Made by a program: the position numbers and the translations under genes
The notes under the pieces: model-generated
The model's database searches: none
What the model was told of the DNA's origin: nothing
Seen by the model: the letters and a program-made list of their open reading frames with translations, nothing else
DNA from: Bacteroidales bacterium
GTDB taxonomy: Bacteria; Bacteroidota; Bacteroidia; Bacteroidales; F082
Direction of reading: 5' to 3'
Length of the DNA: 33,502 bases
NCBI GenBank assembly: GCA_017616735.1
Contig: JAFZXP010000055.1
Span: 1 to 33,502 of the forward strand
Shown: positions 1-33,502 of the stretch, piece by piece
Numbering within the stretch: the stretch's first letter is position 1
Layout: the number at the start of each line of letters is the position of its first letter

Positions 1-442
1 CGTAAGCCTCACGCACTGTGACGTCGATAGCGAATGCCTTACGGCTCTCGATATGACCCTTGGTTGTGTCGAAGTGAGCGTTGCCCGGGATGATCTGACC
101 TGGCTTCACGAGGTATGAGAACAGCACGTTCTCGGCGGCGCGGCCCTGGTGTGTAGGGATAACGTATTCAAAACCTGTGAGTTCGGTGATGGTGTCTTTC
201 ATGTGATAGAAAGAACGAGCGCCGCCGTAGCTCTCGTCGCCCTGCATCATGGCAGCCCACTGACGGTCGCTCATGGCGCCTGTGCCAGAGTCGGTCAGAA
301 GGTCGATGTAGACGTAGTCGCTCTTGAGCATAAACACATTCTGATGGGCTTCGTTGAGCCACTTTTCACGTTGTTCGCGAGTGGATTTCTTGATAGGTTC
401 AACCATCTTGATTTTCCACGCTTCTGCAAATGGTAATTCCAT
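1..442 (-). CDS. tnaA: Tryptophanase (tryptophan indole-lyase), N-terminal part
   Basis: PLP-dependent enzyme that splits L-tryptophan into indole, pyruvate and ammonia. The gene runs off the left edge, leaving the first 147 codons. The protein begins MELPFAEAWKIKMVEP and contains YIDLLTDSGTGAMSD, a QGDESYGG stretch and IPTHQGRAAE, all typical of the tryptophanase/tyrosine phenol-lyase family. From memory the match is closer to Bacteroides tryptophanases than to tyrosine phenol-lyase, but the PLP lysine and specificity residues lie outside the window, so the lyase type is not proven. The start at 442 gives the family-typical N-terminus. A TAnnTTTG promoter at 516-523 gives a leader of about 70 nt. 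Confidence 0.88.
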   Translation of the reverse strand, partial: MELPFAEAWKIKMVEPIKKSTREQREKWLNEAHQNVFMLKSDYVYIDLLTDSGTGAMSDRQWAAMMQGDESYGGARSFYHMKDTITELTGFEYVIPTHQGRAAENVLFSYLVKPGQIIPGNAHFDTTKGHIESRKAFAIDVTVREAY

Positions 443-515
443 ACTATTCTGTAATTTAATGATTTAAAATTTCAAAGATTTAAAGATTCGATATCTTTCC
501 TTATTAAAAGGTTTG

Positions 516-523
516 CAAAGGTA
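516..523 (-). promoter_or_regulatory. Promoter -7 element for tnaA
   Basis: TACCTTTG on the minus strand matches the Bacteroidota consensus TAnnTTTG. It lies about 75 bases before the tnaA start and just downstream of the sialidase stop, so tnaA has its own promoter. No convincing -33 box is seen. Confidence 0.6.
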
Positions 524-532
524 CGATTTTTT

Positions 533-1948
533 TCAATAGAGAATTAATTCTTTCACGAATTTTCCGGTTTTGACATTGCCGCTGTAATCGTAAGCCTCGA
601 CAATATAAGCGCCTGCCGGCAACTTTGTTATGTCAACCTCAACCGAAGCCTGGTTTTTAGCCGACATCTTTTTGACAGTCTGCCCCTGGGCGTTGTAAAT
701 CTTTATCTTTCTGCATCCGTCAGTCTCGATTTTTATTGACGACACGGCCGGATTGGGATAGATCTTCAGCGAGTCGGTGTCGGTGTTTTCGATAATGGCG
801 TCATCCTCAAGCGAATCGGCGCCGTCGGTGAGCCATTCTATGTTGAAATTGTAAAATACTGTTGTGTAGAGTGTGTTGGTGGGCGACTCCTCCACATAAA
901 GGCCAATGGTGCCGTCATCAAGCACACAAAGCGAAGAATATGCCGAGCTGTAAGGCACGACAGTCTTTTTCACAGGCCACGTCTCGCCCTCGTCGTAGCT
1001 CACATACACCGTCACATGGGTGCGCGAGTTGCCGTAAGGAACCGAATGAAGCAGACGGTTTTTGTTACCGCCCTGCTCCACCGATGTATAGCGGATGATA
1101 TCGCCGTTGCAGGCAGGCGCCGCGATGTCGTTCCAGGTCGAAGTGTTGGGCATCCATGTCTGACCGCCGTCTTCGGAAATGTTATACCAACGGTGTCCGG
1201 AATGCCTGATGCTCATCAGAATACGGCCATCCACCAACTCGGTCACTTTGGCTTCGTCACCGCCCACCGAGGCGCGGCCCGACACCTGCCAGGTGACGCC
1301 GTTATCGTCAGAATAAACGGCGTAGTTGTTCAACGACTGGGCCGCGCCTTCACGTATCGCCGCCACAAACATTATGCGTCCGGTGGAGGTCAGCAGGCCG
1401 TTGCCCGAGCCGAAGAAAGAGGCACGCCACGTCTGATGCTCAGGAATGATACAATCGTCACCGAAGATGAAATGTGTGATGTCTTCGGGCTCAGTCCAAG
1501 TCCGACCATTGTCGTAGCTGTATGATTTATAAGATCTTATAGGGTTGGAAGAAGTCGAGTTCCAAAGACCCGGGCCGCCCACGAACACGGCTATGAGTCC
1601 GTTGTCGTCGTTGCTCCATGCCAAAGCGCAGTCGCCAAAGCCATGGTTGTAGCCAGTGCCCTGAGCTATGGTGTAAGGCTCACTCCAAGTGAAGCCGCCG
1701 TCGGTGCTGCGGTTGCAGATGATGTCGATGTCTTGCGGCAGGTCGCCGTCGTTATTCTTACGTTTGTCGGTGACAATGACAATCGAGCCGTCCTTTGCCG
1801 TAATGGCAGCCGGGATACGATATGCCACCGAACCGTAGTCGCCCGGATGATAAATCTCAGTGCGGGTGAAGAGTGTGTCGTTTTGTGCCGATGCCGACAA
1901 AACCATTGCCAGCAGCATCATAAGGGTGATTTTGAGTTTTTTAATCAT
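533..1948 (-). CDS. nanH: Secreted GH33 exo-alpha-sialidase with T9SS type A sorting domain
   Basis: Predicted to release terminal sialic acids from glycans at the cell surface or outside. Residues 1-21 are a signal peptide ending SASAQ. The catalytic beta-propeller shows the YRIP motif (Arg44), Asp61 in TDKR, Glu237, the other two triad arginines (Arg248 in SIR, Arg298 in NRLL) and the nucleophile Tyr337 in AYSS. Five Asp boxes are visible: STDGGFTW (81), SYDNGRTW (144), SDDNGVTW (213), SEDGGQTW (258) and SYDEGETW (317). Residues about 394-471 form a C-terminal sorting domain starting LKIYPNP, so export by the type IX system is expected. All key residues are present, so it should be active. 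It is transcribed alone from a promoter at 1968-1975, divergent from the M28 peptidase gene. Confidence 0.93.
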   Translation of the reverse strand: MIKKLKITLMMLLAMVLSASAQNDTLFTRTEIYHPGDYGSVAYRIPAAITAKDGSIVIVTDKRKNNDGDLPQDIDIICNRSTDGGFTWSEPYTIAQGTGYNHGFGDCALAWSNDDNGLIAVFVGGPGLWNSTSSNPIRSYKSYSYDNGRTWTEPEDITHFIFGDDCIIPEHQTWRASFFGSGNGLLTSTGRIMFVAAIREGAAQSLNNYAVYSDDNGVTWQVSGRASVGGDEAKVTELVDGRILMSIRHSGHRWYNISEDGGQTWMPNTSTWNDIAAPACNGDIIRYTSVEQGGNKNRLLHSVPYGNSRTHVTVYVSYDEGETWPVKKTVVPYSSAYSSLCVLDDGTIGLYVEESPTNTLYTTVFYNFNIEWLTDGADSLEDDAIIENTDTDSLKIYPNPAVSSIKIETDGCRKIKIYNAQGQTVKKMSAKNQASVEVDITKLPAGAYIVEAYDYSGNVKTGKFVKELILY

Positions 1949-1967
1949 AAGGCGTTTATTATCCGCA

Positions 1968-1975
1968 CAAAGATA
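1968..1975 (-). promoter_or_regulatory. Promoter -7 element for sialidase
   Basis: TATCTTTG on the minus strand, 20 bases before the start codon, matching TAnnTTTG. It implies a leader of about 15 nt. Confidence 0.6.
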
Positions 1976-2027
1976 TAAAGATTGTGTGAATTTTAAAATA
2001 TTTTTATCTCCATTGCTAAAAAAAATC

Positions 2028-2035
2028 TAATTTTG
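2028..2035 (+). promoter_or_regulatory. Promoter -7 element for M28 peptidase
   Basis: TAATTTTG, 26 bases before the start at 2062, in the divergent 113-bp region shared with the sialidase gene. Confidence 0.55.
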
Positions 2036-2061
2036 TCTATTGAATATTTTAAACACAAACT

Positions 2062-3327
2062 ATGAAAAAGACTATTGTTTTCTTATTGGCGGCATTAGCA
2101 TTGGCAATGTTTCAGCCAACGTCAGCACAGGCGCAGAATCTTAAACATTACAAAAAGATTGTAAAGGAGCTCAGTTCCAAGAAATATCAAGGCAGAGGAT
2201 ATGCCAAAAACGGTGTTAACATGGCCGGAAATTATCTTGTGCAGGAATTCAAAAAGGCAGGCGCCGACGAGGTCACATGCCAAACTTTCAAAATCGACAT
2301 CAACACATTCTGCGGCAAGATGGATATGTGGGCCGACGGCAAAAAGCTCACTCCGGGCGTAGATTTCGCCATGCGTGAGTATTCTCCGGGCGTACACGGC
2401 GAATTTAAAGTTTACCACGTCGACACATTGAATTTCGACGCCGAAAAGATGTATGCCGACTTGGCGAAGCCCGAATACAACGGCTGCCTGGTGGTTTGCG
2501 ACTTTTGGTTTATGTACAACCACCCGGAGTTCCGGCCGCTGCATAAAAAAGACTCAAGCGTCGGAGGATTCATCCAGACATGGACGTCGCCTATCAAGTT
2601 TTACAAGGCTTACGGCAGCCGCGTAATGGGCAAACCTATCGTTTGGATCACTCCCGAAGCTATCGAAGGCGTTCAGAATGTTAAGCTTGACATCGACAAT
2701 AATTTCCTCAAAGACTACGAGCTTTTCAACGTGATTGCCAAGGTGAACGGCCAAAAACACGACAGTTGCTTTGTCTTCACGGCGCATTACGACCATTTGG
2801 GAAATCTTGGCGATAAAGTTTATTATCCGGGCGCCAACGACAATGCTTCGGGCACTGCCACCATCGTCACTTTGGCCGAATATTACGCCAAGAATAAGCC
2901 TGAATACGACATGTATTTCATTGCTTTCTCGGGCGAAGACTCGGGGTTGAACGGCTCGGAATTCTATGTCAAGAATCCGACGGTGCCGCTCAATCAGATC
3001 AGATATCTGTTCAACATTGACATGATTGGCGACAACAATCCGGTGCAGTACTGCGAGGTCAGCGACGAAGGCGTGCGCGGATTGGCTTTGCTTGAGAAAA
3101 TCAACGGCGACAAGCATTATTTCGAGGCTTTAGACCGTGGCGAGCTGGCTGCCAACAGCGACCATTATCCGTTTGCCGAGCAACACGTGCCTTGCATTCT
3201 GTTTGAGAACGAAAAAGGCGACGCTTTCCAGTATTATCACACCATTTACGACACTTACAAGAAGGCGATATTCACCACATACGAACCGATTTTCAAGTTA
3301 ATTAAAGATTTCGTGGAAAACTATTAG
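2062..3327 (+). CDS. Exported M28-family zinc aminopeptidase
   Basis: Di-zinc metallopeptidase of family M28, predicted periplasmic or secreted. Residues 1-25 are a signal peptide (QPTSAQAQ). Zinc ligands and catalytic residues are readable: His242 and the following Asp in AHYDHLG, Asp260 in GANDNASG, Glu292-Asp293 in SGEDSGLNGSE, Asp320 in NIDMIG, and His393 in YHTIYDT. The region around 85-215, inserted before the zinc site, may be a degenerate PA-like lid domain; I infer that from position only. Length 421 aa fits single-domain M28 enzymes with an insert. No T9SS tail is present. It is followed 42 bases later by pepO, which has its own promoter motif. The substrate is unknown; a glutaminyl-cyclase-like activity is a less likely alternative. 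Confidence 0.88.
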   Translation: MKKTIVFLLAALALAMFQPTSAQAQNLKHYKKIVKELSSKKYQGRGYAKNGVNMAGNYLVQEFKKAGADEVTCQTFKIDINTFCGKMDMWADGKKLTPGVDFAMREYSPGVHGEFKVYHVDTLNFDAEKMYADLAKPEYNGCLVVCDFWFMYNHPEFRPLHKKDSSVGGFIQTWTSPIKFYKAYGSRVMGKPIVWITPEAIEGVQNVKLDIDNNFLKDYELFNVIAKVNGQKHDSCFVFTAHYDHLGNLGDKVYYPGANDNASGTATIVTLAEYYAKNKPEYDMYFIAFSGEDSGLNGSEFYVKNPTVPLNQIRYLFNIDMIGDNNPVQYCEVSDEGVRGLALLEKINGDKHYFEALDRGELAANSDHYPFAEQHVPCILFENEKGDAFQYYHTIYDTYKKAIFTTYEPIFKLIKDFVENY

Positions 3328-3338
3328 TCAATTTTATC

Positions 3339-3346
3339 TATCTTTG
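3339..3346 (+). promoter_or_regulatory. Promoter -7 element for pepO
   Basis: TATCTTTG, 23 bases before the pepO start at 3370, matching TAnnTTTG. Confidence 0.55.
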
Positions 3347-3369
3347 CAGGCTAAGAAAAATCTGGAAAA

Positions 3370-5427
3370 ATGAAAAAAACTCTTTTAACTATCGCAACTA
3401 TGGCAATTTTAGCTACAGGATGTCAGCAGAAAGCCCCTCTCACATCGGGTATCAAAGCCGACAATTTGGATACCACTGCCAATCTGAAAGACGATTTCTA
3501 TCAGTATGCTTGTGGCGGCTGGATGAAAAACAACCCTCTCGACGCTGAGCATTCACGCTACGGCGCATTTGACGCCTTGGCCGAGAAGGCACAGGAAAAC
3601 CTGCGCAGCATCATTGATTCTGTCAGCGCAATGCAGAATCAGCCCGGATCGCTGGCCGACAAAATCGCGACATTCTACAACATCGGTATGGACAGCGAGC
3701 GTCTGCAGAAGCAGGGTGCCGAGCCTATCATGCCATATCTTGAGCAAATCAACAGCATGAAAAACAGCGACGATGTCTGGAAGGCACTGCTCGAGATGCA
3801 CCGTCGTGGCGGCTTCGCTCTCTTCGCTACATTCGGAGAGTCAGACCCAGACCAAGCCGACATGAACATAGCTTGGGTTTATCAAAGCGGACTCGGTCTT
3901 GGCGACCGCGACTATTACCTCACCGACGAGGGCAACAATGTCAACATCCGCAAGGGTTATGTCGACCTTATGACCAAAGAATTCGGCATGACAGGCTTCG
4001 ACAACATGACAGGATACAAACCTGACGAACTTGCCAAGATGGTGATGAGTTTTGAGACACGTCTGGCCAAGGCACAAAACACCCGTCTCGAAAACCGTGA
4101 CCCGCAAGCCACATTCAACCGTTACACCGTTGAAGAAGCCTATGCGATGACACCAAACATCAACTGGAAAGACTATTTCGAAACCATAGGCATTTTGGAC
4201 GGAATGCAGAGCTTCAACATCGCCCAACCCAAATATATCCAAGAGGTGAACGCGGCGCTCGGCGACACCGATGTCGACGTGTTCAAGGCATATTTTGCAT
4301 GGAACATCATCAACGGCGCGGCCTCGTACCTCAGCGATGACTTCGTCGATGCCAATTTCGACTTTTACGGCAAGCTTCTCAGTGGCCGCGAGGTTAACCG
4401 GCCGCGCTGGAAACGTGTCACTGCCACAGTCGACGGCGCAATGGGCGAAGCCCTCGGACAACTCTACGTTGAGCGCTATTTCCCTGCCGAAGCCAAACAG
4501 CGCATGGAGACTCTGGTTCAGAACCTCATCACAGCCCTCGGACAGCGCATCGACCTGGCTCAATGGATGACCGACGTCACCAAAGCCAACGCACACGAGA
4601 AACTGGGCACAATTCTTGTAAAGATCGGTTATCCCGACAAATGGCGCGACTACAGCAATCTTGAAATCAAAGACGACAGTTACTTCGCCAACGTGATGCG
4701 CAGCAACGAGTTCGACATGACATATATGTTCAGCAAAATCAATAAGCCGGTCGACCGCGACCAGTGGGGCATGACACCTCAAACTGTCAACGCTTACTAC
4801 AATCCTACCACCAACGAGATTTGCTTCCCTGCTGCCATTCTGCAGCCTCCGTTCTTCAATATGAACGCCGACGAAGCCGCCAACTACGGTGCCATCGGCG
4901 TGGTCATAGGCCACGAGCTGACTCACGGCTACGACGACCAGGGACGTCAGTACGACAAGGACGGCAACCTCAACGACTGGTGGACTGAACAGGACGCAGC
5001 CAACTTCGACGCCAACAAACAAGTGCTGGTCGAAGCTTTCAACAACGCCATCGCCCTTGACGATCCGGAGTTCGGACTCATCCATGGCAACGGAGAGCTG
5101 ACACTGGGCGAAAACATAGCCGACAACGGAGGTTTGCATGTTAGCTATCTGGCCATGCACAACGCCATGGCTAAAGGCCAGGTCAACAAGGCCTCGATGG
5201 ACGGCTTCACGCCTGAGCAGCGCTTCTTCCTGGCATACGCGGCCGTTTGGGCAAGCAATATCCGTCCGCAGGCAGCCTTGCAACTGACACAGATGGATGT
5301 GCACTCACTCGGACGCAACCGCGTAAACGTGGCATTGCCACAGGTTACGGAATTTGTCGAGGCATTCGGCATTCAAGAAGGCGACGGCATGTGGCTCGCT
5401 CCTGAAAAACGTGTGGTGTTATGGTAA
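3370..5427 (+). CDS. pepO: M13-family (neprilysin/PepO-like) lipoprotein endopeptidase
   Basis: Zinc endopeptidase cleaving oligopeptides, predicted anchored as a lipoprotein: the N-terminus is a type II signal peptide with lipobox LATGC (Cys18). The N-terminal M13 domain spans roughly 35-430. The catalytic domain carries HELTH at 515-519 (zinc His515 and His519, catalytic Glu516) and the third ligand Glu581 in ENIAD, followed by NGGL. Length 685 aa and the Trp at the C-terminus (VVLW) are normal for the family. It follows the M28 gene on the same strand, suggesting a paired role in peptide breakdown in the envelope. Nothing is missing or broken. Confidence 0.95.
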   Translation: MKKTLLTIATMAILATGCQQKAPLTSGIKADNLDTTANLKDDFYQYACGGWMKNNPLDAEHSRYGAFDALAEKAQENLRSIIDSVSAMQNQPGSLADKIATFYNIGMDSERLQKQGAEPIMPYLEQINSMKNSDDVWKALLEMHRRGGFALFATFGESDPDQADMNIAWVYQSGLGLGDRDYYLTDEGNNVNIRKGYVDLMTKEFGMTGFDNMTGYKPDELAKMVMSFETRLAKAQNTRLENRDPQATFNRYTVEEAYAMTPNINWKDYFETIGILDGMQSFNIAQPKYIQEVNAALGDTDVDVFKAYFAWNIINGAASYLSDDFVDANFDFYGKLLSGREVNRPRWKRVTATVDGAMGEALGQLYVERYFPAEAKQRMETLVQNLITALGQRIDLAQWMTDVTKANAHEKLGTILVKIGYPDKWRDYSNLEIKDDSYFANVMRSNEFDMTYMFSKINKPVDRDQWGMTPQTVNAYYNPTTNEICFPAAILQPPFFNMNADEAANYGAIGVVIGHELTHGYDDQGRQYDKDGNLNDWWTEQDAANFDANKQVLVEAFNNAIALDDPEFGLIHGNGELTLGENIADNGGLHVSYLAMHNAMAKGQVNKASMDGFTPEQRFFLAYAAVWASNIRPQAALQLTQMDVHSLGRNRVNVALPQVTEFVEAFGIQEGDGMWLAPEKRVVLW

Positions 5428-5433
5428 AAACAC

Positions 5434-5441
5434 TAACTTTG
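5434..5441 (+). promoter_or_regulatory. Promoter -7 element for aqpZ
   Basis: TAACTTTG, 33 bases before the aqpZ start, placed just after the pepO stop. Matches TAnnTTTG. Confidence 0.55.
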
Positions 5442-5474
5442 CATTTTAATTTTCAAACTTAAAAAATAAAAGTC

Positions 5475-6203
5475 ATGAAAACATCTAACAAGTTTTTTGC
5501 TGAATTGTTCGGCACATTCGTTTTGGTGTTCGGAGGCTGCGGCACAGCCCTCTTCGGACAGGTAGGTTTCCTCGGCGTAGCTATCGCCTTTGGTTTAACA
5601 GTTGTAGCTATGGCTTACGGCATCGGTCACATTTCTGGCGCTCATCTCAACCCGGCAGTTAGTTTCGGTGTATGGGCCAACGGTCGCATGTCGTTCAAAG
5701 AGATGCTCGTTTATTGGGGAGCACAGATTTTAGGCGGCATCATCGCAGGTGCATTGCTTATGGTTATCTGGAAAGCTGCAGGTCTTGGCAACACAGGAGT
5801 TTTCGCAGCCAACGGCTATGGCCCTGAGTTCGCTTCAGCAGCCGGTGACGGATACCTCAAGCTCACAACAGGCGGCGCATTCCTCACAGAGGCTCTTCTC
5901 ACATTCGTGTTCCTGATGGTGATCCTCGGTGTCACAGACAGCCGTCACGCTAACGGCAAGTTCGGCGGTTTAGCCATCGGTCTTACACTGACACTCATCC
6001 ACCTTATCAGCATCCCGTTGACCAACACTTCAGTCAACCCGGCCCGTTCACTTGGCGTGGCATTGTTCTCAGACTGCACCAAATGGAGCGCCTGCGGTCA
6101 GCTGTGGCTGTTCATCGTGGCGCCATTGGCAGGAGCATTATTGGCAGGCCTCGCCTACAAATGCATTATGGGCGACTGCTGCTGCAAGAAGTGCGAGAAA
6201 TAA
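5475..6203 (+). CDS. aqpZ: Aquaporin Z, water channel
   Basis: Inner-membrane MIP-family channel of 242 aa with six predicted membrane spans. The two NPA half-helices are at 59-61 (AHLNPAVS) and 188-190 (SVNPARS). The selectivity filter residues known from E. coli AqpZ align as Phe39, His176, Thr185 and Arg191, which predicts water rather than glycerol transport. The odd part is the cytoplasmic tail: after the last span it ends with five cysteines (230, 235-237 and 240) and two lysines, which AqpZ normally lacks. The gene converges on the acyltransferase gene, and the last 38 bases are shared with it on the opposite strand. Confidence 0.94.
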   Translation: MKTSNKFFAELFGTFVLVFGGCGTALFGQVGFLGVAIAFGLTVVAMAYGIGHISGAHLNPAVSFGVWANGRMSFKEMLVYWGAQILGGIIAGALLMVIWKAAGLGNTGVFAANGYGPEFASAAGDGYLKLTTGGAFLTEALLTFVFLMVILGVTDSRHANGKFGGLAIGLTLTLIHLISIPLTNTSVNPARSLGVALFSDCTKWSACGQLWLFIVAPLAGALLAGLAYKCIMGDCCCKKCEK

Positions 6204-6807
6204 ATTCATTCATAAGGTCTTTCATCTTCCGCTGCAGCATCTCCGTCTGCTCGTTGAGATAGTCGGAATTCATGCCGTTTGTTGGCGGGTCGAGATGAAA
6301 TGGCGGTGAAACCATAAGCCTCACACGAGGCCCTAGCACCTTTATCGGACCGTCGATATAGACCATAACAAGAGGTGCGTTTGAGACAGCCGCGAGCATA
6401 GCCGCGCCAGGATGGAACGGCAGCTGCTTGCGGCTTTCTCCATGACGGCCTTCAGGGAAAATGGCGACACATTCCTTGTCCTGCTGAATAACCTTTATCG
6501 ACTCGTGAATCCATGAGAGGTCGGCATTTTGGCGGTCTATCGGGATGCAACGGGTGTTACGCAGGAAGAAACCGAAACCACGTTGCTCGAAACGGTCTTT
6601 TGCCGCGAGGTTATGAATCCTGTTTTTGCGGAAAACTGTCGTCACCACCGGGCCATCGAGATGTCCGGTGTGGTTGATGATAAGCAGCGACGGCGCGTCT
6701 AGACGGCCGCGACGCTTGGGAGGCTCAAGATAATACACCTTGGGCCTCAAAAGCGTTCTTACGAGGAAAGCCGTGAGACCTTCCACAATATATGTCGTTA
6801 TTTTCAT
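6166..6807 (-). CDS. PlsC-like lysophospholipid/acyl acyltransferase
   Basis: Acyltransferase of the 1-acylglycerol-3-phosphate acyltransferase superfamily, predicted membrane-associated. The HX4D catalytic motif is NHTGHLD (His46, Asp51) and the acceptor-binding motif is IFPEGRHG (116-123). Length 213 aa. It is the last gene of a five-gene operon and its start overlaps the acyl carrier protein stop by 4 bases (ATGA), suggesting translational coupling. I infer that it moves an acyl group from that carrier protein onto a lipid or other acceptor. The C-terminal tail (SRTSCSSSRP) is encoded antisense to the aqpZ end. Confidence 0.88.
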   Translation of the reverse strand: MKITTYIVEGLTAFLVRTLLRPKVYYLEPPKRRGRLDAPSLLIINHTGHLDGPVVTTVFRKNRIHNLAAKDRFEQRGFGFFLRNTRCIPIDRQNADLSWIHESIKVIQQDKECVAIFPEGRHGESRKQLPFHPGAAMLAAVSNAPLVMVYIDGPIKVLGPRVRLMVSPPFHLDPPTNGMNSDYLNEQTEMLQRKMKDLMNEFISRTSCSSSRP

Positions 6808-7043
6808 GCCGCGTTCTTGATGATATGGTCGATGACCTCGCCCACCGTGTTGAACTTGAGTGTGCCTTCAAACTTGAATTTGAATTTGTTTTCAATCGCA
6901 AGACTCAGCAAAAGTATTGTCAGTGAGTCGAGACCGAGGTCGCTGATGAGTTGAGTGTCGTCGTTGACCGTCGAGAGGTCGAGTGAAGGCTTGATGAGTT
7001 TCAAAATCTCCTTAAGACCTTCTAAAACATCTTTTCTTTCCAT
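6804..7043 (-). CDS. Dedicated acyl carrier protein
   Basis: A 79-aa acyl carrier protein with the phosphopantetheine attachment motif DLGLDSLT (Ser40). It differs from a housekeeping AcpP in having a basic N-terminus (MERKDVLEG) and a lysine/phenylalanine-rich third helix region (KFKFKFEG). It lies 7 bases after the acyl-AMP ligase and overlaps the acyltransferase by 4 bases. The context suggests it receives an acyl group from the ligase and donates it to the acyltransferase, which is inference. Confidence 0.9.
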   Translation of the reverse strand: MERKDVLEGLKEILKLIKPSLDLSTVNDDTQLISDLGLDSLTILLLSLAIENKFKFKFEGTLKFNTVGEVIDHIIKNAA

Positions 7044-7050
7044 GATTCAA

Positions 7051-8538
7051 TCAGTTACGTGAAACTTTCATTGTGCCTGTACGTTTGAAGTCTTCCTTGC
7101 GCACTGTCACCTTGCATATGCGGTGTGTTGTAGGCAGCGTCGCGTTGACTTCATCGACGAGTTTCTTAAAATATGCCTCCACTTCTTCCCATGGAGTGTT
7201 GGCGAACTCTTCCATTCGAGGCAGTATCTCTATGGCTATCACCATTTTACCGTCAACTTCATCTTCTTTGACGAGGCAGTCACGGAGCTTGTCGCATTTG
7301 TAGAAAGGCTCCTCTATGCTTTCAGGGCTCACATTTTCGCCGTTTGAGAGGATGATGAGGTTCTTGATACGTCCCACGATATACATATACCCGTCTTCGT
7401 CGAAACGTGCCAGATCGCCTGTCTTCAGCCATCCGTCAGGTGTCATGACTTCGGCGGTCTTTTCAGGGTCGCCGTAGTATCCGAGGAACAGGTTGTCACC
7501 GCGGAACCACAACTCGCCGTCCACCACCTTGACTTCTTGTCCAGGATAAATCTGTCCAACCGATGTCGGTCTCTCCTTCACGTCTATGTTACCGGATGTG
7601 AGGTTGGCGCCTTCGGTCATGCCGTAGCCGGCAAACAGGCTGATGCCTATCTCGTCGAACTCGGCTATGAGTTTCGGAGGCACATTGGCAGCTCCAGCGA
7701 TGATGAAACGGAGGTTTCCGCCAAGGAATTGCTTGCCGTACATCTTGACGAGACCCATAAGTATCTCGCAGATGCCAGGCACTGCCACGAGACATGTAGG
7801 CCGAATCATAGGGAACTTTGAAATTGTCTCTTTCACGTTGGCAGCAGCTATCCATAAGCCACCGGTGTAAAGCACCGACATGGTGCTGCGGATGAGTCCG
7901 AACACATGGCTCAGAGGCAGCACTGTGGCATAACGATGGCATCCAAGCTGTTTGCCCGGGGCGTAGCATCCGTTCAACGAGCCACGCATGATGGCGCGAT
8001 GAGGCAGGATGGCACCTTTAGGTGCGCCTGTAGTACCGCCGGTAAAGAAGATGGCAGCAGCGTCGTCTTTGTCGACGACGGCTACAGGGGCAGGCTGGTC
8101 GGCCATGTCAGCGATGGCGACGACCTTACATGGCGCGTCTTTCACTGTTTCAATGAAAGCGGGACCTGCGGCGAGCACTTTCACTCCGAACTTCATGCAA
8201 CATCCCACGATGGCAGGAGCAGGCAGCTGTGCCGGCAAGTTGATTGCGACATAACCCGCTGACGTGACAGCGAGAAACATCTCTACAGCCTCAACTGTGG
8301 TGTTGTCGATGATAGCCACCTTGTCGCCTTTTGCCAGACCCATGGCGTTGAGCATGGCGCGTTTGCGTGCCACGGCATCACACACCTGAGCATAGGTGTA
8401 AGTGTTGACGGTGTCGGATAGAGCCGGCAGGTCGTGCCATTTGTTCTCAATCCATGTGACAAATTCCGGAATTGTCGGAATGTACTTCAGCTGAGCCAAC
8501 TCCTCAGCAGGAAGCATGTTTTCAAAATAATTCTTCAT
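7051..8538 (-). CDS. AMP-forming acyl-acid ligase (acyl-CoA/acyl-ACP synthetase)
   Basis: Member of the ANL adenylate-forming family, activating a carboxylic acid with ATP. Seen motifs: phosphate-binding loop FTGGTTGAPKG (165-175), GYGMTEG (304-310), TGDLARFDEDGYMYIVGR (373-390) followed by KNLIILSNGENVSPESIE, and a C-terminal catalytic lysine (Lys485 or Lys491, in FKRTGTMK). Length 495 aa is typical. The substrate (fatty, aryl or other acid) cannot be read from sequence. Because an acyl carrier protein gene follows after only 7 bases, transfer to that carrier rather than to CoA is likely. Second to last catalytic step in the operon order. Confidence 0.9.
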   Translation of the reverse strand: MKNYFENMLPAEELAQLKYIPTIPEFVTWIENKWHDLPALSDTVNTYTYAQVCDAVARKRAMLNAMGLAKGDKVAIIDNTTVEAVEMFLAVTSAGYVAINLPAQLPAPAIVGCCMKFGVKVLAAGPAFIETVKDAPCKVVAIADMADQPAPVAVVDKDDAAAIFFTGGTTGAPKGAILPHRAIMRGSLNGCYAPGKQLGCHRYATVLPLSHVFGLIRSTMSVLYTGGLWIAAANVKETISKFPMIRPTCLVAVPGICEILMGLVKMYGKQFLGGNLRFIIAGAANVPPKLIAEFDEIGISLFAGYGMTEGANLTSGNIDVKERPTSVGQIYPGQEVKVVDGELWFRGDNLFLGYYGDPEKTAEVMTPDGWLKTGDLARFDEDGYMYIVGRIKNLIILSNGENVSPESIEEPFYKCDKLRDCLVKEDEVDGKMVIAIEILPRMEEFANTPWEEVEAYFKKLVDEVNATLPTTHRICKVTVRKEDFKRTGTMKVSRN

Positions 8539-8555
8539 AATATACAGTTTTAAAT

Positions 8556-9083
8556 CTATTTTAATTCGTAAGTGTTTATCACTCCGTTTTTCTGCTCAAG
8601 AATCATCTCAAGGAGGCTGTCGTCGTCGGCGTTGTAAGTCAAAATTACTGCCACGTAGCCGCCTTTTGGGGGTTTCTGCTGTCGTTTGGCGTCGATTAAC
8701 ACCATACGCAGTCCATCTTCCTCTGTGATGGTGAGCTCGGCATTGTTGTCGGCTGCCGCCTGCTGCCAGTTGCCCGACAAGCAGTTGAGTAAGGTGGCGC
8801 GCTGAAGTGCGATAGCTTTCGCCTTCTCGGCGTCATATTCCACATTTTTGCCGTCCATATTGATTTTCACAATGTTTCCCTCGATGATGAAAAAGTCGCC
8901 TTCAGGCTCGGAATATATCATCGAGAGATGGTCGACGCCGTCGAAAACGAGATGTCCAGCCTTCTCAACGGTCTTGCCCGACACCTTCATGACGCGAGTC
9001 TGGGTGAAATCCATCTCATATCCTTTTTGTGCAAAGGCTGTGATATTCAAAATCAAGCAAAAAACCAAAAAAAATCGTCTCAT
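8556..9083 (-). CDS. LolA-like periplasmic lipid/lipoprotein carrier
   Basis: 175 aa with a signal peptide (residues 1-18, ITAFAQ) followed by the LolA fold pattern: an early FTQTR strand, then YSEPEGDFFIIEGN and a C-terminal strand-rich half. Canonical LolA carries lipoproteins across the periplasm. The LolA-like proteins found next to MMPL exporters in polyene and lipid loci are presumed to carry the product. The gene lies 20 bases after the MMPL exporter and 17 before the ligase, so it belongs to this operon, and I regard it as a dedicated paralogue rather than the housekeeping LolA. Confidence 0.75.
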   Translation of the reverse strand: MRRFFLVFCLILNITAFAQKGYEMDFTQTRVMKVSGKTVEKAGHLVFDGVDHLSMIYSEPEGDFFIIEGNIVKINMDGKNVEYDAEKAKAIALQRATLLNCLSGNWQQAAADNNAELTITEEDGLRMVLIDAKRQQKPPKGGYVAVILTYNADDDSLLEMILEQKNGVINTYELK

Positions 9084-9102
9084 ATCAAATATATTTAATA
9101 AT

Positions 9103-11574
9103 CTATTTTGTTTTCTTCGACATCACGCTGCGCTTGTATGCCGGCATCTTCATCAGCTGGCGGAACACGAAAGGCTGCAGTGAATAAGAAATCATTATCG
9201 TCGACGCCATTCCGATTAGGGTGCTGAGACCTATCGAGCGGATGGCCGGGTGCACCGCAAACAGCAACGACGACACCACTATCACCAGTATAAGCGCCGA
9301 GAAGAAAATTGCCACTTTATGCCAAGAGAGCACGTCGTGTTGCCCTGTGCGCGCCTGCGAGAGCAAGCCCTCGGTGATGAATATGCTGTAATCGACGCCC
9401 ACACCGAAGATGAAGGTCGAGATGACAATATTTATCAGGTTGAACTCCAGCCCTATGAGCGCCATATAACCCTGCACCATAAACCAGCTGATAACCATAG
9501 GGATGAACGACAACAGAGCCGTGAAGATGTTGCGGAACGAGACAAGCAGTATCAGCAAAACGAACAACGACGACACCCATACAGCTATGTTAAAATCGTC
9601 GTGAACCAGTTGCACCATGTCTTTACAGTAATAGAAAGGCTCCAGCACGAATGTCTTGGGGTTGGTCACTGCCACGTCTGTCACGAGGTCTTTCTTTGCA
9701 AACTCAGTCGCCACGTTGGTAAACACCATATACTGTCCGTCGGAGTTACATTCGATGAAGTTGCCGAGCAGATTTTCTGGCACCACACCGCTCTCCATCA
9801 GCGATGCCACCTCATAATCTGTGTTTATAAGATCCTGAAAATCAATGAATAAATCTGGGTCAAGACCAAGCTGAACTGCATTTTCGTCAATCAATGACAT
9901 TGTATTGTCTTTGCGTTCATGCGTCCAGAATTCGTTCCAAGCCTCAATACGCAGTTGCTGGTCGTTTTTCGTGACAAACAGCTTAGGAATGATATCGGAA
10001 TAGCTGTGTACCATGCCGATGCCTTTCAGTGAGTCGAGTATGCGCATCAAACCTTTGTCGGCATCCAGAGCCTCGTCGAGGTCGGTGGAGACGGTGGCAT
10101 AGTAGACATGCGCGAAGCCGTCGTTGTTTTTCTCGTCGAACAGACGCTCAGCCTCTATTTTCTTCGCCGTGCCATAATTCAGATTGCGCAAATCGCTGTC
10201 AAATTTAACCTTTGGCGAAAACACCACGCCTATTGTGAGGACAGCCACTATCGTCAGAAGAAACCATTTTTTCCTGTCGAACGGCAAGTCGTTGATTCTC
10301 ATAATAAACCGGAATGTGTTGTTGTCGCTGTGCGCTTTACGTGGTGGCAGGAAATGTGGCAAAAACACGAGTGTGAAGAATGTGCTTCCAAGCAGCGCCA
10401 GCGAGGCAAAGAGTCCAAAGTCGCGGAGCAGGTCGCTCTCGGTGAACAGCAGGCTGCAGAAGGCTCCCACGGTGGTGATGCATCCAAGAAAAACTGGAGT
10501 TGACTCGTCACGAAGCAGTCTCTCGGGGTCACCGACAAAGAAATGATGTATCAGCACGTGGAGGCAATAGCTTATTGCTACTCCGAGCACTATGGCGCCG
10601 AGGCCGAGAGCCATCAGCGACATGCCGCCTTTAATCCAATAGATACACGCCAGTGAGAACAAGGCTCCATAAACTATTGGAAGTAGAAGCTTTACAAGGA
10701 ACTGCATGCTTCTGAAGCAAAATCCTATGAGTATCAATATCATGACGAGCGAGATACCTACTGTCACCACGAGGTCGGAGCGGATGCGGCTGGCGTTGCA
10801 CACGCTGCCTATCGGGATGCCGTGGACATGCACCCTCACGTCGGGGTACTCGGTCTCGAACTCATCCTGCGCCTCGGTCAACATGGCATAAAACGCCCTG
10901 GCAGACTTGGAGTCGAGCGACTTGAACGCCGGCGCGAGATAAGCGATGACAACGGTGCTGTCGCTACAGAAAAAATGTCCTCCGATAATGTTGAAACCGC
11001 CTGTCGCCTCGCCGAGCATGTCGCCCAGCACCGCTTCTTTCAGGTTAAGAGGGTCGTAAGCCACCATCTGGGTGACACTGCCAGTTTCGTCGTCCATGAG
11101 AAGGTTGTAGTTAGCCGACATCTGCGCTGCAACGGCATCAGGCTCCACCGCCTGCTCAAACTGCAAATATGCCGAGGTGTCGACAAACGACGGCACATGC
11201 TCAAGCACGAAATCCAAAGCGTTAAGAGCCATCTCAGGCTCCATCTTATATAGGATATTCGAGATGAAATGGCTGTCTTTGTCCTTTTCGAAAAGCATCT
11301 CGACAAACTCGTCGGCACGTTCGCTCAACTCGTCGGTTGAAAGAGGCTCGCCCGATGAGATAAACTGAAGGTAAATCTTGTCTTTCAATGCTATTGAGCT
11401 GAACGCCATCTGACTCTCAACACTCGAGGTCGGGAGGAGCTTGGAGATATCCTCCTCGTAATGGAGCCTCATGCCGAAAACGGCAAAAATCACCGTCGTA
11501 ACGGCAATTATCAGATACATCAAAAATTTGTGTCCGCTGAAAAAACGGTATATCGGTAGAAAAACTCTATGCAT
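9103..11574 (-). CDS. MMPL/RND-family lipid or polyene exporter
   Basis: Inner-membrane transporter of 823 aa with the RND two-half layout: one span near residues 15-35, a large periplasmic loop, a block of five spans around 240-395, then the same again with the second loop and spans about 670-810. Each half carries the MMPL-type motif, GVAISYCLHVL in the first and GVGVDYSIFI in the second, whose acidic residue relays protons. It is the first gene of the operon, with a promoter motif at 11598-11605. Neighbours (LolA-like carrier, ligase, ACP, acyltransferase) suggest it exports an acylated product towards the outer membrane. The substrate is unknown. Confidence 0.9.
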   Translation of the reverse strand: MHRVFLPIYRFFSGHKFLMYLIIAVTTVIFAVFGMRLHYEEDISKLLPTSSVESQMAFSSIALKDKIYLQFISSGEPLSTDELSERADEFVEMLFEKDKDSHFISNILYKMEPEMALNALDFVLEHVPSFVDTSAYLQFEQAVEPDAVAAQMSANYNLLMDDETGSVTQMVAYDPLNLKEAVLGDMLGEATGGFNIIGGHFFCSDSTVVIAYLAPAFKSLDSKSARAFYAMLTEAQDEFETEYPDVRVHVHGIPIGSVCNASRIRSDLVVTVGISLVMILILIGFCFRSMQFLVKLLLPIVYGALFSLACIYWIKGGMSLMALGLGAIVLGVAISYCLHVLIHHFFVGDPERLLRDESTPVFLGCITTVGAFCSLLFTESDLLRDFGLFASLALLGSTFFTLVFLPHFLPPRKAHSDNNTFRFIMRINDLPFDRKKWFLLTIVAVLTIGVVFSPKVKFDSDLRNLNYGTAKKIEAERLFDEKNNDGFAHVYYATVSTDLDEALDADKGLMRILDSLKGIGMVHSYSDIIPKLFVTKNDQQLRIEAWNEFWTHERKDNTMSLIDENAVQLGLDPDLFIDFQDLINTDYEVASLMESGVVPENLLGNFIECNSDGQYMVFTNVATEFAKKDLVTDVAVTNPKTFVLEPFYYCKDMVQLVHDDFNIAVWVSSLFVLLILLVSFRNIFTALLSFIPMVISWFMVQGYMALIGLEFNLINIVISTFIFGVGVDYSIFITEGLLSQARTGQHDVLSWHKVAIFFSALILVIVVSSLLFAVHPAIRSIGLSTLIGMASTIMISYSLQPFVFRQLMKMPAYKRSVMSKKTK

Positions 11575-11597
11575 TATGTCGTCCTTAATAGAAACAA

Positions 11598-11605
11598 CAA
11601 AGATA
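11598..11605 (-). promoter_or_regulatory. Promoter -7 element for MMPL-LolA-ligase-ACP-acyltransferase operon
   Basis: TATCTTTG on the minus strand, 24 bases before the MMPL start, matching TAnnTTTG. No other such element was noticed in the short gaps inside the operon, which fits one transcript. Confidence 0.6.
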
Positions 11606-11622
11606 TAACTTTTTTTTAGACA

Positions 11623-11688
11623 TTAAAAAATTATTTTCACAAACACCGGATAGTGATCCGATGGATTGCGGCGTGTGGCTTTGAACAG
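11623..11688 (-). pseudogene. Remnant of EEP nuclease/phosphatase gene 3' end
   Basis: Read on the minus strand this encodes TRRNPSDHYPVFVKI followed by two residues and a stop. It is nearly the same as the C-terminus of the intact EEP gene ending at 13702 (TRRNPSDHYPVFVKIEL). It keeps the SDHYP active-site motif but nothing else of the gene. It begins immediately after the stop of the SEL1-repeat gene and ends just before the promoter of the MMPL operon. It is best explained as what is left of a second EEP copy. Confidence 0.8.
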
Positions 11689-11690
11689 GA

Positions 11691-13670
11691 TTAATCCTGG
11701 TCAACAATCACATTTTCGGGCTTCACACCTAAGGCGACGACAGCTTTTTCCGCATCCGCGACATCATCGAAAAGCATGATGTCGTAGTTTTTATCTTCCA
11801 TAGCGACGAAGAAATTGTCGGCTACCGGGCCTTTGAGAATCTTCGTTCCGACGGCGTTCAAATCGAATCTATTGTTCATTATCATTTGCTTACGCAACGA
11901 AGAATTGTCGGTCCAAATGGTGAGACGGCCTTTCAGACCGATTTTTTCGCCTGTGGCTACAAGTGCGTCGAGTCGCATCGGGTCGTAGATGTCGGTTTCG
12001 AACATTGCGAACACCCCCACACTTGATTTGACGATATGTGCTGTGCCGTCAGGCTGGATGCGCGCCACGAAGCCGGTCGGTTTGGGGTCGAACTTGAGAT
12101 TGTCTTTAGGCAGCTGCGCCTCTTCAAGATCGAGATCATCGGTTACAACCTCTATATTCTTGACTTTCATGGCCTTGAGAACCGTTTCGAGGTCATCGGT
12201 ACCGTAGAACATCATCGGGTCGTAGTTTTTATCGCCAAGAGTGATGATGATGTCGCCGGCAATCACGCCTTTGAAGAAACTTTTTGCAGCCACATTCACA
12301 GGCAACTGCTTACGCGGGGCCTCGTAGTCAATCCACGCCTGCAAATAATCAGTGATTCCGGCCTTTTTAGCGATGGCATTGAGGGCGTCAACACGGATTG
12401 GAGTGAGTCGTTTGGCACCGATAAAGCCCGCGAGTTGGGCAAAATCGTCTTTATTGAATTTGTAAATTGTCGCATCGCCGTTAGCTTTTACGATGGCTAG
12501 GCATTGCATCTGCGAGATGTCTTCATCTTCAGAGCCATCGACATCAAAACCGCGGTTTTTTGCGTTGAAAAGGCAGTTTTCGATAAAGTTTTCAGGCAAG
12601 TTGTCGGGGCAGATGCCGTCTTTTGCCATCGTTGCCAAACCGGCATACGAGGCTCCGTTATCTTTCTGCACGCCTTTGACGAACCAATCCCAGGCTTCGG
12701 AGTTGTCTTCCTCGAAGCCGTAATTTCCATAGTAATAGTTGCAGCCAAGTTTGAAGGCGGCTTCCGTGGCGCCAAGTTCAAAGCCTTGTTCGAGAGCCTC
12801 TTTTATGGTTTGGGAGATGGTTTCCAGCTTGTCTTCATCTTCACATTCCTCGTATTCGTCTTCGTTTATTTCGGCTTTCAGCAGGAAACAGCCCGGCACT
12901 TTGTCGTCGCATCCGAAATCGACTACCGACTCGTAAATGCTTTTTTGCATCTGGGCCATTCCTTCCATATTGGCCACGCAGATGTTATAATCGGCCTCGA
13001 AAAAGCCCAGTTCTTTGGCCTGTTCGTACAATTCCACAGCTTTGTCCTTCTTGCCCATTTTTCTGTATGCATCGCCCAAAATGACATACAAATAAGGATA
13101 TTTCTCGGCTAAATCCTCATCGTCGAGGATGTCATTCTCAAGAAATTCAATCACTTTCTTCGGATTCTGTTTCTCTCCGTGCAAGCCTTCCGTCATGTTG
13201 TGCAGTTTGATTTGCATTGCCAGACCGCTGCCATTTTGGACGGCTTCGTCGATTTTTTCGCGATAAAAATCAAGATTCACCTCGCCGAAATGACCGTATA
13301 GATGCATAACGGCGAGCGCTGCTGTGGCATCGTCCATCTCCTCTGCGGCGGCTTTCAGAAGTTCGGCTGCCTTTTCGATGGAATCGTCGTCGGGCTGCAC
13401 CACCTGATGATAGCGACCGAGTACATATTGCGCTGTGGAATAACCTTTTTCGGCCATCACACGAGCAGTCTCCAGCTGTTCTTCGGTGAGTCGGAACAGA
13501 CGCGTGTCGGTGTTCGGAATCACCTGAAAATACTCGTAAGCCTCATCATTGCGGCAAGCCGACAAAAACAGATTGTCAAAAGCCTCGTCTATCTCTTTGA
13601 ATTGAAGATTGCTTTTGCCCATTGCGATTTGCAATTCATCGTCAATGTCATCAAAGTTCAGTGTTGCCAT
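11691..13670 (-). CDS. SEL1/TPR-repeat protein with two tandem C-terminal domains
   Basis: 659 aa, no signal peptide, acidic, probably cytoplasmic. Residues about 75-390 contain SEL1-like/TPR helical repeats (for example AQYVLGRYHQ, YVILGDAYRKMGKKDKAVELYEQAKELG, AAFKLGCNYYYG), a protein-interaction scaffold. Residues about 395-520 and 535-659 are two copies of one domain, each ending with a D-K-N-Y-D-x-M-x-F segment (GDKNYDPMMF and EDKNYDIMLF) and preceded by a GxIxxDxxI/F-like strand. These resemble DUF3846-type folds, a tentative assignment. Function unknown. It has its own promoter (13691-13698) and sits between an intact EEP gene and an EEP 3' remnant, suggesting it was inserted or retained during a local duplication. 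Confidence 0.8.
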   Translation of the reverse strand: MATLNFDDIDDELQIAMGKSNLQFKEIDEAFDNLFLSACRNDEAYEYFQVIPNTDTRLFRLTEEQLETARVMAEKGYSTAQYVLGRYHQVVQPDDDSIEKAAELLKAAAEEMDDATAALAVMHLYGHFGEVNLDFYREKIDEAVQNGSGLAMQIKLHNMTEGLHGEKQNPKKVIEFLENDILDDEDLAEKYPYLYVILGDAYRKMGKKDKAVELYEQAKELGFFEADYNICVANMEGMAQMQKSIYESVVDFGCDDKVPGCFLLKAEINEDEYEECEDEDKLETISQTIKEALEQGFELGATEAAFKLGCNYYYGNYGFEEDNSEAWDWFVKGVQKDNGASYAGLATMAKDGICPDNLPENFIENCLFNAKNRGFDVDGSEDEDISQMQCLAIVKANGDATIYKFNKDDFAQLAGFIGAKRLTPIRVDALNAIAKKAGITDYLQAWIDYEAPRKQLPVNVAAKSFFKGVIAGDIIITLGDKNYDPMMFYGTDDLETVLKAMKVKNIEVVTDDLDLEEAQLPKDNLKFDPKPTGFVARIQPDGTAHIVKSSVGVFAMFETDIYDPMRLDALVATGEKIGLKGRLTIWTDNSSLRKQMIMNNRFDLNAVGTKILKGPVADNFFVAMEDKNYDIMLFDDVADAEKAVVALGVKPENVIVDQD

Positions 13671-13690
13671 AGCATTATGTTATTTTATTG

Positions 13691-13698
13691 CAAAGTTA
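13691..13698 (-). promoter_or_regulatory. Promoter -7 element for SEL1-repeat gene
   Basis: TAACTTTG on the minus strand, 21 bases before the start at 13670 and directly after the EEP stop. Confidence 0.55.
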
Positions 13699-13701
13699 AT
13701 A

Positions 13702-14625
13702 TCAAAGTTCAATTTTCACAAAAACCGGATAATGGTCGGAAGGATTGCGGCGTGTTGTGTTGCTGAACCAAATTTCCTGAGGTGCGTCGTCGGCTTTTTC
13801 GGCGGCGGCCGAAGTCTCGTTTTCGGTCCAGTAGCTGTTGGTAAGAACGCCGTAAGCCTCAACTTTTGTTGATGGTGACACAAAAACGTGGTCGATGCGG
13901 CTGGTAGTGAAATATTCGGTTTTGAAGGCGTTGAAGGTGCCGTTTTCGGCGAAGCGGATGCGGGCGGATTCGTAAGAGTCTTTCAACAGGCCTGAATCGG
14001 TGAAAATATTGTAGATTTCGTTGGTTTGGTCAACGTTGAAGTCGCCGGTGAGGATTACTGGAGCGCCTTTAGCAATCTCTTGAATGCGAGCCACCACCAG
14101 TTTCGCGGCCTCACGACGAGCCACCACGCCGACGTGGTCCATATGCAAGTTGAAGAAATAGAACGTTGTGCGGTCTTTTTTCTTCTTGGCATTCACTTGG
14201 AACTTGCCCCAGGTGCAGATGCGGATACAGGCGGCATCCCAGCCGAGACCGGGTTTTTCGGGCGTTTCGCTGAGCCAGAAATTGCCGCTGTCGAGAAGCG
14301 TGAGCTGGTCTTTTTTATAGAAAATGGCTTCGTGTTCGCCTCCCCTTTCGCCATCATCGCGACCGATGCCGATATAGTCGTAGCCATCGAGGCCTTTCAG
14401 CAAGTCCTGAAGCTGACCGTAAAGCACTTCCTGAGTACCAAATATGATCGGGCTCATAAAGTTTACTTGATCGCAAATCACCTGGCGGCGCTTGGTCCAG
14501 ACGTTGCCATTGAGGCTATCGTTACGATTTTTGTAACGGATATTATACGAGCCAACGAGCATCTCCTGCGCTGCGGCAGAAAGCATCAAGATGCTGAAAA
14601 GAGCGATGAAAAGAAGCTTTTTCAT
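13702..14625 (-). CDS. Exported endonuclease/exonuclease/phosphatase (EEP) family protein
   Basis: Metal-dependent phosphoesterase fold of 307 aa with a signal peptide (residues 1-19, LSAAAQ), so it acts outside the cytoplasm. The active-site set is complete: Asn28 in SYNIRY, Glu66 in GTQEV, His161 and Asp163 in HMDHVG, TGDFN (193-197), an Asp in RIDHVFVS, and the terminal SDHYP (296-300). The substrate could be nucleic acid, phosphoinositide-like or sphingomyelin-like lipid; sequence alone does not decide. The start lies 3 bases after the bcp stop, so the two are probably co-transcribed. Two fragments of the same gene lie nearby (11623-11688 and 17008-17369). Confidence 0.9.
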   Translation of the reverse strand: MKKLLFIALFSILMLSAAAQEMLVGSYNIRYKNRNDSLNGNVWTKRRQVICDQVNFMSPIIFGTQEVLYGQLQDLLKGLDGYDYIGIGRDDGERGGEHEAIFYKKDQLTLLDSGNFWLSETPEKPGLGWDAACIRICTWGKFQVNAKKKKDRTTFYFFNLHMDHVGVVARREAAKLVVARIQEIAKGAPVILTGDFNVDQTNEIYNIFTDSGLLKDSYESARIRFAENGTFNAFKTEYFTTSRIDHVFVSPSTKVEAYGVLTNSYWTENETSAAAEKADDAPQEIWFSNTTRRNPSDHYPVFVKIEL

Positions 14626-14628
14626 AAT

Positions 14629-15081
14629 TTATAATATCTGAGATGTGTGATTCTTTGTGTCAACTTTGCCGATTGCGTCGATAATTATGCCGTTTTCATC
14701 AATGACATATGTTGTTCTTAAAGTTCCTTCGGTCGTTTTTCCGTACATTTTCTTTTCGCCCCAGGCTTCATAGGCTTTGAGGATGGTGAGATCAGTGTCG
14801 GCGATGAGATGGAACGGCAGTTCGTATTTTGCGATGAATTTCTGATGCGATGCGGCGCTGTCGCGGCTCACTCCCAACACGTTGTAACCCAATGCAATAA
14901 AGCGATGATAGTTGTCGCGGAGGTCGCAGGCTTCGGCGGTGCAGCCCGGGGTGCTGTCTTTCGGATAGAAATACAAAACGAGCTTCTTTCCAGCGAAATC
15001 TGACAGTTTCACAACGTTTCCGTTTTCATCGGTGCCCTCGAAATAAGGGGCTTTTTGACCAATTTGTAACATTTTATTCAA
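14629..15081 (-). CDS. bcp: Bcp-type thioredoxin-dependent peroxiredoxin
   Basis: Reduces hydrogen peroxide and organic hydroperoxides, cytoplasmic. The motif YPKDSTPGCTAEACDLRD holds the peroxidatic Cys47 and, five residues on, the resolving Cys52, the atypical 2-Cys arrangement of Bcp/PrxQ. Length 150 aa is standard. An alternative start at Met4 (15072) is possible. It is 3 bases upstream of the exported EEP gene and 25 bases downstream of the membrane protein gene. Confidence 0.95.
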   Translation of the reverse strand: MNKMLQIGQKAPYFEGTDENGNVVKLSDFAGKKLVLYFYPKDSTPGCTAEACDLRDNYHRFIALGYNVLGVSRDSAASHQKFIAKYELPFHLIADTDLTILKAYEAWGEKKMYGKTTEGTLRTTYVIDENGIIIDAIGKVDTKNHTSQIL

Positions 15082-15106
15082 AATTTAAAGATTCAAAATT
15101 TATATT

Positions 15107-15904
15107 TTATCGCATCCAACCTTCCATGCGGTAAATCTTGCTCAGCAGCATCCGTTCTTCTTTCTTTACAGGATCGTGATACCAAACTTCTACACGAACA
15201 GCGTAATAGTCGCCCCAGTCTCCCTCATAAATAGTAAACTCCCGCATATCAACAATTTTACCGAACTTATTATGTCTGTGAAAATCAACCGAAGTGGCTT
15301 CTTTCAAACGCATAGCAGAGAGTTCTTCATTCTTTGACACTTCAAAACAGCGAAGATAGATTGTACCGGAAAGCAATTCAGGATAATAAAATGAATAGTT
15401 ATAAATTCCACCTTGGAAGCTGTTCCAAATTTGCAAATAACTTGTTGTGTCATTTGCATCAATTGTCGGGTTTATCGGAATATATTCATAATATGAAGAT
15501 CCAAATTTACTAGTAATCGTATCTCCACCTTTTATTTTATAATGTCCTAATGGAATATTATACTCCAAGCCTTCCGGTATCGGATGACTTGCTGCGTAAC
15601 CTGTCGGTTGGGATTGATCCCATAAAAAATAAAAGAAAGAAAAAGCAATGGTTATAATCAGCCAGCCAAATCCTGCAGCCAAACAGCCCAAAGCTTTACC
15701 TTTCTTTTTCATTTTTAGAGCGTAAATGAATGATAGTAACTGCATAAACAAAAGGAAGAGTTCAATAAGCCACCCACTTTTGTCTATTATAGCGTCTATT
15801 TTCGGAGGGAATAATCCTGGTATACACACAACTATTGTAAAAACAGTGCACGCCACGGGCCAAATCCACCAGTAACGAACGAGCCAGTTTGAGAATTTTT
15901 TCAT
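15107..15904 (-). CDS. Membrane protein of unknown function
   Basis: 265 aa, family not recognised. Three hydrophobic segments are seen, at about 10-32 (WWIWPVACTVFTIVVCIPG), 45-65 (LIELFLLFMQLLSFIYAL) and 72-94 (LGCLAAGFGWLIITIAFSFFYFLW), followed by a soluble region of about 170 residues rich in Tyr and charged residues, probably outside the cytoplasm. The gene is richer in A+T than its neighbours, uses more TTA and ATA codons, and begins an A+T-rich island. It has its own promoter motif at 15933-15940 and could be transcribed into bcp. Confidence 0.75.
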   Translation of the reverse strand: MKKFSNWLVRYWWIWPVACTVFTIVVCIPGLFPPKIDAIIDKSGWLIELFLLFMQLLSFIYALKMKKKGKALGCLAAGFGWLIITIAFSFFYFLWDQSQPTGYAASHPIPEGLEYNIPLGHYKIKGGDTITSKFGSSYYEYIPINPTIDANDTTSYLQIWNSFQGGIYNYSFYYPELLSGTIYLRCFEVSKNEELSAMRLKEATSVDFHRHNKFGKIVDMREFTIYEGDWGDYYAVRVEVWYHDPVKKEERMLLSKIYRMEGWMR

Positions 15905-15932
15905 AATGCTTTGAACTTATATTTTGTAACGA

Positions 15933-15940
15933 CAAAAGTA
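15933..15940 (-). promoter_or_regulatory. Promoter -7 element for membrane protein gene
   Basis: TACTTTTG on the minus strand, 29 bases before the start at 15904, matching TAnnTTTG. Confidence 0.5.
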
Positions 15941-15971
15941 CAAAATAATTATCAAAAAGCAAAACCAAATA

Positions 15972-16112
15972 TTAAAGGTGTTTTGAAAAGTTTTTGGCAG
16001 CATTGATTTTTGAAGCGTAGAGAAAGACCTCTTTTTCCTCAACATAATTTTTAAATTCCTCAGGATTCGTAGGATATTCCACAGGTATATGTTCTTTTTT
16101 TGACGATTTCAT
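15972..16112 (-). CDS. Small 46-aa protein downstream of the toxin gene
   Basis: Open frame of 46 codons from an ATG at 16110-16112 to TAA at 15972-15974. The product starts MKSSKKEHIPVEYP and is charged, soluble and lysine- and glutamate-rich, with no domain I recognise. It begins 24 bases after the stop of the YafQ-like toxin and on the same strand, so it could be a third gene of the toxin-antitoxin transcript. The leader is A-rich, as is common here, with no Shine-Dalgarno. A chance open frame in A+T-rich DNA is the alternative. Confidence 0.4.
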   Translation of the reverse strand: MKSSKKEHIPVEYPTNPEEFKNYVEEKEVFLYASKINAAKNFSKHL

Positions 16113-16136
16113 ATATTTTAATTTTTTATAATTTCA

Positions 16137-16409
16137 TCATTTAAACAATTCTGAATGAGAGCCTAATCTGATCAGTTTAATAACATCATTTTCTTTATCA
16201 AGCCAAATCAACAAATAGTCACTTTGAATATGACATTCCATACAGTCATTGTAATCACCTTCCAATGGATGCGGCTTATATTTTGCAGGGATCGGCTGCT
16301 CGTTTATCAACAGATTTAAAACGACCTTCAATTCAGCTAATTGATCAGGCTTGTTTTTATATTTTTTAAGGTCTTTCTTAAACTTGGTTGTTGGCTGTAA
16401 TTCTTTCAT
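16137..16409 (-). CDS. YafQ/RelE-family mRNA interferase toxin
   Basis: 90-aa toxin of the RelE/ParE superfamily, closest in appearance to YafQ: it begins with a KFKKDLKKYKNK helix, has HPLEGDYNDCMECHIQSDYLLIW in the core and ends with the IRLGSHSELF strand typical of the family, including the C-terminal His. Such toxins cut mRNA on the ribosome when free of antitoxin. The start overlaps the antitoxin stop by 4 bases, the usual arrangement. Appears intact. Confidence 0.9.
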   Translation of the reverse strand: MKELQPTTKFKKDLKKYKNKPDQLAELKVVLNLLINEQPIPAKYKPHPLEGDYNDCMECHIQSDYLLIWLDKENDVIKLIRLGSHSELFK

Positions 16410-16654
16410 TTTTTGTCGTCTAAAATATCGTTGAACATCTCATCAACATTGGTGTAAACCCTTCCGTAACTTGACTTTGCCTCTTTAATAGCTGCAATTG
16501 TCTCATCATTAGGACTATGATAGACAATGTCAAGCAAAACACTTTCAACATAATTGTTCAGTGTTCTGTTTTCGCGAGCCGCATTTTTCTTTAAACTTTC
16601 CAAAAGGTCGGTTCTCAAGCGAAACGATGCCGGTTTTCTAACAATTGTTTCCAT
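16406..16654 (-). CDS. RelB/DinJ-like antitoxin
   Basis: 82 aa. The N-terminal half (ETIVRKPASFRLRTDLLESLKKNA) has the beta strand plus helix pattern of a ribbon-helix-helix DNA-binding domain; the acidic C-terminal half (YTNVDEMFNDILDDKK) is the expected toxin-binding tail. It is first in the pair and should repress its own promoter at 16683-16690. Direct repeats GTAATACA flank that promoter. Confidence 0.85.
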   Translation of the reverse strand: METIVRKPASFRLRTDLLESLKKNAARENRTLNNYVESVLLDIVYHSPNDETIAAIKEAKSSYGRVYTNVDEMFNDILDDKK

Positions 16655-16656
16655 TT

Positions 16657-16695
16657 GTAATACAATTAAATACTTTCAATTGCAAAAGTAATACA
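16657..16695 (-). promoter_or_regulatory. Promoter and likely operator of the toxin-antitoxin pair
   Basis: TACTTTTG (minus strand, 16683-16690) is the -7 element, 29 bases before the antitoxin start. The octamer GTAATACA occurs at 16657-16664 and again at 16688-16695, once on each side of the -7 element, and is a reasonable operator candidate for the ribbon-helix-helix antitoxin. The operator role is inference. Confidence 0.45.
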
Positions 16696-16699
16696 TTTT

Positions 16700-17369
16700 T
16701 TAATACGTACAGCTACAACTCGACAAATATTTTTCAAAAATCGACTTTATTTCTTCCTTATTATCAATCATTTGGTGTAATCTTTCCAATCTTGTGGCGT
16801 TTGGGGAATTTGGAAACCAAAGTTTCAAATATCCGTTACGGCCGTATTTCTCGTGAAGGTGCTGCATCATGCGGTCGTATTGCTGCTCCTTGGAGAGCTC
16901 GGGATAGTGGTCGAGGCCGTATTGGATGGTGCGGCGGATGATAGTCTCGGGGTCGATGAAGCGGTCGGCTTCAGCCACGATGCGGCCATAGATGGTGCGA
17001 GGCTCGTGTTTCGCTGAGCCAGAAGTTGCCGCTGTCGAGAAGTGTAAGTTGGTCTTTTTTATAGAAAATGGCTTCGTGTTCGCCTCCCCTTTCGCCGTCG
17101 TCTCGGCCTATTCCGATATAGTCGTAGCCGTCGAGACCTTTCAGCAAGTCCTGAAGCTGACCGTAAAGCACTTCCTGCGTGCCGAAAATCATCGGATTCA
17201 TGAAGTTGATCTGGTCGCAAATCACCTGGCAGCGCTTGGTCCAGACATTGCCGTTAAGGCTGTCACCACGGTTTTTATAACGAATATTATACGAGCCAAC
17301 GAGCATCTCCTGAGCGCTCGTTGAAAGCGCTAAAATGCTGAAAAGAGCAATAAAAAGGAGTTTTTTCAT
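16700..17369 (-). pseudogene. Chimeric pseudogene: EEP N-terminus joined to HD-domain C-terminus
   Basis: Positions 17369-17008 encode residues 1-121 of the EEP protein (through NFWLSET), with a handful of substitutions relative to the intact gene at 13702-14625. From about 17014 down to 16700 the sequence instead matches the C-terminal half of the HD-domain gene at 18046-18657 (KHEPR, YGRIVAEADRFIDPET, then GLDHYPELSKEQQ). The two parts are in different frames, so EEP reading ends at 16971 after 11 foreign residues. The join lies in the 7-base stretch GTTTCGC (17008-17014 on the plus strand) present in both parents. The EEP metal site and HD motif are both lost. The upstream promoter (17387-17394) is intact, so a truncated 132-aa exported protein might still be made. 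Confidence 0.88.
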
Positions 17370-17386
17370 AATATAATATTTTTTTG

Positions 17387-17394
17387 CAAAGATA
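17387..17394 (-). promoter_or_regulatory. Promoter -7 element of the broken EEP copy
   Basis: TATCTTTG on the minus strand, 18 bases before the start at 17369. It survives even though the gene is broken. Confidence 0.5.
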
Positions 17395-17434
17395 CAAAAT
17401 ATTGATATTATGTGTTTCTTATTCGAAAAAAATG

Positions 17435-17442
17435 TATATTTG
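17435..17442 (+). promoter_or_regulatory. Promoter -7 element for outer-membrane barrel gene
   Basis: TATATTTG, 27 bases before the start at 17470, matching TAnnTTTG and divergent from the element at 17387-17394. Confidence 0.55.
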
Positions 17443-17469
17443 CTGCATCATTAAAACTTATTCGCTGTC

Positions 17470-18042
17470 ATGAAAAAAATACTGTTAGCTATTGGATTGC
17501 TATTCTTTACATTTGCTTCGTATTCACAAAATTATGCAAGTTCGGTCGAGTTGAGTATCGGACCTGGAATTGACGATTTTTACGACATCACCGTAGGAGT
17601 CGACATGAACTATGGGGTTGGTGTCACTAATTATCTCTACTTGGGCACAGGTGTCGGCGTGAAATATTTCAAAACCAAATACCATAATTCAACAATTTTT
17701 GAAGAATCGACATCGTCTGAAACATATAAAAACATATTAATCCCAATCTACGCGCGTATAAAATTAAAATTACCCCAAACGAACGTATCACCTTTTTTGC
17801 TGTTTGATATCGGCTATACTTTTGATATTTGGAACAACAATATAACCGACGGTGTGTTTTACGAGCCAGCGGCTGGCGTTGATATAAAACTAAAGGAAAA
17901 GCTGTCTTTAAGGATTGCGGCAGGGCTTAATATGCAAAAAGCATCTTATACCGAAGAGGCCATGTTTGGAAGCATGCCACATGTCGTCTTGAAAGACGGC
18001 TATGCGAAAACTGTCAACATTAAATGCGGTGTAGTATTCTGA
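17470..18042 (+). CDS. Outer-membrane beta-barrel (porin-like) protein
   Basis: 190 aa with a signal peptide (residues 1-20, FASYSQ) and then alternating hydrophobic strands with glycine and aromatic residues (for example NYLYLGTGVGVKYF, YARIKLKL, LLFDIGYTFDIW), ending in the strand NIKCGVVF with a C-terminal Phe, as expected for an outer-membrane barrel of about eight strands. Role unknown; small barrels like this are often annotated as porin-family or OmpW/PorT-like proteins. It is more A+T-rich than the flanking genes. It converges on the HD-domain gene with only 3 bases between them. Confidence 0.8.
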   Translation: MKKILLAIGLLFFTFASYSQNYASSVELSIGPGIDDFYDITVGVDMNYGVGVTNYLYLGTGVGVKYFKTKYHNSTIFEESTSSETYKNILIPIYARIKLKLPQTNVSPFLLFDIGYTFDIWNNNITDGVFYEPAAGVDIKLKEKLSLRIAAGLNMQKASYTEEAMFGSMPHVVLKDGYAKTVNIKCGVVF

Positions 18043-18045
18043 TAA

Positions 18046-18657
18046 TCAATTGATTTTATCAAAAATCTGTTTGATTTCGTTTTCCTCATCAATCATCTGA
18101 TGTAATCTCTCTAATCTTGCTGCGTTTGGGGAATTTGAAAACCAAAGTTTCAAATATCCGTTACGGCCGTATTTCTCATGGAGGTGCTGCATCATGCGGT
18201 CGTATTGCTGCTCCTTGGAGAGCTCGGGATAGTGGTCGAGGCCGTATTGGATGGTGCGGCGGACGATGGTTTCGGGGTCGATGAAACGGTCGGCTTCGGC
18301 AACAATGCGGCCATAGACGCTGCGAGGCTCGTGTTTCGCCGAGGCGCGATGGTCTTCAGCAGCTTCGGCCATGGTTTGAATCTGCTCTTCGGTGAACCAT
18401 TTTCGAAGGTTTTTATCGGCTTTTATAATCTGCGCCGACACCTCGTGATGCCGCTCACGGCCTTCGCGAAGCCCGGTGTCATGATAGGCCGCGATGACGT
18501 AAACCATATCCTTGTCAACATCGAGATGCTCAGCGATTTCAAGGCTTTGCTTGATAACCATACTGACATGGTCACGCTGATGTGCCGCGTCGAAGTGGTC
18601 GTAACGAGGGAGGATTTCGTTTCCGATATAAAAAACTATGTCTGGATTAATTTTCAT
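18046..18657 (-). CDS. HD-domain phosphohydrolase
   Basis: 203 aa, cytoplasmic, family of small HD-superfamily hydrolases. Metal ligands are visible: His30 in QRDHV, His59-Asp60 in AYHDTGL, His70-His71, His103 in EDHRAS, and Asp123 in AEADRF. The substrate is unknown; relatives hydrolyse nucleotides or other phosphoesters. The C-terminal half has a second, broken copy fused into the EEP pseudogene at 16700-17014. The promoter element ends only 4 bases before the start codon, so the mRNA may be leaderless. Confidence 0.85.
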   Translation of the reverse strand: MKINPDIVFYIGNEILPRYDHFDAAHQRDHVSMVIKQSLEIAEHLDVDKDMVYVIAAYHDTGLREGRERHHEVSAQIIKADKNLRKWFTEEQIQTMAEAAEDHRASAKHEPRSVYGRIVAEADRFIDPETIVRRTIQYGLDHYPELSKEQQYDRMMQHLHEKYGRNGYLKLWFSNSPNAARLERLHQMIDEENEIKQIFDKIN

Positions 18658-18661
18658 ATTA

Positions 18662-18669
18662 CAAAAGTA
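18662..18669 (-). promoter_or_regulatory. Promoter -7 element for HD-domain gene, possibly leaderless
   Basis: TACTTTTG on the minus strand. Its last base is at 18662 and the ATG begins at 18657, so initiation four to seven bases after the element would start the transcript at or inside the start codon. Confidence 0.45.
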
Positions 18670-18805
18670 CAGAATTATTTTTACAACTATTTGATACTAT
18701 TCAAAAAAATACTATTTTTGCAGGGATAATTCAAAAACATTGTATTTATGAAATCGGATTTCAAAAATATTTTTAATAATCGTCTGTTAGTACAAATATT
18801 TGTAT

Positions 18806-18813
18806 TATATTTG
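18806..18813 (+). promoter_or_regulatory. Promoter -7 element for the 18840-20109 operon
   Basis: TATATTTG, 26 bases before the start of the 51-aa gene, matching TAnnTTTG. Confidence 0.55.
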
Positions 18814-18839
18814 CACCGCCAGACCTAAACCAATTTATT

Positions 18840-18995
18840 ATGAATAAAAAAACTAAAACGTTGGAGCTCACGGAAAAAGAGTTCGATTTGATTCAGGCAA
18901 TCAGAAATTATAGAAAAAGTTACATTTTCTCTGGTCCTGATATAGTTTATCACATTGAAAAACTATTTACTGAATTAATGGAAGGTGAAGAATAA
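18840..18995 (+). CDS. Small 51-aa protein upstream of DUF5053 gene
   Basis: ATG at 18840 and stop at 18993-18995. The product starts MNKKTKTLELTEKEFDLIQAI and is charged and helical, with no known domain. It is preceded by a good promoter motif and followed 17 bases later by the 85-aa gene on the same strand. Short proteins of this kind beside DUF5053 genes seem familiar from Bacteroidales genomes, but I cannot check that here. Confidence 0.6.
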   Translation: MNKKTKTLELTEKEFDLIQAIRNYRKSYIFSGPDIVYHIEKLFTELMEGEE

Positions 18996-19012
18996 TTAAA
19001 AAACATAAAGTT

Positions 19013-19270
19013 ATGGCAACAATGGTATTAAAAGAGTCGCAGCAAGCGACAATGAAGAAACAACTTGAAGATTTGCTGGTTTCAATCTCTTGGAGAGATC
19101 TTGCTAACCGCTATTTCGGAAAATCAGGATCGTGGCTTTATCACAAACTTGACGGAGTGGATGGAAATAAAAAGCCAACAGAGTTTACTTTCGAAGAGAA
19201 GTATCAGTTAAAAGGCGCGCTTGTTGATTTGGCAGACCGCATCCGTCGCGCAGCAGACTCAATAGAATAG
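19013..19270 (+). CDS. DUF5053-like small protein
   Basis: 85 aa with the pattern ISWRDLANRYFGKSGSWLYH, then a helix LKGALVDLADRIRRAADSI. This resembles DUF5053, a Bacteroidota family of unknown function, an assignment made from memory of the pattern. No signal peptide; basic; the core segment reads like a helix-turn-helix-type helical fold, which is a guess. The SDR gene begins 2 bases after its stop, so all three genes from 18840 look like one operon. Confidence 0.65.
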   Translation: MATMVLKESQQATMKKQLEDLLVSISWRDLANRYFGKSGSWLYHKLDGVDGNKKPTEFTFEEKYQLKGALVDLADRIRRAADSIE

Positions 19271-19272
19271 TT

Positions 19273-20109
19273 ATGAAAAACTCTCAAAAAATAATACTCA
19301 TCACTGGAGGAAGCTCGGGAATCGGATATGATTCAGCAATTGCGCTGGCGAAGCAGGGACATAAGGTTTATGCGGCAGCTAGGCGCACCGATATGATGGA
19401 GCCTCTCAAGGAATTCGGAATTGTGCCGCTCAGCTTGGATGTAACTGATGACAACTCAATGCAAGAATGCGTAAAATCGGTACTTGACGCTGAAGGCCGC
19501 ATTGATGTTTTGATTAACAACGCCGGTTACGGCTATTTCGGCGCAATCGAAAACGTCAGCATGACAGAAGCCCGCAAGCAATTGGAAGTCAACGTGTTTG
19601 GAATGGCAAGGATGTGCCAGCTGGTGCTTCCAACGATGCGCGCGCAGCATTCAGGCCGTATCATCAACATCGCTTCGATTGCTGGACGTGTCACAGTGTA
19701 TTTCGGTGGCTGGTACAACGTGTCGAAATATGCGGTGGAAACCTTCAGCGACGCTTTAAGAATGGAAATGAAGCCCTTCGGCATCGACGTGGTGCTGATT
19801 GAGCCGAGCGCCATCAAGACAAACTGGGGAATAATCGCCGCCGACAACCTCGAAGCGTCGTCAAAAGGCACCGTTTACGAAGAGAAAGCGCAGAATGAAG
19901 CCAACAACATGCACACAGCATATCGCTCGAACTTATTCTCTAAACCAGCTGTGGTGACAAAAGCCATTTGCAAAGCAGTGAACCGCCGCCACCCTCGTAC
20001 CCGTTATTGCATCGGAAGAGGCGGCAAGATGATAATCTTCCTTCACAGCGTGCTTCCAACAAGATGCTGGGACAAAATCAATAAAATAATGACGAAAAAA
20101 GTGTTATAA
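19273..20109 (+). CDS. Short-chain dehydrogenase/reductase (SDR)
   Basis: Classical NAD(P)H-dependent oxidoreductase of 278 aa. Rossmann cofactor motif TGGSSGIG near residue 11, structural motif NNAGYG, catalytic Ser-Tyr-Lys with YNVSKYA, and the PG-like segment IEPSAIKTNW. Arginines after the second strand (AARRTDMM) favour NADPH. The C-terminal helix region (RYCIGRGGKMIIFLHSVLP) could touch the membrane, as in 17-beta-hydroxysteroid or retinol-type SDRs. The substrate is not known. Last gene of the small operon, ending 11 bases before the convergent DUF1846 gene. Confidence 0.9.
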   Translation: MKNSQKIILITGGSSGIGYDSAIALAKQGHKVYAAARRTDMMEPLKEFGIVPLSLDVTDDNSMQECVKSVLDAEGRIDVLINNAGYGYFGAIENVSMTEARKQLEVNVFGMARMCQLVLPTMRAQHSGRIINIASIAGRVTVYFGGWYNVSKYAVETFSDALRMEMKPFGIDVVLIEPSAIKTNWGIIAADNLEASSKGTVYEEKAQNEANNMHTAYRSNLFSKPAVVTKAICKAVNRRHPRTRYCIGRGGKMIIFLHSVLPTRCWDKINKIMTKKVL

Positions 20110-20120
20110 AATTTTAAGCT

Positions 20121-21581
20121 TTACTTCTTCACTGGATCGCACGTCAACCCAACTCCCAATTTCTTGAAGATCTTCTGGTCGACTTCAGGGAGCATCACAG
20201 TTGAGTGCATCTGGCAACCGTTAAGCTGTGGCAAGCAGTCGAGAGCTTTTTTGCAGTTTTCATCCCACAACGAGAGCATAGACAGTGCCACCAGCACCTC
20301 GTCGGTGTGCAGACGCGGGTTCTTGCCGTGCAGCAGGTCGACCTTAGTGGTCTGGATAGGCTCAATCATGGCCTGCGGGATGAGTTTCACATCGTGACCG
20401 ATTCCTGCCAAATGCTTGGTGGCATTAAGAAGCAGTGCCGCGCTTGAGCCCAAAAGCTCGCTGGCATGTGCTGTGATTATGGTGCCGTCCTCAAGCTCGA
20501 TGGCGCCGCAATGCTGGTTCTCCTGAGCCTTGCGCTCACGTGCCGCGATGGTGGTTTTGCGCTCGTCGGTAGTGATCTTGGCCTGCTTCATCAGCAATGC
20601 TATCTTGTTGACCTCATTCTCACTGCCCTTGCCTCTGGCCAAATCGCAAAGCGCTGTGTAATAACGCCTTATGATTTCATCTTTCGACGCCTTGCAGCAA
20701 ATCGCGTCGTCACTCAAGCAGTAGCCCGCCATGTTGACGCCCATGTCGGTTGGCGATTTATATGGATTTTCTCCGTAAATGGATTCAAAAATGGCGTTCA
20801 GCACCGGGAAGATCTCAATGTCGCGGTTGTAGTTGACAGCCGTCTCGCCGTATGCCTCCAGGTGGAACGGGTCGATCATGTTCACGTCGTTGAGGTCGGC
20901 TGTAGCGGCCTCGTAAGCAATATTTACAGGGTGTTTCAGCGGCAGATTCCAAATCGGGAACGTCTCGTATTTGGCATATCCGGCTTTGATGCCGCGTTTG
21001 TTTTCGTGATAGAGCTGGCTCAAGCAAACTGCCATCTTGCCGCTGCCCGGTCCAGGAGCGGTAATAACGACCAACGGGCGTGTAGTCTCGACATAGTCGT
21101 TCTTGCCAAAGCCGTCTTCCGAGTCGATGAGGGCCACATTGTTAGGATAGCCTTCGATAATACGGTGATAGTAAACCTTGATACCCAGTCTTTCCAAGCG
21201 ATGACGGTAAGCGTCGGCGCTGGCCTGACCGTTGTAATGTGTAATGACAACACTGTTAACCATGAATCCGCGGCTCATAAACTCGTCGCGCAAGCGAAGC
21301 ACATCGACATCGTAGGTGATGCCCAGGTCGCCGCGCACCTTGTTTTTCTCAATGTCTTTGGCACTGATTACGATAACTATCTCAGCCACGTCGGCCAACT
21401 GTGTGAGCATCTGCAACTTGATGTCGGGTTTGAAGCCCGGCAACACACGGCTGGCGTGGAAGTCGTCAAACAGCTTGCCGCCAAACTCCATATACAGCTT
21501 ATCGCCGAATTTGGCTATGCGTTCCTTAATATGTTCTGACTGAATTTTGAGATATTTCTCACTATCGAACCCGTATTTCAT
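20121..21581 (-). CDS. DUF1846 (UPF0371) family protein
   Basis: 486 aa from the start MKYGFDSEKYLKIQ. A start 60 bases further upstream is open but would lie before the promoter at 21609-21616, so I reject it. The protein matches the DUF1846 pattern: GFDSEKYL at the N-terminus, a nucleotide-binding-like TAPGPGSGKMA segment, GIKAGYAKYETFPIWNLPLKHPVNIAYEAAT, and a conserved C-terminal domain. The family is widespread and structurally known, but its function is not established. It is monocistronic and convergent with the SDR gene. Confidence 0.9.
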   Translation of the reverse strand: MKYGFDSEKYLKIQSEHIKERIAKFGDKLYMEFGGKLFDDFHASRVLPGFKPDIKLQMLTQLADVAEIVIVISAKDIEKNKVRGDLGITYDVDVLRLRDEFMSRGFMVNSVVITHYNGQASADAYRHRLERLGIKVYYHRIIEGYPNNVALIDSEDGFGKNDYVETTRPLVVITAPGPGSGKMAVCLSQLYHENKRGIKAGYAKYETFPIWNLPLKHPVNIAYEAATADLNDVNMIDPFHLEAYGETAVNYNRDIEIFPVLNAIFESIYGENPYKSPTDMGVNMAGYCLSDDAICCKASKDEIIRRYYTALCDLARGKGSENEVNKIALLMKQAKITTDERKTTIAARERKAQENQHCGAIELEDGTIITAHASELLGSSAALLLNATKHLAGIGHDVKLIPQAMIEPIQTTKVDLLHGKNPRLHTDEVLVALSMLSLWDENCKKALDCLPQLNGCQMHSTVMLPEVDQKIFKKLGVGLTCDPVKK

Positions 21582-21608
21582 GGATGTAAATTTTATTAAT
21601 ACGGGATG

Positions 21609-21616
21609 CAAAAATA
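21609..21616 (-). promoter_or_regulatory. Promoter -7 element that fixes the DUF1846 start
   Basis: TATTTTTG on the minus strand, 28 bases before the ATG at 21581. It lies inside the longer open frame, which supports the shorter start. Confidence 0.55.
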
Positions 21617-21662
21617 CAAATTTTTTCGCTGTCAGCTGCAAAAAAATAAAAAATTCTGCCTC

Positions 21663-22061
21663 CTAAAGAAGATTGAACTTCTTCGCCAGTTCGTCGCCTC
21701 GGCTGAGGGCTCCGTTCACCACACACACAGCCGACACTTGTGCCGAAACGCTCAGTTTCATATCCGATTTGCGGTAAATATCCTGCTCAAACACGAAACG
21801 TGCCCCGTCGCGGCGCAAATTGAGGCACGACAGAAACGCCTCCTGGCCGTGCAAAGGAGTTTTATACTTTATAGTAATCTCAGCCACCACCACATCTATG
21901 CCTTCATCGTGCCACTGCCTGAACGAATAGCCTTGCTCCTGCAACCATTTGTGACGCGTAGCCTCCAGATAATGCTGATAATTGGCATTATTGACAATTC
22001 CCTGGATATCGCACTCATAGTCGCGAGTCTCCATTTCCAATGTGTATAAGTAGTTTTTCAT
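21663..22061 (-). CDS. Hot-dog acyl-CoA thioesterase (YbgC/FcbC type)
   Basis: 132 aa with the 4-hydroxybenzoyl-CoA thioesterase/YbgC active-site pattern: Asp18 followed by QGIVNNANY, then the long helix YLEATRHKWL. Such enzymes hydrolyse short or aromatic acyl-CoA or acyl-ACP thioesters. It starts 4 bases after queF, so it is transcribed with the queuosine genes although it has no known role in that pathway; it may simply share the transcript. The substrate cannot be predicted. Confidence 0.85.
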   Translation of the reverse strand: MKNYLYTLEMETRDYECDIQGIVNNANYQHYLEATRHKWLQEQGYSFRQWHDEGIDVVVAEITIKYKTPLHGQEAFLSCLNLRRDGARFVFEQDIYRKSDMKLSVSAQVSAVCVVNGALSRGDELAKKFNLL

Positions 22062-22065
22062 AGTA

Positions 22066-22527
22066 TTAGTGCAGCTGATAGTTTTTCATTCTATCCTCGG
22101 CCATCTTTTCGTATTGAGTGCCTTTGCGGCCATAATTCACGTAGGGATGTATGCTGATGCCTCCACGCGGGACGAACAGCCCGACCACCTCGATGTAGCG
22201 CGGATCCATAAGCTTTACCAAGTCGTCAAGTATGATGTTGATGACATCCTCATGGAAATCGCCATGATTTCTGAAAGAAAACAAGTACAATTTCAAGCTC
22301 TTGCTTTCCACCATTTTCTTGTCGGGAATGTACAAAATCTTGATTTCGCCAAAATCAGGCTGGCCTGTGATTGGGCACAAAGCTGTGAACTCAGGGCAGT
22401 TGAACTGCACCCAGTAGTCGCGGTCAGGATGACGGTTTTCGAAGGCTTCGAGAATCTCGGGGGCATAAGTCTCGGGGATTTCCGCCTTGCGGCCTAATGA
22501 TTGCAAATTATCTTTTTCTCTATTCAT
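22066..22527 (-). CDS. queF: QueF, NADPH-dependent 7-cyano-7-deazaguanine reductase
   Basis: Reduces the nitrile preQ0 to the amine preQ1, the last step of the free-base part of queuosine synthesis. Short, single-domain form (153 aa). The nucleophile Cys51 lies in [14 protein letters not shown] with Asp58; the QueF signature [20 protein letters not shown] (74-93) holds the NADPH- and substrate-binding residues. Located 2 bases after queE in the que operon under the preQ1 riboswitch at 24109-24144. Confidence 0.96.
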
Positions 22528-22529
22528 AA

Positions 22530-23123
22530 CTATCTGATATTTAATATTTTATGCGTTTGCAACGAAAGCCGCCACTCGGGATGCTCTTTGCAAAATTCTA
22601 TTGTTTTATTGATTATTTCTTTGTTTTTCTCAGCGTCGCCGGTGTCGCATGGCTGAAGGAAACGGTGGGCGACGTTGATGTTGGCGTATCGGGAGACAAT
22701 GTGCGCATCGTCTCTACCGTCATATACCAATTTCAATTCGTCGGCATTTTTCAAAATCGGCATCGCATTTTCGCCCAGAAACATATCTTTCGGCGAGAGT
22801 GTGATCCAATCGACGTTTTTAGGCAATTCAACGGTGCCGTTGGTCTCGACAGCCACTGTTTTTCCTAATAAATGCAGCATTTCCACCAACGATTCGGTCA
22901 GTTGCAGCGCAGGCTCGCCACCTGTCACCACCACCAGCTGCGCCTTGTAACGTGACACCTCCTCGATGATGTCGCCTTCGGTCATCTCCTTGCCCTCGGC
23001 GTGATTTGTGTCGCAAAAGGGGCATTGCAGATTGCATCCGCTGAAACGGATGAACACGGCCGGCGTCCCGGTGTTGAAACCCTCGCCCTGCAGCGAATAG
23101 AATATCTCGTTGACGCGCATCAT
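22530..23123 (-). CDS. queE: QueE, 7-carboxy-7-deazaguanine synthase (radical SAM)
   Basis: Radical SAM enzyme that contracts 6-carboxytetrahydropterin to 7-carboxy-7-deazaguanine. The iron-sulfur cluster motif CNLQCPFC has the CX3CX2C spacing (Cys30, 34 and 37), preceded by FYSLQGEG, which is typical for QueE. Also seen are the GGEPAL motif and a late strand LSLQTHKI. 197 aa is within the normal range. The first ATG overlaps the queD stop by 4 bases; a second ATG follows directly. Confidence 0.96.
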
Positions 23124-23455
23124 TCGTCTATTTCGTAAGTAGCGATATTGCCAGTAGTCTCTTGAACATCAACGCGATAGCAATTAGTGATTTGGCCACA
23201 GCACCAGCGGGCAATGTTCTCGGCCGTAGGGTTGCACTTGAGCACATCGTTAACGACCTTATGATCCAACGCATCGACAATGCGGCGTTTTATCTCCGAA
23301 AAATCGACCACCATGCCGTTTTTGTCGAGTTCCTTGGCCTTGCAGTAGATGGTGATAATCCAGTTATGCCCGTGCAACGAGCAGCATTTGCTGGGATAAT
23401 CGAGCGTCAGCTGATGTGCGCCCGCCACTTCTATGGTTTTTTTGATGTAGTACAT
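23120..23455 (-). CDS. queD: QueD, 6-carboxytetrahydropterin synthase
   Basis: Converts dihydroneopterin triphosphate to 6-carboxytetrahydropterin. Zinc ligands are His14 (GAHQL), His28 and His30 in CCSLHGHNW; the catalytic Cys is Cys24 by its CX3HGH spacing. 111 aa is the usual size. The start codon region overlaps the queC stop, so the operon is tightly coupled here. Confidence 0.95.
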   Translation of the reverse strand: MYYIKKTIEVAGAHQLTLDYPSKCCSLHGHNWIITIYCKAKELDKNGMVVDFSEIKRRIVDALDHKVVNDVLKCNPTAENIARWCCGQITNCYRVDVQETTGNIATYEIDE

Positions 23456-24105
23456 TAGTCTTCGTAGTTTGTTGGGTCAATAATTCCGGCTTCTTGGAAA
23501 GCCTCTTTTCGTTCCTGACAGGTGCCGCAGCGGCCGCAATGCTGTGCTTTGCCACGATAGCACGAATACGTCTTGCTGTAGTCGATGCCGAGTGCGACGC
23601 CGCGTTTCACTATGTCGCCTTTTGTGATGTTTGTGTAAGGGGCTGCCAGTTGCACTCCTTCGTAAGTGCCGGCTGTCATAGCTGCATCCATCGCCTTCAC
23701 AAACTCAGGACGGCAGTCGGGATAGATGGCGTGGTCGCCGCCGTGGTTGGCAATCAATACACGTTTCAGCTTGCGGCTTTCGGCCAGTCCGCAGGCCACC
23801 GAAAGCATGATGCCGTTGCGGAAAGGCACTACAGTGCTGCGCATATTCTCGTCGTCGTAATTCCCTTCGGGTATGGCATCAGCGCCCGATGTCAGCGACG
23901 AGTCGAAATATTTGCCGATAAATCCCAGATTGATTACTATATGCTCTATGCCCAGATGCTGGCAATGCCAACGAGCACAGGCAATCTCGCGCTCAGCGTG
24001 GTTGCTGCCGTAGTCGAATGTGACGGCCAATGCAATCCGCTCGCGCTCTTCGTACAAAAGCGTGGTGGAGTCTAATCCGCCAGAATAAATGATAATTGAA
24101 TCCAT
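23455..24105 (-). CDS. queC: QueC, 7-cyano-7-deazaguanine (preQ0) synthase
   Basis: ATP-dependent enzyme turning 7-carboxy-7-deazaguanine into preQ0. PP-loop motif YSGGLDSTT (7-15) and a C-terminal zinc site of four cysteines in SCYRGKAQHCGRCGTC. 216 aa. First gene of the que operon. The leader holds a preQ1 class I aptamer whose pseudoknot ends 3 bases before this ATG, so preQ1 should reduce its translation. folE, queA and tgt, needed before and after these steps, are not in the window. Confidence 0.96.
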   Translation of the reverse strand: MDSIIIYSGGLDSTTLLYEERERIALAVTFDYGSNHAEREIACARWHCQHLGIEHIVINLGFIGKYFDSSLTSGADAIPEGNYDDENMRSTVVPFRNGIMLSVACGLAESRKLKRVLIANHGGDHAIYPDCRPEFVKAMDAAMTAGTYEGVQLAAPYTNITKGDIVKRGVALGIDYSKTYSCYRGKAQHCGRCGTCQERKEAFQEAGIIDPTNYED

Positions 24106-24108
24106 TGT

Positions 24109-24144
24109 CTTGTTTTGTTAAAGGGGGTTGTCAAGTACCCCTGG
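24109..24144 (-). promoter_or_regulatory. Class I preQ1 riboswitch controlling queC
   Basis: On the minus strand: P1 is AGGGG (24142-24138) pairing with CCCCU (24126-24122), an 11-base loop beginning UACUUG and ending ACAAC, then the A-rich tail UUAACAAAACAAG (24121-24109). The tail is identical, as I recall it, to that of the well-known Thermoanaerobacter class I preQ1 aptamer. The required H-type pseudoknot P2 is present: CUUG (24135-24132) pairs with CAAG (24112-24109). A conserved C ends the loop. The gene controlled is queC, the right pathway. The tail ends 3 bases before ATG, so preQ1 binding should block ribosome entry. Confidence 0.9.
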
Positions 24145-24152
24145 TTTCATCG

Positions 24153-24186
24153 AACAAAGACCCATAGTCAACCTACGGGTCTTGTT
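24153..24186 (-). terminator. Strong hairpin between DUF2795 gene and que leader
   Basis: Inverted repeat with 11 paired bases around the loop GTTGA (24168-24172): AAGACCCGTAG with CTATGGGTCTT (one G-T pair), plus three further outer pairs after one bulged base. On the minus strand it starts 4 bases after the DUF2795 stop codon, and its 3' arm ends UCUUUGUU, so it is a likely terminator for that gene. It works almost equally well when read on the plus strand, where TTGTTTAATT follows. It may also shield the riboswitch from read-through. Confidence 0.65.
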
Positions 24187-24189
24187 TAA

Positions 24190-24411
24190 TTAATATTCGT
24201 CTTCGTGGAAGAAGAAGTCATCCTTTGTAGGATAATCAGGCCAAAGGTCTTCGATACGCTCGTAAACATCGCCCTCATCCTCTATCTCCTGCAAATTCTC
24301 AATCACCTCCTGCGGTGCGCCAGTTCTCATAGCCCACTCAAGAAGCTCGTCTCTTGTTGCCGGCCATGGAGCATCCTCCATTTTCGACGCTAATTCTAAT
24401 GTCCAATACAT
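24190..24411 (-). CDS. DUF2795-like small acidic protein
   Basis: 73 aa, very acidic. Begins MYWTLELASKMEDAPWPATRDELLEWAMRTGAP and ends in an acid and aromatic tail (FFFHEDEY). The first two thirds fit DUF2795, a short conserved family of unknown function common in Bacteroidota. It has its own promoter element at 24438-24445 and is followed by a strong hairpin. Confidence 0.75.
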   Translation of the reverse strand: MYWTLELASKMEDAPWPATRDELLEWAMRTGAPQEVIENLQEIEDEGDVYERIEDLWPDYPTKDDFFFHEDEY

Positions 24412-24437
24412 AGTATTTCCTTTTTTATTTTGGGGTG

Positions 24438-24445
24438 CAAAAATA
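24438..24445 (-). promoter_or_regulatory. Promoter -7 element for DUF2795 gene
   Basis: TATTTTTG on the minus strand, 27 bases before the start at 24411. Confidence 0.5.
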
Positions 24446-24487
24446 CTATAATTTTTATTTATGTCAAGAATTTTTTATAAAAAAATT

Positions 24488-24570
24488 AGTCTTTAGTTTT
24501 TAGTCGTTAGTCTTTAGTTATAAATACTCATAATCTAATTCTAAAGTCTAAAGACTAATGACTAAAGACT
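24488..24570. repeat. Inverted repeat made of AGTCTTTAG units
   Basis: TAGTCGTTAGTCTTTAG (24501-24517) pairs with CTAAAGACTAATGACTA (24548-24564) with one mismatch, and AGTCTT/AAGACT pairs outside it. Each arm is itself built of repeated TTAGTCTTTAG or CTAAAGACTAA units. It lies between the adenosyltransferase stop and the DUF2795 promoter, so it may end the adenosyltransferase transcript. A+T-rich, with no U-tract longer than usual. Confidence 0.65.
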
Positions 24571-25100
24571 TATTTCGGCTGCCACTTATTATCACCCTCT
24601 GCAAACACTCTCGACATTACAAAAAACATGTCAGACAAGCGATTTAAATATCTCATTATCAATGGGTTGACTTCATACTGACGGCTCATGCGCACAACGG
24701 CCCTTTCGGCCCTTCGGCACACCGTGCGGCACACATGGCACTTCGATGCCAGCAGGTTGCCGCCAGGGATGATGAGGCTGTTCAAAGGCTGCAAAGTTTC
24801 GTTCATCTCGTCAATGAATTTCTCAATGCCTTCAACGTCGGTTTCTTCCATCTGCGGAAGCTGTTTATGGAGCTCGCTGGCCTGGTCGGTGGCAAGCAGA
24901 CATTCAGCCACCAGCAAACGTTCCTGGATACGCTTAAACACATCGTTATATTTATCAGTCGAATCCATCAGCACGGCTATGAATGCGCTCAGCTCATCCA
25001 AAGTGCCGTAAGCTTCCAAACGCAGGTCGTCCTTGCCCACTCGTGTACCATTGACCAGTGAGGTGGTACCTTTGTCGCCGGTTTTTGTGTAAACTTTCAT
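24570..25100 (-). CDS. PduO-type cob(I)alamin adenosyltransferase
   Basis: Transfers the adenosyl group of ATP to cob(I)alamin to make coenzyme B12. ATP-binding N-terminus MKVYTKTGDKGTTSLVNGTRV, then DDLRLEAYGTLDELSA, and the conserved helix VCRRAERAVV with the catalytic Arg/Glu region (CRTVCRRAE). 176 aa from the start at 25100, the family-typical N-terminus; an open frame extends 22 codons upstream but overlaps the preceding gene. The start overlaps the stop of the decayed methyltransferase gene by 4 bases (ATGA). No cobalamin riboswitch is seen upstream. Confidence 0.92.
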   Translation of the reverse strand: MKVYTKTGDKGTTSLVNGTRVGKDDLRLEAYGTLDELSAFIAVLMDSTDKYNDVFKRIQERLLVAECLLATDQASELHKQLPQMEETDVEGIEKFIDEMNETLQPLNSLIIPGGNLLASKCHVCRTVCRRAERAVVRMSRQYEVNPLIMRYLNRLSDMFFVMSRVFAEGDNKWQPK

Positions 25101-25528
25101 ACCTTTAATGTATAATGTTCTTTTTTTATCCTGTCCATCACAAACGCCAAGCCGTAATGCCAACAATCTATGCTCAGCCTAACCTTCTCATCACTTATCA
25201 GCTTTTCCCAATCAGCCTCGTTCTGTTTGTTGCGATGAATGCCTTTGACAATCATTACAGTGTCGTTATCTTTGAAAATCAATGGATTGGCGTTAACGAA
25301 AGACTTCAAATTCTTGTCAAGTGCATCGTAAAAACCGTCATCAGTTTTAGGAGATTTTTTCACCAGAGGTGAAAGCTCTCGCTTCGGTCGGGTCTCCGCT
25401 CCGCTTCGCTTCGGTCGAAATGACGTGGAGGGTTCCAGCACCTTTTCATAAAGGTCGTAAACCATAGGCGAATGCAGATGATACTTGCCCTGAGCCTTCC
25501 TGCGATATTTCAAATAACTGATAACCAT
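25097..25528 (-). pseudogene. Internally deleted SAM methyltransferase-like gene with repeat insertion
   Basis: 143-aa open frame. Residues 1-32 (YLKYRRKAQGKYHLHSPMVYDLYEKV) match the N-terminus, and residues about 82-143 (VMIVKGIHRN, then EKVRLSIDCWHYGLAFV) the C-terminus, of a Bacteroidota class I methyltransferase-like family that I remember as about 240-260 aa. The Rossmann SAM-binding core between them is missing and the middle is instead FRPKRSGAETRPKRELSPL, translated from a palindromic repeat (25375-25425). It is still open, so a short protein may be made, but methyltransferase activity is not expected. It overlaps the adenosyltransferase start by 4 bases. Confidence 0.65.
25375..25425. 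repeat. Bacteroidota palindromic repeat fragment inside the decayed gene
   Basis: Contains CGCTTCGGTCG twice and ends CTTCGGTCGAAATGAC, which also forms the right arm of the 56-bp palindrome at 32002-32057. In the reverse direction it begins GTCATTTCGACCGAAGCG, a motif I recognise as a common REP-like element in Bacteroidota intergenic regions. Here it lies inside an open frame. Confidence 0.65.
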
Positions 25529-25539
25529 CGATTTAAAAC

Positions 25540-25567
25540 GTAGAGACGCGCCGTGGCACGTCTCTAC
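25540..25567. repeat. 28-bp palindrome GTAGAGACG...CGTCTCTAC
   Basis: Perfect 9-bp arms GTAGAGACG and CGTCTCTAC around CGCCGTGGCA, which can form an inner GCC/GGC stem. This resembles a dispersed REP-type hairpin known in Bacteroidota and cyanobacteria. It lies 38 bases after the stop of the T9SS cargo gene on the minus strand and may act as its terminator or stabilise its 3' end. Confidence 0.75.
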
Positions 25568-25605
25568 ATATTCTATTGAAACGGATTACCATCCGCCTCT
25601 AAAAA

Positions 25606-27243
25606 TTATCTTTTAACGAACTTCACGACAGCGCCGTTCATTCTCACGAAGTAAACACCGCTTTCGAGTTCTGCCACGTTGATGGTGTTTTCACCTTCAA
25701 CTGCGTTGACTGTCATAACCATACGGCCAGTCATGTCCATGATCTGGAGCTCGCATGCGCTTGCAGCCACCACATTGATGCTGCTGTTGGCCGGGTTCGG
25801 GTAGAGGTTGAATGAAACAGCTTCGTTTTCTGAAACCACATCCCAACCTGTGCCGTAAACTTCAACGTCGGTGATTTCCCATGTTGAAGCTGCTGTTGCG
25901 CTGCTTGTATAGACAAATGCGAAATAAATATGATCGCCATAGATGTCTTCCATTTCCATCTCACCTGATTCAGCCCATTCGAATTCGCCTGGTGACCAGT
26001 TGAAGAACTCTGTGACGTCGTCCCATGCGAACTCATTAGGATCGCTCATTCCGTCATAATCTCTTGAGATCTTGACTGCGAGCATGTCGCCTTCGTATCT
26101 GTAAGCGTTTCTGAAGCTGATGGTCAATGTCTCATATTTACCGTTGGCGAAGAGGTCTGGTGAAATCAGCCAGTCTTCGTTGACATTGGCTGCGCCGCTT
26201 GCATAGCCGCTCATCTTTGCGAATGTTGTACCGCTATATGAACTTGCATACCAATCCTGATCACCTGTGACGTTATAAGCTGTGAACGGTGCCAGATCTG
26301 TAGCGAAGTTAGCGCTAACAATACCGTAAATATCAGCAATAGTTACAGAATATGCTGGATAAGTGCCACCATTTTTGTAATTGATATCCTCACCGCTGTT
26401 GGTGTATGGGAAAATTGCAAAAGTCCATGTTGAGTTGCCAAGAAGCTGGGTGAATGTGTATTCGGTTGTTCCGAACATTACGTTGTATGCCACATGACCG
26501 TCGTTTGCGTTGAGGTCGTTTACAATTGGTGTTCCGTCTACAGGAAGTGTGATTGAACCTGTTGAGCCAATGATAACATAACCTCTTGGAAGCTGTGCGC
26601 CAGCGCTTGAGTTCCATGTGAGTGTCACATTGGTTTTGTCAGCTGTACCGTTGAAAGCTGTAGGATATTCGCTCGGTTCAGGATAGATAACCGGTGCGCC
26701 GCCAGCCTTGAAGATGTAAACCAAACCGACCACTGTCGATGATGATTTGTAGCAACCGAACAATGTGCTTGTCACGTTGTAACGCATGATGTTCTGCTCG
26801 GCACCGCCGTTTGATGTAGGAACAAAACCCTCACCGTCCATTGAAAGAGTCCACTGACCTTGGTTGTCGAGAGTGCTCTGTGTCTTGAGGTAGTTGCCGC
26901 CGCCAGGAGCGTAAAGGTAACCGTTGTTCAGCTCATCGAAGAATGTCCAAGCGCCTGTTGAACCGCCGACTGTAAGCTCAAACGGCTCGGTCTGGCTTGA
27001 TGCCGATGTAGCCACTTCAGTTGTGATGCTACCGCCGTCAGCATTGATTTCGATAGCGTGACGGTTGTTGGTTTTCTGATATGACATCACGAAAGCCTGT
27101 CCTTCGTCATTGTAACCAACCAGGAGAACCTTATCACCTGCGCTGAGTTCGTTTTGAGATGTAATCATTGTATAGGTTGTAGCCTGAGCCCAAGCGCCTA
27201 CACTGATTAATGCTGCTGCTAAGAATAGTAAAACTTTCTTCAT
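25606..27243 (-). CDS. T9SS-exported cleaved-adhesin/choice-of-anchor J-type protein
   Basis: 545 aa. Signal peptide 1-19 (SVGAWAQ). Residues about 20-180 form a beta-rich domain of unknown family (TTYTMITSQNELSAGDKVLL). Residues about 190-300 look like an Ig/fibronectin-type domain (NVTLTWNSSAGAQLPRGYVI). About 310-470 resembles the choice-of-anchor J / cleaved adhesin domain (NEDWLISPDLFANGKYETLTISF, YGDHIYFAFVYTSS). The last 70 residues are a T9SS type A sorting domain (FNLYPNPANSSINV, MDMTGRMVM, ESGVYFVRM). Likely a surface-attached adhesin or binding protein. Two TTAACAACAT copies lie in the leader; no TAnnTTTG is seen in the 37-base gap to the nifU gene. Confidence 0.88.
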   Translation of the reverse strand: MKKVLLFLAAALISVGAWAQATTYTMITSQNELSAGDKVLLVGYNDEGQAFVMSYQKTNNRHAIEINADGGSITTEVATSASSQTEPFELTVGGSTGAWTFFDELNNGYLYAPGGGNYLKTQSTLDNQGQWTLSMDGEGFVPTSNGGAEQNIMRYNVTSTLFGCYKSSSTVVGLVYIFKAGGAPVIYPEPSEYPTAFNGTADKTNVTLTWNSSAGAQLPRGYVIIGSTGSITLPVDGTPIVNDLNANDGHVAYNVMFGTTEYTFTQLLGNSTWTFAIFPYTNSGEDINYKNGGTYPAYSVTIADIYGIVSANFATDLAPFTAYNVTGDQDWYASSYSGTTFAKMSGYASGAANVNEDWLISPDLFANGKYETLTISFRNAYRYEGDMLAVKISRDYDGMSDPNEFAWDDVTEFFNWSPGEFEWAESGEMEMEDIYGDHIYFAFVYTSSATAASTWEITDVEVYGTGWDVVSENEAVSFNLYPNPANSSINVVAASACELQIMDMTGRMVMTVNAVEGENTINVAELESGVYFVRMNGAVVKFVKR

Positions 27244-27280
27244 GTTGTTAATTTTTTGATGTTGTTAATATATTAGAATT

Positions 27281-27517
27281 CTAGATTTTCTCCACCGATT
27301 TTATTTCCGGAATGACACTCTTCATAGTGCTCTCTATTCCGTTTTTCAACGTCTGCGAGCTATGCGGACAGTTGGCGCAGTGGCCTGTTAGCTCAACCCA
27401 CACCGTCATGTCGTCGTCGAGGCGCACAAACTTCACGCCGCCGCCGTCAGCCTTCAGATAAGGCTCAATCTGCGTCAGAATGTTCTTAACTTTCTTAATT
27501 ATAGCTTCTTTATCCAT
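27281..27517 (-). CDS. NifU C-terminal-domain iron-sulfur scaffold protein
   Basis: 78 aa consisting only of the NifU-like C-terminal (Nfu) domain, with the cluster-binding pair Cys47 and Cys50 in GHCANCPHSSQTLK. Such small Nfu proteins carry and deliver iron-sulfur clusters. It begins 2 bases after the Mrp gene, so the pair forms an iron-sulfur assembly operon; the two proteins probably cooperate, which is inference from position. Confidence 0.92.
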   Translation of the reverse strand: MDKEAIIKKVKNILTQIEPYLKADGGGVKFVRLDDDMTVWVELTGHCANCPHSSQTLKNGIESTMKSVIPEIKSVEKI

Positions 27518-27519
27518 GA

Positions 27520-28545
27520 TTATATCAATTCAATAACTTTGCGTGCCACTTTTTCGAATGCGGCTGTCACCGGGCCGAAATTGCCGAAGGTGTAAGGTGT
27601 ACCCTTGTCGCCTGCGCTTGCAATATTCTCATCCATCGGGATGGCGCCCAGGAACGGAATGCCGAGCTCTTCGGCGAACTCTTTGCCGTGACCCTGACCG
27701 AAGATGTAATATTTCTTGTCAGGCATATCGGTTGGAGTGAAATAAGCCATATTCTCGACCAAACCCAAAATCGGGATGCTAACGCCTTTGTGTTTGAACA
27801 TATTGGCTGCGCGACGCACATCGGCAAATGCTACCTTCTGAGGTGTTGTCACAATGACAGAGCCGCTGACTTTGAAGTTCTGTGCCAGGCAGAGCTGGAT
27901 GTCGCCTGTTCCAGGAGGCATGTCGACCACCAAAAAGTCGATTTCGCCCCAGTCGGTCTCGGTCATGAGCTGTGTCAGAGCGCTGGTAGCCATAGGTCCA
28001 CGCCAAATCAAAGGCTGGCTCGGATCGACCATCATGCCTATACTCATCAGCTTGATGCCGTATTTCTGCAGTGGCACCATATATGTCTTGCCGTCTTTGT
28101 CGTAGCACTCGGGCTGTGCGCCTTCAGTTCCGAACATAATCGGCACCGACGGGCCGTAAATGTCAGCGTCAAGCATACCAACACGGAAACCCTGTGTAGC
28201 CAAAGCAACCGCAAGGTTAACAGCCACAGTCGACTTACCCACGCCGCCTTTGCCTGAGGCAACTGCTATGATATGTTTCACCTTCGAGAGCATTGTGACA
28301 GGTGCTGTAGGGATGATATCCACATTGATGTCGCCATACTCATCGTTCAAAAACTTCTTGGCTGACTCGAATAAAAACTTGTTTTTCTCGTCGTCGACAT
28401 CGTCGAGCACTATTTTGAAACGCACAAGGTTTTCTCCAACCTCGACGTCTTTAACCATCTCAGCATCGACAATATTACTTCCCTTGGGGAAATAAACAAC
28501 CTCTTTTAAAATCTCTAAAACTCTCTGTTTGGATGGAATCATCAC
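27520..28545 (-). CDS. Mrp/ApbC-family iron-sulfur carrier ATPase
   Basis: 341 aa. Residues 1-82 are an MIP18/DUF59-type domain; then the deviant Walker A SGKGGVGKST (97-106), MLDADIYGPSVP, and VVDMPPGTGD. ATP-dependent carrier of iron-sulfur clusters in the cytoplasm. The CxxC pair normally following the NM-Y/F segment is absent: the protein reads NMAYFTPTDMPDKKYY there, without cysteines. The adjacent NifU-like protein has such a pair and may supply it. Promoter element at 28573-28580. Confidence 0.93.
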   Translation of the reverse strand: MMIPSKQRVLEILKEVVYFPKGSNIVDAEMVKDVEVGENLVRFKIVLDDVDDEKNKFLFESAKKFLNDEYGDINVDIIPTAPVTMLSKVKHIIAVASGKGGVGKSTVAVNLAVALATQGFRVGMLDADIYGPSVPIMFGTEGAQPECYDKDGKTYMVPLQKYGIKLMSIGMMVDPSQPLIWRGPMATSALTQLMTETDWGEIDFLVVDMPPGTGDIQLCLAQNFKVSGSVIVTTPQKVAFADVRRAANMFKHKGVSIPILGLVENMAYFTPTDMPDKKYYIFGQGHGKEFAEELGIPFLGAIPMDENIASAGDKGTPYTFGNFGPVTAAFEKVARKVIELI

Positions 28546-28572
28546 TTAATCTCCTAATTATTTTTCAGACTA

Positions 28573-28580
28573 CAAAAGTA
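28573..28580 (-). promoter_or_regulatory. Promoter -7 element for mrp-nifU operon
   Basis: TACTTTTG on the minus strand, 28 bases before the start at 28545, matching TAnnTTTG. Confidence 0.55.
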
Positions 28581-28617
28581 GTAATTATTTCAATACGACA
28601 ACTATTTCATGCGGTTT

Positions 28618-29394
28618 TCACAGAAGAAATCTCTCGGTCTCCCTCATGAATCCCGTCGGGTCATCAACGTGAATCCAGTGCCCCGACTCCTCAAGCGTCA
28701 CCATTTCGTAATTGGGGAAATGCTCTTTTATAACCGGAATATCCTTCTCTTTGATATAATCCGACTGACCTCCTCTGATGAAAAGCGTGGGGCCGTTGTA
28801 CACGCCTTTGTTTTCAAATCCACGGCCTATTTCGGCAATATTTCTGTTAATCGCCTTCAGATATGGCTTCCATTGGAACCCACGCTCGTGGCTGTACGAC
28901 AGATTTTTCATCAAAAACAGCAGCAGGCGCTTTTCGTAATTCTGTTTCGCTAGCTCCTCCTCCACTTCGGAACGTCGTGTCACCTTCTTCAGGTCGATGG
29001 CGCCCATTGCCGCGATAAATCCGACATGTTCCATTGGGGTTTCAAACCGCATCGGACTGATGTCGAGCACTTCCAAACGCTCCACCAGACGGGGATTCTC
29101 GAATGCGAGCATCATTGCTATCTTGCCGCCCATGCTGTGGCCTATCACATAACAATTTTTAATGTTCTCCACGTCCAGCACCCGTTTGATGTCCTTAGCC
29201 ATAACCTTGTAGTTGAAAGCCTCCATCTTGGGCGACAACCCGTGGTTGCGCATATCAGGCACTATCACATAAAAACCCAGCTCGGCAAAGCGTTTGCCAA
29301 AGTAATCCCAGTTGTCGGAAAGCCCAAGCAGGCCATGCAAAACAACTATAGGCTTGTTTTTCGGATCACCGTATTTTCTATAAAACAGCAACAT
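28618..29394 (-). CDS. Alpha/beta hydrolase (YbfF/esterase type)
   Basis: 258-aa cytoplasmic esterase-like hydrolase. Oxyanion segment LHGLLGLSDNW (19-29), DMRNHGLS (47-54), nucleophile elbow GHSMGG with Ser87, acid Asp212 (GGQSDYI) and His239 (SGHWIHVDDP): the catalytic triad is complete. The pattern is that of the YbfF/abhydrolase group acting on small acyl esters or thioesters; substrate unknown. Its start overlaps the SIMPL gene stop by 1 base (TAATG), so the pair is co-transcribed. Confidence 0.92.
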   Translation of the reverse strand: MLLFYRKYGDPKNKPIVVLHGLLGLSDNWDYFGKRFAELGFYVIVPDMRNHGLSPKMEAFNYKVMAKDIKRVLDVENIKNCYVIGHSMGGKIAMMLAFENPRLVERLEVLDISPMRFETPMEHVGFIAAMGAIDLKKVTRRSEVEEELAKQNYEKRLLLFLMKNLSYSHERGFQWKPYLKAINRNIAEIGRGFENKGVYNGPTLFIRGGQSDYIKEKDIPVIKEHFPNYEMVTLEESGHWIHVDDPTGFMRETERFLL

Positions 29395-30092
29395 TAGTCT
29401 TCAAGGAAATAAGTTACGTTTGTCACCACTCTGACGTGCTTGACATTAGGAGTGTATTCGTCAACATTTTCAATTGTGAACAAGCCCTGGTTGGCGGTTT
29501 TAATCTTGCCGAGTTTGCTCTCCGAGTCTTTTGCGAACTTCTCGGCGGCAGCGCGGGCGTTCTTGGTAGCCTCCTCAATCATCTGCGGCTTGATGCTGTT
29601 GAGTTCGGTGTACTCGTAATTGGTGTAGTTGCCGTACTCGCTCGAGTTGATAGCCACACCTTTCGCAATCAGCTCACCCTGACGCGGGATAAGCTCCATC
29701 ACAAGTTTGACTTTGTTTGATGTCACAACGATGTTGGTGGTGACGTTGTAACGCTGTTTCCAACTGTTGTCGTAATAATTGGTGGCGCGGTCAACCACAC
29801 TTGGTGCTGTCACGGCAATTTCCTCGTCGGTCAAACCATTGTCTTTCAAGAATTTAACAACAACGTCGGCACTTTTGCTTACCTGAGCATATACTGCGCT
29901 GAGGTCGTTACCCGCTTCCTTGACGGCAATAGGCCAAGTCACTTTGTTGGCTTCGACATCCATCTCGGCCAAGCCTCTTACGTTGACCGTTCTCACGTCG
30001 CGGTTCACTCTTCCCAATCCTATTTTCAAACATAATCCCATGAAAATCAGTCCGATCATCAAAAGGAAAGCTTCTATTTTCAAGTTTTTCAT
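29394..30092 (-). CDS. SIMPL-domain (DUF541) envelope protein
   Basis: 232 aa from the start MKNLKIEAFLLMIG. One N-terminal membrane anchor (about residues 6-24, LLMIGLIFMGLCLKIGLG), then the SIMPL fold (RTVNVRGLAEMDVEANKVTW, VSKSADVVVKFLKDNGL, RAAAEKFAKDSESKLG). Predicted periplasmic and anchored. The longer frame starting at 30134 would begin upstream of the promoter at 30124-30131 and is rejected. SIMPL proteins of the E. coli YggE type are linked to oxidative stress, but the role here is unknown. Confidence 0.88.
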   Translation of the reverse strand: MKNLKIEAFLLMIGLIFMGLCLKIGLGRVNRDVRTVNVRGLAEMDVEANKVTWPIAVKEAGNDLSAVYAQVSKSADVVVKFLKDNGLTDEEIAVTAPSVVDRATNYYDNSWKQRYNVTTNIVVTSNKVKLVMELIPRQGELIAKGVAINSSEYGNYTNYEYTELNSIKPQMIEEATKNARAAAEKFAKDSESKLGKIKTANQGLFTIENVDEYTPNVKHVRVVTNVTYFLED

Positions 30093-30123
30093 ATTAAATA
30101 ATTTATTATCCTTTTTATAAACG

Positions 30124-30131
30124 CAAAAATA
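30124..30131 (-). promoter_or_regulatory. Promoter -7 element that fixes the SIMPL gene start
   Basis: TATTTTTG on the minus strand, 32 bases before the ATG at 30092, lying inside the longer open frame. Confidence 0.5.
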
Positions 30132-30176
30132 CAAATTTTATATCACAAAATGAATTATTCACATTAAAAAAAAATG

Positions 30177-30184
30177 TAATTTTG
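30177..30184 (+). promoter_or_regulatory. Promoter -7 element for rbfA, very short leader
   Basis: TAATTTTG ends at 30184 and the rbfA ATG is at 30193, so the transcript leader can be only a few bases. Confidence 0.5.
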
Positions 30185-30192
30185 CAATCACT

Positions 30193-30534
30193 ATGGAAAC
30201 AAAAAGACAACAGAAGATTTCAAAGCTGATTCAGAAGGAACTCGGCGAAATATTCCAAAGGGAAATCAAGACCCAAGGAAACATAATGATTACGGTGACT
30301 AAGGTCAACGTAACCAGCGACATGTCGTATGCCCGCGTATACCTCAGCGTGTTCGGCCCCGACCACGAGGCAAAAGGGGCTGTGGTGAAGGAAGTCAACG
30401 CCATGACAAAAAACATACGCCGCATGCTAGGCGACCGCATCAAGTTGCAGGTCAGGGTGATTCCGGAACTTCAGTTCTTTGAGGACGACTCGCTCGACTA
30501 CATAGAAAACATCGACAATCTGCTCAAATCGTGA
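30193..30534 (+). CDS. rbfA: Ribosome-binding factor A
   Basis: 113-aa KH-fold factor that assists 16S rRNA 5' end maturation and 30S assembly. Typical features: N-terminal RQQKISKLIQKELGEIFQRE, then ITVTKVNVTSDMSYARVYLSVFG, and the C-terminal VRVIPELQFFEDDSLDYIENID. Length is normal. The last four bases overlap the GTG start of the permease gene. Confidence 0.96.
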   Translation: METKRQQKISKLIQKELGEIFQREIKTQGNIMITVTKVNVTSDMSYARVYLSVFGPDHEAKGAVVKEVNAMTKNIRRMLGDRIKLQVRVIPELQFFEDDSLDYIENIDNLLKS

Positions 30535-31751
30535 GGCTGCCGTTATTCATAGCGCAACGTTATCTGCTGGCCAAGAAGAGCCACAACCTCATCAACATCG
30601 TCACATGGATCTCGATAGTGAGCGTGGCGGTGGCTGCGTTTGCCATGATTTTCGTGCTATCGGTTTTCAACGGCTTCAACGTGGTCATCAGCGAATCAAT
30701 CCACAAAATGTCGCCCGATTTGCAGATTACTTCAGTCAATGGTAAAACATTGAATATCAACGAATTTCCTTTCGACAAAATAAAAGACATCAAGAATGTG
30801 GAATTGGTGTTGCCCACCATCACCGAGGACGTGCTGTTCCGCAACCACGACCGCCAGCAGATAGGCCAGGTGAAAGGCGTCCCTGATGAATACTATCAGG
30901 TGGAGAGAATCAAAAGCTCAATCATCAACGGCGACCGAGTGTTCGAAACCGACGCCGATGTGGCGACAGCCGTGGCTGGCGCCGGCATGGCTTACTACTT
31001 GGGCATCAACGCCAACAAGCCGTTCACCATGGTTCAGGTGTATGTGCCGCGTCGCGGCAACGCATCGTCATTTAATCTGGAAAACGGCTTCAACACAGGC
31101 CATCTGTTTGTAATGAAGGTGTTCTCCACCCAGCAAGATATAGATGAAACAACGGTTTTAGCGCCTTTTGGTTGGCTGGCCGAACTGGTCGGATACGAAG
31201 GGTTGGCTTCGGATGTCGAAGTGTTCATCAACCAGACGGCCAACGTCAACAAAATCAAACGGCAAATCAAACAAATACTCGGTCCCGGCTTCAACGTCGA
31301 CGACCAATACGAGCAGCAGTCAACCTTGTACAAAATGATGAAATCCGAAAAGTTGGCTGTTTACCTGATACTGGTGTTTATTTTGGTGATGGCTACATTC
31401 AACGTGATAGCCTCGCTGTCGATGCTGATAATCGAAAAGCGTAAAGATACCGGAATTTTGCGCTCGATGGGCGGCGACAACTCGTTGATTCGCAGCATAT
31501 TCCTCAACGAAGGAACGATAATTTGTGTTGTCGGAGGCATCATCGGCTTGATTCTGGGCATCATCGCGGTGCTGCTGCAGCAATATGTCGGCATCATCCG
31601 CCTCGGCGACGGCACTGGCAATTACATCGTTGAGTATTATCCTGTTGCGCTGCAATTACAGGATGTTTTAATCGTTTTAGCCACGATAACGATTATCGGT
31701 GGCATCGCGGCGTATACCACGGTGAGGATTTCGATGAGAATGAAACCGTAA
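30531..31751 (+). CDS. LolC/LolE-type ABC transporter permease (FtsX family)
   Basis: 406 aa with the topology of lipoprotein-releasing permeases: one N-terminal span (about 20-45, IVTWISIVSVAVAAFAMIFVLSVFNGF), a periplasmic domain of about 220 residues, then three C-terminal spans with the FtsX motif (LSMLIIEKRKDTGILRSMGG). It starts PLFIAQRYLLAKKSHNLIN, typical of LolC/E proteins. Predicted to extract lipoproteins from the inner membrane with a LolD ATPase that is not in the window. The GTG start overlaps rbfA by 4 bases. Its 3' end overlaps a small minus-strand gene by 75 bases. Confidence 0.93.
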   Translation: MRLPLFIAQRYLLAKKSHNLINIVTWISIVSVAVAAFAMIFVLSVFNGFNVVISESIHKMSPDLQITSVNGKTLNINEFPFDKIKDIKNVELVLPTITEDVLFRNHDRQQIGQVKGVPDEYYQVERIKSSIINGDRVFETDADVATAVAGAGMAYYLGINANKPFTMVQVYVPRRGNASSFNLENGFNTGHLFVMKVFSTQQDIDETTVLAPFGWLAELVGYEGLASDVEVFINQTANVNKIKRQIKQILGPGFNVDDQYEQQSTLYKMMKSEKLAVYLILVFILVMATFNVIASLSMLIIEKRKDTGILRSMGGDNSLIRSIFLNEGTIICVVGGIIGLILGIIAVLLQQYVGIIRLGDGTGNYIVEYYPVALQLQDVLIVLATITIIGGIAAYTTVRISMRMKP

Positions 31752-31985
31752 CTTTGCTGCATATCCTGCGCCTAAAACTGTCAGCACCAGCAATCCGCTC
31801 CCCAGAGGCGTTCCATTCTGATCGGTGTTTGTGAAATGTGTGGCAGGGAAAACTATCGCCCAATCAACAGAAGTTCGGCCGACGTCTGAATCGGTCCAAT
31901 CGACGAAGCTGTCGGTATATGACTGCGCGCTGGCAGTTAATCCCAAAGTTAAAATCAATGATATTGTTAATAAGAACTTTTTCAT
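31677..31985 (-). CDS. Small exported protein with C-terminal hydrophobic anchor
   Basis: 102 aa. Signal peptide 1-20 (LGLTASAQ), a short linker, then TPLGSGLLVLTVLGAGYAA (about 60-78), a hydrophobic segment followed by a basic tail. Short Bacteroidota proteins ending in a PLGSGL...GAGYA segment seem familiar to me, and the layout (motif, hydrophobic stretch, basic end) resembles a sorting or anchoring signal. The last 24 residues are read antisense to the permease gene end and are probably an accident of a lost stop codon. It follows a T9SS cargo gene on the same strand, with a palindrome between. Confidence 0.55.
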   Translation of the reverse strand: MKKFLLTISLILTLGLTASAQSYTDSFVDWTDSDVGRTSVDWAIVFPATHFTNTDQNGTPLGSGLLVLTVLGAGYAAKLRFHSHRNPHRGIRRDATDNRYRG

Positions 31986-32001
31986 ATATAGATCCTTTTT
32001 T

Positions 32002-32057
32002 TCATTCCGAGCGAAGTCGAGGAATCTACCTAGATTTCTCCACTTCGGTCGAAATGA
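32002..32057. repeat. 56-bp imperfect palindrome, REP-like
   Basis: Two 27-base arms around CC. The left arm begins TCATTCCGAGCGAAGTCGAG and the right arm, reversed, TCATTTCGACCGAAGTGGAG; both run into AATCTA next to the centre. About five mismatches in 27. The right end (CTTCGGTCGAAATGAC) is shared with the fragment at 25375-25425. It lies 11 bases after the T9SS cargo gene stop and before the small anchored protein gene, and may serve as a 3' stabiliser or terminator. Confidence 0.75.
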
Positions 32058-32068
32058 CGATTTGAATA

Positions 32069-33502
32069 TTATCTCACTACAATTTTCTGCGACTTCTCAT
32101 TCAGCCTGAATATGTAAACACCTGTTTGCAGCGGTTGCGTAACGGTCTGCACACCGTCAATTCGATGCTGCATCACCAAACGTCCCATCACGTCGAACAC
32201 CTGCAATTCACCTTCGCCGCTCACAACGATATCGTTGCCGGTTTGGTAAGCGAAGATGTCGATATTAGAGTCGTTCGGTGAGCTGAACACCAGTTTGAAC
32301 CTATCGGCGCGGTCGGCTGAAGTACCTATGAATGTATAGGTGTCGTTTACGCTCAGGTCGATTATCGCACCTTCGATCATATCGACGAGGCTGACAGCTG
32401 TCATATTATCACCGTTGAAATTGAGAGTATAAACACCTGTTTCTTCCGCCTTGAAATTCAACGGCAGCTCGCCAATTCTATATGCGAACGCGATTGCATA
32501 ATCCATTCCGTTTTGAGGAATGTAGAGCTTGGTGCTATTATCTTTGATTTGGAATTTCGGCAAAGTGTGACCCTCGTCGAAGCTCACTATCGCGCGGTCG
32601 ATGATTGTGCCTTTATTGTTGTTAAGGTTGATGACGATGTTGTCATCATCGCCCTCGTCACTTTTTGAACTGCCTTTGGTAAATGTTACAGTTTCTGCAT
32701 TATTCGCAGCATACACGAAGACGCCTTCCATTGGAGCAACGTTATTATCTACTGCAGGAATTATTTCATTGTGAGCATTGTTCATTCTGTAGAAAGGATT
32801 CTCGATGGTCGCCGTCACGCCAAATGGATTGCCGACGAGATTCCAGCCATACATCCTAGGATCCGGATTGGCAGTACTATAATTTAAACTAACTATGCCG
32901 GTTCCGTTGTAAGGCATGCCAATGAAAGTGAGATCGACATCCTGGCTGTTAGCGTAGAGATAACCTTGGCCGCTGACCAAAGCATTGAATGGGTTTTCCG
33001 TGGCATTATGGTGGATTTGATAGTTTTGCCACTCCATTTCAGCACTTTGGTTGAAGCGGAAGAGGTCATAATTATTGCTGAGCAAATTTGTAACACTCGA
33101 AGGGCTCACTGTTCCCATTGGCGATGCGATGAGATACCAGCCGTCTTTTGCATTTGTCGTAGTGGCAGCGATGTTTATAGCTGCTGAATACCTTGCACTG
33201 ATAGTAGCATTGTCATTCGTCATGGTGAGGGTGTAAGGATTGCTGCTGCCAGTCAGTGTGCCTGCGCTGGCGGTAAAGCTGTGGAAACTGTATCCCGATT
33301 GCGGAGTGTAACCGAGGTTGAGGCTGACCACATCGCCGTTACCACCATAAAGCACTTCGCCGTACTTAATGCCGATACCATAACTGGTGATGTCGCTTAC
33401 GTTATAATAAGTAGTTGGTGTTCCAGCATTGGATACCGTAACGCCTGTTCCGCCTGTGATGGAATATGCAAACTTGCCTTTGTTTGCTAAACCTTTTACT
33501 AA
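32069..33502 (-). CDS. Large T9SS-exported surface protein, C-terminal part
   Basis: The open frame continues to the right edge, so the start is outside; 477 codons are visible and no stop interrupts the 49 codons before the first internal GTG at 33355. The first visible part has repeat-like beta strands of the Listeria-Bacteroides/InlB B-repeat type (GDVVSLNLGYTPQSGYSFHS, then NDNATISARYS), then a beta-rich region (about 33180-32290) common in Bacteroidota surface proteins (GWYLIASPMG, GWNLVGNPFGV). The last 65 residues are a T9SS type A sorting domain (LQVFDVMGRLVMQHRI, LQTGVYIFRLNE, KIVVR). Likely an adhesin or binding protein. Confidence 0.87.
   Translation of the reverse strand, partial: LVKGLANKGKFAYSITGGTGVTVSNAGTPTTYYNVSDITSYGIGIKYGEVLYGGNGDVVSLNLGYTPQSGYSFHSFTASAGTLTGSSNPYTLTMTNDNATISARYSAAINIAATTTNAKDGWYLIASPMGTVSPSSVTNLLSNNYDLFRFNQSAEMEWQNYQIHHNATENPFNALVSGQGYLYANSQDVDLTFIGMPYNGTGIVSLNYSTANPDPRMYGWNLVGNPFGVTATIENPFYRMNNAHNEIIPAVDNNVAPMEGVFVYAANNAETVTFTKGSSKSDEGDDDNIVINLNNNKGTIIDRAIVSFDEGHTLPKFQIKDNSTKLYIPQNGMDYAIAFAYRIGELPLNFKAEETGVYTLNFNGDNMTAVSLVDMIEGAIIDLSVNDTYTFIGTSADRADRFKLVFSSPNDSNIDIFAYQTGNDIVVSGEGELQVFDVMGRLVMQHRIDGVQTVTQPLQTGVYIFRLNEKSQKIVVR

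Follow-up and report, generated by a model that had tools for sequence, protein, structure and literature searches.

The window analysed here, that is, the whole stretch of 33,502 nucleotides from a Bacteroidales bacterium, carries on its minus strand the operon queC-queD-queE-queF (24105-22066), whose start codon is directly preceded by a small predicted RNA element. The features concerned, with the basis of each assignment, are as follows:

24155..24162, minus strand: GGTCTTTG, a degenerate candidate for the -7 box, 12 nt upstream of P1 (sequence)
24109..24142, minus strand: predicted class I type II preQ1 aptamer, an H-type pseudoknot, whole (sequence; RF00522, 22.2 bits; models R1 and R2; covariation in relatives)
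24138..24142, minus strand: P1 5' strand AGGGG, A24142-G24138 (sequence; P1 covaries in relatives)
24132..24135, minus strand: P2 5' strand CUUG, C24135-G24132 (sequence; variant pairs in relatives)
24127..24128, minus strand: AC dinucleotide 5' of the P1 3' strand, with C24127 as the expected specificity base (sequence; type II signature, rule in PMC11625349)
24122..24126, minus strand: P1 3' strand CCCCU, C24126-U24122 (sequence)
24113..24121, minus strand: L3, the A-rich tail UUAACAAAA, which presumably doubles as the A-rich landing stretch (sequence; A-rich start context of the window genes)
24109..24112, minus strand: P2 3' strand CAAG, C24112-G24109, queC positions -4 to -7 (sequence)
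24103..24105, minus strand: queC AUG, 3 nt 3' of the aptamer (sequence)
23455..24105, minus strand: queC, 7-cyano-7-deazaguanine synthase (TIGR00364, 179.7 bits, cut-off 150.3)
23120..23455, minus strand: queD, 6-carboxytetrahydropterin synthase (TIGR03367, 84.7 bits, just under the cut-off of 89.25)
22530..23123, minus strand: queE, 7-carboxy-7-deazaguanine synthase (best match TIGR04508, 173.8 bits, below the cut-off of 240)
22066..22527, minus strand: queF, preQ1 synthase, which makes the presumed ligand (TIGR03139, 179.7 bits, cut-off 86.9)

Family searches also found tgt and queA, both above cut-off, elsewhere in the source genome, and a de novo queuosine pathway with QueF making preQ1 is predicted from this gene content. 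No match to yhhQ (PF02592) was found in the source genome, an absence that is weak evidence because the genome is 80.5% complete. Upstream of the queC leader, AAGACCC...GGGTCTT forms a strong hairpin that has a short T-rich tail; it lies at 24183-24157 on the minus strand, just after the DUF2795 gene (24193-24411), is probably the terminator of that gene, and overlaps the degenerate -7 box.

Read directly from the minus strand, the queC leader runs AGGGG-UA-CUUG-ACAAC-CCCCU-UUAACAAAA-CAAG-ACA-AUG. A preliminary description of this DNA had proposed a class I preQ1 aptamer at this place, and its parts were recovered: P1 pairs AGGGG with CCCCU (24142-24138 with 24126-24122), P2 pairs CUUG with CAAG (24135-24132 with 24112-24109), and the A-rich tail on the 3' side of P1 reads UUAACAAAACAAG. 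The distance of 3 bases to the start codon given there is exact, with CAAG ending at 24109, the spacer ACA and the AUG at 24105-24103. Its assignment to class I is borne out and can be narrowed to type II, for which the accessible part of PMC11625349 gives the rule of an AC immediately before the P1 3' strand. In the window L1 is UA and L2 is ACAAC, which ends in AC ahead of the P1 3' strand (AAC followed by CCCCU); L3 is A-rich (UUAACAAAA), and an H-type pseudoknot of P1 and P2 is indicated by the pairs of the window, by the covariation of P1 and by the P2 pair types in 54 related leaders. The features of the other two types were not found in the window, which has AC and UA in place of the UC before the P1 3' strand and the UU atop the P1 5' strand of type I, and CAAGA and UA in place of the AAGG Shine-Dalgarno (SD) sequence paired in P2 and the UU at the P1 5' strand of type III. 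The element fits the class I type II preQ1 riboswitches, and ligand binding and regulation are predicted for it. Taken by itself, the pairing is only moderately surprising: eight Watson-Crick pairs of the same topology, ending at most 7 nt from the AUG, arose in 75 cases when the 75-nt leader was dinucleotide-shuffled 20,000 times, and in 96 of 5,000 shuffles of the window leader when no position was required. Chance pairing is ruled out by the conserved pseudoknot in relatives.

In a lenient scan, RF00522 was the best Rfam match at the queC leader (24147-24104, 22.2 bits, E 0.013 for 211 nt), and among the 16 matches that RF00522 has in the source genome at E up to 10, the window locus ranks first (E 0.03; runner-up 17.8 bits). 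The search with this model had been proposed in the preliminary description; the match falls exactly at the queC AUG and is the best of the genome, but its score stays below the gathering score of 39 bits, which is a threshold of the curators and no biological feature, and a scan of the whole window at gathering gave no Rfam matches. RF00522 likewise returned none of 20 yhhQ leaders at E up to 1, 18 of which meet the pseudoknot descriptor described below, and at gathering none of the 11 loci with the window-like form. Across 345 Bacteroidota genomes it gave 16 matches at E up to 0.05, with a single one above gathering (L061), which by eye apparently precedes a yhhQ-like gene; most of the other 15 were judged, by eye alone, not to be aptamers.

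Two further models, R1 (built from the window and eight close queC leaders) and R2, gave the window 69.9 and 38.5 bits, respectively, scores to be read with the window being among the sequences of both. Of 99 genomes of the genus, R1 matched 18, namely 11 before queC and 7 before yhhQ-like transporters, and the only one of these seven put to a family search (L053) is Vut_1. Across 344 genomes of the order it gave seven matches; one of them (L060) has no P1 and was discarded as chance. R2, which was built partly from the same Bacteroidales genomes later scanned with it, matched 48 of 295 Bacteroidales genomes and 30 of 183 genera, which suggests that a large group escapes the public Rfam model. 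In 395 Bacteroidota genomes it gave eight matches, six of them in Bacteroidales; the two outside (G564 and G591) were counted as chance, the downstream frame having no recognised queuosine gene. Seven genomes held two R2 matches each, and the second match in these, together with one in G303, in which the yhhQ search gave no match, precedes in 8/8 cases a queC-like frame with SGGQDSTTC. The one downstream protein of the eight submitted to a family search (L308) is QueC (TIGR00364, 254 bits, cut-off 150.3). The queC-like start lies 3-6 nt after CAAG in L304, L305, L306 and L308. In L301, L302, L303 and L307 the aptamer lies 71-169 nt from it, with no clear terminator.

Within the genus, a queC match was found in 69 of 99 genomes. 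In 11 of them queC is at least 88% identical to that of the window, and the aptamer precedes its start in all 11. A second kind of queC, 64-66% identical, had no such motif in the 19 leaders read (L012, L013, L022-L038) of the 58 remaining genomes, and in several of these the upstream sequence resembles, by eye, the end of a queF frame. From one species of this genus to another, the one kind of queC seems to alternate with the other. Of 60 genomes sampled from the family, 5 had queC, all of them of the genus of the window.

The element extends well beyond the genus. The pattern CTTGN{2,3}AACN5TTAACAAAACAAG, scanned over GTDB species genomes, gave at least 119 loci, and the 80 for which taxon names were available are all Bacteroidales or Bacteroidota. 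They include Prevotella denticola and P. histicola, in both cases before yhhQ, and many uncultured, largely rumen, genomes. Among the 119 motif loci listed, the next gene is yhhQ in 80, queC in 32 and queF in 6; yhhQ and queC were called by blastp against the window QueC and one YhhQ, and the six QueF by translation, five of them above the cut-off of 86.9 and the sixth (L090, 73.3) with its frame cut by the end of the locus. In the remaining one (L134) the contig ends after 9 codons, too early to type the next gene. Of the 119 loci listed, 118 precede one of these three genes, as does the element of the window, which places the element in leaders of genes for queuosine synthesis or salvage. 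CAAG and the start codon are 2-5 nt apart in 114 of the 119 loci listed (0, 0, 6, 7 and 14 nt in the others), and the aptamer ends 0-7 nt from the AUG in 118. The AUG-abutting design free of an SD site that the preliminary description had put forward for queC is shared by many Bacteroidales, which have it ahead of yhhQ, queC or queF. A phage origin was discarded, the pattern having no matches in viral_contigs. Five yhhQ aptamers (L100, L121, L124, L184 and L190) carry loop insertions of 25, 25, 25, 76 and 32 nt, respectively, which separate one CUUG from a further CUUG-N-AAC, the first CUUG of L184 being within a strong inserted hairpin. In these five either CUUG could pair with the tail, and the insert may modulate P2 or compete with it.

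Leaders chosen without regard to the motif were also studied. Of 344 Bacteroidales genomes, 137 gave a yhhQ match, and the leaders were taken for 83 of the 84 matches down to E 7e-19 (L196-L278), G390 being left out on account of a match that starts at residue 42. The pseudoknot descriptor, which demanded at least 50% A in L3 and the C of the AC dinucleotide but not its A, ended at most 7 nt from the AUG in 55 of the 83 leaders vs. 42 of 4,150 shuffles. Almost all of these belong to the close yhhQ homologues (54/61 leaders vs. 37/3,050 shuffles), while the remote ones gave 1/22 vs. 5/1,100; it must be noted that the line between the two, placed between E 1.8e-57 (L256) and E 2.8e-48 (L257, with a yhhQ 46% identical and without the aptamer), was drawn after the leaders were read. 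Among the close leaders that miss the descriptor, L208, L234, L237 and L256 have P1 and, by eye, three P2 pairs; L253 has a complete P1 and CUUG, with CAAG about 40 nt further, right before the AUG, and thus a long tail insertion; L255 is decayed, and no aptamer was seen in L198. A loose version of the descriptor selected 57 of the 83 leaders, from which L198, L270 and L272 were then dropped as chance fits. Two of the yhhQ matches carry stops, three in L250 (G232:C39) and one in L224 (G178), and their leader aptamers still fit the descriptor.

In the 54 descriptor-selected aptamers, P1 occurs as CGUG/CACG, CGAG/CUCG, UGAG/CUCG, AGUG/CACU, AGAG/CUCU, GGAG/CUCC, GGUG/CACC and GGGG/CCCC. P2 occurs as CUUG/CAAG, AUUG/CAAU (5), UUCU/AGGA (2) and, once each, CUAG/CUAG, AUUC/GAAU, UUCU/GGAA and UUCC/GGAA. 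The full pairing of P2 in this set is by construction because the descriptor demands it, so that only the variety of pair types counts. The failure of relatives to keep P1 and P2, which the preliminary description had named as the finding that would speak against it, does not apply to most of them: 54 of the 61 close yhhQ leaders keep both helices, with letters changed and pairing kept. The dinucleotide before the P1 3' strand is AC in 51 of the 54 and CC in 3, the first base of L1 is U in all 54, and the loop-closing pair of P1 (G5-C16 in Thermoanaerobacter tengcongensis, Tte) is G-C in all 54, which agrees with type II. P2 ends 1-6 nt from the AUG throughout.

Covariation was measured on a MAFFT alignment (A2) of 46 sequences, comprising 40 of the 45 distinct yhhQ-leader aptamers, 5 of the 49 distinct motif-locus aptamers and the window. 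For P1, 97.8% of the cells are paired (75.1% in shuffles), 29 cells are changed on both sides (6.2 in shuffles), and the covariation value is 0.550 vs. 0.119 in shuffles and at most 0.210 in slid helices. Two of the five measures on A2 do not exceed the shuffles, namely the pairs in which both sides change (3 vs. 2.1, reached in 62 of 500) and the further pair types (7 vs. 6.0, reached in 165 of 500). The loop-closing G-C is present in 42 of the 46 rows, the other four being probably mis-registered UUCU/UUCC rows. Since A2 mis-registers the rows of UUCU/AGGA type and the P2 3' strand, P2 was counted by segments. Both P1 and P2 show compensating changes in relatives. Shifted or changed forms of P2 (AUUG/CAAU, UUCU/AGGA, UUCC/GGAA, CUAG/CUAG) were seen in L199, L201, L202, L206, L210, L231, L238 and L248-L251, so that a good model of this group needs a pseudoknot-aware alignment.

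With respect to the start context, the absence of an SD site noted in the preliminary description was confirmed, as there are zero SD-like 4-mers in the 20 nt 5' of the queC AUG, and hence no such site in the window leader for the pseudoknot to occlude. A core SD (GGAG/GAGG) was found within 20 nt in none of the 118 motif loci listed with a start at most 7 nt away, and in 2 of the 54 yhhQ leaders. Of the former, 91 have A at -6 and 72 have A at -3; the queC leader of the window has A at -3, -6 and -13 and C at -12. Gene starts of the window were placed automatically at the first ATG of long frames, some of them perhaps wrongly; of these 29 starts, 13 have A at -3, 13 at -6, 13 at -12 and 16 at -13. 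An SD site partially occluded as in Tte, with the AAG of CAAG and a following G serving as a weak SD, is a most improbable explanation. AAGG/AGGA-like 4-mers do occur in the last 20 nt of 12 of the 118 motif loci listed and of 8 of the 54 yhhQ leaders, and the Tte riboswitch sequesters the first two bases of its SD (PMC3905878, in the part available). That SD is a real one, whereas the window reads CAAGACAAUG, without any SD-like 4-mer, and its P2 stops 3 nt short of the AUG; CAAG is followed by A in 102 of the 118 motif loci listed, and an SD-like 4-mer accompanies only 3 of the 29 automatically placed window gene starts. In addition, the two to four nucleotides left before the AUG are too few for a working SD.

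The sequences upstream of P1 bear on the length of the transcript. TAnnTTTG, which we take to be the consensus of the -7 box, was found within 80 nt upstream of P1 in 89 of the 116 motif loci listed with enough upstream sequence, in 86 of the 116 at 11-25 nt, compared with 74 of 2,380 stretches drawn at random from these loci. With a box at that distance in most of them, the leader probably comprises little beyond the aptamer, which suggests that in most relatives transcription would start from a few to about 20 nt before it. The window does not have the strict TAnnTTTG, and therefore the position of its 5' end is uncertain.

From the pairing, the conservation and the gene context, we consider it very probable that a class I type II preQ1 riboswitch represses the translation of queCDEF by feedback, without a Shine-Dalgarno sequence. 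In the ligand-free state the 3' tail would be largely single-stranded and, being rich in A and free of structure, would serve as a landing strip immediately 5' of the AUG. As preQ1 accumulates, P2 (CUUG/CAAG) would close at -4 to -7 and L3 would dock along P1 at -8 to -16. The strip up to 3 nt before the AUG would then be taken into a compact pseudoknot and initiation would be blocked, so that preQ1 would hold back its own synthesis. We infer here preQ1 as the ligand, expression being off on binding, and occlusion of the A-rich strip as the cause. In Flavobacterium johnsoniae, adenines at -3, -6, -12 and -13 and a weakly structured start region favour initiation, and the A-rich part is a possible binding site of bS1 (PMC6847099, in the part available); with P2 covering -4 to -7 and L3 covering -8 to -16, the ligand-bound pseudoknot would hide just this region. 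It must be considered that the A-rich tail as landing site is not independent evidence, because the aptamer requires an A-rich tail anyway. Repression of initiation is also favoured by what is described in the accessible text of PMC11625349: S1 has more difficulty in unfolding the type II pseudoknot once the ligand is bound, and the class I type I riboswitch of Carnobacterium, which represses initiation mainly via the pseudoknot rather than the SD, still works, although reduced, with the SD moved up to 10 nt away. That riboswitch differs from the window in binding two preQ1 and in having UC, instead of AC, before the P1 3' strand.

Two other readings of the fold must be weighed. In the first, which we regard as unlikely, the element would act on transcription, with the ligand-bound pseudoknot inducing or relieving a pause of RNA polymerase, or with lost coupling leading to termination inside queC, so that the mRNA would be controlled. 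The class I type II riboswitch of Bacillus subtilis, which shares with the window the fold, the type and a queCDEF operon, controls transcription through a terminator, with pseudoknot-stabilised pausing (PMC11625349, in the part available), and at the four Bacteroidales loci with the aptamer 71-169 nt before queC (L301, L302, L303 and L307) direct occlusion cannot apply. Against this, no terminator was seen after the aptamer in the fold of the window from -50 to +40, and there is no room for one where the aptamer ends 0-7 nt from the AUG (118 of the 119 motif loci listed) or 1-6 nt from it (the 54 yhhQ leaders). The second, to which we give a very small probability, is that the fold is conserved for another queuosine compound (preQ0 or queuine) or as an element read by a protein. 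That the downstream genes include a transporter (yhhQ) besides synthesis genes, and that preQ0-bound Tte structures exist (according to the accessible part of PMC11625349), would agree with it; the type II signature, including AC and the P1-closing G-C, the latter in 54/54 descriptor-selected aptamers, and an operon that ends in queF, which makes preQ1, argue for preQ1 as the ligand of the proposed translational riboswitch.

Among the known systems, the Tte riboswitch is similar in the H-type pseudoknot, in the AC before the P1 3' strand and in the control of translation, here inferred. Its tail is UUAACAAAACAAGG. The C insertion described for that tail in the accessible part of PMC3905878 has its counterpart here in an A-rich tail likewise with an internal C. 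The class I type III riboswitch of E. coli yhhQ shares with most of the relatives found here the target gene family, but it fully buries an AAGG SD, and the queC leader of the window has none; type III is, moreover, almost exclusive to Pseudomonadota (both from the available portion of PMC11625349). With regard to the phylum, the TPP riboswitches of Bacteroides, a different riboswitch class, regulate transcription or translation according to the title of a 2019 preprint in the available part of PMC7366714, so that a translational riboswitch in Bacteroidota is not without precedent.

The preliminary description had suggested that the mechanism would be widened if this phylum were poorly covered. 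This stands only in part: preQ1 riboswitches were considered in 2013 to be mostly limited to Firmicutes (PMC3766115, in the part available), but class I types I and II have already been reported from Bacteroidota (PMC11625349, likewise); it is the Rfam model that misses the forms found here. No description of an AUG-abutting, SD-free preQ1 arrangement in Bacteroidota was found in the literature searched, mostly outside subscription journals, nor was such an arrangement found in the accessible portions of PMC2258182, PMC6593275, PMC6847099, PMC7366714, PMC3766115, PMC3905878 and PMC11625349, and the paper on the B. thetaiotaomicron transcriptome does not mention preQ1 in its main text. The present group is less ordinary than the known type II riboswitches in that P2 abuts the AUG, a core SD is nearly absent and Rfam misses 20/20 of the yhhQ-leader relatives tested.

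Beyond the queC locus, we think it likely, with somewhat less confidence than for the feedback on queCDEF itself, that an expression platform widespread among the Bacteroidales exists, in which a preQ1 pseudoknot of about 30-34 nt, placed 0-7 nt before the AUG in a leader hardly longer than the aptamer, would use its own tail as the initiation region and block it without an SD. How translational riboswitches act in bacteria that hardly use SD sites is a question for which the queC leader offers a minimal case: aptamer, presumed landing site and AUG lie within 40 nt, allowing a clean test of the control of SD-free initiation. A 2024 review considered the finding of riboswitches in mRNAs without an SD a challenge and predicted their existence (PMC11625349, in the part available). 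If the reading given here is true, the Bacteroidales would hold the kind of riboswitch predicted there for organisms without SD sites, overlooked by SD-based searches and by Rfam.
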